Position numbers and translations under genes: made by a program
Notes under the pieces: model-generated
What the model was told of the DNA's origin: nothing
Databases searched by the model: none
Seen by the model: only the letters and a program-made list of their open reading frames with translations
DNA from: Thermoanaerobaculum aquaticum
GTDB taxonomy: Bacteria; Acidobacteriota; Thermoanaerobaculia; Thermoanaerobaculales; Thermoanaerobaculaceae
Reading direction: 5' to 3'
DNA: 64,000 nucleotides
Assembly (NCBI RefSeq): GCF_000687145.1
Contig: NZ_JMFG01000023.1
Span: 78,310 to 142,309, forward strand
In this document: in pieces, positions 1 to 64,000 of the stretch
How the letters are laid out: every line of letters begins with the position of its first letter
Position numbering within the stretch: the first letter of the stretch is position 1

Positions 1-248
1 ACTTGGCTGCCGGCCTCGCCGGCCAGGTCACCCAAAAGCGAGGCCAAATCCACAGGTAAACCTTGAATGATGGCGCTTTCCAGCCGCTGGGCCGGTCGGA
101 AAGCGGGGTCCACCTCCAGAATCGAGTGGAGCACCGTTTGGCACTCGTCCCGGTGGCCGTCCTGGTAAAGGCGCACGGCCTCGCGGAAAGCCGCCAGGAT
201 CCGCTGCTGCACCTTCGGGTCCTTATCGGGAGAGCCTGGGTAGGACAT
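1..248 (-). CDS. TPR-like protein, N-terminal part (runs off the left edge)
   Basis: Only the first 82 residues are in the window; the rest lies beyond position 1. The start is an ATG at 248, 9 bp after the stop of the NtrX-like gene, with GGAGAAAG upstream inside that gene's 3' end. The protein begins MSYPGSPDKDPKVQ and contains a helical segment (REAVRLYQDGHRDECQ, then LEVDPAFRPAQRLE) of the kind found in tetratricopeptide repeats, which usually mediate protein contacts. It is the last visible gene of the lpxC-DUF4390-ntrY-ntrX operon. Only the general TPR-like character can be supported; no specific function is assigned. Confidence 0.6.
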   Translation of the reverse strand, partial: MSYPGSPDKDPKVQQRILAAFREAVRLYQDGHRDECQTVLHSILEVDPAFRPAQRLESAIIQGLPVDLASLLGDLAGEAGSQ

Positions 249-257
249 CGCTTGATG

Positions 258-1613
258 CTAACTTTCTCCTGTCCCGCCGTCAACCTTAATCCCCAAAGCC
301 TTGACCTTCCGGTAAAGGTGGGAGCGTTCCAGGCCCAAAACCCGCGCCGCTTGCGACATGTTCTGGTCGCAGGCCCGCAGCACCCGGGCAATGTACTCCC
401 GCTCAAAGGCCTCCCGGGCTTGCTTCAAGGGCAGCGGACGGCCGGGCCAAAAGACCTCGGTCTCCGCCAGCTTCATGGGCAAATCGGCGGGCGTTACTTC
501 GTCCCCGGGGACCATGATCAAGAGCCGCTCCACCAAATTGCGGAGCTCCCGCACGTTCCCCGGCCAGGGATAGGCCAGGAGGGCCTCCATGGCTTCGGGC
601 GTGACCTTCTTGGGCTTGACCCCCATGCGCTTGCCCAGCTTGGCCATGAAGGTCTCCACCAGAAGCGGGATGTCCTCCCGCCGTTCGGCCAGGGACGGCA
701 CGCGAATGGGGATCACGTTTAAGCGGAAGTAAAGGTCTTGTCGGAAGCGGCCAGCGGCAATTTCCGCTTCCAGGTCCTTGTTGGTGGCGGCAATGACCCG
801 CACATCCACCCGGATTTCCGTGGCGCCCCCCAGGCGGGTAAAGCGCGATTCCTGGAGCACCCGCAGCACCTTGGCCTGGGTGAGAAGGCTCATGTCGCCC
901 ACCTCGTCCAACAGCAAGGTGCCGCCGTCCGCCAGCTCGAACTTCCCGCGTTTGGCCTCTACCGCGCCGGTAAAAGCCCCCTTGGTGTGGCCAAAAAGCT
1001 CGGACTCGATGAGCTCCGCAGGGATCGCCGCGCAGTTCAAGGCCACAAAAGGCCCCGCCGCCCGCCGGGAGTGCCGGTGGAGGAGGCGGGCCACCACCTC
1101 CTTCCCCGAGCCGTTGGGACCGGTGATGAGCACCCGGGAGTCGGTGGGCGCAGCCAGAAGAATCTGCCGGCGCAGCTCCACGATGGCCGGGGAAACGCCG
1201 GTGAGCTCAACGTCCTCTTCCTCCTCCTGCAACCGTTCCGCTAGCTGCGCACGCTCCAGGACGTTGTTGACGGTGACCAGCACCCGCTCCAGGCCCAGGG
1301 GCTTTTCCAGAAAGTCCGCAGCCCCTTCCCTCACCGCCTGCGCCGCTTGCTCCACCGTGGCGTGACCGGAAATCATCACCACCGGCAGCCTCTTGCCCCC
1401 TACCTTGAGCTGGCGGAGCACTTCCAGCCCGTCCATCCCGGGAAGCTTGATATCCAGCATCACCAAATCGAAGACCTCCCGGGACACCGCGGCCAGTGCT
1501 TCTTCGCCGGAAGCCACGGTGGTCACGGAAAAGCCCTCATCGGCCAGAATTTGGCTTAAAAGCTCGCGAATGCCGGGCTCATCGTCCACCACCAAAATCG
1601 CCGCCCTTCTCAC
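258..1613 (-). CDS. ntrX: NtrX-like sigma-54-dependent response regulator
   Basis: This 451-residue protein is a transcription activator of the NtrC family. The N-terminal receiver domain (about 1-120) has the acidic pocket DDE and the phosphoacceptor Asp54 in VMLDIKLPG. A central AAA+ domain (about 140-370) carries the Walker A GPNGSGKE and the sigma-54 contact loop GAFTGA. A Fis-type helix-turn-helix closes the protein (SQAARVLGLERSHLYRK). The start is a GTG at 1613 overlapping the upstream kinase stop as GTGA, so the two are translationally coupled cognate partners. The family activates RNA polymerase-sigma54 when phosphorylated. The trigger is not evident here, and NtrX rather than NtrC is chosen from the partner kinase architecture. 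Confidence 0.9.
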   Translation of the reverse strand: MRRAAILVVDDEPGIRELLSQILADEGFSVTTVASGEEALAAVSREVFDLVMLDIKLPGMDGLEVLRQLKVGGKRLPVVMISGHATVEQAAQAVREGAADFLEKPLGLERVLVTVNNVLERAQLAERLQEEEEDVELTGVSPAIVELRRQILLAAPTDSRVLITGPNGSGKEVVARLLHRHSRRAAGPFVALNCAAIPAELIESELFGHTKGAFTGAVEAKRGKFELADGGTLLLDEVGDMSLLTQAKVLRVLQESRFTRLGGATEIRVDVRVIAATNKDLEAEIAAGRFRQDLYFRLNVIPIRVPSLAERREDIPLLVETFMAKLGKRMGVKPKKVTPEAMEALLAYPWPGNVRELRNLVERLLIMVPGDEVTPADLPMKLAETEVFWPGRPLPLKQAREAFEREYIARVLRACDQNMSQAARVLGLERSHLYRKVKALGIKVDGGTGES

Positions 1614-3715
1614 GGCTCACCCCCGGGGATGCGCACCACCGCGCGCACCCCCCCACCCTCCCGGGGCTCCAAGCGCACCGTGCCGCCATGGTCGGTCACG
1701 ATGCGCAACACCACCGCCAGCCCCACCCCGGAGCCCCGACCCTTGGAGGAAAAGAACGGCTGGAACAAGAGCTCTGGGTCCTCCACCGGCAACCCCGGCC
1801 CGCGGTCCAGCACCTCCAGAACCATCTCCTCCCCTTCCCAAAAGGCCCGCACCACCACCTCCCCCGGTGGGGTGGATGCCTCCAGGGCGTTGTCCAGGAG
1901 GTTCACCACCACCTGCCGGAAGAGGTCGCGGTCCAGCCACACCCGGCGCTGGGCAAGGGATGCCTCCAGCTTCACCTCCACGCCCGGCTTGACCCCCTGG
2001 TAAAGACGCACCACCTGCTGGAGGAACTCCTCCCCATCCACCGGCCGACGCTGCACCGGCGGCAGCTTGGCGTAGCGGGAAAAAGCGTCCAAAAGCTCCT
2101 GCATGGAGCGCACGTGGTCCACGATGGCACGGCAGCCGGCCGGGATCACCTCCCCCAGGTCATTGCGGTTCTGGGCAAAATGGCGGGCAATCCGCTCGGC
2201 CGCCAGACGAATGGGGGTGAGGGGGTTCTTGATTTGATGGGCAATTTGCCTGGCCACCTCGCTCCAAGCCGCTTGCCGCTGGGCCCGCAGCAGCTGGGTG
2301 ATGTCCTCCAAAGCCACCACCCAACCGGAAACCTCCGGCCCTCGCCCCAAAGCCACCACCGTCACCTCCAGGTGCTTGGGGGCCCCTCCGGGGTAGAGGG
2401 TCAAGGAGCTGCGGTAGCCGGAAGCGGCGGAGCTTATGACCTCCACCAGCCGCCCCAGGCCATGGTCGGCGAGCTTTGCCAGCGGAACGCTTCCCTCACA
2501 CAGGGCCGGCAAGCCCAGCATGGCCGCCGCCGCGGGGTTCCCGCGCACCGCGCTTCTCTCCCGATCCAGCCACAGGATGCCGGCGCGAATGGCCCCCAGC
2601 ACCGCATCCAAACGGGCCACGGTGGCCCGCAGCTCCTGCTCCTGGGCCCTGAGCCGGCGCACCATGGAGTTGAAGGAAGCCACCAGCAGCGCCACCTCGT
2701 CTTCCCCCGGTACCGGCACCTCGGCCAGCTCCGCCCCCTCAGCCACCGCTGCGGTGGTGGCTGCCAAAGCCATCAAAGGCTCGGTAAAGGAGCGGGAAAG
2801 GTAAAGCCCCGTCCATACCGCGGCAAAGACCACCACGAGGGCGATGCCGCCAAAGGAAAGCACCAAGGTGGCGGTAATGGCCGGCCGTTGCAGCTTGAGC
2901 GCCTGGTACGAGGCAGCCGCCTGCGCCAGCCGCGCCTGGGCGGCGGTAACGTCCTCGCGCCAGACCTCCCCGCAAACCACTACGGCCCCGTCGCCCAGCG
3001 GCACCCACGCCCGCACCACCAAAACCCGGGACACCCGGTCCACCCGGGTGCCGGCATGGCTCAGCTCGGAAGCCGTCAGGGAGGGCAACCGCAACGCCGC
3101 CGTGCGCATGGGCTCCAAAAGCTCCACCACCGGACCGTTTTCCCCAAACAAAGCCGAAAGGTGGTTTTTCCCGGAAAAGTGCAGCCGCTCCAGCTCGGCC
3201 GCCCGCCGTCGCGGCTCCACCGCCGAAAGGTGTGCGGCCATGGCTTGGGCGCACCGCAAGCTCCGCTCTTCGCTTTCCCGCCGCACCCCTTCCGCCAGAG
3301 AAGCGCCCGCCTGCACCACCGCTTCCACCGGCGCCGAAAACCAGGAGGAAGCCAGGTGGGAGAAAAGCGATGTGGCTAAAAGCGAGATCAACACCGCCGG
3401 CACCAGGATCAACAGCAGGTAGGAGACCAAAAGCTTCATGCGAAAGCGGGAGCCAATGATCCCCAGCCGTCGCTCCACGAAAAGCTTGAAAACGGAGCGC
3501 AGGAGCACGAAAAGCACCACCACCATGAGGGTGAGGTCGAAGAGCGTGAGCAGGAACACCAAAAGGCGGTTGGTGAGCTCTTCGGCAGGGACCTCCCGCA
3601 GCCGGGCAATGAGGGCGTACAGCGCGGCCCCCAGGGCCACAAGCACCAGGTACACACCCAAGAGAAAACGGCCCTGCCGCCGGAGGCGCAGCCAGGAGCG
3701 GCGCCAGGACCTCAT
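1610..3715 (-). CDS. ntrY: NtrY-like membrane sensor histidine kinase
   Basis: This 701-residue kinase has several N-terminal membrane segments (three in roughly the first 120 residues) and a further one near 300, flanking an extracytoplasmic region. Then come a HAMP linker (about 310-365), a PAS-like region, and the catalytic core. The H-box is AHQIKNPLTPIRLAAERI, the N-box NLLDNALEAS, and the G boxes DRGPGLP and GSGVGLAVV. Length and order match NtrY. Its start overlaps the stop of the DUF4390 gene by ATGA, and its stop overlaps the response-regulator start. It should autophosphorylate and pass phosphate to the NtrX-like regulator. Co-transcription with lpxC suggests envelope sensing, which is inference. 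Confidence 0.9.
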   Translation of the reverse strand: MRSWRRSWLRLRRQGRFLLGVYLVLVALGAALYALIARLREVPAEELTNRLLVFLLTLFDLTLMVVVLFVLLRSVFKLFVERRLGIIGSRFRMKLLVSYLLLILVPAVLISLLATSLFSHLASSWFSAPVEAVVQAGASLAEGVRRESEERSLRCAQAMAAHLSAVEPRRRAAELERLHFSGKNHLSALFGENGPVVELLEPMRTAALRLPSLTASELSHAGTRVDRVSRVLVVRAWVPLGDGAVVVCGEVWREDVTAAQARLAQAAASYQALKLQRPAITATLVLSFGGIALVVVFAAVWTGLYLSRSFTEPLMALAATTAAVAEGAELAEVPVPGEDEVALLVASFNSMVRRLRAQEQELRATVARLDAVLGAIRAGILWLDRERSAVRGNPAAAAMLGLPALCEGSVPLAKLADHGLGRLVEVISSAASGYRSSLTLYPGGAPKHLEVTVVALGRGPEVSGWVVALEDITQLLRAQRQAAWSEVARQIAHQIKNPLTPIRLAAERIARHFAQNRNDLGEVIPAGCRAIVDHVRSMQELLDAFSRYAKLPPVQRRPVDGEEFLQQVVRLYQGVKPGVEVKLEASLAQRRVWLDRDLFRQVVVNLLDNALEASTPPGEVVVRAFWEGEEMVLEVLDRGPGLPVEDPELLFQPFFSSKGRGSGVGLAVVLRIVTDHGGTVRLEPREGGGVRAVVRIPGGEP

Positions 3716-4212
3716 GGCGCCTCCGGAACGGCCCGGGTCACCCAGTCGGTGCCTTCGGTCACCGGTATCACCAGAAGCTTGTACTTGGTGAGAAACTCAG
3801 CGCGCACCAAAAGCCACAGCGGCTCGTGATGGAGGGGGATGGGCAGCTCCACGGTGGGTGGGCGGGAAACCCACTGCAGAGCCTGTTCGAGCTTGGCGGT
3901 TTGGGAGGAGGCCAGCACCTCCCCATCCAGCTCCGCCTGCAGGGAAATCACCGCGCTTACCGGGTCCTTTTGTGCCCGCACCACCAGCTCGTGACTGGCC
4001 AGCCGCTGGTCCCAAAGGAAGCGGCGGTTGCGGAAGATCTTCATCCGGTAGGTCACTGCCACCGGTGCCCCTCCCGCTAAGCCCTCCACCCACTCCTGGG
4101 GGATGGGCTTTTGCACCGTCACCTGCACCAACAGCCTCCCCGGCGCCGGCGTGAGGTTCACCTCCAGCTCCGGTGCGGCTGTGGCTGCCAGGAGCACGAG
4201 CAGGCCTACCAT
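3712..4212 (-). CDS. DUF4390 domain protein, exported
   Basis: This 166-residue protein opens with a short hydrophobic signal-like stretch (MVGLLVLLAATAAPE) and continues as an all-beta-looking domain matching DUF4390, a family often found just before NtrY-type kinases. Recognisable features are the central FRNRRFLWDQR segment and the PLHHEPLWLLVR segment. Its function is unknown; export plus the conserved pairing with the kinase suggests an envelope accessory or signal-input role (inference). It starts 58 bp after lpxC, and its stop overlaps the kinase start (ATGA). No good Shine-Dalgarno precedes ATG 4212. A TAGTTT sequence lies 9 nt upstream and could be a weak internal -10 box. Confidence 0.75.
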   Translation of the reverse strand: MVGLLVLLAATAAPELEVNLTPAPGRLLVQVTVQKPIPQEWVEGLAGGAPVAVTYRMKIFRNRRFLWDQRLASHELVVRAQKDPVSAVISLQAELDGEVLASSQTAKLEQALQWVSRPPTVELPIPLHHEPLWLLVRAEFLTKYKLLVIPVTEGTDWVTRAVPEAP

Positions 4213-4270
4213 GGTGTGGCAAAACTACCACAGGCGAACGGAAAAGGCGATGGCTAAACGCTGGGAACCG

Positions 4271-5182
4271 CTAACCGGCCACTGCCTGGGCCGCCGGCTC
4301 CATGGCGAAGGGGTGCACGGAAAGCGGGGTCACCCGTTCCGGCTCGAAGAGCTCCCACGCTTCCGGCTGGGACAACAGCTCGCGCACCGCCGCCACGTGC
4401 AGGGCGTGGCCGGCTTTGTGCGCTACCACGTGGGCGCGCAGGGGGTACTCCAAAAGCGCCAAGTCCCCAATGAGGTCCAAAACCTTATGGCGCACAAACT
4501 CGTCCCGGAAGCGCAGGCGGCCGGAAAGCACACGGTGCTCATCCACGATCACGCAGTTGGAGAGGCTCCCCCCTCGCCCCAGCCCCCGGTCGCGAAGGGC
4601 CTTCACATCCGAAAGGAAACCAAAGGTGCGGGCTGGAGCAATAGCCGTTGCGTAGCGCTCCGGGGAAACGGTAAAGGTCAAGCGCTGATCGCCCACCACC
4701 GGCGCCTTGTAGCGCACCCGGTAATCCACCGAAAAGGTTTCGGACGGGTGCAGCTCCACAAAGCGGTCGCCGTCCTCCACCCGCACGGTCTTCAGCAAAC
4801 GCACTTCCGGGAAGGAGCTGGACTGCTCCATGACCCCCGCGCGCTTGATCATCTGTACGAAGGGCAACGCCGAACCGTCCAAAACCGGCACTTCCGGCCC
4901 GGAGATATCCACAAACACGTTGGTGATGCCCAAAGCGTAGAGGGCCGACATCAGGTGCTCAATGGTGCCCACCTCGGCACCGCGGACGCCAATGGTGGTG
5001 GCAAAGGAAAAATCGCGGGCGTGCTCAGCGCGGGCGGGGATGGCCACCCCTAAATCGGTGCGCACAAAAACCACCCCCGTACCCACAGGAGCAGGGCGCA
5101 GCCGGATCTTCACGTTTGCACCGCTGTGAATCCCTACCCCTTCCGTTTCCACCGCACGCGCCAGCGTCCGCTGCCAAGCCAT
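4271..5182 (-). CDS. lpxC: UDP-3-O-acyl-N-acetylglucosamine deacetylase LpxC
   Basis: LpxC is the zinc deacetylase of the first committed step of lipid A synthesis in the cytoplasm. The 303-residue length is standard. Zinc ligands are visible as His76 (in TIEHLMSA), His232 and Asp236 (in VRHKVLDLIGD), and the catalytic histidine is His259 (in HKAGHALH), matching E. coli spacing. An in-frame start 28 codons upstream is possible, but ATG 5182 is chosen because GGGAGG sits just before it and the product then begins at the conserved N-terminus (MAWQRTLARAVETEGVG). It is the first gene of the minus-strand operon and is divergent from the HD-GYP gene. It shows the organism makes lipid A. Confidence 0.96.
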   Translation of the reverse strand: MAWQRTLARAVETEGVGIHSGANVKIRLRPAPVGTGVVFVRTDLGVAIPARAEHARDFSFATTIGVRGAEVGTIEHLMSALYALGITNVFVDISGPEVPVLDGSALPFVQMIKRAGVMEQSSSFPEVRLLKTVRVEDGDRFVELHPSETFSVDYRVRYKAPVVGDQRLTFTVSPERYATAIAPARTFGFLSDVKALRDRGLGRGGSLSNCVIVDEHRVLSGRLRFRDEFVRHKVLDLIGDLALLEYPLRAHVVAHKAGHALHVAAVRELLSQPEAWELFEPERVTPLSVHPFAMEPAAQAVAG

Positions 5183-5300
5183 ACCCGCCTCCCGGACCTC
5201 GGCCTTGCGAGATCCGTGCCAGCTCTGCGGCGGCTTGTGGGAGGCTGGGCTGTGGTTTTCCTGCAAAGCTGTGGTTTTTATGCAACAGCAATCCGGGTGC

Positions 5301-5317
5301 TACACTGCCTGTGGAGG
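5301..5317 (+). promoter_or_regulatory. -10 box and ribosome binding site for the HD-GYP gene
   Basis: TACACT at 5301-5306, preceded by TG-C as in an extended -10, lies in the 139-bp divergent space between lpxC and the HD-GYP gene. GGAGG at 5313-5317 is correctly spaced for ATG 5322 and decides that start. No convincing -35 was found. Confidence 0.4.
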
Positions 5318-5321
5318 TCAT

Positions 5322-6794
5322 ATGCTGCCACCGTTGGATCCGGAGGCGGTGCTTCGCTTAAAGGAGGTTTTATACCGGTTTTTGGAGGAGCTCCAAACCA
5401 CCAAGGCCGCCCTCTACCTGCTGGGAGACCGAGGCGCTTTGGAGCTGGTGGAAAGCTACGGCTTTGGCCGCCGGGAGGCCATCCTCGCCGAAGTTCCCCC
5501 GGACCATCCCCTTTACCACTGGGTGCGACGCCATCGCACGGCGCCAGCGGTGCTGGCCGACCCGGCCAGCGAGCCGGCGCTGGCTGAGGTGCTCAGGCTT
5601 TCGGGAAGCACCACCTTGCTCACCGTGCCGCTCATCAGCGGGGATAACCTCATCGGTTTCGTGGATGCCAGGGACCGCGCTGGACGGAAAAGCTACGGCC
5701 CGGAAGAGCTTAAAAGAGCCAAAGCCATTGGCGAGCAGCTGCTTTCGGTGTTGGGGGAGCTGGGTCTGGTAGCCGCTCCACCGCCACCTGCACCCACCCC
5801 CACCGAGGTCAAGCCGCAACCGTCCAAAGCCTTCAAGTTCCCGCAGGCGGTGGAAAAGCTCGCGGGGCTTTGCGGGGCCCTGGCTCAAGCCGAAGGGGTG
5901 GGGGCGGTAGCGGTGACGGTGGTGGAAGGGGCCACGGTGCGCTCGCACCTCTTTACCACCACCCCGCTGGAGGGCACCGAGCGGGAATCCATCGCCCGGC
6001 ACCAACGGGAGGTGGCCGCCCAGGCCGGCTTAACGTTGCCGGAAGCCTCCCGCTGGTCTTTTACCGAACGCCCCTCCCAGGGGCGGGAGGCGCGGCGGGA
6101 AGAAATCCGCACCGTGGTTTTATCCCGGGATGGCCTGACGGTGCTGGTGTCGCTCTTAACGCCGGCCGGTAGCTCACCGCACGCCTTGCTTTCCGCCATA
6201 AGCGGGGTATGGGAGCTTTCCCAACGGGAGCAGGCCCTGCGGCGAGCCGTGCGCAACATGGCGCGGGTACTGTTGGAGCCGGGGGACTTGAGCTTCCCCC
6301 ACCTGCGCCAGCACAGCCAGGCGGTTTCTGAGCTTGCGCAAAAAATGGCGCAGGAGCTGGGCTTGAGCGAGGACGAGGAAGAGCTGGTAACGCTGGCCGG
6401 CTACCTCCACGATGTGGGCATGCGGGAGCTGGATTACCAGCGCATTTACCGCCTGGAAAAACCCCCGGAAATGGAGCGCAGGCTCTACCAGCGCCACCCG
6501 GTGGTGGGGGCCAGGATCCTGGAGGAAACCGCCTACCCGGGGCTGGCCGAGGCCGTGCGGCACCACCACGAGCGGTGGGATGGCAGCGGCTACCCCCAGA
6601 GGCTTTCCGGTCCCGCCATCCCCCTGGCCTCCCGCATCGTGCACCTGGCGGAGGTGTACGACGTGCTCACCTCCCCCGCCTCCTACAAACGGCCGGTAAG
6701 CCGCGAGCAAGCAGTGCAAATCATCGAAAAGGAAGCCGGCAAACAGTTTGATCCCAACCTGGTGCCGGTGCTTATCAAGGTGGTAGGGGCATGA
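5322..6794 (+). CDS. GAF-like and HD-GYP domain protein (probable c-di-GMP phosphodiesterase)
   Basis: The 490-residue protein has a GAF-like N-terminal region (about 15-150), a proline-rich linker (PPPPAPTPTE), a second less clear regulatory region, and a C-terminal HD-GYP domain. In that domain the metal-binding HD is in YLHDVGMREL (about 362), and the signature HHERWDGSGYP follows about 50 residues later. HD-GYP proteins hydrolyse cyclic di-GMP. The usual HDxGK is HDxGM here, so activity should not be taken for granted. ATG 5322 is preceded by GGAGG. The gene overlaps smpB by ATGA. A diguanylate cyclase also occurs in the window at about 19-20.7 kb. Confidence 0.85.
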   Translation: MLPPLDPEAVLRLKEVLYRFLEELQTTKAALYLLGDRGALELVESYGFGRREAILAEVPPDHPLYHWVRRHRTAPAVLADPASEPALAEVLRLSGSTTLLTVPLISGDNLIGFVDARDRAGRKSYGPEELKRAKAIGEQLLSVLGELGLVAAPPPPAPTPTEVKPQPSKAFKFPQAVEKLAGLCGALAQAEGVGAVAVTVVEGATVRSHLFTTTPLEGTERESIARHQREVAAQAGLTLPEASRWSFTERPSQGREARREEIRTVVLSRDGLTVLVSLLTPAGSSPHALLSAISGVWELSQREQALRRAVRNMARVLLEPGDLSFPHLRQHSQAVSELAQKMAQELGLSEDEEELVTLAGYLHDVGMRELDYQRIYRLEKPPEMERRLYQRHPVVGARILEETAYPGLAEAVRHHHERWDGSGYPQRLSGPAIPLASRIVHLAEVYDVLTSPASYKRPVSREQAVQIIEKEAGKQFDPNLVPVLIKVVGA

Positions 6795-7237
6795 AGGTGC
6801 TGGCGCAAAACCGCAAGGCCCGCTTTGAGTACGAGTTTTTGGAGCGCCTGGTGGCGGGCATTGCGCTGACCGGCAGCGAGGTGAAGTCGGTGCGGGATGG
6901 CCGCGTCAACCTTCAAGACGGGTACGTGGCCTTTGAAAACGGTGAGGCGTTTTTGGTGAACGTGCACATTGCGCCTTACGCCAACGCTGGCTACGCCGGC
7001 CACGACCCCCTGCGGCCCCGCAAGCTCTTGCTGCACAAGCGGGAAATCAAGCGTCTCTGGGGCAAGGTTCAGGAAAAGGGCTTGACCCTCATCCCTTTGG
7101 CCATTGGTTTGGAAGGCAACTGGATCAAGGTGGAGCTGGCCCTGGCCAAGGGCAAGAAGGTTCACGACAAGCGCGAGACCCTCAAACGGCGGGAGCTGGA
7201 TCGGGAAGCGGAAGCGGCCATGAAGCACTACCGCTAG
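6791..7237 (+). CDS. smpB: SsrA-binding protein SmpB
   Basis: SmpB (148 residues) binds tmRNA and delivers it to stalled ribosomes for trans-translation. The family's typical blocks are present: NRKARFEYEFLE, the core GSEVKSVRDGRVNLQDGYV, LHKREIKRL, and the basic C-terminal tail that enters the mRNA channel (GKKVHDKRETLKRRELDRE). The start overlaps the stop of the upstream HD-GYP gene (ATGA), indicating coupled translation. The convergent Nudix gene ends only 12 bp downstream, leaving no room for a classical terminator. Confidence 0.96.
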   Translation: MKVLAQNRKARFEYEFLERLVAGIALTGSEVKSVRDGRVNLQDGYVAFENGEAFLVNVHIAPYANAGYAGHDPLRPRKLLLHKREIKRLWGKVQEKGLTLIPLAIGLEGNWIKVELALAKGKKVHDKRETLKRRELDREAEAAMKHYR

Positions 7238-7249
7238 CTTCCCGGTGCG

Positions 7250-7792
7250 CTATTGACCCTGGGGCAAAGCAAAGAGACCGGCAAGCTGGGCCAGCAAAAG
7301 GCACGCCAAGCTTTTGGCGTCGCGGATTTGCCCCTGGCCAATGGCCACCGCCAGCTCTTCCGGCGTGAACAACCCTAGCTCCAGCTCTTCGTCCTCATCC
7401 CAGTTGGTTTTCCCCGCATTGAGGTTGGTCGCCAGAAAAGCGTGAAGCTTTTCGTCACAAAAGCCGGGAGCCGAATAAAACGCCCCCAGGGGGATGAGCT
7501 CACCGCGAAAACCGGTTTCCTCAGCGAGCTCCCGCTGGGCACAAGCCAGAGGCTCCTCCCCGGCGTGCAGGGTGCCGGCGGGCAGCTCCCACAGGGCCTC
7601 ACCCACCGCAAAGCGAAACTGCCGCACCAACACCACCCGGCCGTCGGGCAAAACCGGCAGGATCACCACCGCCCCGGGATGGCGAACCACCTCCCGCACC
7701 GCCTCTTGTCCCTGTCGCAGGCGCACCCGGTGCACCTCTACGCTCAAAAGCTTGCCGGCAAACGCTACGTTTCCTTGGACATCCTCTTCCAC
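7250..7792 (-). CDS. Nudix hydrolase, ADP-ribose pyrophosphatase type
   Basis: The 180-residue protein contains a full Nudix box: a glycine in GTLHAGEEP, then the REL-EE-G core ([10 protein letters not shown]), which binds Mg2+ and cleaves nucleoside-diphosphate-linked compounds. The preceding sheet ([19 protein letters not shown]) and the extra N-terminal beta domain resemble ADP-ribose pyrophosphatases (NudF/YqiE type). The start is GTG 7792, preceded by AGGGGG on the minus strand. It is convergent with smpB and divergent from uvrA. Family assignment is solid; the exact substrate is inferred. Confidence 0.85.
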
Positions 7793-7831
7793 GCCAACCC
7801 CCTGCGGCTCGTGAAAAGATGCCGCGCGCGA

Positions 7832-7837
7832 TACAAT
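7832..7837 (+). promoter_or_regulatory. -10 box of uvrA
   Basis: TACAAT lies 20 nt before ATG 7858. An alternative upstream ATG (7819) would place the promoter inside the gene, so this site supports the later start. No good -35 and no LexA-like palindrome was noticed. Confidence 0.4.
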
Positions 7838-7857
7838 ACCCTGTTTGGGTGGGAAAA

Positions 7858-10689
7858 ATGAAAGACTTCATCTCAATTCGCGGGGCTCGCCAGCACAACC
7901 TCAAGAACATCAACCTGGACATCCCCCGCAACAAGCTGGTGGTGATTACCGGGGTTTCCGGTTCGGGAAAGTCCTCCCTGGCCTTTGATACGCTGTTTGC
8001 CGAAGGGCAAAGGCGTTACGTGGAGTCCCTTTCCGCGTACGCCCGGCAGTTTTTGGAGCAAATGGACAAGCCCGATGTGGACGTCATTGAGGGCCTGTCC
8101 CCTGCCATTTCCATTGAGCAAAAAACCGTTTCCAAAAACCCCCGCTCCACCGTGGGTACCGTCACCGAAATTTACGACTACCTGCGCTTGCTTTACGCTT
8201 CCATTGGCGAGGTTTTTTGCCCCGACTGCCGCATCCCCATTGCCGGACAAACCGTCCAGCAAATGGTGGACCGCATATTGAGCCTCCCCGGCGGCACCCG
8301 CTTTCTGGTGCTGGCCCCCCTCACCCAGGCGAAAAAGGGGGAACACCGCAAGCTCTTTGAGCAAATGGCGCGGGAGGGTTTTGTGCGCGCCCGGGTGAAC
8401 GGGGAAATCATCGAGGTGGCCAACCCCCCTGAGCTGGACAAGAAGAAAAAGCACACCATCGAGGTGGTGGTGGACCGCCTGGAGGTGCGCCAGGACCTGG
8501 CCCAGCGCCTGGCCGATTCCCTGGAAACCGCCCTGCGGGTGGGTGACGGGTTGGTGCGGATCGCCCCCAAAGACCGCGAGGAGTTCGTGCTTTCCTCCCG
8601 CCACGCTTGCCCCCAGTGCGGCTTTTCCCTGGCCGAGCTTTCCCCCCGTCTTTTCTCCTTTAACTCGCCCCAGGGCGCCTGTCCGTCGTGCACGGGCCTG
8701 GGGAGCGTGCAGGAAATTGACCCCGGAAAGCTCATCCTGGATCCCCAGCGCTCGCTAGCTGCCGGCGCCGTAGCCGGCATTGCCGAATCGGGGCGCTCTT
8801 TCCGCTGGCGGCAACTGCAAACCCTGGCCAAGGCCATGGGCTTTTCCCTGCACGTGCCCTGGTACAAGCTGCCCGAGCCGGTGCAGAGGGCGATCCTCTA
8901 CGGCACCACCCAGGAGCTGCACTTTGAGTTTGTGGGGGAGCGTTCCACCTGGGCCTACCGCGCCCCCTTTGAAGGCCTGGTCCCTGCCTTGGAGCGCAAG
9001 TACCGGGAAACCCGCTCCCCGGAAGTACGGGCCGAAATCGAGCGCTTCATGTCGCAAAAGCCCTGCCCCGCCTGTGGCGGACGGCGGTTGCGGAGGGAAG
9101 CGCTGGCGGTGCACATCCGCGGCAAAAACATCCACGACGTGGTGGAGCTTTCGGTGCGGGAAAGCTTGAAGTTCTTCCAGAGCCTGGAGCTCACCCCCCG
9201 TGAGCAGCAGATCGCCGGCAAGATCCTCAAGGAAATCAACGATCGTTTGGAGTTTTTAGCCGCCGTGGGGCTCGACTACCTCACCCTTTCCCGCACCTCC
9301 GGCACGCTTTCCGGCGGCGAAGCCCAACGCATCCGCCTGGCCACCCAAATTGGCTCCAAGCTCATGGGCGTGCTGTACGTTCTCGACGAGCCTTCCATTG
9401 GCCTGCACCAGCGGGACAACCGCAAGCTCTTGGCCACCCTCAAGGGCATGCGCGATTTGGGCAACACCGTTTTGGTGGTGGAGCACGACGAGGAAACCAT
9501 GCGGGAAGCCGACTGGATCGTGGACCTGGGCCCCGGTGCCGGCATCCACGGCGGTGAGGTGGTAGCCGAAGGCCCGCCGGAGGTCATCCCTTCCTTTCCC
9601 CGCTCCCTCACCGGCCGCTACCTGGCTGGGGAGCTCACCATCCCCGTTCCCCCCAAGCGCCGCCCGGGAAACGGCAAAAAGCTCGTCGTTTACGGTGCCC
9701 GGGAGCACAACCTAAAAAACCTCGACGTGGCCTTCCCGCTGGGCATGTTCATTTGCGTCACCGGGGTTTCCGGCTCAGGCAAGTCAACCCTGGTCAACGA
9801 AATCCTCTACAAAGCCTGCGCCCGCAGTTTGTACCGGGCTTTGGAGCTCCCAGGAGCCCACGACCGCCTGGAAGGCACCGAGTTCATCGACAAGGTGGTG
9901 GCCATTGACCAATCCCCCATCGGTCGTACCCCCCGCTCCAACCCCGCCACCTACACCAAGGTTTTTGACCCCATCCGCGAGCTCTTTGCTCTAACCCCCG
10001 AAGCCCGGGCCCGGGGCTACAAACCCGGCCGTTTTTCCTTCAACGTCCGCGGGGGGCGCTGCGAAGCTTGCGCCGGTGAAGGGCAAATCAAAATCGAAAT
10101 GCACTTCCTCCCCGATGTTTACGTCACCTGCGACGTCTGCAAGGGCCGGCGCTACAGCCGGGAAACCCTGGAGGTGCACTACAAGGGCCTGTCCATTGCT
10201 GAGGTTTTGGACCTCACGGTGGAGCAAGCCCGGGAGCTTTTCGCCGCCCACCCCCACATCACCCGCATCCTGGACACCCTCATGGCCGTGGGCCTGGGCT
10301 ACATCAAGCTGGGCCAGCCAGCCACCACCCTTTCCGGCGGTGAAGCCCAGCGCATCAAGCTTTCCCGGGAGCTCGCCCGCCGCGCCACCGGCCAAACCCT
10401 TTACATCCTGGACGAACCCACCACCGGCCTGCACTTTGACGACGTGAAAAAGCTTCTCTCGGTGCTGCACACTCTGGTGGATCGAGGGAACACCGTGGTG
10501 GTCATTGAACACAACCTGGACGTCATCAAAACCGCCGACTGGATCATTGACTTAGGCCCCGAAGGCGGCGACGAAGGCGGCTTCCTGGTGGCCCAGGGCA
10601 CCCCGGAACAGGTCGCCCAAAACGGGCAAAGCTGGACCGGCCGCTACCTCGCCCCGCTGCTTTCCCTCCCCAAAGCCCAAGCGTGTTAA
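7858..10689 (+). CDS. uvrA: Excinuclease ABC subunit A
   Basis: UvrA (943 residues, standard size) is the dimeric ATPase that recognises bulky DNA lesions and loads UvrB in nucleotide excision repair. Both ABC modules are present: Walker [11 protein letters not shown] near residue 31 and [10 protein letters not shown] near 640, each with its signature LSGGEAQRI and the LDEPSIGLH or LDEPTTGLH Walker B. Zinc motifs are visible: CPQCG with CPSCTGLG in the first half, and CEACAGEG with CDVCKGRRY in the second. ATG 7858 is chosen over one 13 codons upstream because of the GGGTGGG before it and the -10 box between them. Confidence 0.97.
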
Positions 10690-10931
10690 GGTGCTTGATG
10701 CGTTTGGCTGGTGTGGGCTTTAAATCCGTGCCAAGCTTCTGGCGTTTTCCCATTTGACAAGCTACAAGACGTCACCCTCTTTCAAGTTCGTTTACCCCGC
10801 GCTCGTGGGTGGTAACCGCAGGTGCCTTTCACGGCATTGACGTGCTAGCGCAGTTATACTGGGGTAGAAGTTAGCTGGAGAGTCCGGGACAAGCCAGCCA
10901 GAGGCTTTCGGTGCTCTCGCATGGGGGGAAC

Positions 10932-11285
10932 ATGAGTAAGGGAAAAGCCATTGTCCTCGCCGTTTTTACCCTGTGGCCCTTCCTCTATATGTTCTTGTTC
11001 TTTGCTACCATTGTGATCCTCATTACCAGTGCGGCAGCTAAGCCCCAGCCGTCGCAAGACATGCCCCTGCTTTTCGGAGGCATTTTTATCATGCATATCG
11101 CCACGATGCTGGAAATCATGGGCCTTTTGGTGGTTTATATCGTGCATTTGTTTAAGACCGACCGGGTGCCGCAAGACCAAAAAGCTCTCTGGGCAGTGGT
11201 CATTTTCCTAGGCAACGTTCTCGCCATGCCGGTTTACTGGTACCTTTACATCTGGAAACCGCTGCGGGTAGCCGCAGAAAGCTAA
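10932..11285 (+). CDS. Small membrane protein of unknown function
   Basis: This 117-residue protein has at least three hydrophobic segments (about 6-34, 50-76 and 88-112), the last ending in the aromatic run PVYWYLYIWK. That ending loosely resembles the PLDc_N-type membrane domain, but no family is claimed. ATG 10932 is chosen because GGGGGGAA sits directly upstream; a further in-frame ATG lies 21 bp earlier. A TATACT box at 10855-10860 could be its promoter. It precedes the multiheme cytochrome gene by 130 bp on the same strand and may belong with it, but nothing in the sequence assigns a role. Confidence 0.65.
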   Translation: MSKGKAIVLAVFTLWPFLYMFLFFATIVILITSAAAKPQPSQDMPLLFGGIFIMHIATMLEIMGLLVVYIVHLFKTDRVPQDQKALWAVVIFLGNVLAMPVYWYLYIWKPLRVAAES

Positions 11286-11415
11286 GGTTACAAGCCGGTA
11301 ACACTCCGGCGGAGGCCATGGCTTTGTTTTGCCTATTGCAATCCCCGGAGAAAGCCTTGACGTCTTCCGTTTGCTGCCCGATATTGAGCCGCAGGACGTG
11401 ATTTGGGAGGAGATC

Positions 11416-12693
11416 ATGGTAAGAAAGGTGCTGATCCTGGCTTTGGCTGTTACGGGAACCTGGGGCGTTTGGGCTACTGCCACCGCTGCCCCGGAAACAA
11501 CGCAAGCGTCCTGCGTGGGTTGCCATAAGGCGGTGACGCCGGCATTGGTAGCCGATTGGCAGCTCTCCAAGCACGCCGCCAACGACGTGGATTGCGCTGC
11601 GTGTCATGGGGATCAGCACCGCTCGGCAGCGGATACCGCCAAAGCGCTCATCCCCACCCCGGACACCTGCGCCACCTGTCACGAAGACCGGGTGGCCCAG
11701 TTCAAGCGAGGCAAGCACGCCTTTGCCTGGGCAGCCATGAAGGCCATGCCCACCACCCACGCCCTGCCGGTGGCCATGCGGGAAGGGATGAAAGGCTGCG
11801 GAGGATGCCACAAGATCGGGCTCAAAAGCGAGCAAGAGGTCAAGGAGTTGAAAGCCAGCGGCGCGGGCTTTGGTTTGGCCTCCTGCGATGCCTGTCACAC
11901 CCGCCACACCTTTTCGGTGACCGAGGCCCGCCAGCCCCAGGCCTGCCAGACCTGCCACATGGGCTTTGATCACCCGCAATGGGAGATGTACTCGGCATCC
12001 AAGCACGGGGTGCGCTACCTCTTGAAGCAGGCCAAGGTGCTGCCGGCGGAAACCCCGGCGCCCACCTGTCAAACCTGCCACATGCCCGAAGGCAACCACG
12101 AGGTGCGGACGCCTTGGGGCTTCTTGGCGGTGCGGCTGCCGCTGCCGGAAGAACCCCAGTGGGCCGCCGACCAAACCACGATCCTGCAAGCTCTAGGCGT
12201 CCTGGACCCGGCAGGCAAACCCACCCCGCGCCTGGAGGTGGTGAAGGCAGCGCAGGTGGCGCGGCTGTCCGCCGAGGATTTCCAAAAGGAGCGCGAGAAA
12301 CTGCTGAAGGTTTGCAGCCAGTGCCACTCCAGCCGCTTTGCCCAGGAGCAGGTGCAACGGGGCGACGAAATGATCAAGGAAGCGGACCACCTGCTGGCTG
12401 AGGCCATCCGGGAAGTGGCCGGTCTTTACCGCGATGGCATCCTCGCCAAGCCCTCCTCCTACGCCCACGCCTTCCCGGATCTTTTGACCTTCCACGACGC
12501 CCCCACACCCATCGAACAGAAGCTCTTCGTCATGCACTTGGAGCACCGCATGCGTGCCTTCCAGGGCACCTTCCACGCCAACCCCGACTACGCCCTGTGG
12601 TACGGCTGGAGCGAGCTCAAGCGCGATTTGGCGGAAATCAAGGCGATGGCTTCGGAACTCCGGCAAGCTCATGCAGCAACGCCCAAGCGGTAA
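11416..12693 (+). CDS. Exported octaheme cytochrome c, hydroxylamine oxidoreductase-like
   Basis: The 425-residue protein starts with a cleavable signal peptide (MVRKVLILALAVTGTWG, cut after about TAAA), so it is periplasmic. Eight CxxCH haem sites are visible: CVGCH, CAACH, CATCH, CGGCH, CDACH, CQTCH twice, and CSQCH. Count, size and the helical C-terminal third resemble the HAO family of octaheme cytochromes, which oxidise hydroxylamine or reduce nitrite and hydroxylamine. A late DYALWYG motif is where an alignment should look for the HAO crosslinking tyrosine. ATG 11416 follows GGGAGGAG. A hydroxylaminobenzene-mutase homologue lies downstream. Direction of catalysis cannot be told from sequence. 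Confidence 0.82.
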   Translation: MVRKVLILALAVTGTWGVWATATAAPETTQASCVGCHKAVTPALVADWQLSKHAANDVDCAACHGDQHRSAADTAKALIPTPDTCATCHEDRVAQFKRGKHAFAWAAMKAMPTTHALPVAMREGMKGCGGCHKIGLKSEQEVKELKASGAGFGLASCDACHTRHTFSVTEARQPQACQTCHMGFDHPQWEMYSASKHGVRYLLKQAKVLPAETPAPTCQTCHMPEGNHEVRTPWGFLAVRLPLPEEPQWAADQTTILQALGVLDPAGKPTPRLEVVKAAQVARLSAEDFQKEREKLLKVCSQCHSSRFAQEQVQRGDEMIKEADHLLAEAIREVAGLYRDGILAKPSSYAHAFPDLLTFHDAPTPIEQKLFVMHLEHRMRAFQGTFHANPDYALWYGWSELKRDLAEIKAMASELRQAHAATPKR

Positions 12694-13155
12694 AAGGTTT
12701 TGACCCAACTGGCCCACAGACTTTCTGGGGAAAAGGCCGCCGGTGGTGATGCACTCCTCAATGCCTCCGGCGGCCTGCGGACCGCGCCTGTCTGAATTCA
12801 TTCACCGCTAGCTGTGCAGCCCCTGGCCCGCCAGGAAAGCCCGGGTCTCCTTCCGGCCCAAGGCCCCCGGTGAGCTCTTGGCTCAAGCAATCCCTAGCGG
12901 CCAGCGCTTGACAATCTAGCGATTAAGCTTTAGTTTGCGTTAGTCACTTCAACAGCTGCAGAAGTTGAGGGGAAAAAGTGCACATGGGCTTGGACCACTT
13001 TGAGGATTTTGCCTGCTGTTTTTGTGAAATCGCGTCTTGGCCGTGCGAAGAAAAACGGCACCCTCAAGCCCAAAGCAAAATCCCGTTGGGCTTTCCAGCG
13101 GAAAAGGCCGACAAAAGGTTTGAGCATTTTTGGTTCAGAGAGAAAGGGAGGAAAC
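12694..13155. other. 462-bp intergenic region with a long GC hairpin and a promoter
   Basis: No gene is supported here. A perfect 9-bp inverted repeat (GGCCGCCGG at 12735-12743 and CCGGCGGCC at 12767-12775, loop 23 nt) follows the cytochrome gene but lacks a T-run. A promoter-like TTGACA-N17-TAGTTT occurs at 12908-12936. The about 215 bases from there to the next start codon would form a long untranslated leader with no feature I recognise. Confidence 0.5.
12908..12936 (+). promoter_or_regulatory. Sigma-70-type promoter candidate
   Basis: TTGACA (12908-12913), a 17-bp spacer and TAGTTT (12931-12936) form the best consensus-like promoter in this gap. It would drive the hydroxylaminobenzene-mutase homologue with a leader of about 210 nt. 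Confidence 0.35.
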
Positions 13156-13584
13156 ATGAAGGAAAAGTCGCGGCGTTTGTGTTGGCATGGAATGCTGCTT
13201 TTTTTGCTCGGCCTTGTCACCGGCTTGGTGATGCAGCTGTTCCCCAACCCGCGAATGGGATTGGCAGCGCACCTGGAAGGCCTCATGAACGGGATCTTCT
13301 TGCTGGCCTTAGCGGCAAACTGGTCTCGCCTGCGGCTTTCGGCAGGGGCAGAAAAATGGGCCCTGGGCGCTGTGCTCTACGGCACCTACGCCAACTGGTT
13401 CTTCACCTCTCTCGCCGCCGCTTTTGGCACCGCCGCCATGGCACCTCTGGCCGCCGGAGCCCATCGTGGTCAGCCCTGGCAGGAGCTGGTGATTACCGTG
13501 GGTTTTGCCAGCGTGGGGGTGACCATGCTCTTGGGTGTTTCTCTTTTCCTCTGGGGACTGCGGGGGCCCGGGAAAACGGAGTAA
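13156..13584 (+). CDS. Hydroxylaminobenzene mutase homologue (membrane protein)
   Basis: This 142-residue four-helix membrane protein matches the HabA/HabB family, whose characterised members convert hydroxylaminobenzene to aminophenol. Characteristic segments are NPRMGLAAHLEGLMNG, YGTYANW near 78-84, and the C-terminal LFLWGLRG. ATG 13156 has GGGAGG upstream. Many family members are known only from genomes, so the substrate is uncertain. Its position after an HAO-like cytochrome suggests chemistry on N-hydroxyl compounds (inference). The next gene is a secreted cupin 217 bp downstream. Confidence 0.75.
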   Translation: MKEKSRRLCWHGMLLFLLGLVTGLVMQLFPNPRMGLAAHLEGLMNGIFLLALAANWSRLRLSAGAEKWALGAVLYGTYANWFFTSLAAAFGTAAMAPLAAGAHRGQPWQELVITVGFASVGVTMLLGVSLFLWGLRGPGKTE

Positions 13585-13801
13585 GTTTAGACCACCAGTG
13601 CCCGCGGTAGCGACAGCCGCATGGGAACGCACCGGCGGTTCGAGGGGCAATCGGTAGGCAGCAACCGCAAGCCTCAGAAAAGAACCGCTGCTTGGGCCTT
13701 AAAAAGCCACTCGGACTGAGCTTTTGACAGGCCGGAAATATCCGGAGATTGCGCGCGGTTTGCACAAGAATAACTCTCAGAAAGGAGAGGGGGTCTCACC
13801 T

Positions 13802-14173
13802 ATGAGAACACTGGCACGTCTTTCTGTTTTGGTCCTCTTGGCGGGCGCTGCCTTAAGCGCCGTACAGGTAGTGCTGGCCCAGGATGCGGTCAAGGCCCTA
13901 CCTGCCAACAGCAAGGTGCTCGTGGACAACGACGATGTCCGCGTTTACGAGTTCTGGGCAAAACCCGGGGAGAAGGTCGCCATGCACTCCCATCCCCGCA
14001 CCGTGGTTTACTCGCTCACCGACGCCACCGCTACACTCACCGGCGCCGACGGCAAAAGCCAGGTGTCCACCTTCAAGGCCGGACAGGCCATTTACCACGG
14101 GCCCGTAACCCACAAGGCTGAAAACACCGGCAAGACCGATATCCACTTCGTGGTGGTAGAAATTAAGCGGTAA
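13802..14173 (+). CDS. Secreted cupin-domain protein
   Basis: This 123-residue protein has a signal peptide (MRTLARLSVLVLLAGAALSA to about LAQDA) followed by a single small cupin barrel. Motif 1 is the metal-binding GEKVAMHSHPR with two histidines; motif 2 includes GQAIYHGPVTHKAEN. Small cupins bind metals or small ligands and may be enzymes; the substrate is unknown. ATG 13802 is chosen because AGGAGAGGGGG lies about 8 nt upstream and the product then starts with a clean signal sequence. It probably acts in the periplasm, as the HAO-like cytochrome does. Confidence 0.8.
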   Translation: MRTLARLSVLVLLAGAALSAVQVVLAQDAVKALPANSKVLVDNDDVRVYEFWAKPGEKVAMHSHPRTVVYSLTDATATLTGADGKSQVSTFKAGQAIYHGPVTHKAENTGKTDIHFVVVEIKR

Positions 14174-14225
14174 AAGAGGGAAGCACCCCTTACCGGGGCT
14201 TTCAGCTCAATGCCGAGGCTCCGGT

Positions 14226-14264
14226 GCGGGTGGTGAAAAACAGCAAGCAATCCCCACCACCCGC
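14226..14264. repeat. Perfect 10-bp inverted repeat
   Basis: GCGGGTGGTG at 14226-14235 pairs exactly with CACCACCCGC at 14255-14264 across a 19-nt loop, 52 bp after the cupin stop. No T-run follows, so it is not a classical intrinsic terminator by itself. Confidence 0.6.
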
Positions 14265-14299
14265 GGGCCACAGAAGGTCAAAATTCAAGATGTAACTCC

Positions 14300-14342
14300 G
14301 GGCCCAGAGCAAGTGTTAATAACCCTGGGCCCCAGTTTTTTT
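14300..14342 (+). terminator. Intrinsic terminator candidate
   Basis: GGGCCCAG (14300-14307) pairs with CTGGGCCC (14325-14332), followed after CAG by seven T residues (14336-14342). It would end transcripts from the cupin gene. Confidence 0.5.
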
Positions 14343-14782
14343 ATCCACAGCAGGCACCAAACAGCACACTATAGGCAAAAGCATGACCAAAAAAACCCGC
14401 GGACCACCTGCGAGTTTCATCCCAGTGGCTCCATCTTGTTTGGATTTTCAGAGCTCCTTCGGGAGCTGTCAAGGGCAAAGGGCGCGACCAGTGCCCCCTG
14501 CGTGCCAGGACATCGCCCTGCGAGGCAGCGCCCCGATTTCCTCCAGGTCCAATTTGGTCCCTTTGAAGGAGATTCCCTGATACGTGGCTGGGTTGGCTCC
14601 TTTGAGGTGGTTTCAGCGTTGCTTGGGGCGCTTCTTTTGAAACCTACCTTTCGCGGTCCCATCCCCCCGGTTGCTTTTTCTCCCGAAGTAGCCCATACTG
14701 CGACTTAAGCTCACGGCAGAATTTGCCTCACAACGTCCGGGGCGGCGCAAAAGGAGCGCAAGGCGCAGAACTTGGGGGACCA

Positions 14783-17700
14783 ATGATACCTATTAAGCCA
14801 TGGACTACGTTTGTTGTCTTTTGTTTTTTTCTAGCACAGACCGGCACCGCCAGCGAGCCGACGGTGGTGTTTTTCCCTGGGGTGGCCCACGCCCCGGGAG
14901 CCAGCGGAACGGCCTGGCGCTCGGAGGTAGTACTTCACAACCCTACCGGGACCAGCCAACAGGTGGAGCTGGCGTTGCTCCCCCGGGGTTCGGGAGCGGT
15001 GGCGGTGGCGTCCCAGCTGGTCCTCGCTGTGGGTGAAACCCGCCGCATCCCCGACCTTTACGCGTTCTTGCGGGCTCCCGATGGGGCCGGCATGGTCCGC
15101 ATCACAGGCGAGGTGGTGGCGTGGGTCCGCACGTACAACCAAGGGGCCAGCGGAACCTTTGGCCAGGAACTGGTGCCGGTGGACGCCAGCTCCGCATATA
15201 CCCCCAGCGAACCGCTTATCTTCCCTTTTTCTGCCACCGCCGACATCAAGACCGGCTTCCGCTCAAACCTCCTCCTGGTCAACCTGGAGCCCGTTGCCAT
15301 TACCTTCACGCTCCGCGCGGGCACTGCGGAAAAAACCGTCAGCGTACCCGCCGGAGCCTATAGCCAAATTGACAACCTGGGCTCGTTTTTGGGTGCTGCT
15401 TCCGGCTTTTCGGTGGTGCAGGTGAGCGCCACCGGTCGCTGGTTTGCGGCCATTTCCACGGTTGACCCCGTCACCGGCGATCCCACCACCCTTCGGGGTT
15501 TGGGTGCCGGAGACAGTAGCGAACGCCTTTTTGCCGGCGTTGCCAAGCTCCCCGGTGCCAACCAAACCTCCTGGCGCTCCGAGGCCGTGTTTTACAACCC
15601 CACCTCGGCGTCGCTCCCGCTAATCCTGGAGCTGATCCCCCGGGGACAGGGGAACGTAGCCGCCAGGGCCAACTTGACCTTGGCTGCTGGAGAAACCCGC
15701 TACCTCCCAGACCTCTACCAGACCCTCGGGGTGGCGTCGGGAGCTGGGACCCTGAAGGTTCAAGGAGGAGCCCTGGCCTGGGTCCGGACCTTCAACAAGG
15801 GAAACCAGGGCAGCTTTGGTCAGGATTTACCCCCGGCCACGCCTTCCCTGGCGGTGGGATCCTCCATGCCGGTGGCGCTGTCGGTTTATTCCCCCACCAG
15901 TCCCCAGACGGATTTCCGCTCCAACTTGGTGGTGCAAAACTTGGAAAACCGCGATATCACGCTTTCCCTCCGTGCGGGAGTAACGGAAAAGTTGCAGGTC
16001 ATCAAGGCCAATTCCTATACCCAAATTGACAATTTGGGCAACTTCATGGGCCTGCCGCCAGGGGCAGCCACGGTTTGGGCCCAAGCCAACGGCCGCTGGC
16101 TTGGTGCCATGTCCACCATTGATCCGGTGACCGGAGACCCCACCACCTTTCGCGACGCCCGCAGTTTCCTTCCCCCCAGCAGCTATGACCTTATCGAAGC
16201 AGCCCTTGCCAACCAGACGATTAGCAGCGAACAAGCATTGACCTACAAGGTTTTTGCTGATTTCGGGGATTCACGCTTACCGGCGCAGTTCCAGGGCGAT
16301 GACCGCAACACCCATGAAGCCCTGGGGACGGCAGAGGCCGCGGAGAAATTTGCCACCCTTTCGCCAGCAACCCAGGAGGTCGTTGGCCCTTATTTGGTCC
16401 AGCCTTTTTACGCCGGCAGTTGGTGGGACCGGCGGAGGGCCGGAGTAACGGGAGTGTCGGCTTTGGCTACCATGTGTCGGCCTTGGGCCATTACCTGCCC
16501 CATTCTCAGTGGAGACTGGGAATACTACGACGGCACCTACGTGCGGGTGTGGTACCTGAAATCCCATGCCGCCACTGATGCAGCCGTGGCTCGCGCCTTA
16601 GCTGCTGCCGCCACCTCCGACATTTGGCCAAAATTCACGGCTTCCATGGGACGGGTCCCAAAACCCGACGGGGACGAGGGGGGCAGCGCTCTTTACGATG
16701 TGGTTTTGTCCGACGGGCTGTCCTCCAGAACTTACGGTTCAACCGTCCCGACGACGCTTATCGCTTGTAACAACGCCCCAGCTTTCTCGTACCTTAACCG
16801 GACCATCAGCGACCTAAACATCTTCAAGTCCATTTTGGCCCACGAGACCTTTCACGGCGTACAAATTGGTTTCAACAGCCGCCAATGCCCCACGTCAATG
16901 CGATGGCTGAGCGAGGGCACCGCCACCTGGTTCGAAGACTTTGTTTATCCCGGCACCAACCGGGAACACGACGATGCGCCTCATTACTTGGACAAACCCT
17001 ACCTCGCCATTGACAACGACGGCGGGGACGTCCTCAAGCCCTATGGCACCTACACGTTCTTTTACTACTTGACCCGCATTCGCGGACTTGCCCCTGATGT
17101 CATTGGCAAGATCTGGGATGCCACGGTAGGTGCGGACGGCCTCCACGCTTTGGATAGCGCCTTGCGCTCCGTTTCGGCAGAGCTTGATAAGTCCTGGCCG
17201 GACTTTGCAGTGTACGCTTGGAACCAACAGGCGCCTTTTAATCTCTTTACCAACGATGGCCTTACTTATGGGGCACAAGTAAACCCACCGCGGACAGGCA
17301 CCTTATCCACCCGTGACGCAAGCTGGGAAGTCATCCCTAAGACCAAGCCGCCTTTGCTCCGGCTTTCTCTTTTTTATTATCACTACGATTTCCCCGACGC
17401 CAGCGTTGCTGCCCTGGGTTTCTTTAACGGCTTGACCCGCAGCCTTAGCCTGCAAACCGTTGACGAATTTGGGAAGCTTTACAGTGCCTCCCCCCTTGCC
17501 GGGCCAGACACCGCCGAAGGGGGGCACATCACAGCGCTCGTAAAGATCAACGGCACCTGGAAAAAAGAGGATTGGACCCCGCTGGCTGGACGGCTTTACT
17601 GCCGCGATCTGAAAGCCGAACGGGTGGAATCGCTGGTGATTATCCTGTCCAATGCAGATGTGAGCGAGATAAGCTCCGTGTGGCCCAAAGGGGACTACCC

Positions 17701-18256
17701 GCCCCTGCTTTTTGCCACAAACCTCGGCTGTGCCCACTGGGAAGGCGAGGCCAGTCTTACCTACCGCTGGGGTAACAGCGTGACCGAAACCATGAACGTG
17801 GCCGGCCTGCGCCTGGAGCCCGTAGCTGAGGGTTTTTACGACGAAAACACCCCTGTTTTCCGCGGCTACGCACCATTTTCCGGTGATTATTCGTACGTGG
17901 TACGCGGCACCAATGGCGATTGCTCCTACTCGGCCGATAACAACGGTACCCTTACCAGCGGTTTAAGTGCTTTCCACGTCCTTACCTGGGTCACCGGCGG
18001 GGTGGGCTACCGGGGTCTCACCACTGGCTTGTTTTGGGAGTGGACCCAGGCGCTCATGATCCTCAAGGAGACCTGCCCCCTTTCCACCAAAATGCTCCCA
18101 TGGAACGCCGGGACGTTTGTGCTCCCCGTCATTCCCGAATTCGCCTGGGCGCGGGTCACCCCGGATGGTCGGCGGATCGTGATTCAGGCCTCGGATATTC
18201 CAGGTCAACAGGGTTTGAGCGGTACTTGGACCTTCCGGGCCTTACGGGAGCCGTAA
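14783..18256 (+). CDS. Large secreted protein with duplicated beta module and HETFH metallopeptidase-like domain
   Basis: The 1157-residue protein has a signal peptide (to about TGTASEP). A module of about 210 residues then occurs twice in tandem (about 28-246 and 248-460). Both copies contain an FxGVA opening, a WRSE-V-NPT segment, a GET-R-PDLY segment, an AWVRT-N-G-FGQ segment and an ending of STxDPVTGDPTT. Around 687-691 is HETFH, followed by WLSEGTATWFED near 708, the pattern of gluzincin metallopeptidases (HExxH plus a downstream Glu). The remaining 400 residues are unassigned. ATG 14783 is preceded by GGGGGA. Probably an extracellular or surface protease or adhesin; the substrate is unknown. 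Confidence 0.75.
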   Translation: MIPIKPWTTFVVFCFFLAQTGTASEPTVVFFPGVAHAPGASGTAWRSEVVLHNPTGTSQQVELALLPRGSGAVAVASQLVLAVGETRRIPDLYAFLRAPDGAGMVRITGEVVAWVRTYNQGASGTFGQELVPVDASSAYTPSEPLIFPFSATADIKTGFRSNLLLVNLEPVAITFTLRAGTAEKTVSVPAGAYSQIDNLGSFLGAASGFSVVQVSATGRWFAAISTVDPVTGDPTTLRGLGAGDSSERLFAGVAKLPGANQTSWRSEAVFYNPTSASLPLILELIPRGQGNVAARANLTLAAGETRYLPDLYQTLGVASGAGTLKVQGGALAWVRTFNKGNQGSFGQDLPPATPSLAVGSSMPVALSVYSPTSPQTDFRSNLVVQNLENRDITLSLRAGVTEKLQVIKANSYTQIDNLGNFMGLPPGAATVWAQANGRWLGAMSTIDPVTGDPTTFRDARSFLPPSSYDLIEAALANQTISSEQALTYKVFADFGDSRLPAQFQGDDRNTHEALGTAEAAEKFATLSPATQEVVGPYLVQPFYAGSWWDRRRAGVTGVSALATMCRPWAITCPILSGDWEYYDGTYVRVWYLKSHAATDAAVARALAAAATSDIWPKFTASMGRVPKPDGDEGGSALYDVVLSDGLSSRTYGSTVPTTLIACNNAPAFSYLNRTISDLNIFKSILAHETFHGVQIGFNSRQCPTSMRWLSEGTATWFEDFVYPGTNREHDDAPHYLDKPYLAIDNDGGDVLKPYGTYTFFYYLTRIRGLAPDVIGKIWDATVGADGLHALDSALRSVSAELDKSWPDFAVYAWNQQAPFNLFTNDGLTYGAQVNPPRTGTLSTRDASWEVIPKTKPPLLRLSLFYYHYDFPDASVAALGFFNGLTRSLSLQTVDEFGKLYSASPLAGPDTAEGGHITALVKINGTWKKEDWTPLAGRLYCRDLKAERVESLVIILSNADVSEISSVWPKGDYPPLLFATNLGCAHWEGEASLTYRWGNSVTETMNVAGLRLEPVAEGFYDENTPVFRGYAPFSGDYSYVVRGTNGDCSYSADNNGTLTSGLSAFHVLTWVTGGVGYRGLTTGLFWEWTQALMILKETCPLSTKMLPWNAGTFVLPVIPEFAWARVTPDGRRIVIQASDIPGQQGLSGTWTFRALREP

Positions 18257-18316
18257 AGCCGACAACCTGGGGCTCTCACGGTGGGGCAGTGCTGTGACTA
18301 GCCTGGCAATACACCG

Positions 18317-18336
18317 CCGGCAAAACCGGATTTTTT
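18317..18336 (+). terminator. Weak terminator-like hairpin
   Basis: A 4-bp CCGG/CCGG stem with a CAAAA-type loop is followed by six T residues, between the convergent secreted-protein and methyltransferase genes. The stem is short. Confidence 0.25.
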
Positions 18337-18368
18337 CCGCCTTGATTAACGAAAAAGCGTTCCGTCGC

Positions 18369-18845
18369 CTAGTAAACGAAGGGAAAGAACTTGGCAGTGC
18401 GGCGTTGGTACTGCTGGTAGTCGGGAAAGCGGGCTAAAAGCCAGCGCTCCTCGTAGGCGGCTTTCCGGTCAAAAAAGGCAAAAACCACAAGGGTCCATAG
18501 CACCCCCGGCCAGGAGCACCACCACAGGGACCAACCCAAGACGGCCATCACCGCCCCAGCGTAGATGGGGTGGCGAACATTGCGGTAAAGTCCTCCGACC
18601 TGCAGCGTGGCGTCAGGCTTTGGCACTGGCAAAGGCGTCAGGCTACGACCGAGCTTAAGCGCCGCAACGATGACAATGCCCAGGCCCGAGATCACGAGGG
18701 CTGCGCCTGGAAAGGAAACCAGCAGTTCCTCGTCCGGCCAACGCCCGGTGGAGACCGGCAAGTAAGCCGCAACCACCAGCACCGGGATTTGGACCAACGC
18801 CCACGCTAAACCCCGTGAAGCCAAATTGCCGTGCCTTCCCCCCAT
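18369..18845 (-). CDS. Isoprenylcysteine carboxyl methyltransferase-family membrane protein
   Basis: The 158-residue polytopic membrane protein has hydrophobic segments near 13-30, 42-62 and 98-125. The C-terminal signature GLYRNVRHPIYAG followed by the acidic helix YEERWLLARFPDYQQY is typical of the ICMT/PEMT-like SAM-dependent methyltransferase family. Bacterial members methylate small or lipid-like substrates that are mostly unknown. It is convergent with the large secreted-protein gene and divergent from the diguanylate cyclase. No Shine-Dalgarno precedes ATG 18845. TAAACT lies 9 nt upstream and could be a -10 for a nearly leaderless message. Confidence 0.8.
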   Translation of the reverse strand: MGGRHGNLASRGLAWALVQIPVLVVAAYLPVSTGRWPDEELLVSFPGAALVISGLGIVIVAALKLGRSLTPLPVPKPDATLQVGGLYRNVRHPIYAGAVMAVLGWSLWWCSWPGVLWTLVVFAFFDRKAAYEERWLLARFPDYQQYQRRTAKFFPFVY

Positions 18846-18964
18846 CGCCGTTGCAGTTTACCCTTCCCTGGACTTGCCGGCCACCTTCGCGGGTCGCCGT
18901 TGCCCTCCCCTTCTACAGTTGACACGGGTGTTTGTCCAAGTGTTGAGTCGTGGTATCATTTTCA

Positions 18965-20734
18965 ATGCCAACGGAGAGCCCGGTGGACAGAGTATACGAG
19001 CGCCAAAAGCGGGCACGCAGGTGGGGAGTCCGCCTGGGGCTTGCGGCCTCGTTTGTCATTGGCTTGATTGGCGCTCGGACAGCCCTGGCTCTCCCCCAGC
19101 CCTGCACCGTGCTCACCGATCGCGGGGCCTGGTATCAACCCCTCGCCGGCAACGGTCCTGTACCCCTTCCCTCCTATCCCGAGAGCTGGGCCCCGGCCCC
19201 CCGCGGCAACCAGCTCCTTCCCGGAACGTACCTGGTGCGGCTGCAAGCGGAAAACCCAAACCCCCACCCCATCACCTGCATTTTCTTGCCCGACAAGCTT
19301 GTGGCGCTCGCCGAGCTCTTTACCGGCGAAAGCCCGCAACCCCTGGCCCGCACGGGGTGGTTTTTGCCCTTAGACGAAAGAGCCATGAAGAGCCCCCAGG
19401 CGGTTCTGCCCACCGTGCTCCCACCCGGGACCAACACCTTTTGGCTCCGGCTTTGGGTGCCAGCAAACTCACCGAAGATCCCTTCTTCCCTGGCCGTGCA
19501 AATGGAAGCCCTGGAAGCCTTTACTATCACGCAACGCCGCTTTGATCACGCCCACGGGGTGTACGGGGGCATCATGCTGGCGGTGGTTCTTTATAACCTG
19601 TTTTTGTTCTCTTCGCTGCGGGAGAGACTCTACCTGCTTTACGTGCTGTACGCCAGCTTTTTTGGTTGCATTTGGCTGGTGCGCGCCGGGATGGGGTTGA
19701 CCTTCCTTTGGCCCCACTGGCCGCTATGGGACGCACAAGCTCACTACTTCATGATTGGCCTGGCCATCATCTTCGGCAACGCTTTTTCCAGCGCCTTTTT
19801 GGAGCTTCCCGTGAAAGCCCCGCGCCTAGCTCGCGGGCTTCAAGCTATCAGTGTCTTCGTGGGCTTGCTGCTGGTAGGGGTGGCGCTCCAGCGTTTTTCC
19901 CTGATCGAAACACCGCTGGCGCTGGCGGCGGCAGGGACGTGTTCGCTTTACGTGGCTGCGGGGTTTTTGCGTTTGCGGCAGAAAAGCCCCGAAGCGCGCT
20001 ACTTCCTCTTGGCCACCGGCATGGTCATCCTCGGCACGGTGGTGTACATCGCCGCTTTCTTCCGCCTCCTGCCCACAACGTTCATCACCGCCAACTCGGC
20101 ACAGCTGGGCTCTGCTGCCGAAATGGTGCTGCTGGCCTTTGCCTTGGGCCATAAGATCCGCCACCTGCGGCAAGAAAAAGTGGCGGCCGAGGAACTTTCC
20201 CGCCTCGACCCCCTCACCGGCCTTGCCAACCGTCGGCTCTTGAACGAGCAAATGGAGCTGGAGTGGCGGCGGGTGTACCGGCAGGGCTCAACGCTGGGTA
20301 TCGTGATTGTGGACGTGGACCACTTTAAGGCTTACAACGACGCCTGGGGCCACCAGGCCGGCGACGGCCTTTTGCAGCTGCTGGCCGAAGAACTCCGTTC
20401 CCTCTGTCGGCGCCCCGGCGACCTGGCGGCCCGCTACGGCGGTGAGGAGTTCGTTTTGCTCCTGCCCTCGCTCAGCGTCTTGCAGGCCCACGAGCTTGCC
20501 GAAAGGCTGCGCCACACCGTGGAGGAGCGAGCGTGGCCGCACCCGGCCTCGCCCTTGGGGCCTGTGGTCACCGTAAGCTGCGGGGTGGCGGTGGGACGGC
20601 CGGTGGAAGGGGTCCCCGTCAGTGTGCTGTTTGCCGAAGCCGATGAAGCTCTGTATTCCGCCAAGCGCTCGGGCCGCAACCAGGTTTGCCTCCGCACAGC
20701 TTCCGGGACCCATCGTCGCTTAAACAGCGCGTAA
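18965..20734 (+). CDS. 7TMR-DISM diguanylate cyclase (GGEEF)
   Basis: The 589-residue membrane enzyme has an N-terminal membrane anchor or signal (GVRLGLAASFVIGLIGARTA), an extracytoplasmic beta-sandwich sensor (7TMR-DISMED2-like, about 40-185), seven transmembrane helices (about 195-400) and a C-terminal GGDEF domain. The active loop is RYGGEEF (about 490). The inhibitory I-site RPGD lies exactly five residues before it. It should make cyclic di-GMP with product inhibition. ATG 18965 is chosen because a TATCAT box (18954-18959) sits just upstream and overlaps an alternative GTG at 18950. Neither start has a Shine-Dalgarno. The sensor ligand is unknown. Confidence 0.88.
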   Translation: MPTESPVDRVYERQKRARRWGVRLGLAASFVIGLIGARTALALPQPCTVLTDRGAWYQPLAGNGPVPLPSYPESWAPAPRGNQLLPGTYLVRLQAENPNPHPITCIFLPDKLVALAELFTGESPQPLARTGWFLPLDERAMKSPQAVLPTVLPPGTNTFWLRLWVPANSPKIPSSLAVQMEALEAFTITQRRFDHAHGVYGGIMLAVVLYNLFLFSSLRERLYLLYVLYASFFGCIWLVRAGMGLTFLWPHWPLWDAQAHYFMIGLAIIFGNAFSSAFLELPVKAPRLARGLQAISVFVGLLLVGVALQRFSLIETPLALAAAGTCSLYVAAGFLRLRQKSPEARYFLLATGMVILGTVVYIAAFFRLLPTTFITANSAQLGSAAEMVLLAFALGHKIRHLRQEKVAAEELSRLDPLTGLANRRLLNEQMELEWRRVYRQGSTLGIVIVDVDHFKAYNDAWGHQAGDGLLQLLAEELRSLCRRPGDLAARYGGEEFVLLLPSLSVLQAHELAERLRHTVEERAWPHPASPLGPVVTVSCGVAVGRPVEGVPVSVLFAEADEALYSAKRSGRNQVCLRTASGTHRRLNSA

Positions 20735-20757
20735 AGCGAAGCTGGTAAGCTTTCCCC

Positions 20758-21660
20758 ATGGCGAAAGTACTGGTGATGGGCGTTCCCATGGATTTGGGAC
20801 AGTCGCGGCGGGGCACGGATATGGGGCCTTCGGCCATGCGTTACGCACGCCTGGCCGAAACCCTCCAGGCCATAGGCCATGAGGTGGAGGACCTTGGGAA
20901 CCTCCAGGTGCCGGTGGTGGAAAGCCTCCAGGGCGGGGATCGGCGAGAGCGGGGCGGCATGGTGTACGTGGAGGCCATCCGCGAAGTTTGCCGCCGCACC
21001 GCCGAAGCAATCCGCAAGCTCGACCCCAGCGTTTTCCCCATCGTGCTGGGGGGCGATCACTCGGTGGCCTTGGGCTCCATTGCCGGCTTGGCCTCCTTCG
21101 GTCCCACCGGCGTGGTTTGGGTGGATGCCCACGCCGACTTCAACACCCCCGAAACCTCCCCTTCCGGCAACGTGCACGGCATGCCGCTGGCTGCCCTCTG
21201 CGGCCTGGGGGACCAACGGTTGGCCTCGCTCTTGGGCCAGGGCCAGCCGGTTTTAAACCCGCAAAACGTGGTGCTGGTGGGCGTGCGCAGCGTGGACCCT
21301 GGGGAACGGGAAACGCTGAAGCAAGCGGGGGTGACCGTGTACACCATGAAGGAGGTGGACCGCCTGGGTATCGCCCGCATTGCCGAGGACATCATGGCCA
21401 AGCTCGCCCACCTTTCCCGGGTGCATGTGTCCCTGGATGCCGATGTCCTGGACCCGGAGGAAGCCCCGGGGGTGGGCACTCCGGTCCCTGGGGGGCTTTC
21501 CTACCGGGAGGCTCACTTGCTCATGGAACTTTTGGCCGACTGGGGGAAGGTGACAAGCTTGGACCTGGTGGAGGTTAACCCCATCTTGGATCGCCGCAAC
21601 CGCACCGCCCAGCTCATGGTGGAGCTGGCCGCCTCGCTTTTGGGCAAACGCATCCTCTAG
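20758..21660 (+). CDS. rocF: Arginase
   Basis: The 300-residue ureohydrolase carries the binuclear manganese motifs GGDHS (98-102), DAHAD (123-127) and SLDADVLDP. The substrate loop TPETSPSGNVHGMP and the APGVGTPVPGGL segment favour arginase (arginine to ornithine and urea) over agmatinase. No Shine-Dalgarno precedes ATG 20758. TAAGCT at 20746-20751 ends 6 nt before it, suggesting a near-leaderless message. The 3' end overlaps the convergent small gene by 4 bp. No urease or ornithine genes are nearby, so its pathway context is not visible. Confidence 0.92.
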   Translation: MAKVLVMGVPMDLGQSRRGTDMGPSAMRYARLAETLQAIGHEVEDLGNLQVPVVESLQGGDRRERGGMVYVEAIREVCRRTAEAIRKLDPSVFPIVLGGDHSVALGSIAGLASFGPTGVVWVDAHADFNTPETSPSGNVHGMPLAALCGLGDQRLASLLGQGQPVLNPQNVVLVGVRSVDPGERETLKQAGVTVYTMKEVDRLGIARIAEDIMAKLAHLSRVHVSLDADVLDPEEAPGVGTPVPGGLSYREAHLLMELLADWGKVTSLDLVEVNPILDRRNRTAQLMVELAASLLGKRIL

Positions 21661-21986
21661 GGGCTTTCGGCTGCCAGGGCCTTTTCCAAAAGCGAAGGCA
21701 GCTCGCGAAAAAAGCGCGATTTGGGCAAAACCACCGCTCCCGCAGCGCGGAGGGCGTTCCATTCCTGGCTTTTCTGGTGGGGACCGAAAGCCAACACCTG
21801 CACCCCGGCGCGAGCCCAGGCTAGAACCTGCTCCCCCGGGACCGCTTCCACATCCAGCACCAAAACCGCCGGCAGGCGGGAAGTACCCCGCTCCACCCGC
21901 ACCGGCTTGGCCCCCAGGCTGCGGATGGCGGCCTCCACCACCGAGTAAAGGAAAAGGTTGGGCAGAAAAACCCCCACCTCAACCAC
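21657..21986 (-). CDS. Receiver-like protein of unknown function, overlapping the GDPD gene
   Basis: The 109-residue protein shows an alternating alpha/beta pattern (VEVGVFLPN, PAVLVLDVEAV, GVQVLAFGPH, GAVVLPKSRFF) that resembles a response-regulator receiver or similar Rossmann-like fold. A canonical phosphoacceptor site is not clear. The start is taken as GTG 21986, with GGAGG 7 nt upstream inside the GDPD gene, so the two overlap by 8 bp and are probably coupled. The 3' end overlaps arginase on the other strand by 4 bp. A longer in-frame start would lie further inside the GDPD gene. No function is assigned. Confidence 0.6.
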   Translation of the reverse strand: MVEVGVFLPNLFLYSVVEAAIRSLGAKPVRVERGTSRLPAVLVLDVEAVPGEQVLAWARAGVQVLAFGPHQKSQEWNALRAAGAVVLPKSRFFRELPSLLEKALAAESP

Positions 21987-22611
21987 CGAGGACCTCCAGG
22001 GCGCGATCGGGAAAGTTGGTGGTGAGGGAGGCCACACCCAGCGCCGCCAGATCCCGCATGCGGGGTTTTTGGTTTACCGTCCAGGGGTTGAGAGGGACAT
22101 GGAAGCCCCGCATCTCTTCCACCAAGCGGTGATGGGGGGAGAGCTCCAACCCCGCGGGCAAAAAAGAAGGCACGCGGTCCACCACCCACGAAACCGTGGC
22201 ACGGGGCAGCACCGTCTGCACCAGGCTCAGCACCCGCAAGGAGGAAGACAAAACCTTAAGGTGCTTGCGGGGCTCAAGCAAACGCTGCAAAGGGTCCAGA
22301 AGCCGCAAAAGCTCGCTTTGGGCTAAGGGTTTGATTTCCACAAAGAGAAATCGGTCCTCGGGAACGGCCTCCACCACCTCCGCCAAAGAGGGGACCTTTT
22401 CCTGGCGAAGCGCGGCCAGGGGCCACTCCCGCAGCGGTTTGCCCTTCCGGGTACGGTCGTGGTGGCACACCCAAACCCCTTCCCGGCACGGGCGAACGTC
22501 TACCTCCACCCCGTCGGCGCCCACCGCCACTGCCGCTTGCACGGCTTCCAGCGTGTTTTCCGGATAGCGCCCGGCAAACCCGCGATGGCCGATGATCAGC
22601 GGGCGCCTCAT
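21979..22611 (-). CDS. ugpQ: Glycerophosphodiester phosphodiesterase
   Basis: The 210-residue TIM-barrel enzyme hydrolyses glycerophosphodiesters to glycerol-3-phosphate and an alcohol. The family's N-terminal block GHRGFAGRYPENTL is present, with metal ligands in the ADGVEVDVRP and HHDRT segments and in the third strand FVEIKP. Length is near the minimum for the family, and there is no signal peptide, so it is cytoplasmic. Its start overlaps the stop of the FabL-like gene (ATGA), and its 3' end overlaps a small receiver-like gene, making a three-gene operon that may link lipid synthesis and turnover. Confidence 0.88.
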   Translation of the reverse strand: MRRPLIIGHRGFAGRYPENTLEAVQAAVAVGADGVEVDVRPCREGVWVCHHDRTRKGKPLREWPLAALRQEKVPSLAEVVEAVPEDRFLFVEIKPLAQSELLRLLDPLQRLLEPRKHLKVLSSSLRVLSLVQTVLPRATVSWVVDRVPSFLPAGLELSPHHRLVEEMRGFHVPLNPWTVNQKPRMRDLAALGVASLTTNFPDRALEVLGG

Positions 22612-23366
22612 GCCAAGATGGAATATCCGCCGTCCACCACGATGGTTTGCCCGTGAATCATGGAGGCAAACTCGGTACAGAGGAACACCACGGCGTTGGC
22701 CACGTCTTGAGGCGTGATGAGGCGACCAGCGGGCGTACGGCGTCGGGATTCCTCCAAAAGCTGTTCGCGGTTGGGGAAGTGCTTGAGGGCATCGGTGTCC
22801 ACCGTGCCGGCGGAAACCGCATTGACCCGCACCCCTTTGCCCGCCAGCTCGCAGGCCAGATGCCGCACCATGGACTCCAAAGCGGCCTTGGAGGCCCCCA
22901 CCGCCGTGTAGTTGGGGATAGCCCGCACCGCCCCCAGCGACGACACCGCCACCACCACCTTTTCCCCTTGCGAGGGCAGCTGCAAAAAGTGCTGCACCAA
23001 GGGCACCAGCGCCAAGGCGTTGATGTCCATGGTCCAGTGGAGGTGGTGCATGGTGAGCTCGGTGGCTGGCTTCAAAACCCCCGAAGCGGCGTTGGAAACC
23101 AGGATCTCCAGGCCGCCCCAGTGCTCGCGGATTTCCGCGAACATGCGCTCCACATGCTCTTCGTCGGCCACGTTGGCCTTAATGAGCAACGCTCGCGCCC
23201 CGCGAGCTTCGATTTCCTTGGCCACCTCCTCCGCCGGCTGGCGGTGGCGGAAGAAGTTGATGGCCACATCTACCTTGAAGTCGGCCAGCGACAAGGCGAT
23301 AGCCCGCCCAATACCGCGGGATGCACCGGTGACCAGGGCTCGCTTGCCCCGAAGTCGCAAATCCAT
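22608..23366 (-). CDS. fabL: FabL-like enoyl-ACP reductase (SDR family)
   Basis: The 252-residue short-chain dehydrogenase has the NAD(P) motif TGASRGIG, the NAAS motif and an active site with Tyr-x6-Lys spacing (NYTAVGASKAAL). That spacing marks enoyl-ACP reductases of the FabI/FabL group rather than YxxxK ketoreductases. The SSLGAVRAIPNY context is closest to FabL, the last step of each fatty-acid elongation cycle. ATG 23366 is preceded by GGGGAGGA. It is first in an operon with the GDPD enzyme. A different SDR substrate remains possible, and no other fab genes are nearby. Confidence 0.75.
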   Translation of the reverse strand: MDLRLRGKRALVTGASRGIGRAIALSLADFKVDVAINFFRHRQPAEEVAKEIEARGARALLIKANVADEEHVERMFAEIREHWGGLEILVSNAASGVLKPATELTMHHLHWTMDINALALVPLVQHFLQLPSQGEKVVVAVSSLGAVRAIPNYTAVGASKAALESMVRHLACELAGKGVRVNAVSAGTVDTDALKHFPNREQLLEESRRRTPAGRLITPQDVANAVVFLCTEFASMIHGQTIVVDGGYSILA

Positions 23367-23425
23367 CTCACGTCCTCCCCTGGCGCAACTCTAGCCGAAG
23401 GCCTGGGTGGCAGCAAGGGGTTTGC

Positions 23426-23431
23426 TACAAT
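23426..23431 (+). promoter_or_regulatory. Extended -10 box of efp
   Basis: TGC-TACAAT, an extended -10 with no clear -35, lies 38 nt before the efp ATG, in the space divergent from the FabL-like gene. Confidence 0.4.
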
Positions 23432-23469
23432 ACGCAGCGCGGCTAAGGCCGCTGCCATGGAGGTTTTTC

Positions 23470-24030
23470 ATGCAAATCGTGGCTACGGAGTTGCGACCTG
23501 GGTACATCATCGTCCACAACGGACAGCTCCACCGCGTTTTGAGCGTGGTGCACATCACCCCCGGGAACTGGCGGGGTATGGTGCAGTGCAAGCTCCGGAA
23601 CCTAAAATCCGGCAACCAGCTGGAGCACCGCTTCCGCTCGGAAGACAGGGTGGAAAAGGCGACCCTGGACACCCACGAGATGCAGTACCTCTACTCCGAC
23701 AACTCCGGTCATCACTTCATGAACATGGAAACCTACGAGCAAATCACCTTGAGCGACGAGGTGCTGGGGGATGCCCTTTCGTACCTGCTCCCGGACACCG
23801 TGGTGACCGTGGACTTTTACGAGGGCAACCCGGTTTCGGTGGAGTTGCCCAACACCGTGGTGCTCACCGTGGTGGAAACCGAGCCGCCCCTCAAAGGGGC
23901 TACCGCCGCCGGGGGTTCTAAGCCTGCAAAGCTGGAAACCGGCCTGGTGGTGCAGGTGCCCATGTTTGTGGAAACCGGCACCAAGATCGTGGTGGACACC
24001 CGCACCGGCGAGTACGTGTCCCGGGCTTAA
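23470..24030 (+). CDS. efp: Elongation factor P with an asparagine loop tip
   Basis: EF-P (186 residues) relieves ribosome stalling at proline runs. The KOW-like N-domain, the central OB domain (VTVDFYEGNPVSVELP) and the C-terminal OB domain (PMFVETGTKIVVDTRTGEYV) are all present. The loop that enters the peptidyl-transferase centre reads HITPGNWRGMVQ. The position of the modified Lys34 (E. coli PGKG) or Arg32 is Asn33, with no length change. ATG 23470 has GGAGG upstream. The stop overlaps the convergent Omp85 gene by 4 bp. No EpmA/EpmB or EarP is nearby, which fits a tip not using lysine or arginine modification. Confidence 0.95.
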   Translation: MQIVATELRPGYIIVHNGQLHRVLSVVHITPGNWRGMVQCKLRNLKSGNQLEHRFRSEDRVEKATLDTHEMQYLYSDNSGHHFMNMETYEQITLSDEVLGDALSYLLPDTVVTVDFYEGNPVSVELPNTVVLTVVETEPPLKGATAAGGSKPAKLETGLVVQVPMFVETGTKIVVDTRTGEYVSRA

Positions 24031-25577
24031 AACAGCGAAACCCCAGTGACCAGCACCACCGGCCCCTTCCCCCGGTCGGGGTAAGCCACCTCCAGGCGCA
24101 CCACCCGCAAGATGGCAGCGCGGGTGACCTCCGCTAAAAGGCCCACGCCGGCATCGGCACGCCAGCCATCGGTGTCGGGACCAACCCGCGCCCCCCAGGT
24201 CTTGCCGGCGTCGGCAAACACCACCAAACCCAAAACCGCCAAATGCAAAACCTCGCCCGTGAGCCGTCTTCGCCACTCGGCGTTGACCACTGCCCGGGAT
24301 GTCCCGTCAAAGGTGTCGGGGTCCCACCCCCGCAGACCGGTATTGGCACCAAGGGTGAGCTGCCGGTCCAGGCCCAAACGGTGACCCAGCTCCACCGCCC
24401 CGCGTACCCGGAACCCCCGCTCCCCCACCTGCGCCACCCCCGCCTCCACGCGGGTGACCGCGTCGGCAATACCTCCCTGCTCCAAGCGGCCCTCACTGCC
24501 CAACGAAAGCCACCGGTACCACCCGGCCCCCATCCCGGCTTTGAAGAAGCTGGCCTGGTACGGTAGCCGGGTCCGATCCCCTCCCAAAAACGGAAGCGAG
24601 AAACCCAGCGTCAGCGAGTAGTTCGGCCCCAGGGGGACATCCTCCTGGCGAATCCAGCCGCGGAAACCCTGGACCACTTCCCAGCGGCTGGATTGGCTCT
24701 CGAAGCCCACCTGAAAACCCACGAGCTCCCGGTCTTCGGGTTCCGGGTAGAAGGCCCCAGTACGGAAGGACCAGCGGGAAAACGCCGCCCTTTCGGCAAA
24801 AAAGCCGGCGGTGAGCCGTCGCGTCACCTCCCCGTCGCCGGGAAGACGCAAACCACCCCAAACGAGCAGCGAGCGCCGCAAGGTATCCCCCGATACGGTC
24901 TTTTTGCCCGAGGCCCACAGGTACTCCACAAGGCTTTCCCGGCGGTAGAAGATGCCTCCCGCCTTGGGGGTGGCCAGCGAATAAAAAGGGTACGCCAGGG
25001 AAAACTCGTCCGCCGTTCCATCGGAAGCTTCGCGGTGCGCCGCGGAAAGGCGCCAACGGCTTCCCAGAAACAAAGGGTCGCTGTAGCCGGCGGTAATGGA
25101 GTCCCGTTCGGGATCGGAGCGGGCATCCAAAAAAACCGTTTTGCCCCAGCCCAAAAAGTTCTGCTCGGAAATGGAAACACCGGCCTTTTGCCGGTGGCCC
25201 ATGCGGCCGTAGTTGATGGAAAGCTCCAGCGTCCATTGGTCGCGGGTCTCCACATAGACCTCCACCCCTTCCGCCACCGGTTTGGCGTAAATGTGCACGG
25301 GGTTCAAAAAACCGGTGGCTCGCAGGAGCCTTTCGCTTTCCGCAGCCAGCGCAGGATCCCAGGGATCGCCCTCTTTGAACAGCAACAGCGAGCGGATAAA
25401 GCGCTCCCGGGAAAGGGTGTGGAGGGCGTTGGCGGTGCGGTAGGGCCAGGAGGAGGTTTCGGGATCCGAGAGATCAAAAACATCGTGCCGCACCACGTGG
25501 ATGGCCACGATGACCGGCCCGGGTGGCGGCAGGGAGGGTTCCCCCAACACCGACAACAGCAACAAGGCGGTGAGCAT
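24027..25577 (-). CDS. Omp85-type outer-membrane barrel protein (BamA/TamA-like)
   Basis: The 516-residue protein starts with a signal sequence (MLTALLLLSVLG), then a POTRA-like region with an initial strand and the helix-strand segment LLRATGFLNPVHIYAKPV (about 50-115). About 380 residues of amphipathic beta-barrel follow. The conserved L6-type motif appears as GLRGWDPDTFDG near 425, and the terminal strand ends in phenylalanine (LVTGVSLF), the usual outer-membrane targeting signal. One POTRA rather than BamA's five suggests a TamA-like or surface-antigen family member. A -10 box TAAAAT (25590-25585) ends exactly 7 nt before ATG, with no Shine-Dalgarno. Confidence 0.82.
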   Translation of the reverse strand: MLTALLLLSVLGEPSLPPPGPVIVAIHVVRHDVFDLSDPETSSWPYRTANALHTLSRERFIRSLLLFKEGDPWDPALAAESERLLRATGFLNPVHIYAKPVAEGVEVYVETRDQWTLELSINYGRMGHRQKAGVSISEQNFLGWGKTVFLDARSDPERDSITAGYSDPLFLGSRWRLSAAHREASDGTADEFSLAYPFYSLATPKAGGIFYRRESLVEYLWASGKKTVSGDTLRRSLLVWGGLRLPGDGEVTRRLTAGFFAERAAFSRWSFRTGAFYPEPEDRELVGFQVGFESQSSRWEVVQGFRGWIRQEDVPLGPNYSLTLGFSLPFLGGDRTRLPYQASFFKAGMGAGWYRWLSLGSEGRLEQGGIADAVTRVEAGVAQVGERGFRVRGAVELGHRLGLDRQLTLGANTGLRGWDPDTFDGTSRAVVNAEWRRRLTGEVLHLAVLGLVVFADAGKTWGARVGPDTDGWRADAGVGLLAEVTRAAILRVVRLEVAYPDRGKGPVVLVTGVSLF

Positions 25578-25584
25578 CGCTTTT

Positions 25585-25590
25585 ATTTTA
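25585..25590 (-). promoter_or_regulatory. -10 box of the Omp85-like gene, leaderless arrangement
   Basis: TAAAAT on the minus strand is followed by exactly 7 nt (AAAAGCG) and then ATG 25577. Transcription would begin at or near the start codon. Confidence 0.5.
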
Positions 25591-25622
25591 CGGTTGAAGC
25601 TCGTCTGGCGCCGTGCGTGACC

Positions 25623-26291
25623 TCACCGCCGCTGCCAGGCCGCCGCCAAAAGCCCGGCGGGCAGCTCCTCCACCTCCCCGGAAAAGCCCTGGGGACGCAG
25701 GTCTGCAAGCTCCTTGACGCTGAGCTCCTGGCTGACAAAGCCGTTGACGAAGGCAAACGTACCATCGCGGGTGCGGGTTTCGTCAAAGGCCGGCAAAAGC
25801 CCGGCCCTTTGCTGGGCCTCGTACCAGGCCCGCCGGGCCTGCCTGGCCCCGGGGCCATAGGCGGTCACCAAGAGCCACCCGCCGGGGGCCACCAGCTCCG
25901 CCAGCGAGGCCACCATCCGGCGGCGCAGGTCCTCCCCGCCCAGGGAACCCAGGGTGGCTTGGGCAAAGATGACCGTTTGCCAAAACCCCCGCCGCAGCGG
26001 CGGGGTAAGGCCGTTCCCCGCCACCCAACACACCGGCAAGGAAAGCTTCTTGGCGGCCAAAAGGTAGCGGGGAACCAAGTCCATGCCCACCACCGGACCC
26101 TTTTGCATCCCCAGCGCTGCCAGGATCCTCCCCGCCCCGCAGCCCACCTCCAGCAAAGGGGTTGCCGCGCGGGTGCGGAGCCATTGGAGCTCCTGCTGCA
26201 AGAGCCTTTGAAACTCCGGGGGCGCCACGGAATAAGCCCGCGTGACCCATTCGGGGTGGTGGGCATCGCGGTAACGGAGAAAGGACTCCAC
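25623..26291 (-). CDS. Class I SAM-dependent methyltransferase
   Basis: The 222-residue protein carries motif I LLEVGCGAGRILAALG, an acidic residue after strand 2 (VVGMDLVPRYL), a post-motif segment (TVIFAQATLGSLG) and motif-III-like LVAPGGWLLVTAYGPGA, the layout of small-molecule or protein methyltransferases. The substrate is not recognisable. The start is taken as GTG 26291: TACACT ends 7 nt upstream and no Shine-Dalgarno exists. The frame stays open further upstream, but that would run antisense into the divergent cysteine-synthase-like gene. Divergent transcription from a 45-bp gap means the two promoters overlap. Confidence 0.78.
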   Translation of the reverse strand: MESFLRYRDAHHPEWVTRAYSVAPPEFQRLLQQELQWLRTRAATPLLEVGCGAGRILAALGMQKGPVVGMDLVPRYLLAAKKLSLPVCWVAGNGLTPPLRRGFWQTVIFAQATLGSLGGEDLRRRMVASLAELVAPGGWLLVTAYGPGARQARRAWYEAQQRAGLLPAFDETRTRDGTFAFVNGFVSQELSVKELADLRPQGFSGEVEELPAGLLAAAWQRR

Positions 26292-26298
26292 GCCGTGT

Positions 26299-26304
26299 AG
26301 TGTA
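26299..26304 (-). promoter_or_regulatory. -10 box of the methyltransferase gene, leaderless arrangement
   Basis: TACACT on the minus strand is followed by 7 nt and GTG 26291. The -35 region overlaps the 5' end of the divergent gene and is not consensus-like. Confidence 0.45.
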
Positions 26305-26336
26305 GCTGGTGTACCATGGCACGCTCGGAGGCCAGG

Positions 26337-27266
26337 ATGCGGGTCGTGACCTCGGTACTTGAGCTCATCGGACAAACGCCGCTTTTGCGCTTGCAGGAAC
26401 TGGAAGACGGCAGCGCGGAAATTTGGGCCAAGCTGGAAACCGCCAACCCCGGGGGTTCGGTGAAGGACCGGATCGGCTTGGGCATGGTTCTGGCGGCCGA
26501 GCAGGACGGGCGGCTGTCCCCGGGCGGCACCATCGTGGAAGCCACCGCCGGCAACACCGGCATCGGTTTGGCGCTGGCCGGGGTACGCCGTGGGTACCGG
26601 GTGATCCTGGTGGTCCCCGAGAAGTACTCGGTGGAAAAGCAAAAGCTCATGCGGGCGTTGGGGGCTGAGGTGGTGGTCACCCCCACAGAGCAAGGCATGG
26701 CCGGCGCCCAGGCCCGGGCCCGGGAAATTACCGCTGCCACTCCGGGTGCGGTGTACGTGGATCAGTTTTCCAACCCGGCCAACCCGCGCACCCACGAGCT
26801 CACCACCGGCCCGGAAATTTACCAGCAAACCGGTGGCCGGCTGGACGCCATCGTGGTGGGTTGCGGCTCCGGCGGCACCTTCATGGGGGCGGTTCGCTAC
26901 CTGAAATCCAAGCTGCCAGAGCTCTGGGCGGTGGCGGTGGAGCCCCAGGGGTCGGTGCTGGGGGGTGGTCCTGCAGGTGAGCACCTGGTGGAAGGCATCG
27001 GCATGGACGAAATCCCCCCCATCATGGACCGCTCTCTGGCTGATGAGGTCATAACCATCCCCGACCCCGAGGCCTTTGCCATGGTTCGTCGTCTGGCCCG
27101 GGAATGCGGGGTGCTGGCCGGTTCTTCCGCCGGCGCTAACGTGGCCGCTGCGGTGAAGGTGGCCCGGCGGTTGGGTCCGGGCAAGCGGGTGGTCACCGTA
27201 ATCCCCGACTCTTGCGAGCGTTACCTTTCCAAAGATATCTTGCAGCTTTTCCCGGAGGCCTCATGA
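26337..27266 (+). CDS. Cysteine synthase / cystathionine beta-synthase family enzyme
   Basis: The 309-residue PLP enzyme has the lysine-containing motif PGGSVKDRIG, the TAGNTGIGLA loop that binds substrate carboxylate, and the phosphate-binding GCGSGGTFMGA. The gene directly downstream encodes a cystathionine gamma-synthase/lyase, overlapping by ATGA. That pairing resembles the MccA-MccB reverse transsulfuration pair, in which homocysteine plus serine or O-acetylserine gives cystathionine and then cysteine. A plain O-acetylserine sulfhydrylase (CysK) remains possible. ATG 26337 is chosen over one 7 codons upstream because GGAG lies before it. No C-terminal CBS domains are present. Confidence 0.88.
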   Translation: MRVVTSVLELIGQTPLLRLQELEDGSAEIWAKLETANPGGSVKDRIGLGMVLAAEQDGRLSPGGTIVEATAGNTGIGLALAGVRRGYRVILVVPEKYSVEKQKLMRALGAEVVVTPTEQGMAGAQARAREITAATPGAVYVDQFSNPANPRTHELTTGPEIYQQTGGRLDAIVVGCGSGGTFMGAVRYLKSKLPELWAVAVEPQGSVLGGGPAGEHLVEGIGMDEIPPIMDRSLADEVITIPDPEAFAMVRRLARECGVLAGSSAGANVAAAVKVARRLGPGKRVVTVIPDSCERYLSKDILQLFPEAS

Positions 27267-28402
27267 AGGAAAAAACCCTCTGCGTGCACGCCGGTCCTGG
27301 GCCCGAGCCCACCACCGGCGCGGTAAATCCCCCCATTTACGCCACCTCCACCTACGCTTATGCGGAGTTTGGCCAACACCGGGGCTGGGAGTACTCCCGC
27401 ACCGCCAACCCCACCCGGGTGGCTCTGGAGCAAGCGGTCGCCCAGCTGGAGGGCGGCGCTGATGCCTGCGCCTTTGCTTCGGGCATGGCCGCCATTGACG
27501 CCCTTACCGACCTTTTGGCCCCCGGCGACCACATCCTGGCCGCCCACAACCTCTACGGCGGCACCTACCGCTTGTTCACCACCATCACCCGCCGGCACGG
27601 AGTAGAAGTGAGCTTTGTGGACGCCAGTGATCTTGCGGCTTTGGAGGCCAGCTTCCGCCCCAACACCAAGATGCTTTTCCTGGAATCCCCCACCAACCCG
27701 CTCATGGCCATTGTGGATTTGGAGGAGGCCAGCCGCCTGGCCCACCAGCGGGGCGTCCTGGTGGTAGTGGACAACACCTTCCTCTCGCCGGTTCTGCAAA
27801 AGCCGCTGGCGCTTGGGGCCGATTTCGTGGTGCACTCCACCACCAAGTACCTCAACGGGCATTCCGATGCCGTTGGTGGGGTGGTGGTGTGCAAAGACGG
27901 GGAGCTGGGAGCTCAGCTGCACCGCATCCAAAACAGCGCCGGGGCCATCATGGGCCCTTTTGACGCCTACCTGGTGCTGCGGGGCATCCGCACCCTGGCC
28001 CTGCGCATGGCCGCTCACGAAGAGGGAGGTCGGGCGGTGGCCAGCTTCTTAGCCCAGCACCCCAGGGTGGTTCGCGTTTATTACCCGGGCCTGGCCAGCC
28101 ACCCCCAGCACGAGCTGGCCTGCCGCCAGCAACGGGGCTTTGGCGCCATGGTGGCTTTTGATGTGGGCAGCCTGGAAAACGCCAAAACCGTGTGCAACGC
28201 CCTCAAGCTCTTCACCCTGGCGGAATCCCTGGGGGGCGTGGAGTCCCTGGTTTCCCACCCGGCCACCATGACCCACGCCTCGGTGCCCAAGGATGAGCGG
28301 GAAAAGCTGGGCATCACCGATGGCCTTTTGCGGCTTTCGGTGGGTGTTGAGGATCCCGAAGACCTGCTGGCGGATTTGGATCGCGCTTTGGCAGCGCTGT
28401 AA
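27263..28402 (+). CDS. Cystathionine gamma-lyase/synthase family PLP enzyme
   Basis: The 379-residue Cys/Met-metabolism enzyme is of normal size. The N-terminal YSRTANPTRVALE substrate segment, ASGMAAI, DNTFLSPVLQKP and the PLP lysine in HSTTKYLNGHSD are diagnostic. The C-terminal SLGGVESLVSHPATMTH is also typical. It starts with ATG 27263 overlapping the upstream stop (ATGA). Together with the upstream beta-synthase-like enzyme it probably converts cystathionine to cysteine, though gamma-synthase (methionine direction) cannot be excluded from sequence alone. A 9-bp GC hairpin lies 89 bp downstream. Confidence 0.92.
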   Translation: MKEKTLCVHAGPGPEPTTGAVNPPIYATSTYAYAEFGQHRGWEYSRTANPTRVALEQAVAQLEGGADACAFASGMAAIDALTDLLAPGDHILAAHNLYGGTYRLFTTITRRHGVEVSFVDASDLAALEASFRPNTKMLFLESPTNPLMAIVDLEEASRLAHQRGVLVVVDNTFLSPVLQKPLALGADFVVHSTTKYLNGHSDAVGGVVVCKDGELGAQLHRIQNSAGAIMGPFDAYLVLRGIRTLALRMAAHEEGGRAVASFLAQHPRVVRVYYPGLASHPQHELACRQQRGFGAMVAFDVGSLENAKTVCNALKLFTLAESLGGVESLVSHPATMTHASVPKDEREKLGITDGLLRLSVGVEDPEDLLADLDRALAAL

Positions 28403-28490
28403 GCCGGGTCTTCGGGAGCAAAGGCAAGAACGCGGAATACCTCAGCCAACCGGGGCTCGGCGCGAAGCTTACGGCTTAGGAAGAGCCTAC

Positions 28491-28522
28491 GGCCCCCGGA
28501 GAGGTCAAGCACCCCGGGGGCC
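28491..28522. repeat. Perfect 9-bp GC inverted repeat
   Basis: GGCCCCCGG (28491-28499) pairs with CCGGGGGCC (28514-28522) across 14 nt, between the convergent transsulfuration and hemerythrin genes. It may act as a bidirectional terminator, but no T-run adjoins it. Confidence 0.5.
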
Positions 28523-28563
28523 AGGTCCTGCAAGAAACTCAGCGCTTCGGAATTTTCGTTGCC

Positions 28564-29106
28564 TTATTTTCCCGCGAGTTCGTGCGCTAGCGCATGGTAA
28601 CGCTCGTGCGCTGCGGCAAAGCGCTCCCGTTCCACCTTTTCGAAGCTGGCGGCTAGCTCCTGGGTGTCCTGTGCGCTCAAGACCTGCTGGGCCATGGGGA
28701 AAAGGATGTTGTTTTCCTTGTAAATGTGCTGCTCCAATAGTTCCGCCCAGCCGGCCAGGCCGGAAGCCACCTGCAACGCCGCCTGCTGATTGCCTCGGGC
28801 GGCGCCTTCCAGGTGTTCCACCACCTGGCGAATGTAGCCCCGGCCCTGGTCGTGCTCAAAGAGCATGACGGCCACGGGCCCCATTTCCCGGGAAAACCCC
28901 CGCTCTTCCAGGCGGGTGAAGAGCAGGTCCTCCTCTTTGCCGTGGTGGCAGGCATCGGCAAAGGTGCGGACAAAGTCCACGATTTTTTCCACCTTTTCCT
29001 TGTCCACGCTGCCCCCGCTTCGCAGGCGCCCGGCTTCCCGGCGGGCGGCGTCTACCACCAGCAAGATCACATCGTGCTCATGCATGAGGGTTTCAATCGG
29101 GTTCAT
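28564..29106 (-). CDS. Hemerythrin-like HHE domain protein
   Basis: The 180-residue four-helix protein shows the histidines and acidic residues of a di-iron hemerythrin site: His9 and His11 in MHEHD, then ACHHGKEEDLLF, FEHDQGR, and a final QHIYKENNILFPMA. Such cytoplasmic proteins bind O2, NO or iron and often protect against oxidative or nitrosative stress. ATG 29106 is chosen because GGAGG sits 5 nt upstream; an in-frame GTG lies two codons earlier. It is divergent from the MobB-MobA gene. An NO-related role would fit the HAO-like cytochrome elsewhere in the window, but the two are not adjacent. Confidence 0.88.
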   Translation of the reverse strand: MNPIETLMHEHDVILLVVDAARREAGRLRSGGSVDKEKVEKIVDFVRTFADACHHGKEEDLLFTRLEERGFSREMGPVAVMLFEHDQGRGYIRQVVEHLEGAARGNQQAALQVASGLAGWAELLEQHIYKENNILFPMAQQVLSAQDTQELAASFEKVERERFAAAHERYHALAHELAGK

Positions 29107-29197
29107 GTCCACCTCCGGGTGTATCTTGACCCGGCTTGCGCAGGTCTTCCTTGCGCTAGCTCAAAAACCGCGTCTTGGGCCGGTGCCGCGTGTGGCC

Positions 29198-29203
29198 TAC
29201 ACT
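29198..29203 (+). promoter_or_regulatory. -10 box of the mobB-mobA fusion, leaderless arrangement
   Basis: TACACT is followed by 7 nt and GTG 29211. TTGGGC at 29175-29180 sits 17 bp upstream and is a plausible -35. No Shine-Dalgarno is present. Confidence 0.5.
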
Positions 29204-29210
29204 TTCCCCC

Positions 29211-30266
29211 GTGGACGTACAGCTTCCGGTGCCGGTTTTGGCGGTGTGTGGTTTTTCGGGGAGCGGCAAAACCACGCTTTTGGAGCGTGTGATCCCGGAG
29301 CTCACCGCGCAAGGGCTTACGGTAGGCCTGATTAAACACGACGCCCACGGGGTCACGGTGGATCAGCCGGGCAAGGACTCCGATCGCCTGTTTCGCGCCG
29401 GTGGGGAGGTTCTCCTCCGCGCGCCCAACGAGACCTTCGCCCGCTTCCACCCCGACCAGGGCAAGGACCTCACCTGGGCTCTGGCTCAGCTCGCCTGGAA
29501 CGTGGATCTCATCCTGGTGGAGGGGCACAAGGACACGGCGCTTCCTAAGGTGTGGCTGGAGCATCCCCAAACGTCCGAAATTCCGGCAGGCGTGACCGAC
29601 GTCCTGGCGGTGCTCCCGTGGGGGAGCGACCGGGTAGCGGCGTTGTTTGCCATCGTTCGGGATTTTTGCCTGACCCGGCAGCCCCCCTTGTGGGGTGGCA
29701 TCCTTCTGGGGGGCAAAAGCCAGCGCATGGGCACGCCCAAGCAGCTCCTAGAGCTCGGCGGGGAGAGCCTTCTCGCCCGCTCGGCCCGCGTCCTTGCACC
29801 TCACGTGGAGGGCTTTGCCTATCTGGGTGCCGGTCCTCTGCCCCCAGACGTACCGGAAGCACCGCAGCTGCCGGACCCCCCTGGCCCCGGCGGTCCGCTG
29901 GCGGGCTTGCGGGCAGCCCTCCGGTGGCACCCTTTGGCCCGGTGGCTGATGTTGCCGGTGGACGCAGTGGCGGTGAGCCAGGATTTTGTCCGCTGGATCA
30001 TCCAGCAGCACAGCCAGGGCTGTTGGGCTGTGCTCGTGGAAAACCCCCAAGGGGCCCTGGAGCCTGCCTTTTCCCTGGTGGCCCCGCAACTGCGTCACGC
30101 TGTGGAGCGCCTGGCCGAACGGGGAGAAGGGCCGCGGGCCCTGGCCCACCACCCCAAAGCCCGCAGGGTCCGCCTTCCCGAGGCTTTGGCGCCAGCCCTG
30201 CGCACCGTCAACACCCGGCAAGAGTGGGAGACCTTCTTGGCGGAATTGCAGGGCTCATCATCTTGA
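29211..30266 (+). CDS. MobB-MobA fusion (molybdenum cofactor nucleotide attachment)
   Basis: The 351-residue protein joins two domains usually encoded separately. Residues 1-150 are MobB-like, a GTP-binding adapter with P-loop GFSGSGKTTL and the IKHDAHG segment. Residues about 160-350 are a MobA-like nucleotidyltransferase (LLGGKSQRMGTPKQLLEL, then PGPGGPLAGLRAAL) that attaches a nucleotide to molybdopterin. Only one transferase is seen, so whether it makes the guanine or cytosine form is open. The IorAB-type enzyme in this window belongs to a family that normally uses the cytosine form. The start is GTG 29211, placed by the -10 box 7 nt upstream. Confidence 0.85.
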   Translation: MDVQLPVPVLAVCGFSGSGKTTLLERVIPELTAQGLTVGLIKHDAHGVTVDQPGKDSDRLFRAGGEVLLRAPNETFARFHPDQGKDLTWALAQLAWNVDLILVEGHKDTALPKVWLEHPQTSEIPAGVTDVLAVLPWGSDRVAALFAIVRDFCLTRQPPLWGGILLGGKSQRMGTPKQLLELGGESLLARSARVLAPHVEGFAYLGAGPLPPDVPEAPQLPDPPGPGGPLAGLRAALRWHPLARWLMLPVDAVAVSQDFVRWIIQQHSQGCWAVLVENPQGALEPAFSLVAPQLRHAVERLAERGEGPRALAHHPKARRVRLPEALAPALRTVNTRQEWETFLAELQGSSS

Positions 30267-30285
30267 AACCGCTTGGAGGTGTGGC

Positions 30286-31170
30286 ATGAGCACGTCTCGG
30301 AACGTTGCGTTTTTTGGTACCGGCCTCATGGGTTTCCCCATGGCCAAGCGACTCCTGGAGTCAGGTTTTCCGGTCACCGCATGGAACCGCACCCACGAAA
30401 AGGCGGCGCCCCTGGCGGCGCTGGGAGCCCAGGTGGCCACAACCCCAGCTCAAGCCCTGGAGCACGCAGATGTTGCCATTCTGATGCTGGCCCACGCCGA
30501 GGCCATCGGCAAAACCCTGCTGGCCGCGGAAACTGCGCCCTTTTTATCAGGAAAAACTGTGGTGCAAATGGGCACCATTGGCCCGGAGGAAAGCAAGACC
30601 TTGGCCGCAGAAATTGCAAGCCACGGAGGCCGCTACCTGGAAGCCCCAGTTCTGGGCTCGGTGCCGCAAGCGGAAGCGGGGAAGCTGGAGGTCATGGCTG
30701 GGGGCGAAAAAGCTCTGTTTGAGGAGCTTCTCCCGGTGTTTCGCTGTTTTGGGCCCAACCCCCGCTGGATTGGGCCGGTGGGTGCTGCAGCCACCCTGAA
30801 GCTGGCCCTCAACCACTTGATTGCCGCTCAAGCGGCGGCGTTTGCCACCTCTCTGGCTCTGGTGCAGAAGGCGCATGTGCCCCTGGAGCTTTTCCTGGAG
30901 ATCCTGCGGCCAAGTGCCTTTTACGCCCCCACCTTCGAGCGCAAGCTGCCGGTCATGCTGGACCCTCTGCACGCCAAGGTCAACTTCCCCGCCAAGCACA
31001 TGCTCAAGGACGTGCGGCTCATTCGCACCACCGCCGAGGCCTTGGGTATCAACCCCACCCTGGTGGCCAGCCTGGAAGCGCTCTTTGCCGCCACAGAAAA
31101 CGCCGGACTTGCCGACGCCGATTACGCTGCGGTAGCTCAGGTGATCGGGGGATCTTCATCCGGTAGCTAG
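30286..31170 (+). CDS. NAD(P)-dependent beta-hydroxyacid dehydrogenase family protein
   Basis: The 294-residue protein begins with the dinucleotide-binding motif FFGTGLMGFPMAKRLL, followed by AWNRTHEKA and the substrate-side segment LEAPVLGSVPQAEAGKL. The catalytic Lys lies in the helix GPVGAAATLKLALNHLI. These mark the 3-hydroxyisobutyrate / glyoxylate (GLYR1-type) dehydrogenase family, which oxidises or reduces small hydroxyacids. The exact substrate is unknown. ATG 30286 follows TTGGAGGTGTGGC. It starts 20 bp after the mobB-mobA stop and may be co-transcribed. A strong intrinsic terminator follows at 31209. Confidence 0.88.
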   Translation: MSTSRNVAFFGTGLMGFPMAKRLLESGFPVTAWNRTHEKAAPLAALGAQVATTPAQALEHADVAILMLAHAEAIGKTLLAAETAPFLSGKTVVQMGTIGPEESKTLAAEIASHGGRYLEAPVLGSVPQAEAGKLEVMAGGEKALFEELLPVFRCFGPNPRWIGPVGAAATLKLALNHLIAAQAAAFATSLALVQKAHVPLELFLEILRPSAFYAPTFERKLPVMLDPLHAKVNFPAKHMLKDVRLIRTTAEALGINPTLVASLEALFAATENAGLADADYAAVAQVIGGSSSGS

Positions 31171-31189
31171 CTGCAACTCTTTCTGTGGG

Positions 31190-31300
31190 ACCCACGCGAA
31201 AAATGTGGGACCCGCGCTCCGTCGCGGGTCTTTTTTTCTGTTTGCCGCCGCGGAGCGGCGGCCCCACATTTTCCTTGGCGGCCCCACATTTTCCTTGGCA
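31190..31300. repeat. GGA-loop hairpin repeats and a 20-bp tandem repeat
   Basis: Two hairpins with 8-bp arms share a purine-rich loop and a CCCACATT tail. On the plus strand, GCCGCCGC-GGA-GCGGCGGC at 31244-31262 is followed by CCCACATTTTCC. On the minus strand, GACCCGCG-ACGGAG-CGCGGGTC at 31230-31209 is followed by CCACATTTTT. The unit GCCCCACATTTTCCTTGGCG occurs twice in tandem (31261-31300, one mismatch). Confidence 0.75.
31209..31237 (+). terminator. Intrinsic terminator
   Basis: GACCCGCG (31209-31216) pairs with CGCGGGTC (31223-31230), followed at once by seven T residues. It ends the dehydrogenase transcript. Read on the minus strand the same hairpin is a member of the GGA-loop repeat family described below. 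Confidence 0.8.
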
Positions 31301-31322
31301 ACCACGCAGCGGAGCCTGAGGC

Positions 31323-33038
31323 TTAAAAGGACATTTTCTTCGCGAGCTTGGCCCACTCGTCTTTGAGGGTGACGATGCGGTTGAAGACCGGGCGTTCCGG
31401 GGTGGTGTCGGGGTCCACCGCAAAGTAGCCCACCCGCTCAAACTGGAAGCGCTCCCCCACCGCAGCTTGCGCCAAAAGCGGCTCAATTTTGGCGTTTTTG
31501 AGCACGGTGAGCGAGTTGGGGTTGAGGTTGTCCCTCCAGGTTTTGCCCTCGGGCACGTCGTCGGGATCCGGCTTCTCGAAGAGGTAGTCGTAAAGCCGCA
31601 CCTCGGCCTCCCGGGCATGGCCACAGGAAAGCCAGTGAATGGTAGCTTTCACCCTGCGGCCATCGGGGGCCTGCCCGCCCCGGCTCTGGGGGTCAATTTC
31701 ACCGCGCACTTCCACCACCTGGCCGCTATGCGGGTCGGTGATGACCTCCCGGCAGGTGAAGAGGTACGCGCCCCGCAACCGCACTTCGTTGCCGGGGTAA
31801 AGGCGGAAGTACTTGGGCAGCGGCTCCGGCCGCACGTCTTCCCGCTCGATCCAGAGCTCCCGGGTAAAGGGCAGCTGCCGCTCGCCGGCCGTGGGGTCTT
31901 CGGGGTTGTTGGGGACGGCAAACCACTCCACCTGCTCTTCCGGGTAGTTGGTGACCACCAGCTTGACCGGATCCAGCACCGCAAAACGGCGCGGTGCGGT
32001 GCGGTTGAGCACCTCGCGGATACAGTGCTCGAAAAGCTGTACGTCCACCACGCTGTTGCGCTTGGCCACGCCAATGCGCTCAGCAAAAAGGCGAATGGCC
32101 TCGGGGGGAACCCCCCGGCGCCGCAGGCCAGCAATGGTGGGCATGCGCGGGTCATCCCACCCGGCCACAAACCCTTCCTGCACCAGGCTTAAGAGCCTGC
32201 GCTTGGACATCACCGTGTAGGTGAGGTTCAAGCGGGCAAACTCGATTTGTTGCGGGTGGGGTTCGGGCAGCTCCAGTTCGTCAATGAACCAGTCGTAAAG
32301 GGGCCGATGGTCCTCAAACTCCAAGGTGCAAATGGAGTGGGTGATGCCCTCAATGGCGTCCTCCAAGGGGTGGGCGTAGTCGTACATGGGGTAAATGCAC
32401 CATTTGTCGCCCGCGTGGGGGTGCGGGGCATGGAGGATGCGGTACATCACCGGATCCCGCATGTTCACGTTGCCGGAGCTCATGTCGATTTTTGCCCGCA
32501 AAACCCGGCTGCCGTCGGGAAACTCCCCGGCACGCATGCGGCGGAAGAGCTCCAGGTTTTCCTCGACGCTGCGGTTGCGGTGCTCGCAAGGAACCCCCGG
32601 CTCGGTCAGCGTGCCTCGCTTTTCCCGCACCTCGTCGGGGGTGCAGTCGCATACGTAGGCCTTCCCTTTGAGGATGAGCTTTTCCGCCCACTGGTACATC
32701 TGCTCGAAGTAATCCGAGGCAAAGTAAAGGTGCTCCCCCCAATCGAAGCCCAGCCACCGCACGTCCCGCTCGATGGCTTGGATGTACTCCTGCTCTTCCT
32801 TTGTGGGGTTGGTGTCGTCGTAGCGCAGGTGGCAGCGGCCGCCAAACTCCTGGGCCAGGGTGAAGTTCAGGCAAATGGCCTTGGCGTGGCCAATGTGCAG
32901 GTAGCCGTTGGGTTCGGGGGGGAAGCGGGTGATGACCGTGCGGTGTTTCCCCGAGGCCAGGTCAGCGCGGATGATCTCCCGAATGAAATCGCTGCCCTCC
33001 GCCGGAAACTCGCTCACGCGCTGGGTGTCGTTGGCCAT
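31323..33038 (-). CDS. glnS: Glutaminyl-tRNA synthetase
   Basis: GlnRS (571 residues) charges tRNA-Gln directly with glutamine. The class I motifs are present: the HIGH-like [15 protein letters not shown] near residue 42-56 and the KMSKS-like VMSKRRLL. The two C-terminal anticodon-binding beta barrels follow, with the [15 protein letters not shown] block. The gene starts 3 bp after gltX stops, preceded by AAGGGAG, so the two Glx-tRNA synthetases form one operon. Presence of glnS suggests the organism need not rely only on GatCAB for Gln-tRNA. A GC hairpin repeat lies downstream. Confidence 0.96.
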
Positions 33039-33041
33039 GGC

Positions 33042-34502
<1,461 letters not shown>

Positions 34503-34566
34503 CTCTCCCTCCCTTGCCCAACAGGCAGAAAAGTTTAGCACCGGCGCCTGGGGGAGCTCAGGGAAT

Positions 34567-34572
34567 TAGAAT
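34567..34572 (+). promoter_or_regulatory. -10 box of the DUF4388-TPR gene, leaderless arrangement
   Basis: TAGAAT is followed by exactly 7 nt and GTG 34580. No Shine-Dalgarno and no consensus -35 is present. Confidence 0.45.
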
Positions 34573-34579
34573 ACCCAGC

Positions 34580-35638
34580 GTGGCGATCGTGGGTGAAAGC
34601 TTCCGGGTGGGACAAGCCCCGTTCCTGCTCCAGCGGCACGCTCACGCGGTCAAGGCGGCAGTGGAGCTGGTGCACGCCGGCGTCACCCGCACCTTTGCCT
34701 TGGCCGAAGGCAAGGTGGTGGGCTTTTCGTCGTCTTCTCCGGAAGAGGAGCTCAAACCCGGGCTTGACCCCACCGAGGCTTCCCTCGTACCTGCTATTGC
34801 TTTAGCCCGTTTGGTGGCCGCCTCCGGAGAGTACAGGGTGGTGGAGCCAAAAGCGCCTTCGGTGCCTCTGGCCTTGCCGCTCAGCTGGGTCATCCTGGAG
34901 GCCCTGCGCCGCACCCAGGATCTTTCGCCGGTTCTGGACCTTCTGGGAACCAACCGCCCTTTCGTCCGGGCAGGCGGCAACCTCACCCCCAACGTGAGCC
35001 TCGTGCCGCTGGAGGCTTTCGTGTGGGACCGGCTTGGCTCGCCGCTGGCGCTTGCCGACCTGCAACGCCTGCTCCCCGAGCAAACGCAACCGCTCTCTCG
35101 CGCTTTTGCCGCGTTGGCTTGTGCCGGTTTGCTGGTCCCCGCCGACGCCCCGGCCCCAAAGCCGGAAAAGCCCCGCTTCCCACCGGCAAGCCCTAAGCTC
35201 CGGGAGAGGCTGGCCCGCATTGCCCGGGAGGGTGGGTTGCCGGCGCTGGAAGCCGACCGGGAGCCCACCGAGGAGGAGCTGGATCAAGCGCAGCGGGATA
35301 AGGAGCAAGCCCTGGCGCTTTTAGCCCAGGGCGGTGACGAACGGCAGGCAGTACGGCTTTTGAGCCGCGCGGTGAGCTTGCTCCCCGATCCCCACTCGCT
35401 GGTGCGCTTGGCCGAGGTGGAGGTGGCCAACCCGCTAGCGCGGCAGCGGGCGCTGGCCCACCTCAAGCAGGCTTTAGAAATGGAGCCCACCTTCACCCCC
35501 GCGTGGCTAGCTCTCGCCAACTACTGGGCCTTACGGGGGGACACCGAAAAGCAGCGGCGGTGTCTGGAAAACGTCCTCAAGTACGACCCGCAAAACCGGG
35601 ACGTGCGGGAAGCCCTGCTTCATTTAAGCGAGCGCTAG
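34580..35638 (+). CDS. DUF4388-like and TPR protein
   Basis: The 352-residue protein has an N-terminal region (about 1-190) resembling DUF4388/PATAN-type domains found in regulatory proteins (RVGQAPFLLQRHAHAVKAAV, then LARLVAASGEYRVVEP). A linker rich in Pro and Lys follows, then TPR-like helices at the C-terminus (about 235-350: ALALLAQGGDERQAVRLLSR, EMEPTFTPAWLALANYWALR, VLKYDPQNRDVREALL). It is probably a scaffold in a signalling pathway; partners are unknown. GTG 34580 is chosen from the -10 box 7 nt upstream and the loss of plausible protein before it. Confidence 0.7.
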   Translation: MAIVGESFRVGQAPFLLQRHAHAVKAAVELVHAGVTRTFALAEGKVVGFSSSSPEEELKPGLDPTEASLVPAIALARLVAASGEYRVVEPKAPSVPLALPLSWVILEALRRTQDLSPVLDLLGTNRPFVRAGGNLTPNVSLVPLEAFVWDRLGSPLALADLQRLLPEQTQPLSRAFAALACAGLLVPADAPAPKPEKPRFPPASPKLRERLARIAREGGLPALEADREPTEEELDQAQRDKEQALALLAQGGDERQAVRLLSRAVSLLPDPHSLVRLAEVEVANPLARQRALAHLKQALEMEPTFTPAWLALANYWALRGDTEKQRRCLENVLKYDPQNRDVREALLHLSER

Positions 35639-35673
35639 CCGGGTTATCATAAAAAAAGAAAAGGGAGGTGCTG

Positions 35674-36126
35674 GTGTTCCGGCATATCTTGGTGCCTTTG
35701 GACTTCAACGACATTGCCCCACAACCTGTGAGCATCGGGGCAGAGCTAGCCCGAGCGTGCCATGCCAAGCTCACGCTGCTTTCGGTGGTGGACGATTCCT
35801 TCCCCAACCCCGACATCCTTTCCCTGCAGCTGCCGTGGGCCGATTACTACCGGCACCTGCGGGAAGCGGCCCAATCCAGCTTGGAGGAAGTGCGGGATAC
35901 CCTTCCCAAGGACCTACAAGTGGAGGTCGCGGTCATTCGTGGTAAGCCGGCTCCAGCCATCGCCCGCTTTGCCCAGGAGAACAGCTGCGACCTCATCATC
36001 ATGGCCACCCACGGCACCTCGGGCCTGCAACAAGCGATCCTGGGCTCGGTGACCCGGCGGGTCATGTACCTGGCCCCTTGCCCGGTGATGGTGGTGAAGT
36101 TCGGGCATAGGGCGCCGGGCCAGTAG
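35674..36126 (+). CDS. Universal stress protein UspA family
   Basis: The 150-residue single Usp domain carries the ATP-binding signature: an early Asp in ILVPLDFND, and the late GTSGLQQAILGSVTRRV (G-x2-G-x9-G-S). It is therefore of the nucleotide-binding type and may act as a dimeric stress regulator or ATP/AMP sensor. GTG 35674 is chosen because GGGAGG sits 5 nt upstream; another in-frame GTG at 35668 overlaps that site. A TATCAT -10 box lies at 35645-35650. It stands alone between the DUF4388-TPR gene and mqnE, on the same strand. Confidence 0.9.
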   Translation: MFRHILVPLDFNDIAPQPVSIGAELARACHAKLTLLSVVDDSFPNPDILSLQLPWADYYRHLREAAQSSLEEVRDTLPKDLQVEVAVIRGKPAPAIARFAQENSCDLIIMATHGTSGLQQAILGSVTRRVMYLAPCPVMVVKFGHRAPGQ

Positions 36127-36173
36127 GCTCTCGCCTCCCGTGGCATGGTAAAGTTGCACCTGCTGGGGGAAAT

Positions 36174-37316
36174 GTGTTTCGTTTTCAGGACCCACGCTTA
36201 GAACCCGTTGGCCGCAAGGTGCTGGCCGGCGAGCGGCTTTCCTTTGAGGACGGCATGGTGGTGGCCACCACCTTTGACCTTTTGGGGGTGGGGCGCCTGG
36301 CCAACTTCGTGCGGGAAAAGCTCCACGGCGACATCACCTACTACAACGTCAACCGCCACCTCAACCCCACCAATGTGTGCGTGGCCTCCTGTGCCCTGTG
36401 CGCCTTTGCCGAAAAGTACGGGGGAAGCCGGGGCTGGACGTATTCGGTGGAGCAAGCGGTGGAGGTGGCCGCTGCCGATGTGGACGAGTCGGTCACCGAG
36501 CTGCACATCGTCGGTGGCCTTCACCCCAAGCTGGGGGTGGAGTACTACGAGGAGCTTTTCCGCGCATTGAAAGCGCGCTTTCCCTGGATTCACATCAAAG
36601 CCCTCACCATGGTGGAGCTGGACTTCCTCTCCCAGCGGGCCAAGCTACCGGTGGAAGAGGTGGTGCTGCGCTTGAAGGAAGCGGGGCTTGATTCCTGCCC
36701 CGGGGGCGGGGCGGAGATCTTTGCCCCGGAAGTGCGGGCGCAAATTTGCGACCACAAAACCTCGGGGGAACGCTGGTTGGAAGTGGCCCGCATCGTCCAT
36801 TCCCTGGGCTTGAAATCCAACTGCACCATGCTTTACGGCCATGTGGAAAGGCCCGAGCACCGGGTGGACCACCTCATCAAGCTGCGGGAACTGCAAGACC
36901 AAACCGGTGGCTTCCAGTGCTTCATCCCCTTAGCCTTTCACCCCGCCCACACCCGCTTAAGCCACCTCCCCGGCCCCACCGGTAAGCTGGACCTGCAAAC
37001 GGTTGCCCTGGCGCGGCTGATGCTGGACAACATCCCCCACATCAAGGCGTACTGGATCATGCTGGGGCACAAAACCGCGCAGGTGGCCCTGCACTTTGGC
37101 GCCAACGACCTGGACGGCACGGTGGTGGATGAGCGCATCACCTACGCTGCCGGCGGACAGGCCGGCAAGGGCATGCCCCGGGCCGAGCTGGAACGGCTCA
37201 TCCGCGAAGCCCGGCGCATTCCCGTGGAGCGGGACACCCTCTACCGGCCGCGGGTTCCCATTGCCGGGTTGCCGGCGGTTCCCAGAGAAATCACGTTGCC
37301 CACGCTTCCTTCGTAG
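36174..37316 (+). CDS. mqnE: Aminofutalosine synthase MqnE (radical SAM)
   Basis: The 380-residue radical-SAM enzyme joins 3-(1-carboxyvinyloxy)benzoate to the SAM adenosyl group, making aminofutalosine in the alternative menaquinone pathway. The [4Fe-4S] cysteines are Cys69, Cys73 and Cys76 in NPTNVCVASCALCAFAE. The downstream HIVGGLHPKL and MLYGHVERPEHR blocks fit MqnE rather than MqnC. GTG 36174 is preceded by GGGGGA. No other mqn gene is in the window, so the pathway is dispersed. Its presence implies menaquinone-based respiration. Confidence 0.93.
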   Translation: MFRFQDPRLEPVGRKVLAGERLSFEDGMVVATTFDLLGVGRLANFVREKLHGDITYYNVNRHLNPTNVCVASCALCAFAEKYGGSRGWTYSVEQAVEVAAADVDESVTELHIVGGLHPKLGVEYYEELFRALKARFPWIHIKALTMVELDFLSQRAKLPVEEVVLRLKEAGLDSCPGGGAEIFAPEVRAQICDHKTSGERWLEVARIVHSLGLKSNCTMLYGHVERPEHRVDHLIKLRELQDQTGGFQCFIPLAFHPAHTRLSHLPGPTGKLDLQTVALARLMLDNIPHIKAYWIMLGHKTAQVALHFGANDLDGTVVDERITYAAGGQAGKGMPRAELERLIREARRIPVERDTLYRPRVPIAGLPAVPREITLPTLPS

Positions 37317-37407
37317 CAACGGTTTGCCAGCGGTCACGAAAAAGACTCCGGGGAGATGAAGGGATACGGCAGAGCCTGACGCCGCCAGCTGATGCATGCG
37401 CGGAGCA

Positions 37408-37680
37408 GGAAAAACGCGCGCGGAGCGGGAAGGACGCACGCCCGGCGGGCGTGCCCCACATTGTTCCCTCCTATGTGGGGCAAGCACGACGTGCTTGCAT
37501 AAAAGAAGGAACATGACCAAGCTCGCTGCGGGAAAAACGCGCGCGGAGCGGGAAGGACGCACGCCCGGCGGGCGTGCCCCACATTGTTCCCTCCTATGTG
37601 GGGCAAGCACGACGTGCTTGCAGAAAACAAGCGAAGCGAACAAGCTCGGAGCCGCGACGACGCGCGCGCGGAGCGCGCGC
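37408..37680. repeat. Two identical 92-bp direct repeats with covarying-stem hairpins
   Basis: Positions 37408-37499 and 37531-37622 are identical, separated by 31 bp. Each copy holds an 8-bp-arm hairpin GCACGCCC-GGC-GGGCGTGC followed by CCCACATT, a CCCCACA/TGTGGGG pair, and GCAAGCAC-GAC-GTGCTTGC. A further hairpin, GCGCGCGC-GGA-GCGCGCGC at 37662-37680, is followed by CCCCACG. The open frames that cross these repeats are just repeat translated, not genes. Only two full copies and no unique spacers exclude a CRISPR array. Confidence 0.85.
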
Positions 37681-37702
37681 CCCACGGCTGCCCCCGAAAG
37701 CC

Positions 37703-38299
37703 TTACTCCTTCTTGGGAGCCGGGAAGTACTTTTCCAGGCAATCCGGACAGAGGCCGTGGCTAAAGTCGGCCTCCGAGTGCTCGCGGATGTACGCCTCCA
37801 GCTGCTGCCAGGAATCCGCATCAATCCGGACCCGCTTGCAGGATGCACAAATGGGGATAATCCCTTTCAGCTGCCGCATTTCGCTCTGCGCCCTCAAAAG
37901 CTCGGCCAGGAGCTGTTCCCGCTCGAGTTCCGCCGTTTTCCGCCGGTGGATGTCCACATGGGCACCCAACGCCCGCAAGCCTCGCCCGGAAGCGTCTCTC
38001 TCCACCACCCGACCCCAGTTGAGAATCCATTTGTAATCGCCGGATTTGGTTCGCAGCCGGTGCTCTACCTCGAACTCCGGGCTTTCCCCGACCTGGTGCC
38101 GGTACGCCGCTTCATCCACCGCCGGCAGGTCCTCGGGGTGGATCAGCGCCCGCCACGCCTCGCTGGTGGGAGGGATTTCCTCAGGCTCGTAGCCCAGCAT
38201 GCGCGCCCATTCGGGGGTACGGATGACCTTACCGGTGACCAAATTGTGGTCCCACAGCCCCACCCCCGAGACCTCCAGCGCTCGCCCCCACAGAGACAT
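37703..38299 (-). CDS. PAS-domain protein with C-terminal CxxC/CxxC motif
   Basis: The 198-residue protein has one PAS fold with its PAC-like end (about 1-125: GVGLWDHNLVTGKVIRTPEW, then EHRLRTKSGDYKWILNWGRV). A short coiled coil (about 128-150) precedes a tail with paired cysteines, CASC and CPDC about 35 residues apart, probably a small metal-binding site. Such tails occur on bacterial PAS signalling proteins. There is no kinase, GGDEF or DNA-binding domain, so its output is unknown. ATG 38299 is chosen because it begins at the PAS domain; upstream in-frame sequence looks non-coding. The Shine-Dalgarno is weak. Confidence 0.7.
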   Translation of the reverse strand: MSLWGRALEVSGVGLWDHNLVTGKVIRTPEWARMLGYEPEEIPPTSEAWRALIHPEDLPAVDEAAYRHQVGESPEFEVEHRLRTKSGDYKWILNWGRVVERDASGRGLRALGAHVDIHRRKTAELEREQLLAELLRAQSEMRQLKGIIPICASCKRVRIDADSWQQLEAYIREHSEADFSHGLCPDCLEKYFPAPKKE

Positions 38300-38568
38300 G
38301 AACCCGCCAGTTGGCGTTGGTCTGTGAAGGAAAGGAAGCAACCGAACGAAAAAGCTCGTTGACCCCAACCACATCTCGTTTAAGGTTAGCACACATCCAG
38401 ACCCGGTTTGCAAGCACCACGCCGACACCCGCGGCCCAGTGGCCCTCCGCCCCTCACCGTACGACAACACCCGGCGTTCAGCGCAACTGACCCCGCTCGG
38501 TGCTGCCCGCTTGCAGACAGCGGGCAACTCCCGAGCAGCTCGCCTCAGGTAGGTGCCCGATCCCGAGT

Positions 38569-40650
38569 CTAGGCTTCCCAAGGCAGGCGGTTGACCGCCT
38601 TCCCTGTGGCCGCCAGGATGGCGTTGGCCACCGCCGGAGCCAGCGGCGGCACCCCCGGCTCCCCCACCCCTCCCGGTGGCTCCTCGCTGGGCACGATGTG
38701 CACTTCCACCCTGGGCATCTCGTGAAAGCGCAGGGGTTCGTAGCGGTCGAAGTTGGTTTCCAGCACCTTGCCGCCTTCCACCGTGATGCGGCCGCGCAAA
38801 AAGGCAGAAAGCCCAAAAACCACCGCGCTCACCAGCTGCTGTTCCACCAGCCGCGGGTTAATCGCCCGGCCGCAGTGGATGGCCACCACCACCCGCTCCA
38901 CCTTGAGCTTCTCTTTCCGCACCGAGACCTCCGCCACCTCCGCCACGTGGGAGCCGAAGGAGCTGCAGCAGGCCACGCCTCGACCCCAGCCCGCGGGCAG
39001 GGGCTTGCCCCAACCTGCCTTCTCGCCGGCCAGCCGCAGCGCGGCCTTCAGCGGTCCCTCGGGGAGAAGCTTGAGGCGCAACTGGTAAGGATCCGCCTTG
39101 AGTTCCCGCGCCACCAGGTCAAAAAAGTGCTCGGAGGCAAAGGGGTTTTGCGAGGCGTATACCGAACGCCACGCCCCCAGCGGCACCGGCACCGGCAGCA
39201 GGGTCTGCTCCAAAAGCCAGTGGGGAATGGCGTAGGGCGGCTCGGCCCCTTCCAACGCCCCGCGATCCACCTGCCCCGCCCGGGAAGGGTTGCGCTGCTG
39301 GCCAATGGAGCAGGTCACCTGGTGGTGCCGCCAGGCCAGGATTTGCTTGCCGGCAATAGCAGCTTGCAGGAAATGCACCGAAGGCGGCCGGTAAAAGTCG
39401 TGGGTCATGTCGTCTTCCCGCGTCCACAAAAGCTGCACCGGCACCGTAAAGTGCTTGGCCACCTCCACCGCTTCGGCCACGAAATCCGAGGAAAGCCTCC
39501 GCCCAAAACCGCCGCCCAAGAACGTCACGTGCAGCGTCACCTTTTCCACCGGCAGCCCCGCCACCCGCGCCGCTTCCTGCCGGGCGGGCATGGGCACCTG
39601 GGTGGGCGCCCAAACCTCCAGGCCGCCATCGTGGAACCAGGCGGTGGCGTTTTGCGGCTCCATGGGCGCGTGAGCCAAAAAGGGCAGGGAAAAGCTTGCC
39701 TCCAGCTTCCGTGCCCCCGCCGGCAGCAGAAAACCCTCACCGTGCTTGGCCGCTTCCTTCCCCGGTTTAGGGGCCAGCTCCTCCATTGTGGTCAACAAAG
39801 CCTTGCTGGAAAAGCTGGCCGCTTCCCCGGGTTCCCACACCACCTTCAGCGCCGCCCGGCCCTTGAGCGCTGCCCAGGTGTCCCGGGCCACCACCGCCAC
39901 CCCGGAGCTCACCGGCACCACCTTCACCACCCCTTCCACCTGCAGTGCCGGCTTCTCCTCGAAGCTCACCAGCCTGGCCCCAAACACCTCAGGGCGGGCC
40001 ACCACCGCGAAAAGCATCCCGGGAAGACGCACGTCGCAACCAAAGGTGGCTTTGCCGGTGAGCTTGGCCCGGGCATCCACACGGGGCAGAGGCTTACCAA
40101 TGAAATCGAAGTCTTTGGGGTCCTTAAGCCGCGGGTTTTGCGGCACCGGCAGCTTGGCCGCCTCCGCCACCAGCTCCCGAAACGCCAAACTCGAGCCGGT
40201 TTTGGGATCCAGCACCTTCCCGCCTCTGGCGATGAGCGTCTCCGCCGGCACACCCCACCGCTTGGCCGCCGCCTGCACCAGCATCTCCCGCGCCGCCGCT
40301 CCCGCCTTGCGCAGCTCCTCAAACTGCGTGCGCACCGCCGTGGAGCCACCGGTGTTCTGGTTGCCAAACTTGGCATCGGCGTCCGCTTGCACCGCTTCCA
40401 CCTGGCTCCAATCCGCCCCCAGCTCATCGGCAATGATTTGCGCAAGACCGGTGAGCACCCCCTGTCCCATCTCCGACTTGTTCACCCAGATGGTGACGCG
40501 GCCGTCGGTCCCCACCCGCACGAAGGGGTTGGGTTGCAGGGCTGCCGGCTCCTCCGCCAGGGCCGGAAAGACGCGGCCCAGCACCAGGCCCCCTCCCACC
40601 ATCATCGAAAGGTTCAAAAGCTCCCGCCGGGACAACCCCTGGCCTTTCAT
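38569..40650 (-). CDS. Molybdopterin-binding oxidoreductase large subunit, IorB-like
   Basis: The 693-residue subunit belongs to the xanthine-dehydrogenase family. A twin-arginine signal (LSRRELLNLSMMVGGGLVLG) points to export as a folded, cofactor-loaded enzyme. Family blocks include NKSEMGQGVLTGLAQIIADE near residue 57, HAPMEPQNATAW, and AWRSVYASQNPFASEHFFD. The arrangement matches the beta subunit of isoquinoline 1-oxidoreductase-type enzymes, which hydroxylate N-heterocycles or oxidise aldehydes. The substrate is unknown. It starts 3 bp after the iorA-like stop, forming a two-gene operon. Electrons would pass to the 2Fe-2S subunit and on to a cytochrome not seen here. Confidence 0.88.
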   Translation of the reverse strand: MKGQGLSRRELLNLSMMVGGGLVLGRVFPALAEEPAALQPNPFVRVGTDGRVTIWVNKSEMGQGVLTGLAQIIADELGADWSQVEAVQADADAKFGNQNTGGSTAVRTQFEELRKAGAAAREMLVQAAAKRWGVPAETLIARGGKVLDPKTGSSLAFRELVAEAAKLPVPQNPRLKDPKDFDFIGKPLPRVDARAKLTGKATFGCDVRLPGMLFAVVARPEVFGARLVSFEEKPALQVEGVVKVVPVSSGVAVVARDTWAALKGRAALKVVWEPGEAASFSSKALLTTMEELAPKPGKEAAKHGEGFLLPAGARKLEASFSLPFLAHAPMEPQNATAWFHDGGLEVWAPTQVPMPARQEAARVAGLPVEKVTLHVTFLGGGFGRRLSSDFVAEAVEVAKHFTVPVQLLWTREDDMTHDFYRPPSVHFLQAAIAGKQILAWRHHQVTCSIGQQRNPSRAGQVDRGALEGAEPPYAIPHWLLEQTLLPVPVPLGAWRSVYASQNPFASEHFFDLVARELKADPYQLRLKLLPEGPLKAALRLAGEKAGWGKPLPAGWGRGVACCSSFGSHVAEVAEVSVRKEKLKVERVVVAIHCGRAINPRLVEQQLVSAVVFGLSAFLRGRITVEGGKVLETNFDRYEPLRFHEMPRVEVHIVPSEEPPGGVGEPGVPPLAPAVANAILAATGKAVNRLPWEA

Positions 40651-40653
40651 GGC

Positions 40654-41103
40654 TCACCTCCTGGCCACCCGGGCCACGGCTTTGGCGATGCGGTCATAGG
40701 TGCCACACCGGCACAAAATGTCCCCCATCACCGCCGCCACCTGCTCCGGCGTGGGATGGGGGTTCTTGGACAAAAGCGCCACCGCTTGCATCACCTGCCC
40801 CGACTGACAGTAGCCGCACTGGGGCACATCCTCCGCCACAAACGCCTCCTGCACCGGGTGTTGGCCCCCCAGGCCCTCAATGGTGAGGATTTTCTTCCCC
40901 ACCACCTGGGAAACCGCCACGCTGCAACTGCGCTCCGCTTCCCCGTCCACCAACACCGTGCAGGACCCGCAAAGCCCCACCCCGCAGCCGTACTTGGTGC
41001 CGACAAGCCCCAAATGATCCCGCAGCACCCACAAAAGCGGCGTATCCGCCGCCACCTCCACGGTCCTCTTTACCCCGTTCACATCCAGCGTAAACCTGGC
41101 CAT
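40654..41103 (-). CDS. 2Fe-2S subunit of molybdenum oxidoreductase, IorA-like
   Basis: The 149-residue protein has the plant-ferredoxin-type N-terminal cluster motif (KYGCGVGLCGSCTVLVDG, with a fourth Cys in AERSC). A second helical [2Fe-2S] domain follows (CGYCQSGQ and CRCGTYDRI). This is the alpha subunit of IorAB-like enzymes and relays electrons from the molybdenum site. ATG 41103 is preceded by GGAGG. It has no signal of its own and probably rides with the Tat-exported partner. A decayed second copy of its 5' end lies 1.8 kb away, beyond the ATPase pseudogene. Confidence 0.9.
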   Translation of the reverse strand: MARFTLDVNGVKRTVEVAADTPLLWVLRDHLGLVGTKYGCGVGLCGSCTVLVDGEAERSCSVAVSQVVGKKILTIEGLGGQHPVQEAFVAEDVPQCGYCQSGQVMQAVALLSKNPHPTPEQVAAVMGDILCRCGTYDRIAKAVARVARR

Positions 41104-41294
41104 ACCCACCTCCGCCGCTCGTACTAACAGTTTACGCCCAGGCCAAACCTTGGTTTGTGAATCACACGCTCCACCCCTCCGTGAAGAGGCGTGCTGCCCG
41201 CTGCCCGCGTCTGTGTCCATTCCCAAGCCAATTCGCGCTTCGACGGGAACGCCTGCGCGAGCACCTTTGTGCGGGCTTCGCCGGAGTTCTTCCC

Positions 41295-42676
41295 CTACTT
41301 GCCTGCGCTCCGACCCCGGCGCTTTGAAGGTTTCCCGGCGGTGGGCGCCTTAAGGGTCCCTCGCTCCCGCTGCAAAAACCAGAGGCTGGCCTCGTGCACG
41401 CGAATTTGCGGCGGAATCTGGCGAAAGGTCTCCGGGGCCGGCGTCACCACCGAGCAAAGCGCATCGGGGTGGTCCTCGGCAGCGCTCAAAAGCGCCCGCA
41501 CCTCGCGCTCGGACGTCCCCGGCTCACCGCCCTCGGCACACACCTGGATCAGCTCCTCGCCCCCTTCAGGCCAGCGCACCAGGAAATCCACCTCAAAGCC
41601 CTCCCTGGTCCGCACGTAGCTGACCGTTCCCCCCTGCCTTAGAAGCTCGATGCAAACGGCAGTCTCCAGCGCCTTGGAGGGTTGCAGGCGACCGCTGCGG
41701 TCAAAAACCGGGATCAAGCCGGGATCGGCAGGGTAAACCTTGCGCGGGTTGCTCATGCGCCGCCGCTCGGAGTCGGTGGCGAGCCAAACGCTGTGCACCA
41801 AAAAGGCATCCTCCAGGTGGCCAAGGTAAGTGTGCAGCGAATCCTTGGCGATGCGCACGCCGCGGGAGCGCAGGTCGTTGTAAAAGCGGTGGACACTAAA
41901 AAGCCCGCCGGCATTGGCCAGCAGGTGGCGTGTCAAGGACCGCAGCGCCAGTGGCTGGGAAATCTGGTAGCGCTCCACCACGTCCCTCAGCAACACCAGG
42001 TCCACGTAGCTGCGCAAAAGCTCCACCCGATCCCTGGCCGAGGCCCCTTGCGCCTCGGGGAAACCGCCGACCTCCAGGTAGGTTTCCAGCTCCCTGCGGA
42101 GCAGGGACCGCTCCGCCTTGGTGACCCGCTCGGGGTTTTCAACTTCCCTGCCGCGGTGACGCAGAAACTCGCAAAAGCTGAAAGGAAACACCACAGCCTC
42201 CACCGCCCGACCCCGCATGCTACTGGCCACCTCCCGGGAAAGCATCCGCGCTGACGAACCAGAAACGTACAAATCCAGGTTTTCGGTGTCGAGAACCCTG
42301 CGGGCAAAGCGCTCCCAGCCTTCCACCAGCTGGATCTCGTCCAGAAGAAACGGGGCACGACGACCGCTGCGCCATTCGGGGTGGAGTCGGTAGTACTCCT
42401 CAACAAGCAGGCCAAGGTCGGCGGCCGTAAGCCCCACCAAACGCTCATCGTCGAAGCCGAAGAAAAGAATGCCCTCCCGGGGCGTGCCAGCTGCCAGCCG
42501 TTCCGAAAGGACCTGCCAGAGAAACGTGGCTTCCCCGCCCGGCGCATGCCAATCACCGCCACTGCCTTGCCAGGAAGGCGCGGCACGTACACATCGCGAC
42601 GGGTGAAAGAAGGAAGCGGCGCTGCCTCGTAATCTACGATCTTCTGCCGCAAAAGCTCCCGAAGCTGTCCTTCCAT
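41295..42676 (-). pseudogene. AAA_14/DUF4143 ATPase, frameshifted in the Walker A motif
   Basis: The two reading frames together give a typical DUF4143 ATPase of about 460 residues. The 5' part reads from ATG 42676 (MEGQLRELLRQKIVDYEAAP) to VIGMRRAGK. The other frame then continues TFLWQVLSERLAAG, with Walker B APFLLDEIQLVEGWE, the GSSARMLSREVASSMRGR sensor region and a C-terminal DUF4143 domain. One base is missing around 42528-42529, exactly after the P-loop lysine, so the product is broken unless this is a sequencing error or programmed shift. A TTGAAA-N17-TAAATT promoter ends 7 nt before ATG, inside an inverted repeat. Its cellular role is unknown; relatives occur in many accessory regions. 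Confidence 0.82.
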
Positions 42677-42720
42677 GAAGAACAATTTAACCCGGATCTA
42701 TCCTTTTTTCAAGGACAGCT
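42663..42720 (-). promoter_or_regulatory. Promoter and inverted repeat around the ATPase start codon
   Basis: Minus strand: -35 TTGAAA (42712-42707), 17-bp spacer, -10 TAAATT (42689-42684), then 7 nt to ATG 42676. Arms AGCTGTCCTT (42663-42672) and AAGGACAGCT (42711-42720) form a perfect 10-bp inverted repeat enclosing the promoter and start codon, a possible operator pair. Confidence 0.6.
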
Positions 42721-42917
42721 CCCCACTCCTTCGCCTGCAGGGTCAGATTTCCCACCCACAGATCGCCGGGCCCGGCCCGCAACCTTGCCGCTCCGCATTT
42801 CCAGGAAACACAAAATTCCTCACCGGCGAAATCACAGACCCAAAAGATGCGGGCATCCGCCCTTACCCCTGAGCTTTCCCGCCCAATTCCATCCAAGGTA
42901 AACTTGGCGACACCCAC
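42720..42917 (-). pseudogene. Decayed copy of the iorA 5' end
   Basis: The minus strand reads VAKFTLDGIGRESSGVRADARI and onward, collinear with the first 60 or so residues of the intact IorA-like protein (ARFTLDVNGVKRTVEVAADT), but the cluster cysteines are lost. DNA upstream of the lost start (to about 42968) also matches the region upstream of iorA, including the shared GGTTTGTGAA at the far end. It is a remnant produced when the ATPase gene came to lie next to iorA. Confidence 0.55.
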
Positions 42918-43208
42918 TTCCGCCGCTTACAGGCGAACTGTACGCTGAGAACCCAGTTTGGTTTGTGAAAGCTCGATGCGGGTATCGCTCAGAAACATTT
43001 ACGCCTACCTACACCGCCCCCGCTACCCTGACCACGAAAACTTCGGCATCTCTGCGCTACACTTTGGGCGATGCCCACGTTGAGCGACTTACGAAGAGCA
43101 TACTGCTGGAATCGGCTTCACCTGGTGAGCCCAAATTTTTCTTTCCAATCGGCCGGACATCGCCGCGGGCCCTGGGGCCCGCACTTGTCGTGATTGCTAG
43201 GAGGCGCC

Positions 43209-43988
43209 ATGTGCAGGCTTTTGGGACTTGTAGCCAACAAACCTGTCGACCTTTCTTTTTCGTTAGGCAAGTTTGGCGACCACGCTGCCAAGAACCCTGA
43301 TGGGTGGGGTATAGCGTGGTGGACTCATTTCAAAGGATGGGAAATCCGCAAAGAACCCTACCGTGCTGATACCAGTGAACACTATAAACACGTAAGCGTA
43401 GAAGCGAAAGGGCAAGTGTTTGTCTGCCATGTTCGGTTCGCAACAATAGGAGAAAAAAAGATGGAAAACACCCATCCTTTCCGTCACGGGGATTGGGTCT
43501 TCGCCCACAATGGCTCGCTGGATCGTGAAAAACTCCTTGGACTGCTCCGGAAAAGCTACCGTCAATGCCTTCGTGGCGAAACCGACTCCGAAACGTTCTT
43601 CCTTTGGATTCTCCAAAACATTGAGGGCTGCGACCACACACTCAATGGAATCCGCTCAGCAATCCGTGGCGTGCAAGACCTAACTCTCAGCAGTCTCAAT
43701 TTCTTGCTTGCCAACGGGCCCGAGTTGTACGTTTTCCGGCACGCAACACAAAAGCCAAACTACTACACGCTTTTTTACCTGGTCCGCGACGGGACAATGA
43801 CCTCTCCGCTTCAGGCAAGCTCTCACGAACTCCCTGCGCTTTTAAAAAGCAAACGGCTGGCTGGAGAACGTGCTGTTCTAGTGTGCTCCGAGCAACTAAC
43901 TGACGAAACATGGACTCCCGTGGAACAAGGCACGCTCCTCGTCATTGACGGGGCAAACCTTAGTGTAAAAAGCTACCCTGTCCTGTGA
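43209..43988 (+). CDS. Class II glutamine amidotransferase (YafJ/GATase_4 type)
   Basis: The 259-residue protein begins MCRLLGL, so Cys2 becomes the N-terminal nucleophile once Met is removed, as in Ntn-type glutamine amidotransferases. Further family marks are NPDGWGIAWW near 31, HVRFATIG, and FAHNGSL. The domain releases ammonia from glutamine; stand-alone members have unknown acceptors. ATG 43209 has AGGAGG upstream and leaves Cys at position 2. Composition is more AT-rich than the genes to its left. It is convergent with the island operon, so it may mark the island edge rather than be part of the system. Confidence 0.85.
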   Translation: MCRLLGLVANKPVDLSFSLGKFGDHAAKNPDGWGIAWWTHFKGWEIRKEPYRADTSEHYKHVSVEAKGQVFVCHVRFATIGEKKMENTHPFRHGDWVFAHNGSLDREKLLGLLRKSYRQCLRGETDSETFFLWILQNIEGCDHTLNGIRSAIRGVQDLTLSSLNFLLANGPELYVFRHATQKPNYYTLFYLVRDGTMTSPLQASSHELPALLKSKRLAGERAVLVCSEQLTDETWTPVEQGTLLVIDGANLSVKSYPVL

Positions 43989-44196
43989 GCCTGCTCGCCT
44001 GAGAACCACTGCACATTCAGGTACCCCCCTAACTAACACCTCTTTTAAGGGCTGGCCACAGCGAAAGACCCGCTCGCTGGAAAGCAACCTGGGAAGAACG
44101 TGGGGCCATCGGCTCCGTTTACTCACAGGCACGAATAATGACTATGCGTCCTGCAAACTACCCTTTGATTAAGCCAGTTCCTGGCTCGTAAACGCT

Positions 44197-47100
44197 TCAA
44201 TTCCGCTCGAAGCCGTGGCTGGTAAACTTCAGCGTCCGGCAATTTTCGGTGACCGTGCGAACCACGTGATCCGGCACGCCTTGCGTAACCACCACCTCTA
44301 TTTCTAGCGTTAAATAAACCCGAGCCCCAGGTAAACCCGCGAGGTGGGCGATCACCTCCTCGGCGACCCTGCCGGCATCCGCCCCGGGCCGAAGAGGGTC
44401 GAGGGTCACGCTCCCGTGGAACCGAGTTGGGGGCTCCGGGGCGGGAGGAGGTGTTGGCCCTACGTCGTAACCTGAAGCTGTTTCCACTTCCGCAACGTGA
44501 GTTACTGCGGCTGGGGTCGTGGTTCGCTCGCTGCTCTCTTTTCCCAGTTGCTCCCTGGCAACTTCAGGCTTGACAACTAAGCCTGGCAACCCCTCAACGG
44601 GGATGCGAACGGATTGCCCACCACGTAGGCCCCGGTAGCGGCCAGCCTGCTCATCCAGACTGTCAGCGTAGGCAAAGCCGTCCCGCTCCCAGGTCTTTAG
44701 TTCCACCCCGTCTTCAACCGCGCGCGCCAGCACTGCCGGCCCCTTCAGACGTGGCAAATAAAGGTAGCGCGCAAAATCATCCGCAAGCTGGCGAACACTC
44801 ACGTGATCTCCACGCCACAGGGGCACGTTGTCTAGCTCCATTCGAAGTCGCGTGCCCGCCAAAGAGGTCAACAGCAGCTCTTCCCTTATGAGCCTTGCAC
44901 TGGCGCGCACTGCAAGCCCTTCGGTGCCCTGGAGGCGAATTTCCTGCCACGTAACTTCACTCTGTGCGTTAATTTGAACCGGCACCAACAGCCACTGATA
45001 CGTCTCGGGGATCCGAGCTCTGACGGCCGCGTCAGCGTCTGCCTTTTGCGTTTCGGCCTGCCGTACCTGATGGGGAGAGAGATCCAGCGGATCCCTGTCC
45101 TGAAGGATAGACTCCCATGCCAAATAGCGCCGTGTTGCCTCTTCCAAGTCTTGTAGCCGAGTCTGATCCGCCGCCAGGAAAACTAGCGTATTCCGGTTGT
45201 AGCGTTGAGAGCTGCCGCGCCACTCCAGAATTTGTTTTGCAAAGGTTAAGGCTGGGCTTTGCTGGCCTTTTGTGTGCGGATAGTCAATTCCAAGGATCAC
45301 AAGCTTCGCATCGCAGTCGTCGGGCACATCTTGCGTGCTACGTGGAAAGTCATGAACACGGCCAAATTCGCCCGGGCGCTGGCGAACCTCTTCTCGTACT
45401 CGCCGTTCGATCTCACGGGCCACCTTTTCCGTTTCACGTGCAAGTTGCTGGGCACGATCCTCCGCAAGGCTCGTAACGGTAGGCTGGGTCGAGTACCAAT
45501 AGCGATTTCCGTCCTGATAAAGGTAGGTAGCCTCTGCTGCCAGCCGACGTAGGGCGTCACCGAAAACGGCTGGAGCCTCTCCCGGCATTACGCAACCCAG
45601 CCGAATCCGGCGATCTTCGATGCCCTGGTGGGCGGCACCTTGAATCGGAGCCGAGCCCAGGTAAATGGTGCGAGCCACTCGGCGACACGCATGGTACTTT
45701 CCGAGGTTAGGAACTTCCGAGTCCAGTCGCACCGGAAGCGAGCTCGGGCCGTCCACATCCTTTTCGATTACCGGCGTCCAATTGTCCGAAAGGTAGCGCG
45801 TAAGCTCAGACCGCACCCGAGGATCGTCCATGGGAATGGTGGACGGCAGAATGAGCGGGTTCCGGTCACCTCGTTCCCAGAGGGTATGGATTACCGCCGC
45901 CATCAACCGCAGAACTCCACGGGTGCGCTGAAACTTCGCGAGCGTGGACCAGTCTTCGTAAAGCCTGGCAAACACTTCTGGGTGAATGGGATACGCGGCC
46001 CTCAATTTTCTCTCATATTCCGCCTCGCCGCATTCCGGAGGAAATTCACCTTTTTGCCCGCGATAGAGGTCGGCAAAAGCCCGAGCTGTGACATCCCGAT
46101 CCCTGAACTGATCGGGTTCAGTCATCTTCTGAAAAAGCCTCCGGCGAACAATTTCGAAACTTTCCTCGGTCGTGGCCGGTCGCCAGGGTGCCTCGATGCG
46201 GCCGATCACGTTTCGTAGCCGATCCAGAGCCTCGCGCCCGCGCACACCGCCCACCTCGATGTCTTCGGCCATCACGCGGGGAGAAGCAGGCGTGTCGGAT
46301 GCCGGCAAAGAAACCACCAGCAGGCAATTCCTTGCCGCTCGTGCGCATTCCGTAAGCGCCTGGGCGAACGTGAACTGCGTATCGAAGGTTCCGCCGGGCA
46401 GATCTGGGTTATCGTGCAGTTGCCTGGCGTACGCCACCCACTCATCTATGAGCACCAGGCATGGGCTGTACGCTTTGAACAGCCCCCTTAAGGTATCCCC
46501 GGGATTTGTAGCGTTCTCATCGTCCTTCGCCACTCGCCCAAAAGCTTTCCTTGCTTCTGCTATCCCGCCCGCTGCAAACCCCAATTGCCAGGCCAGTTCC
46601 CCCCACAGGGTGCGAACAACCGTCCCATCCGGCTTCACACTGGGGTTACCCGGAGAAATGCGGTTCCCTACGAGCACCACTCGATAGACCCGGGGCAAAC
46701 TCTGCACCCCAGCCTCGGCGAGCACAGTTTCGACGCCAGGTAATTCAGCAGGCGGAGTTCCCGAGAAAAGGTGGTACAACGCCAGCATGGCATGAGTCTT
46801 ACCACCTCCGAAGTTGGTCTGGAGCTGCACTACCGGGTCCCCACCGGAGCCAGAGAGCCGACGGACTGCGCTCACCAAGAGACGCTTGAGGCTATCGGTG
46901 AGGTACGTGCGGTGGAAGAACTCAACCGGATCCTGGTACTCCGAGGCGGCCTCTTCAAGGTACACCTGCCACAGATCGGCGGCGAATTCGGCTTGTTGGT
47001 ACCGGCCGTTTGCCACGTCTGGATGAGGAAAAATGACCTCTCTCCACGGTTTTAATGCGCCTGTGGTGGCTGCCGCGACAAGCGATCCCCCTACCTTTCT

Positions 47101-47550
47101 CCGCTCTGTACGCAGCTGCTCATCAAACCGCACCCGCAAAAGCTCCTGCTTCATGCGCGCTAGGTCCGCTGCCTGCGGTGCAGAGATAGCTGTAAGTAGA
47201 CGTTCGGCTGAATCCAGCGCACGATAAGCGTCGTCACCGGTGAACGCTTCCTGGTGCGCCCACTTATTTCGCCACTCTCGCAGCTCAGAAACCAGGGAAC
47301 GTTCCGCCTGGCCCAGGATGGGCCGAAAAATTTCATTCCACGCCTCCCACATCACCCTCAGCAGCGCCCCCGCGTCCCACTCCCTGATTGGCTTGCCAGC
47401 AAGCAACCGATCATCCCCCAAAAGCTTGGTTGCCTCCGCCTGACCCTGGCCTTGGTACCGATTTTGGAACTCCCGCTCCACAAACGGCGCCAAGCCAGCG
47501 CGTAGCAGCTCTAACGCCTTCCCCACCCGCTCGTGATTGGTTATGGCCAT
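44197..47550 (-). CDS. HEPN-DUF499 ATPase of the island operon
   Basis: The 1117-residue protein starts with a Swt1-type HEPN-like domain (about 1-115) with an Rx4H motif, Arg94 to His99 (RNKWAH), the catalytic pattern of HEPN ribonucleases. A DUF499 AAA-like ATPase follows, with Walker A NFGGGKTHAM (Lys251) and Walker B CLVLIDEWVAY near 370. The final 250 residues are beta-rich. DUF499 proteins accompany DUF1156 methylases in predicted defence or modification loci. ATG 47550 has GAGAGGGG upstream. It is the last gene of the operon, 136 bp after the methylase, with a hairpin between them. The DUF499 assignment is firm; RNase activity is inferred. Confidence 0.85.
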   Translation of the reverse strand: MAITNHERVGKALELLRAGLAPFVEREFQNRYQGQGQAEATKLLGDDRLLAGKPIREWDAGALLRVMWEAWNEIFRPILGQAERSLVSELREWRNKWAHQEAFTGDDAYRALDSAERLLTAISAPQAADLARMKQELLRVRFDEQLRTERRKVGGSLVAAATTGALKPWREVIFPHPDVANGRYQQAEFAADLWQVYLEEAASEYQDPVEFFHRTYLTDSLKRLLVSAVRRLSGSGGDPVVQLQTNFGGGKTHAMLALYHLFSGTPPAELPGVETVLAEAGVQSLPRVYRVVLVGNRISPGNPSVKPDGTVVRTLWGELAWQLGFAAGGIAEARKAFGRVAKDDENATNPGDTLRGLFKAYSPCLVLIDEWVAYARQLHDNPDLPGGTFDTQFTFAQALTECARAARNCLLVVSLPASDTPASPRVMAEDIEVGGVRGREALDRLRNVIGRIEAPWRPATTEESFEIVRRRLFQKMTEPDQFRDRDVTARAFADLYRGQKGEFPPECGEAEYERKLRAAYPIHPEVFARLYEDWSTLAKFQRTRGVLRLMAAVIHTLWERGDRNPLILPSTIPMDDPRVRSELTRYLSDNWTPVIEKDVDGPSSLPVRLDSEVPNLGKYHACRRVARTIYLGSAPIQGAAHQGIEDRRIRLGCVMPGEAPAVFGDALRRLAAEATYLYQDGNRYWYSTQPTVTSLAEDRAQQLARETEKVAREIERRVREEVRQRPGEFGRVHDFPRSTQDVPDDCDAKLVILGIDYPHTKGQQSPALTFAKQILEWRGSSQRYNRNTLVFLAADQTRLQDLEEATRRYLAWESILQDRDPLDLSPHQVRQAETQKADADAAVRARIPETYQWLLVPVQINAQSEVTWQEIRLQGTEGLAVRASARLIREELLLTSLAGTRLRMELDNVPLWRGDHVSVRQLADDFARYLYLPRLKGPAVLARAVEDGVELKTWERDGFAYADSLDEQAGRYRGLRGGQSVRIPVEGLPGLVVKPEVAREQLGKESSERTTTPAAVTHVAEVETASGYDVGPTPPPAPEPPTRFHGSVTLDPLRPGADAGRVAEEVIAHLAGLPGARVYLTLEIEVVVTQGVPDHVVRTVTENCRTLKFTSHGFERN

Positions 47551-47608
47551 TGTCCTACACCCCTCTCTTCAATTTCCGTCCTATGGGCGCAAGCCTTTAA
47601 TATGCTGG

Positions 47609-47645
47609 CACACCCGTCGCACCTTCGGGTGGCCAGGACGGTGTG
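47609..47645 (-). other. Hairpin with TTCG tetraloop between methylase and DUF499 genes
   Basis: An inner CACC-TTCG-GGTG stem (47620-47631) is nested in a nearly perfect outer pairing of CACACCCGTC (47609-47618) with GACGGTGTG (47637-47645). On the transcribed minus strand the tetraloop reads CGAA. No T-run follows, so it could be an RNA processing or translation-control structure. Confidence 0.45.
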
Positions 47646-47686
47646 CGGTCCTTTGCGTCTCAGCACAATGAGAAAATCCCCAGCCA

Positions 47687-50530
47687 TCAGGTCGTCTCAA
47701 GGGTAAGCTGCTTGGTGGAAACCACTATCCGGGAAAGTCTGGCCAACTCCGGCCAGCCCACCACCAGCGCGTTGTACCCCTGGGCTTCCTGGGACCAGTT
47801 TCGCTTCTCGCATACGTTGTAAAGCCGGTAGGCGAGCTCCCGCGCCAGCTCCCCATAGCTGCCCAGCCTCTGCAAAAGCAGCGCTGTGGCTTCCTCTCCG
47901 GCCTTTTCGTACCAGTAAAGCCGAAGCAGGTGGTGGGTGGCTTCCCAAACCGTAAAGCGCTTGTCGGTGGCAGGATCCCAATCTTTTTTAAGTTCCTCCG
48001 GGCGCAGCAGCCGCACCCCGCCCGCCCTGGTGGCCACGATTCCGGCCTCCACCAGACCGTTCACGCTGGTCGCTTTGGCTTTGGAAAGCAGCTCCGCGTT
48101 GCCGAAATCCCCTTCGAAAAACCCGTGTTGCTCGAACCAGGCGATAGCCCAGCGGGTGTCGTTGTCAAACTCGTCCTCCTGCTCCGAAAGCACCTCGGTG
48201 AGCACTTGGTTGATAAGACCAAGGGCGGTACGCACGGTCATGGGCCGGCCGCTGGCTTCCAGCACCCGACGGTACTTCGAGTAAATGGCCATTCCCGGGC
48301 CGATGGCGGCCTGGGCAAAGTCCACCGGGGCGATATTCCCCTGCCGCAGGCGCCGCAGCGCCACTGGAAGCTCCCTCTTGAGCTCGGCCACGAAGGACCG
48401 CCGGTCCGTCTGGGGCGCGCCCTCGGGCCGTGGCCGGCAAGCAATCACTATGTAGGAGGCTAGGGCGTTAGTCTCCATGGCGTTCATCCGCCACTTCTGC
48501 GAGGCTCGCACCGGCCAGGTGGCGGTGATCTGGAACCCCGTGCCGATCAACGCTTCGAGCATGGTCTCCCACCCGGTGGTGCGGTCGATCCGGGCTTCCT
48601 CGTTTTGTTCGTTTTCCTCCCCGTCCTCTCCGCTCTCCACATCATCCTGCTTGAACGCGTAGTACACCGTAAGCGGAAACCGCTGGTCCATCTTCTCCCT
48701 CAGGATGGCAAAAGCCCGGCGGAAGCCCTGCTCGAAGTGCTCTTTGGCCTTGCGCTTGTCGCCGTCGAACCGCTCGGGAGCCGCCACCAGCTCAGGCTCT
48801 TTTGGCACCAGGATGGTGGCAAAAAGGTCCGGGTAAAGGTCGCCAATGGTACGGCGCAGCCAGACGTAAAAGAAGTCCGAAAGCGCCGCATAGCCGATGT
48901 TGTCGTAGTAGGGGGGGTCGGTACTGATAAGCACGCTGGAGATCTCATCCCAAGGCCGCGCGGCGTCAATGGGGCGGGCGTGGCCGATATTGGAACCAGA
49001 AGCGTAAACGTGCTCCAACCCTTCGACGACGCGCTCCAGGCAAACGTCGAATCCGGAACGAGGCGATCCGAGCGGATTGCCTTCCGCGAAATCCCAGACC
49101 ATTGGAATGGCCTGTCTCGCAAATAGGTTCTTGATCTCAACTCGACTGGCTTCCCACCGACATAGTGCATTATTGAAATCCGCGCAGCGGTCCAGGGCCA
49201 AGGCCAGGAAGGTAACGATGGCGGCGGTGTAGGCGTCGGCGTCCGCTTCGGAAAGTCCGGCGGCCAACGCATCCTGCCGCACGTCCGCCCGCACCTCCCA
49301 GATCAGGTCCGAAAGCGCCACCATCGCCGTGAGCTGGCGCGGGGTAAACAGGTCGCCCATTTTCGTAAGTCCGTACAGCGCACATGTTCCACCCGTTAGC
49401 TTGGGCGGGATTTCTCCCCCAGGCCTCCAAGACGGCTCCCCTTGCCCGGCAACGGCCTCGTGTGACGTGGTTGCCGGTACGTAAACCCGTCCCCGACCAG
49501 TGTCAGCCACAATCGCCACCAGGCGCTGACCCAGCCGACCCGCTCGTCCTTCCTTCTTGATGTGGTCGTCCGAGATGGGGTCTCCCGTCAGCAGACAGCG
49601 AAACTGGGCACGACCGGTCTTGGTGCCGGCCTTGACCGCTTCCCGGTCCTTCGGCGCCCCGGTGCGCACAAGGAAGCGCCAGGTGTTTTGCGCCCGGTCC
49701 ACCACCGGCTCCAGCCAGGCCTCGCTACCTTTCTTGCTCGACAGCCAGAAGGTGCTCATAAGCGGCACGTGAGCGCCCCGGGCCGCCGGGTTTGGGCTGG
49801 GCACCGTCCGCGCCCAAATCCAAGCGATCACCGGCAGTTCCTTCCCCACGTAGGGCTGGAGATGTGGGTGTTCAGCGGCCATTTCGGCTGTCACCTTCAC
49901 CGGCGGATACAGATGGCCAATCCGCTTTCGGGCCCGTTCCAGGATCACCTGCCCGTAGTAATGCACGTCGGCAGCAAGCCCGTCGGCACCGTTCCCGCCC
50001 TCAGTTCCCCCGATTTTTTCTCGGGTTTCCGGGTTTACCGGTGGGTGGTTGGCCCAACGGGGAACGATTTCCAGGTTGCACTTGTTGAGCAAAACTGCCA
50101 CCGGGTTGAGATCGGCAGCGTACGCCTCAAACCCCAGTCTCGCCGCTTCCAGCGGAATTGAGCCACCACCCGCAAACGGATCCAGCACCGGCGGCAGCTT
50201 CCCGTCGCAGTACTTCAGCATCTCCTCCCGAGCCTCGGCGTAGATCTCAGGGTGCTTGTGCAGTTGCTTCGACATCATCCGCCGGACGATTCCAAACAGC
50301 CGCTCTCGCTCGGCCTCCTGCGCTTCCTCAGTAGGGAACTTTTCCGGATGGCTGCTGGGGTCGTCCACCACCGAGGCGAAAAGCACGGCCCGCGCCACCG
50401 GCAGCGGCAACCGCGCCCACCAGTGGTGAATCCCCTTGGGGTGCGCCCCAATTCCCGGCATCTTGTCGTACGCCGACGCATCGTTGATTTCAGGAAGGGG
50501 CAACGCCACTTCAATGAGTTTACGGGTCAT
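47687..50530 (-). CDS. DUF1156-type DNA methylase (COG1743)
   Basis: The 947-residue protein has the DUF1156 N-terminus (KMPGIGAHPKGIHHWWARLP). The SAM-binding motif is LDPFAGGGSIPLEAA (117-124 core), and the catalytic DPPY (538-541, in STDPPYYDNIGYA) marks an adenine-N6 or cytosine-N4 methyltransferase. The long segment between these motifs is typical of this family. It probably marks host DNA so that the partner helicase and ATPases act only on unmodified DNA (inference). ATG 50530 has GAGAGGGAG upstream and follows the metallo-beta-lactamase gene by 15 bp. Confidence 0.9.
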   Translation of the reverse strand: MTRKLIEVALPLPEINDASAYDKMPGIGAHPKGIHHWWARLPLPVARAVLFASVVDDPSSHPEKFPTEEAQEAERERLFGIVRRMMSKQLHKHPEIYAEAREEMLKYCDGKLPPVLDPFAGGGSIPLEAARLGFEAYAADLNPVAVLLNKCNLEIVPRWANHPPVNPETREKIGGTEGGNGADGLAADVHYYGQVILERARKRIGHLYPPVKVTAEMAAEHPHLQPYVGKELPVIAWIWARTVPSPNPAARGAHVPLMSTFWLSSKKGSEAWLEPVVDRAQNTWRFLVRTGAPKDREAVKAGTKTGRAQFRCLLTGDPISDDHIKKEGRAGRLGQRLVAIVADTGRGRVYVPATTSHEAVAGQGEPSWRPGGEIPPKLTGGTCALYGLTKMGDLFTPRQLTAMVALSDLIWEVRADVRQDALAAGLSEADADAYTAAIVTFLALALDRCADFNNALCRWEASRVEIKNLFARQAIPMVWDFAEGNPLGSPRSGFDVCLERVVEGLEHVYASGSNIGHARPIDAARPWDEISSVLISTDPPYYDNIGYAALSDFFYVWLRRTIGDLYPDLFATILVPKEPELVAAPERFDGDKRKAKEHFEQGFRRAFAILREKMDQRFPLTVYYAFKQDDVESGEDGEENEQNEEARIDRTTGWETMLEALIGTGFQITATWPVRASQKWRMNAMETNALASYIVIACRPRPEGAPQTDRRSFVAELKRELPVALRRLRQGNIAPVDFAQAAIGPGMAIYSKYRRVLEASGRPMTVRTALGLINQVLTEVLSEQEDEFDNDTRWAIAWFEQHGFFEGDFGNAELLSKAKATSVNGLVEAGIVATRAGGVRLLRPEELKKDWDPATDKRFTVWEATHHLLRLYWYEKAGEEATALLLQRLGSYGELARELAYRLYNVCEKRNWSQEAQGYNALVVGWPELARLSRIVVSTKQLTLETT

Positions 50531-50545
50531 TCATGCTCCCTCTCG

Positions 50546-51760
50546 TTAGCGGCATGCGCACAGCCTCGTTTGTCTCCGGACCCATGAGTTCCGCTTTAGG
50601 TGAAGGCGGATCGCTTGCTTGGGGTTCCCGCTGTTTCGGCACAAGGTGCAGAACCGGCGCCCTTGCGCCTGGAGGAACTCTGCGCAGGGTCGTTTTTTCG
50701 AATAGCCATCGCTACGAACCCACACCATCGGCTCCTTGATGGAGGTATAAACCAACCGATTTTCGTGCGATCCATGGTGTGGTGCGGTGACAACACTCCA
50801 GGGCGGGACATTTCCTACGTCCACGCCCTTTAAATCAGAGTCTCCTGTAAACAACACCCCTGGCCGCCCATCCCCCGCATCTAAGAATAGTACCAAGCTT
50901 TGGCGGTTCACCGCAGTGAGAAAAGCAAACCTCCAAAATTCCCCAGCGCTCTTGGGAGGCCGTGTTGGCTCTAGAAAGTGAGTTTGCTTGGCACTCAGCG
51001 GCCGCAGCGGACAATGGTTGGCTACTCCACGAATTCCAGCATTAGCCGGATCGTGCGCAAAGCACCGAACGGGAATCCCGCGAGCGGACGCTAGCCAGAC
51101 CAGTGCCAAAAGGCGGCGCACATCCCGGACCACCGTAAGGCAGGACCTCTCAACAAGAGCCAACCTGTCAAAGGGCGCACACACCCACCGGGCCTTCCAG
51201 GACCAAAACCAAAGGGGCATTTCCGCAAGAAGCTCGAGGTGTTCTTCCACGGAGGCCAAGGTGGCCCAAACAAGGTGGTCATTGAGAGAAAGCGCCCCCT
51301 CAGGCTCGGGCGCTAGTTCCGCATGCTCCCTATCTCTCGCCGACCATCTTTCGAAAACATCGAAGAAGACGTTACGCCAGTGTATCTCTTGTGACTCGGC
51401 TCGTTCGTTGCCCATCTCCACGAATGCCTCTCGAGATGCCTTCCTTAATTGCCCCAAAAGCAACGAGATCGTGTCCCATGGATCTTCCGGGAGACGCATA
51501 ACCGCTTCGAGCCAGGTGGCGGGAAGCCACAGCTCCCGGCATCGCAATCCCGCCTCGAAAAAGCCAATTAAACCGTTCGCGTGGTCAGCATCATTGTGGG
51601 TGCATACAACGACGTCAACGCCCCTGGCGCGAACATATCCATGAAGCATGCGAGGTAATTCTTTCTTAGAGCGCCCCCCATCCACGAGAACTCGAAAACG
51701 GTCGTCGGTTTCCGCATAAAACGCGTCTCCGTTGCCTACGGGAAGAGCGACAAATTTCAT
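50546..51760 (-). CDS. ComEC/Rec2-like metallo-beta-lactamase-fold protein
   Basis: The 404-residue protein begins with the MBL domain (MKFVALPVGNGDAFYAET). It carries the metal motif THNDADH (residues 54-60), in the HxDxDH form of ComEC-like MBL proteins, then FTGDSD and APHHGSHENR near the end. A helical insertion sits between (about 85-250). There is no membrane segment, so it is a soluble hydrolase, probably a nuclease or phosphodiesterase. ATG 51760 is chosen because it overlaps the stop of the 89-residue gene (ATGA). The frame is open for 35 more codons upstream, but these overlap that gene out of frame. Confidence 0.8.
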   Translation of the reverse strand: MKFVALPVGNGDAFYAETDDRFRVLVDGGRSKKELPRMLHGYVRARGVDVVVCTHNDADHANGLIGFFEAGLRCRELWLPATWLEAVMRLPEDPWDTISLLLGQLRKASREAFVEMGNERAESQEIHWRNVFFDVFERWSARDREHAELAPEPEGALSLNDHLVWATLASVEEHLELLAEMPLWFWSWKARWVCAPFDRLALVERSCLTVVRDVRRLLALVWLASARGIPVRCFAHDPANAGIRGVANHCPLRPLSAKQTHFLEPTRPPKSAGEFWRFAFLTAVNRQSLVLFLDAGDGRPGVLFTGDSDLKGVDVGNVPPWSVVTAPHHGSHENRLVYTSIKEPMVWVRSDGYSKKRPCAEFLQAQGRRFCTLCRNSGNPKQAIRLHLKRNSWVRRQTRLCACR

Positions 51761-52026
51761 GGCAACGCCCCAGTATTGCCTAGCGCCGCTCGGAAATAAT
51801 GCTCCGCACTCAGACTTCCAAGATTGGGCTTCAACAAAAAAATCTTGTAAACCGACCAGCGCCACTCGAGACTGTTTTGCGGGTAGCTAGCGCCAAACGC
51901 GGGGTAATCGCCGGGCCTATCAGAGATTCCACAAAGACCTCTTTTCTCCATGGCAAAGAAATCGCCGTAGCAACGACGAGCTCGTATAGCTGCTCGTTCC
52001 GCGAGATCACCGTACGAGATCATCAT
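51757..52026 (-). CDS. Unrecognised 89-residue protein within the island operon
   Basis: The reading frame begins at the first of two consecutive ATG codons (52026), with AAGGG about 8 nt upstream. It overlaps the end of the GHKL-ATPase gene by 20 bp, and its stop overlaps the start of the MBL gene by ATGA. This double coupling argues that it is real. The sequence (MMISYGDLAERAAIRARRCY, later NSLEWRWSVYKIFLL) is mixed-charge, with no signal peptide, membrane segment or cysteine pattern. I recognise no family. It could be a small subunit or regulator of the system. Confidence 0.6.
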   Translation of the reverse strand: MMISYGDLAERAAIRARRCYGDFFAMEKRGLCGISDRPGDYPAFGASYPQNSLEWRWSVYKIFLLKPNLGSLSAEHYFRAALGNTGALP

Positions 52027-55000
52027 CGTGGTTACCCTTACGCAAGCGGTATTGGGCTGGAGACACAACGACCTCCTGGTTTTCCACCATTCGGAGGAGA
52101 TCTACGCCCCGGATCTCCCGAACACTACTTTCCGAGTTCGGCACGATCAGCGACCAGTGCTCGGGCTCAAATTTAAAATGCTCCCAAATCTCCGCGGGAA
52201 TTTCCACGCCGCGTTCCAGGGGCTGCTTTGCCACCCAGTAGCTTACCGGATTCCCATTGCCAGTCAAACATAGCCAAGCACGCCCGTCGCGTGTGATAAT
52301 GTGGCCATCGTCGTGAACGAAAACCTTCTTGGTTTTGTCCCACCGGAAGCCCTTAGCGTTAGCAAATTTCCAAAAGACCGCGAGCCTGCGTTTACGCTTT
52401 GGCACACTTCTGATGATGTGTTCCCCTTCGCCTTCATCTTCAGGCTCCGCGGGAAGCGCTACTTCGTCTTCAGCAGCCAACCCCTGTGGGTTCGTCTCGT
52501 CCTCGTTGACACGTGCATCCTGACCTTGTTCTTCTCGAATCCCTGACCCGTCTAAATCTAATGGCAGGTGTTCTCGGAGGTATTCAACGATAAACTCGTA
52601 TTCGCGCCCGATACAAGCACGAATGCTCTCCGTGATCCTTTCATGGCCGAAAGGCCGGGCCAACTCGGTGACCAAGGCCTCAAAATGCCGCGCGGCCTTG
52701 CCGTCGGCAACATAGATTGCGCCTCTTTTCCTGTGCCAAAAGACATCCAGCGCCCTCGCCTCGCCTGCGGGGCTGCCATTGAGATACGGTGTAACACGGA
52801 TGGAGCCCTGGGCCACCGGTTGCCAACGAAGCTTTTCGAGCTCAGCAGCCGTTTGGCGAATGTGGTGCGTCTTGTTTTCGTCGTCAAACCTTACACGCTG
52901 GAGCTCTCGTGCTAAAGCTACGATCCAGTCGGGCTGACTGGGTTGCCCAATAGTGACAGGGTCCTGAATTAGCTGGAACTCAACACTGGTTTCTAAATCG
53001 GTAAGGGCGGCAAAAGGTTGTACTTTACACGGGTCCAGTGAAAGCACCATCCGAAGATCGGCCGTTGCTGCCTTCACTTGAGGAAAGAAAGCCACCCGTG
53101 GTTCAGCACTATTTCGGGAAATCCGATACTTTAGCTGCGCCACTGGTGTCCAGCGCCCATCGAGGCTCAGCCAGTGGTGGCACGTGTCCCAAACTTCCAG
53201 CGGGTAACGCTGGAGTATCCCAGAAACGCGACGCCGCAGCGTTTGGTCCAACTGTCTTCCGGAGGGCAGGTTTTGTAACCATTTCAGCATCAGCTCAGGT
53301 GTAGGTCTCTCACAGACCCCCACATATGCCCAGAGGCGAACTTCGTTCATCGCCGGATGAACCACCGGGATCTCTGGACCAATTTCGGCGCTTTCGTACT
53401 GAAACACCTCGGACGCCCTTGCCCATTTAAGATCGCTGGTGAGAATGAGAGCTTCACCGGCAAACGCCTGGCGTACCTGCTCCATTTCTTCCTCACCGCA
53501 TTGCAGCATCGCCTTGTCCAAGGCACGGTACCATTTCCCAATTTCCGGAAGAAGGCGGGAAGGCGCCGGCTCTTGAGCCAGCGCCCGGATGCGACCAAGC
53601 AGTTTATCGACCCCAGCTAGGGTATCCCGAACGCCCAGCAAGCGGAGTAAAGGCTCGGTTTGCTCAGTATCGAGGTCGCCGCGGACAAACGGTTCCACGT
53701 CTTGGAGTGGCTCAGTTTCCGGTGAACGCAAGTAGAGCTCAGCGGGAACCCGCACCTTGCCCCAGGTGTCCGGGAGGCAGTTCTGGCTCCAAAAACGCAC
53801 GATCCAGGCCGCCGGCGCACGGGCAACTTCCCTTTGGTTCCAAGAGGTGCTAATTTGCGATATTATAGCCTCCACCCTTGAGTCCCAGTAAAAAGAGGGT
53901 GCGCGAATCACAGCCTCGGCGATTCGCCCCCAATACTCGTCATCAGACTCGGCCTTCTTTTCCCAGTGCTCTAGGAGATGCGAATCGAAGTCGTAGTCAA
54001 CAATAACAAAGTTTTCAGTAACGTACGGGAACATGCCTGGCGGATCAACATTCCGCCTCCTGAGTTCTTTTTTCAACCCATCTCTGCTGTTGATTCTTCC
54101 TTGCTGCCTAACTAGCGGAGCAAACGGCCAAAAGCCGCTTTTTTCACTCGCTACCCAGTCTTCCCACTGCCGGCGGGTGCAGAGACGAAACTCGTTCCAG
54201 TAGGCCTCGTGGAGCAAGTGCGCCGCGGCCCAGTCTTCCGGGTACAGTTCCTCACTTCCAGGCAGGTAAGGGACAACCAAGCCCTCGCTTAAACGCCGCG
54301 ATTTACCGTCCCTGGTAATGGCTCGGAACTGCAATGGCGCTTTAGCATCCAGCGCTGCCAATAGCTGGGCCATCTGCACGTGCTCCGTAAGTGACACGTC
54401 GCTTTGGGCGAAAAGAGCTTCACAAGCCTGGACAGCGACAGCATCCGTCGGACTAGGGCGGTCCAATCCAATGTCCTCAAGGAGCTCAAGGGCAGCCTCA
54501 CTTTCTTCATTCGGCTGCTCTTTCTTTTTTCCTAAGAAGCGCAGCCAATCCGGGTCAACCGTTCGGACCAATTCCTCGAGAAAGCGCCACGCGTCATCAC
54601 TAAGCGTTTCTTTTTTCGATGGAAGGCGCACAGTGCTCTCAGCTGGGGCCAAAACGTCGCTGCCCTGAATCGGTGCGATAGACAGCTGCCGTATTCGACC
54701 TGTGCCCCGATAACTCCACGGCACGGACTTTTGCACGACGCTCCACAATAGAAGAAGCTTATCGTCGGGAGGGCGGGGAACCCGCGGATTATTTTCGAGA
54801 CACTGGACTAAACGATCCTCCTCCCAATGTTCAAGCCACCCCCACGAGGCTAACCGCTTCCGCTGGTCATCCGAGACTGCACCGCATAAAACGTTTCTCC
54901 TCGCACCCCCCGTCTCGGGGCGAAACACTTCCGCAATTTGTGGAGGATCCCAAACCCGGTAAAGTTTCTCCGGCACCGAAATACAGCTCCCAGCGCTGAA

Positions 55001-56143
55001 CACGTGGCCTCTGAAGTCCAGCAACATACGACTTGAGCCCACAACCTCGTTAAAAGCGGCGCAGATAGCGGAAGTCACGCTGGAGTCGAGAGACACAGTC
55101 TCGACCGGTTGGTTCGGTAGCAGTTCGTAGGCTCTCGCACGGTCCGTTGTGCCCAATGACCGATTCCCAAGCCACTCAAGCATTACTTCACCGGCCAATC
55201 GGCCAAGGCGCCCTAGAAGCCAACGGTTAGTGGGTGACAAAGACGGATCTTTGATTGCTGATCGTGCTGGGTCCTGAATAAAGGGTGCGTTGCAAGAGAA
55301 TGGGGTGTCAATCGCCACTCCGGTGGGCAACACAACGAACAGTCTCTGGGTCCCAGGCATACCGAGAACAATCTCAACGCGACTAGGTGGGAGGTGGAGA
55401 TCTTCCACATTCCGTTCCTGCCGAATCTCATCTAAAGCGTCCTTGGGCAGTGGTTCTTCTGGCGAGAAAAAGACCAAAACGTCATACTCATTCCGAGCAA
55501 CAAGCTTGAACCTTTCGGAACACTTAACTGGACCTTGACCCATACGTATTCTACGCAAGGTCGCACCATTGATAGTAATCTCAAGGATCGAGTTAAAAAA
55601 AAGCAAAGAGAACGGGCTCTCGGTCCAGTCTTGAAGGTTTTTCCTAAGTTCGTCGGCGCGGTGACGGTCCTTTACTTTAACGCAAACTCTAGTTACCTCG
55701 CAAGGTGGTGCATCGTTGATCCAGCTTGGTTCGGTGAAACGGCTGCGGTGGAAGCGAACAGCCAACGTAGGCGTGAGGAGTTCCACCGTGTCGCCAAGAC
55801 TAAAAAGAGATTTGAATCCGACGCCCCGGAATCCAATAGTGTGCAGCGTCCGCTTGTTCGAAAACCCGAAACGACAGAGAGAGGAGAAATCCTCTTCGTT
55901 AAAATCCCTTCCGTTGTGCTCAAAAACGAAATCGTCGTTTTGGAAAGACACACGCACTGCTTTGGCACCGGCGTCGTCGGCGTTCTGGAGAAGCTCGGAA
56001 AGCACATGGCGGGGACTCTGCACTTGGCCGAACAACTGCCTCCATGGCCCGGCCAACTCAGGATCATTTTCCAGTTGCTCCCAGCGGCGACAGGCACGTT
56101 CGCGCACCTTGGTGAAATAGGGCGGAAGTTTCCTTGCGCTCAT
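52007..56143 (-). CDS. Large sacsin/HSP90-like GHKL ATPase of the island operon
   Basis: The 1378-residue protein has a Bergerat-fold ATPase at its N-terminus. The N-box is ELLQNADDAGA (50-60), then FEHNGRDF at 74-81 (the DNG of HSP90 replaced by HNG), and the glycine lid IGFRGVGFKS (103-112). This resembles the sacsin N-terminal domain. The remaining 1200 residues are weakly recognisable, with a charged linker (about 1220-1260). Such ATPases occur beside helicases in defence loci, perhaps as nucleic-acid or chaperone-like switches (inference). ATG 56143 overlaps the helicase stop (ATGA). Codon choice is clearly more AT-rich than in the flanking chromosome. Confidence 0.82.
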   Translation of the reverse strand: MSARKLPPYFTKVRERACRRWEQLENDPELAGPWRQLFGQVQSPRHVLSELLQNADDAGAKAVRVSFQNDDFVFEHNGRDFNEEDFSSLCRFGFSNKRTLHTIGFRGVGFKSLFSLGDTVELLTPTLAVRFHRSRFTEPSWINDAPPCEVTRVCVKVKDRHRADELRKNLQDWTESPFSLLFFNSILEITINGATLRRIRMGQGPVKCSERFKLVARNEYDVLVFFSPEEPLPKDALDEIRQERNVEDLHLPPSRVEIVLGMPGTQRLFVVLPTGVAIDTPFSCNAPFIQDPARSAIKDPSLSPTNRWLLGRLGRLAGEVMLEWLGNRSLGTTDRARAYELLPNQPVETVSLDSSVTSAICAAFNEVVGSSRMLLDFRGHVFSAGSCISVPEKLYRVWDPPQIAEVFRPETGGARRNVLCGAVSDDQRKRLASWGWLEHWEEDRLVQCLENNPRVPRPPDDKLLLLWSVVQKSVPWSYRGTGRIRQLSIAPIQGSDVLAPAESTVRLPSKKETLSDDAWRFLEELVRTVDPDWLRFLGKKKEQPNEESEAALELLEDIGLDRPSPTDAVAVQACEALFAQSDVSLTEHVQMAQLLAALDAKAPLQFRAITRDGKSRRLSEGLVVPYLPGSEELYPEDWAAAHLLHEAYWNEFRLCTRRQWEDWVASEKSGFWPFAPLVRQQGRINSRDGLKKELRRRNVDPPGMFPYVTENFVIVDYDFDSHLLEHWEKKAESDDEYWGRIAEAVIRAPSFYWDSRVEAIISQISTSWNQREVARAPAAWIVRFWSQNCLPDTWGKVRVPAELYLRSPETEPLQDVEPFVRGDLDTEQTEPLLRLLGVRDTLAGVDKLLGRIRALAQEPAPSRLLPEIGKWYRALDKAMLQCGEEEMEQVRQAFAGEALILTSDLKWARASEVFQYESAEIGPEIPVVHPAMNEVRLWAYVGVCERPTPELMLKWLQNLPSGRQLDQTLRRRVSGILQRYPLEVWDTCHHWLSLDGRWTPVAQLKYRISRNSAEPRVAFFPQVKAATADLRMVLSLDPCKVQPFAALTDLETSVEFQLIQDPVTIGQPSQPDWIVALARELQRVRFDDENKTHHIRQTAAELEKLRWQPVAQGSIRVTPYLNGSPAGEARALDVFWHRKRGAIYVADGKAARHFEALVTELARPFGHERITESIRACIGREYEFIVEYLREHLPLDLDGSGIREEQGQDARVNEDETNPQGLAAEDEVALPAEPEDEGEGEHIIRSVPKRKRRLAVFWKFANAKGFRWDKTKKVFVHDDGHIITRDGRAWLCLTGNGNPVSYWVAKQPLERGVEIPAEIWEHFKFEPEHWSLIVPNSESSVREIRGVDLLRMVENQEVVVSPAQYRLRKGNHDDDLVR

Positions 56144-59100
56144 GATGGTGGGCTCCCTCGAGCAAGAAGCTCACTGACACTGTAATTCACGCTGGTCACG
56201 CCGAAATCTGGCTCGCACCCAAAAGGCCGGCGTATGTAATGGACCCGATACTCGTTATCTTCCAAGAACTCAACGATAGCGAGAATGTAGTTTTCCGGTC
56301 TGTTAAGCGAGGTTAGAATTTCGTTACGGGTTACTGTAATCGAATTCGCTCCGGCCACCCTCCCTTTTACCTCGATAAACCGCAGACGCCCGGTTCGTGG
56401 ATCACGGCTTTCTATGTCGTAGCCGAGTTGCTCTCGCTCGCGATCCACGGGCTCGTAACCCAGCCGTCGCTCTATCTCCATCACAATGGCCCGGGCACGA
56501 GCGGCTGAAGCTTGGGTATCCACGGGGCTCGTGCTGACAGGTAAGGTCTTGCTCTGCATCTTTGCCAGAAGGCCTGCAGGCACTACAACGAACCCCCCAA
56601 CCACAACTGGTGGGAGGGGAGAAATCTGGGCTTCAAGTTCCAGTTGCGCCATGCGCTTTTTGAGTCGGGCAGCAAGGTCGTCAGCTCGACGCCGGGCCTC
56701 TTCGGAGTTGAGCCGGGCCGCAGGCTTTCCTGCCAGCTCCTGAAGGCGGAGCTCCTGCGCCCGGTGGTCCCAGTAGGCAATTTCCTTGGTGAGACGGTCT
56801 TTCACAGCCGCTCGGGTTTTTTCCACCCACTCTAGACGACGCCGGCGAACCTCTTCAAGATGCTCTGGCACCACCTCAGTCACGGCGTACTCCTGCGCCC
56901 GATTTTCCAGATCGTTCGTGATCCAGCTGCACTCAGGCCGAGACAGGATATCCAAGGCAGAAGGCTCGTCCTCCCGCAGGGGGCGATAATCCAGATAAGG
57001 AGCGAATCCGGCGTGACGCGCCTGACCTTCAGCATCCAACTCCACGTAAAGCAGGCGGCGGGAGACCACCCGGGGTTCTCCAGAGCGAGTTTTGCTCGCA
57101 TCTTGCAAAGACTGTTCAAGGTAGAAAACGATGCGCGGTTTGTCGCTCATATCTCGCTCGTCTACAAGGACCGCTCCGCGCCTCAAGAGTTCGCGGTGAC
57201 GCTCTAAAGTTAGATCAATGACCGCGTCCAGCAACGGGTGACCTGGGCACACAAATGCAGCAAGCGGCTGACCCGGCAGAGCAATTAGGTCTTTTTCGAA
57301 AGTTATACGCTCGTAACGAGAAAGAACCGGCTCGCGGGCGCCAATGAGCCGGTCCCTTTGACGAATGGCTGCCGGCACATGGGTCACTTCGTAACGACGG
57401 TGTTCCCGCTGGCGCAGGCTACCGCCCAAGCGCCGGAAGGCCTCGAGGAAAAACGACTCAATATAGTGCGGCTGCAGTCGCCGTGCCGCAGCACGCTCCA
57501 TGTCCTCACGAATTCGGCGGAGTCGGTCAGAGTCAATAATTTCTTGCACCAAGGCGCGCTCTTCAACGAGATCTTGCAAACGCGCCGGGTCAAAAGCTTG
57601 GTCAATGGCGCGAGTAAGCCGTGTTCTCACCTCGGGTCGCTCACCGCTGCGTATGGCCTCAATAAGAAGATCGCGAAGGGGCTTGCCTTCAAACTGAAGT
57701 TTCCCCAGGACATCAAAGACTTTACCCCCGAGAGCCTTGCGAGCTTCCTCGAGTTTTCGCAGTAACGTGTGGTAGACGTCGCCTTCACGGGTCTCAATGG
57801 CTACGAGGTTCCACAAATGGCAGGGCTCTGTCTGGCCGATTCGGTGGATCCGACCGAAACGCTGTTCCAGGCGATTTGGGTTCCAGGGAAGATCGTAATT
57901 CACCATAAGATGAGCCCGCTGAAGGTTGATTCCCTCGCCTGCGGCATCGGTAGCTACAAGGACCCGCACCTCGGGATCATGTAAAAAAGCCTCTTGGGCC
58001 TTCATGCGTTCTTCCCGCCCCATGCCACCATGAATCGCTACCACCGCGCGATGCCGCCCCAGCAGTGTGGAGATGCGTTCGACCAGGTAATTGAGGGTGT
58101 CCCGATGTTCAGTGAAAATCACGAGTTTTTGGCCTGCCGAGGCAAGCTGCCTCACAGGATTGGCATCCTGAGTTGAAGAACCCCCTTCCACCTGCTGGCC
58201 AGCTTTTGGGGTAAAAAGCTCCTGCAGGAGATTGGCCAACTCTTGCCATTTCCGATCCTCGCCACTGCTGCGAACCCTTTGAGCCAGACGTTCCAAGCGC
58301 TTGAGAATTTCAATCTCCGCTCGAAGCTCTTCAATTGTTCGAGCAGCCGTTGCCTGATCTACGACCTCTTCCTCTTTAGCACTCACCTCGGCGTCTGGCG
58401 CATCTTCAAGATCCTCCAGTTCGTCCGGTTCCAAGGTGAGTGCGAAAGCGCCAGATATAGTTACGGCGCCCCCGCGGTGCAGCAGCTCCACTTCCCGCAA
58501 TCGGCTCTCCAAGCGCTCGCGCCGGCGCTTGAGAGACTGGTAAATAGCCTCCGGCGAGGACGCCAACCGGCGCTGCAGGATGGTGAGGGCAAATCCAACG
58601 GTTCCAGCACGCTTTTCGTCTTCTAAGGCGTCCGCACGGTTGAACTCTTCGCGGACATAGTTGGTAACTTCCTTGTAAAGGTGAGCCTCCTGGTCCGAGA
58701 GTTTATAAGGAACTGTGTGGGCAAAGCGTTCTGGAAGAAGCGGCGTTCCGTCGAATTTTACCAGCTTTTCCTTGACCACCCGCCGCATGATGTCGGAAAT
58801 ATCCACCTGGTGGACACCGTTTCGGAAACGACCTTCAAAGCGGTCCCCGTCCAAAAGAGCTAAGAACAGCTGAAAATCTTCTTCCTTGCCGTTGTGCGGC
58901 GTGGCGGTCAGTAGCAAAAAGTGCCTGGTTGCGCTAGAAAGAAGCTGGCCCAACTTGTAACGCTTTGTGTATTTTACCTCCCCGCCAAAAAAAGTAGCGG
59001 ACATTTTGTGCGCTTCGTCTACCACCACCAAATCCCACCGGCACTCCGGCGCACTCAATCTGGCCTGCACCTTTTCATCTCTGGCGCACTTGTCAAGTCG

Positions 59101-59712
59101 AGCAATAACCAGGTCGTTCTCGAGAAACCAGTTGCCGGTGCGCGCAGCTTCGAGTTTGTCGTTGGTGACAATTTCGAACGGCAGCTGGAAGCGGCGGTAT
59201 AACTCGTCCTGCCATTGTTCAACTAGGCTTCCAGGGCAGACCACCAGACATCGCTGAACGTCGCCTCGAACGAGAAGCTCCTTTATCAACAAGCCTGCCA
59301 TTATGGTCTTTCCCGCACCAGGGTCATCGGCGAGGAGAAAGCGCAAGGGTTGGCGCGGTAGCATTGATTCATATACGGCCGTAATCTGGTGCGGAAGGGG
59401 CTCCAATAACGAAGTGTGAACAGCTAACAAAGGGTCAAATAAGTATGCCAAGCGAATGCGATGGGCCTCCATCAGAAGCCTAAAAAGCGCGCCGTCACCG
59501 TCAAACTGCCACGGGCGGCCCTGCTCTACCAATTCAAGCCGATGTTCCTCATCGCGGTACAGAAGAACATTCCCAACGCGCCCATCCGGATCCTTGTAGG
59601 TCAGTTCTACGACATCGCTCCCAAACCATTTCACATGGACCACGGTGACAAGCCTGTCCGGTAAGACTCCCCGCAACACAGCGTTTGACCGTAAATCCTC
59701 GAGTTTAAGCAT
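56140..59712 (-). CDS. SNF2-family helicase with DUF3883-like C-terminus
   Basis: The 1190-residue helicase has motif I ADDPGAGKT (128-136), motif II DEAH (232-235), motif III LTATPHNGK, and the second RecA-like domain with FTEHRDTLNYL, AGEGINLQRA and QRFGRIHRIGQ. The C-terminus (about 1070-1190: GYDIESRDPRTGRLRFIEVK) has the DUF3883/NOV pattern, related to restriction-endonuclease-like folds with an E-x-K end. HepA/DrmD-type helicases translocate on duplex DNA. It is first in the operon. ATG 59712 lacks a strong Shine-Dalgarno, and TATAAA lies about 25 nt upstream on the minus strand. It is likely the motor of the system. Confidence 0.88.
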   Translation of the reverse strand: MLKLEDLRSNAVLRGVLPDRLVTVVHVKWFGSDVVELTYKDPDGRVGNVLLYRDEEHRLELVEQGRPWQFDGDGALFRLLMEAHRIRLAYLFDPLLAVHTSLLEPLPHQITAVYESMLPRQPLRFLLADDPGAGKTIMAGLLIKELLVRGDVQRCLVVCPGSLVEQWQDELYRRFQLPFEIVTNDKLEAARTGNWFLENDLVIARLDKCARDEKVQARLSAPECRWDLVVVDEAHKMSATFFGGEVKYTKRYKLGQLLSSATRHFLLLTATPHNGKEEDFQLFLALLDGDRFEGRFRNGVHQVDISDIMRRVVKEKLVKFDGTPLLPERFAHTVPYKLSDQEAHLYKEVTNYVREEFNRADALEDEKRAGTVGFALTILQRRLASSPEAIYQSLKRRRERLESRLREVELLHRGGAVTISGAFALTLEPDELEDLEDAPDAEVSAKEEEVVDQATAARTIEELRAEIEILKRLERLAQRVRSSGEDRKWQELANLLQELFTPKAGQQVEGGSSTQDANPVRQLASAGQKLVIFTEHRDTLNYLVERISTLLGRHRAVVAIHGGMGREERMKAQEAFLHDPEVRVLVATDAAGEGINLQRAHLMVNYDLPWNPNRLEQRFGRIHRIGQTEPCHLWNLVAIETREGDVYHTLLRKLEEARKALGGKVFDVLGKLQFEGKPLRDLLIEAIRSGERPEVRTRLTRAIDQAFDPARLQDLVEERALVQEIIDSDRLRRIREDMERAAARRLQPHYIESFFLEAFRRLGGSLRQREHRRYEVTHVPAAIRQRDRLIGAREPVLSRYERITFEKDLIALPGQPLAAFVCPGHPLLDAVIDLTLERHRELLRRGAVLVDERDMSDKPRIVFYLEQSLQDASKTRSGEPRVVSRRLLYVELDAEGQARHAGFAPYLDYRPLREDEPSALDILSRPECSWITNDLENRAQEYAVTEVVPEHLEEVRRRRLEWVEKTRAAVKDRLTKEIAYWDHRAQELRLQELAGKPAARLNSEEARRRADDLAARLKKRMAQLELEAQISPLPPVVVGGFVVVPAGLLAKMQSKTLPVSTSPVDTQASAARARAIVMEIERRLGYEPVDREREQLGYDIESRDPRTGRLRFIEVKGRVAGANSITVTRNEILTSLNRPENYILAIVEFLEDNEYRVHYIRRPFGCEPDFGVTSVNYSVSELLARGSPPS

Positions 59713-60364
59713 AGAGGAACCTTTTTTCCGTGCCTTTATAATGTGCCGACATGGCGACTCTCACCGTTCTTTGCATCGCCCTTAAACCGCCCCAGATAGC
59801 CGCAAAGAAATACACCGCTCTTCAAACGAACCAGCTGTCCCCACCCCAGACAGACGCTCCACCTTTTCACAGTTATGTTAACGGAACCTGTGGTAAAGGC
59901 AAGCACGCGTCCTAATTTAGTCTGAGACCAGAAGAAGACTTCTAAGCCAGCGTTCATGGCTGCCCACCCACCTTCGGGCCGGCAGACCGTTTTCCTTCAA
60001 TGACAGACCACCCACCACGGACCCTAGGCGGCCACCAACCCCCTCGACGAGACCAAAGGTTCACACCTATAGCTTCGCCAGGAGCCCTCTCACAGGTAGA
60101 ACAGGAGTTGGCAGTTTAGCGCAGTTCCTTGTACTTCGGGAATCTACGGTGGAGGAGCTTGCCGGCAAAGCGTAGCCGCTGGCTGGGGCTCCGGTTTTGC
60201 AGCTACAACCGATTTACATCCTTGGCGGTGTGCCTCTTGCTGGCTTCAGGTGACCTTTTTCAGCACCGTGCAGACGGATGCGCAGATGGGGCCGCCGATG
60301 TTGAAGGTGGCCGCCGGTCAGGCCTTGATTTTACTCAGGACTCTGAGTAAAGTTACTCAGAGCT
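59713..60364. other. 652-bp gap with ATPase-tail and thiolase-end remnants
   Basis: The left 400 bp hold the helicase promoter region and nothing else I can support; a 73-codon minus-strand frame (59736-59957) is too weak to call. Positions about 60115-60247 resemble the 3' end and downstream of the truncated ATPase at 61.6-62.0 kb (shared core GAGCTTGCCGGCAAAG at 60161). Positions 60248-60315 are a near copy of the thiolase 3' end. The right end holds the next ATPase promoter. Confidence 0.6.
60248..60315 (-). repeat. Duplicated fragment of the thiolase 3' end
   Basis: This segment matches 63042-63109, the last codons of the thiolase gene, with about five differences over 68 bp and in the same orientation. 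A more decayed relative lies near 62085-62130 (about 70 percent identity over 47 bp). Confidence 0.8.
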
Positions 60365-60371
60365 ATGAGTA
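60325..60371 (+). promoter_or_regulatory. Promoter with two operator-like palindromes
   Basis: -35 TTGATT (60325-60330), 17-bp spacer, -10 TAAAGT (60348-60353). A perfect dyad TTACTCAG-N4-CTGAGTAA (60331-60350) fills the spacer. A second dyad TACTCA-N6-TGAGTA (60354-60371) covers the start codon at 60365. Centres are 22 bp apart, two helical turns. This is a strong autorepression arrangement. Confidence 0.7.
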
Positions 60372-61564
60372 CGCTCCATTTCCGCCGCCCCCAGGCCCAG
60401 GAGCTAGCCAGCCGACTGGCCGAGCGCCGACGGTTTATTCAAATCGTGGCGGGGCCGCGGCAGGTGGGTAAGACGACCCTGGTCCAGCAAGTAACCGAGG
60501 ATTTGGGCGTGCCGGTGCGCTACGCCAGCGCCGATGAACCCAGCCTGCGGGGGCCGGAATGGGTCGCCCAACAATGGGAAGCGGCGCGGCTGGCTGCAGG
60601 TTCTCATGGGGCCATTTTGGTTTTGGATGAAGTGCAGAAGGCCATCGGCTGGGCCGAGTCGGTCAAACGCCTGTGGGACGAAGACACCCGTCGCGGTTGT
60701 CCGCTTAAGGTGGTGCTGCTGGGCTCCTCCCCGCTTTTGGTGCAACGAGGGCTTACCGAAAGCCTGGCCGGGCGTTTTGAAATGCTGCGCTTGCCCCATT
60801 GGTCTTTTGCCGAAATGCGCGAGGCATTTGGGTTTTCCTTGGAAGAGTACGTTTACTTTGGCGGCTATCCGGGCGCAGCAAGCCTCATTTCAGAACCCAA
60901 CCGCTGGCGGCGTTACATTTTGGACTCCCTGGTGGAAACCACCTTGGCCCGGGATGTGTTGCTTTTGACGCGCGTGGACAAGCCTGCTTTGCTCCGCCGG
61001 CTCTTCGAGCTGGGTTGCCGTTACTCAGGACAGGTGCTCTCGTACACGAAAATGCTGGGGCAGTTGCACGATGCCGGAAATACCGTCACCCTCGCCCACT
61101 ACGCTCAGCTCCTCGCCCACGCCGGGCTCTTGGTGGGCCTTGAGAAGTTTTCCGCCCGGGCCGTGCGCCAGCGAAGCTCGAGCCCCAAATGGCAGGTGCT
61201 CAACACCGCTTTAGCGAGCGCTCTCAGTGGCCTTTCCTTCACCCAGGCCCGAGAGGACCGGGAGTTTTGGGGCCGGCTGGTGGAGTCGGCGGTGGGCGCC
61301 CATTTGGCCAACGCTGCCGCAATCGGTGAGTGCGAGCTCTTCTACTGGCGGGAAGGCGACCGCGAGGTAGATTTTGTCCTCCGCGCCGGCAACCAGGTTG
61401 TGGCCATCGAGGTGAAAACGAGCAGTTCGTCTTCCGTGCCATCGGGTCTTGGCGCATTTGTAAAAGCGTTCAAGCCCAACCGCACGCTGTTAGTTGGCCC
61501 GGAAGGCATTTCCCTGGAAGACTTCCTGCTCACTCCGGTCCAGCATTGGTTTGAAGAGCCATAG
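60365..61564 (+). CDS. AAA_14/DUF4143 ATPase, intact
   Basis: The 399-residue protein has Walker A AGPRQVGKTTLVQQV near 30-44, Walker B AILVLDEVQKAIGWAE near 83, and the sensor segment VLLGSSPLLVQRGLTESLAGR. The C-terminal DUF4143 region has an endonuclease-like core (ELFYWREGDREVDFVL, then VVAIEVKTSSSS), a D-(x)-ExK pattern as in PD-(D/E)XK folds. These ATPases are common in accessory regions but their function is not established. ATG 60365 lies inside a palindromic operator next to a good promoter. It is the best-preserved of three such genes here. Confidence 0.85.
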   Translation: MSTLHFRRPQAQELASRLAERRRFIQIVAGPRQVGKTTLVQQVTEDLGVPVRYASADEPSLRGPEWVAQQWEAARLAAGSHGAILVLDEVQKAIGWAESVKRLWDEDTRRGCPLKVVLLGSSPLLVQRGLTESLAGRFEMLRLPHWSFAEMREAFGFSLEEYVYFGGYPGAASLISEPNRWRRYILDSLVETTLARDVLLLTRVDKPALLRRLFELGCRYSGQVLSYTKMLGQLHDAGNTVTLAHYAQLLAHAGLLVGLEKFSARAVRQRSSSPKWQVLNTALASALSGLSFTQAREDREFWGRLVESAVGAHLANAAAIGECELFYWREGDREVDFVLRAGNQVVAIEVKTSSSSSVPSGLGAFVKAFKPNRTLLVGPEGISLEDFLLTPVQHWFEEP

Positions 61565-61600
61565 CCGAGCGCCCTTTCGGTACGGCGGCACCACGCACCC

Positions 61601-61634
61601 TTGCAAAAAACGCATCGTAATGCTTCTTTTGCAA
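61601..61634. repeat. Inverted repeat ahead of the truncated ATPase
   Basis: Arms TTGCAAAAAACGCAT and ATGCTTCTTTTGCAA pair at 13 of 15 positions around CGTA. The repeat ends 2 nt before ATG 61637, an operator-like position. Confidence 0.6.
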
Positions 61635-61636
61635 GG

Positions 61637-61999
61637 ATGATTGAGCGCACGCTAATGCCGACCCTGCTCAACGCCCTGGCTGAGGCTCAAGCGGTTTGCC
61701 TGGTGGGGCCACGCCAGGTTGGCAAAACCACCTTAGCTCTGGAAGTGGCCCGGAAGCCTGGAGGACATGACCTGGATTTGGAGTCGGAGGTGGACCGGGC
61801 AAAGCTTTCGGAAGGCGAAGCCTACCTTTCCCGCCACCTTCACCGGCTTGTGGTGTTGGACGAAGTGCTCCGTACCCCAGAGCTCTTCCCCGTGCTTCGC
61901 GTGCGCATTGACCGCGCCCGCCGAAAGGACTGGACAGCCGGGCGGTACCTTTTGCTGGGCTCTGCGGCGCTGGTGAGGGAGCTTGCCGGCAAAGGGTAG
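61637..61999 (+). pseudogene. Truncated AAA_14/DUF4143 ATPase
   Basis: The frame gives 120 residues with an intact Walker A (CLVGPRQVGKTTLALEVA) and Walker B-like RLVVLDEVLRTPELF. It then stops after GRYLLLGSAALVRELAGKG, where full-length relatives continue for 250 residues or more. The C-terminal DUF4143 domain is therefore absent. The tail and the following 100 bp have a decayed duplicate at about 60115-60247. It is most likely a gene remnant, although a short product could still be expressed from its own operator-like repeat. Confidence 0.75.
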
Positions 62000-62250
62000 C
62001 CGCTGGCCGCGGTTCCGGTGTTGCGGCTACAACGGACATTACGCCCCTGGTGGCGTGCGTCTTGGCGTTTTCAAGTGGCTCTTTTGAGCACCGGGCAGGG
62101 TAAAGCACAAATGGGTTTGAGGGCCACGGCAAATTCAGGACTTCTCACCCAAATCTCTGTGGGGGGCTTGTCCGAAAGGCTCCTACCTGCAGGCTTTAAT
62201 GCTTCCGACAGCAAGCAGGTAGAATAGCTGTGCACAGGTGGGCGGAGGCC

Positions 62251-62484
62251 ATGACGATGCGGTTCACAAGGATAACCGTAAACCCCAACCAGATGGGCGG
62301 GGTGCCGTGCATTCGCGGCTTGCGTATCCCGGTGGCTACCGTGGTGGCCATGGTGGCTGACGGTATGTCGGAAGCTGAGATCCTGCAAGCCTACCCCGAC
62401 CTGGAGCCGGAGGACATCCAAGAGGCTCTTCGTTACGCCGCTGAGGCCGTGCGGGAACGTGAGCTCCCTTTGGCTGTGTCGTGA
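62251..62484 (+). CDS. DUF433 antitoxin
   Basis: The 77-residue protein matches DUF433 (VapB-like) antitoxins: the opening [17 protein letters not shown], then an HTH-like region ([20 protein letters not shown]) and [16 protein letters not shown]. Such proteins bind DNA and neutralise the partner toxin. ATG 62251 is preceded by GGAGG. TAGAAT at 62220-62225 is the likely -10. Its stop overlaps the toxin start (GTGA), as is usual for coupled toxin-antitoxin pairs. Confidence 0.88.
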
Positions 62485-62873
62485 AGTTTCTTGTCGATAA
62501 CGCCCTGTCACCGGTGGTCGCGGAGCAACTGCGGCGACACGGCTTTGATGCGGTGCATGTCCGCGACTATGGGCTACAACAGGCTGAAGATATCGAGGTG
62601 TTCAACCGTGCCGCGAAAGAGGGCCGGGCTGTGCTTTCGGCTGACACCGACTTCGGTACCCTTTTGGCCCTTCGCCAAGAGCGCTACCCCTCAGTGATCT
62701 TGTTCCGCCGCCCCTCCAGCCGACGCCCGGAAGAACAGGTGGCACTGCTTTTAGCAAACTTGCCCAGCATCGCTGCAGCCGTAGAATCTGGGTGTGTCGC
62801 TGTCTTCGAGGAGAAACGCATTCGCCTCCGCATGTTGCCAATCGGAGGAAGCGAGCTACCACCCGAGCCCTGA
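62481..62873 (+). CDS. DUF5615 PIN-like toxin
   Basis: The 130-residue PIN-like protein starts [10 protein letters not shown] and carries further acidic positions in VRDYG and [12 protein letters not shown], the layout of DUF5615 nucleases, which probably cleave RNA. GTG 62481 overlaps the antitoxin stop. With the DUF433 gene it forms a type II toxin-antitoxin module. About 165 bp separate its stop from the thiolase 3' end on the opposite strand. It lies within the stretch bracketed by thiolase-end duplicates. Confidence 0.88.
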
Positions 62874-63039
62874 CACCAACGCCGCGCTGAAGGGCTCGGC
62901 GCAAAGCGGGAAACCACTTCGGGAACGACCGGCAATTCGCCCTGAAATCGCGGCAACCACGCGGCTACCGCGTACATCGCTCTCTGCTGTGCGCCAAACG
63001 GCTTGCCCCCGCAGAGGCCAGCGTGGGGAAAGTCAGCTT

Positions 63040-64000
63040 CTAGGTGACCTTTTTCAGCACCGTGCAGACGGAGGCGCAAATAGGGCCGCCGATGTTGAAG
63101 GTGGCGGCAATTTCCGCGTTTTTTACCTGCAGTTCGGGCGGGACTTTGCCGAGGAGCTGCCAGGCGCACCAGCCGACCATGGCAATGCCGGTGGCGCCAA
63201 TGGGGTGGCCCTTGGCAATGAGCCCTCCCGAGGTGTTCACCGGGCATTCGCCCCCCACTGAGGCTTTGCCTTCCTTCCAGTAGCCGGCCCCTTCGCCGGG
63301 TTTGGCGCGGCCCAGCACCTCCACCCCAATGGCTCCCATGACCGTAAAGCAGTCGTGCACTTCCGCTACATCCACGTCTTCCGGTTTGACGCCGGCCATG
63401 GCGTAGGCGGTGTTCATGGCCTTGTAGGCGCCGGCGGGCTTGAGCACGTCCCGCACGCCTTTGCGCAAGGGGTCGGTGGCCTGGGCGTAGCCCGAAAGCT
63501 CCACGCAGTCCTGCCTGGCCACCCCCAGCCGCCGCAAGCCCTCTTCGGTGGCCAGAATTATCGCCGCGTAGCCGTCGGAAATTTGCGAGCAATCGTAGGT
63601 TTTTAAGGGAAGCCCCTCGACGACGTAGCGGTTCACGCCCTCAATTTTCATGATGTCCGCAAGGGTGGGCTTGATGCCACGCATTTGCGCGTAAGGGTTG
63701 TGCTGGGCGTTTTGGTACTCCACCACCGCCACGTGGGCCAGGTCCTCCTCGGTGACCCCGTAGGTTTTCATGTAGAGGTCCATGACTTCGGCAAAGAGGT
63801 GGGGAAAGACGTAGGTTTTGCCGATCCTTTCCTCAGGGTGGGAGAAAAAGCCCAGGGCCCGGCCAATGGCTTTGCCGTCCATTTTGCCCTGGTCGTCCCG
63901 CATTTTTTCAAAACCCACGGCAATGCCCACATCACCAAGGCCCAAAAGCAGCTTGTAGGCCACCGAGAGGATGGCCTGCCCGCCGGTGGCACAGGCGTTT
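63040..64000 (-). CDS. SCP-x type thiolase, C-terminal part (runs off the right edge)
   Basis: About 320 residues of a thiolase-superfamily protein are visible; the N-terminus lies past 64000. The active-site cysteine is in NACATGGQAIL at the window edge. Later motifs are EVHDCFT near the middle, then NTSGGLIAKGHPIGATG, which hold catalytic histidine and glycine loops. The HDCFT form is typical of SCP2/SCP-x-type thiolases acting in lipid or sterol-chain degradation. It ends GGPICASVCTVLKKVT. Fragments of its 3' end are duplicated about 2.8 kb and 0.95 kb away. The frame is open through the edge, so any internal ATG near 63963 is not the start. Confidence 0.9.
   Translation of the reverse strand, partial: NACATGGQAILSVAYKLLLGLGDVGIAVGFEKMRDDQGKMDGKAIGRALGFFSHPEERIGKTYVFPHLFAEVMDLYMKTYGVTEEDLAHVAVVEYQNAQHNPYAQMRGIKPTLADIMKIEGVNRYVVEGLPLKTYDCSQISDGYAAIILATEEGLRRLGVARQDCVELSGYAQATDPLRKGVRDVLKPAGAYKAMNTAYAMAGVKPEDVDVAEVHDCFTVMGAIGVEVLGRAKPGEGAGYWKEGKASVGGECPVNTSGGLIAKGHPIGATGIAMVGWCAWQLLGKVPPELQVKNAEIAATFNIGGPICASVCTVLKKVT

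Follow-up and report, generated by a model that had tools for sequence, protein, structure and literature searches.

The hairpins described here lie in a stretch of 64,000 nucleotides of the Thermoanaerobaculum aquaticum genome (the window, to which all positions given without a contig refer). We read them, with a probability of roughly 0.9, as REP units that mostly stand as inverted pairs (REPINs or BIME-like dimers) and form the non-autonomous parts of a REPtron with one RAYT. This is a small selfish element of known type in a lineage without an earlier description that we could find: the open-access literature gave none for Thermoanaerobaculum. Three features are unusual, namely the natural GTGG tag, the turnover of stems under a constant tag, loop, and stem length, and the composition of tags-outside dimers, which always combine unlike stems. 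With this finding, a thermophilic acidobacterium from a hot spring joins the known hosts of REPIN/RAYT systems, here with a natural GTGG tag; otherwise the element type is ordinary.

Hairpin units in the window

All units share one anatomy: an 8-bp hairpin with a loop of the TCC type, preceded at a distance of 0-1 nt by the 5' tag GTGG(G). A sequence-only reading of the window had reported four hairpins with 8-bp arms and a CCCAC tail in two intergenic gaps. When the window sequence was re-read, hairpins were found at each of those positions, although the number rose to seven, and the tail proved to be the reverse complement of the 5' tag TGTGGG. The seven units in which GTGGG abuts a perfect hairpin of 7 bp or more all fall in these two gaps, as compared with a mean of 0.43 and a maximum of 2 in 60 dinucleotide shuffles of the window. 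The reversed tag, GGGTG, was found next to a perfect hairpin 0 times in the window scan. The features are as follows.

31184 to 31203, plus strand: half-REP TGTGGGACCCACGCGAAAAA, tag and 5' arm without a 3' arm; the next tag follows 20 bp downstream
31204 to 31268, no strand assigned: HH (tags outside) REP dimer, that is, a REPIN; covariance-model match G000:C23:109511-109579, E 1.3e-23
31204 to 31230, plus strand: A-type REP, tag TGTGG and hairpin 31209-31230, GACCCGCG-CTCCGT-CGCGGGTC
31231 to 31243, no strand assigned: 13-nt linker TTTTTTTCTGTTT, which renders the A hairpin terminator-like on the plus strand
31244 to 31268, minus strand: G-type REP, hairpin 31244-31262, GCCGCCGC-TCC-GCGGCGGC, and tag TGTGGG at 31263-31268
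31269 to 31288, minus strand: half-REP TGTGGGGCCGCCAAGGAAAA, with 20-bp spacing
37395 to 37640, no strand assigned: tandem duplication of 123 bp with 89% identity between its copies (37395-37517 and 37518-37640), each of which has one TT (tags inside) dimer
37436 to 37460, minus strand: REP, tag TGTGGG and hairpin 37436-37454, GCACGCCC-GCC-GGGCGTGC
37474 to 37498, plus strand: REP, tag TGTGGG and hairpin 37480-37498, GCAAGCAC-GAC-GTGCTTGC
37559 to 37583, minus strand: REP, second GCACGCCC-GCC copy, hairpin 37559-37577
37597 to 37621, plus strand: REP, second GCAAGCAC-GAC copy, hairpin 37603-37621
37662 to 37685, minus strand: single REP, tag GTGGG and hairpin 37662-37680, GCGCGCGC-TCC-GCGCGCGC

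A repeat family across the genome

The host genome (G000) is a draft assembly of 68 contigs and 2,660,928 bp, in which the pattern GCCCCACATT occurs 25 times as against 4 for its reversed form. A genome-wide covariance model search, as the sequence-only reading had advised, was run with a model (R1) built from an alignment (A1) of fifteen dimers; it returned 52 or more places that do not overlap, at E<=1e-3, a lower bound since 150 candidates were scored. In about 157 kb of fetched host sequence we identified 68 tagged units in 31 clusters, a count that leaves out one discarded automatic match. The tag is GTGG in all 68, the stem measures 8 bp in 59, and the loops are TCCT (22 units), TCC (19), CTCCGT (14), and few others. 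Neither an absence of further copies nor a restriction to terminator positions with random loops was seen; the loops are near constant. The arms had been called unrelated, and this holds within the window. Genome-wide it goes too far, as nearly all units belong to two dominant stem types, GCCGSCGC (G) and GACCYGCG/ACCCGCGC (A), the copies near 37 kb being the exceptions.

Using home-made gene calls, 30 of the 31 clusters lie outside called genes. Because 10 of the 31 adjoin a contig end or lack a called flank, the repeats have probably caused many of the assembly breaks.

The placement of the clusters bears on a first alternative, that the hairpins are intrinsic (bidirectional) terminators which share sequence through local duplication and gene conversion. 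Both window sites are located between convergent genes, as are 10 of the 21 clusters with two called flanks, and on one strand the A hairpin (31207-31232) runs into TTTTTTT. That convergent excess is, however, not significant when set against 6 of 29 window gaps (Fisher p 0.066); four clusters are divergent, and the hairpins near 37 kb are not followed by T runs. Terminators are not characterized by a fixed tag beyond the stem, a fixed loop, tags-outside dimers, or linkage to a RAYT, and we consider this explanation very unlikely. Transcription termination may nevertheless arise as a side effect of the REP units, for example, where an A-type hairpin is joined to a T run.

The RAYT gene

A Y1/RAYT transposase gene, which the sequence-only reading had proposed to look for, is present on contig C13 as an intact ORF of 151 aa (G000:C13:156-611) with REPs on both sides, at 1-75 and 640-835. 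The gene is single-copy, with one match in the host genome. A strict Pfam Y1_Tnp (PF01797) search of the host genome gave no match, and a relaxed search gave a weak one at G000:C13:240-389, between the covariance-model matches C13:1-51 and C13:637-811. The ORF matches NCBIfam NF047646 (REP-associated tyrosine transposase) with an E-value of 1.9e-22 and 79.7 bits, missing the cut-off of 80 by 0.3 bits; its Pfam Y1_Tnp score (21.2 vs 23) is likewise below threshold. The same NCBIfam model is matched by three orthologues and four more distant homologues (best 6.4e-35). E. coli TnpA-REP (4ER8) is the nearest solved structure, at 1.7e-6 by phmmer and 1.1e-15 by profile.

In the protein, DHIH represents the HUH motif and YIVGNP the class-2 tyrosine motif, and the residues H, H, Y, N, and P are invariant across eight homologues. 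At a site where W is conserved in the aligned homologues, the host protein has F. Given this substitution and the two scores below cut-off, activity of the RAYT is not assured. With many more copies in the genome, covarying stems, and a RAYT gene embedded among the copies, the REP-like, RAYT-moved option in the sequence-only reading is supported.

Dimers and their predicted folding

Neighboring units in the host loci are arranged as 20 HH and 12 TT pairs, with no HT. The HH dimers of the host are A+G in 19 of 19, plus one odd pair, with unlike stems in every dimer classified, and those of the congener G002 are A+G in 16 of 16; these counts are not independent, as the copies share descent, yet genomes that differ in their stems follow the unlike-stem rule. 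In G013, G011, G004, and G010, too, the HH dimers have unlike stems.

For the window dimer (31204-31268), the predicted fold is a clover in which the tags are paired and the two hairpins stand inside (DNA parameters, z -5.6), and both strands fold equally. Two identical G-type units placed as a dimer are predicted to form a single long hairpin, at -41.9 kcal/mol. For the dimer as it occurs, the clover comes to -22.7 kcal/mol and the long form to -24.9 kcal/mol, the latter a duplex estimate without loop penalty. Because each tags-outside dimer has two different stems, the clover rather than one long hairpin is predicted, although the preference is slight, as the two forms are close in energy and the preference depends on the loop penalty.

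Tentatively, and at odds that we would set well below even, we suggest that one RAYT serves REPs with almost free stems, reading only the foot GTGG, the 8-bp stem length, and the loop NCC, and that dimers are selected for unlike stems such that the clover is kept and the long hairpin avoided. If this is true, the clover, which earlier work put forward as the REPIN form accessible to transposition, would be an enforced state in this lineage. The unlike-stem rule of tags-outside dimers offers a test of the clover model.

The same dimers might be mistaken for MITEs of a DDE insertion sequence with terminal inverted repeats starting TGTGGG, since the HH dimers are of similar size (63-75 bp) and have 6-8 bp inverted termini, AATGTGGG...CCCACATT. 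Yet those termini amount to 6-8 bp only, and the bodies consist of two independent covarying hairpins; tags also occur inside (in TT dimers) and on single units, and a Y1/RAYT is the only transposase found among the repeats. We regard a MITE origin as highly improbable, more so than terminators.

Distribution among relatives

Among 100 relatives, close RAYT orthologues were found only in G013, G011, and G004, at 47-54% identity. All three carry GTGG-tagged HH dimers whose stems differ from those of the host, and the RAYT of G011 lies between dense arrays of REPs. The congener G001 has no RAYT gene, and the repeats are near-absent there, with covariance-model matches that are weak at most. The congener G002 has a copy number comparable to that of the host, and no RAYT orthologue was found in it; the gene may have been lost, be missing from the draft, or have been replaced.

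At individual loci, the site orthologous to that at 37.4 kb spans 94 bp in G001 as compared with 456 bp in the host, and G002 is without such a repeat. At this site the 37.4-kb copies are absent from both congeners examined, but the genomes are diverged (75-83% identity) and the boundaries are not clean. Upstream of GlnRS, G002 has repeats of its own and G001 has none. A GlnRS contig search returned distant phyla only (best 66% identity), with no close relatives of the host and no usable flanks.

Some further observations were made at these loci. The window gene at 37703-38581 (minus strand), which adjoins the 37.4-kb repeats and appears PAS-domain-like by eye, is present in G001 and was not seen at that place in G002. 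A different RAYT-like gene, of 208 aa, occurs in G002 (L248, G002:C30:31000-35500, positions 1920-2546, minus strand); this Y1 gene was set aside, since the neighboring sequence examined holds no GTGGG repeats of this kind. In G011 (L251), at 1049-1069 and 1408-1428, GTAG is directly followed by a 7-bp hairpin, TTGCCCTCGGAGGGCAA, between two GTGG-tagged hairpins; a GTAG-tagged unit nested in a GTGG dimer is possible. In G021, from another family of the same order (e.g., locus L235), there are 66 weak covariance-model matches, the best at 3.6e-7, which probably represent a separate family of GC-rich hairpin repeats.

Covariation and sequence constancy

The structural covariation that the sequence-only reading had proposed was confirmed, stem changes being compensated. 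Across 21 distinct units, taken from seven genomes within the family, pairing was kept in 98.2% of cells as compared with 77.2% after shuffling, and 30 cells were changed on both sides as compared with 7.6. The covariation score was 0.559 as against 0.141 for shuffled data, and the signal was lost when partners were slid. Among the columns without variation are those of the tag GTGG and of the final C of the loop. The fifth tag base is A in the relative G004 (GTGGA), and the core tag is therefore GTGG.

Although strong covariation and stable folding would suit a structured RNA family (a regulator or small RNA, in trans or as an mRNA element), the functional RNA option of the sequence-only reading is barely credible, as Rfam gave no match, the two strands fold alike, arms turn over between and within genomes, and mobile DNA better accounts for the arrays, the varied arrangement of dimers, the near-absence of the repeats from one congener, and the other stems in relatives.

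Comparison with known systems

REPs, REPINs, GTGG tags, RAYT-flanking arrays, and hetero-dimers (the E. coli Y-Z BIMEs) have all been described already (PMC2817692, PMC3116915, PMC3733652, PMC6006769, PMC8266576). For the Acidobacteria, the main REP survey lists only TIR-flanked transposases (TIRYTs) and no REP-flanked RAYTs (PMC3733652).

In length and motifs, the host RAYT resembles TnpAY1 subclass 2.5, or RAYT group 3, which includes the REPtrons of Stenotrophomonas (Sm) and Marinomonas (Mb) (PMC8266576, PMC6006769). It has 151 aa, as does the subclass median, and shares the DH[hydrophobic]H and YI..NP motifs (PMC6006769). Similarly, the Sm and Mb REPs are short perfect hairpins with the tag 0-1 nt away; foot and stem together make up 12-13 nt here, within the published range of 10-13, and the loop is conserved as it is in Sm and Mb, whose loop bases are required (PMC8266576, PMC6006769). 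The differences are a GTGG rather than a GTAG tag and a TCC/TCCT loop, and, in the protein, YIVGNP rather than YI[VI]ANP and F for the conserved W. In addition, the host phylum is Acidobacteriota, whereas subclass 2.5 is Xanthomonad/Pseudomonad, and the likeness is one of length and motifs only.

The REPINs of Pseudomonas fluorescens SBW25 (PMC3116915) are also predominantly inverted doublets, with tandem clusters, clusters beside the RAYT, and a clover fold. What differs here is that every tags-outside dimer has unlike stems and is predicted to form a clover, not one long hairpin. The BIMEs of E. coli (Y-Z1, Y-Z2) likewise alternate two REP types in inverted order, and TnpA-REP (4ER8) is the closest RAYT of known structure; the E. 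coli REPs, however, exceed those of the host in length, need a bulge, and bear GTAG as their tag, as opposed to perfect 8-bp stems and GTGG (PMC8266576). Natural GTGG tags, a similar stem length, and HH dimers are also known from the GTGG variant of the GTAG super-family (Opitutus terrae GTAG-20; P. fluorescens Pflu1/Pflu2), whose stem and loop sequences differ from those described here (PMC3733652, PMC2817692).

Proposed mechanism

We infer that the host RAYT acts on these REPs and moves them. When a strand is exposed as single-stranded DNA, the RAYT would bind the folded hairpin, recognizing it by the foot (GTGG) and the loop and not by the sequence of the stem. Its tyrosine would then cut beside the hairpin, the strands would be joined, and whole dimers would be copied or transferred into intergenic DNA. 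The steps of strand transfer, like any influence on transcription, are drawn by analogy and should be taken as putative. As the tag, loop, and stem length would be what is read, the stem sequence would be free to drift while still pairing, and a constant tag, loop, and stem length with drifting stems is, by the same analogy, the trace to be expected from such reading.

RAYTs that have been studied do not cleave without the tag, which also helps to determine where they cut; those of group 3 depend on certain loop bases and tolerate more variation in stem sequence (PMC8266576). Mutating GTAG to GTGG moved cleavage to CC (PMC8266576). A natural GTGG case makes this guide rule, by which GTGG shifts cleavage to CC, testable.

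Half-REPs and a second repeat

Extra tag copies outside the complete units of the window, CCCACATT at 31283 and GTGGGACC at 31185, are parts of half-repeats of 20 bp that lack the 3' arm, a feature seen repeatedly. Such tandem half-REPs consist of the tag and 5' arm, often with the loop, and follow one another at intervals of 20-21 bp; in the host the spacing is 20 bp in 18 instances and 21 bp in 5. They also occur on host contigs C10, C20, C17, C6, C13, C3, C16, and C1, and at the G002 loci L209-L220. Possibly, they are the footprint of abortive transposase action or of replication slippage at a hairpin.

A second, partly palindromic repeat of ~100 bp, GCGGGGGGC...GCCCCCCGC, ends in a CCGGCAAAGCCGG-like hairpin and has 10 genome matches (G000:C10:54296-54396, C8:222308-222400, C27:26600-26700, C6:17361-17460, C9:43525-43753, and others). 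It is perhaps a companion element, like the interstitial motifs of E. coli BIMEs; many copies lie beside REP clusters, and it is present in G002 too.
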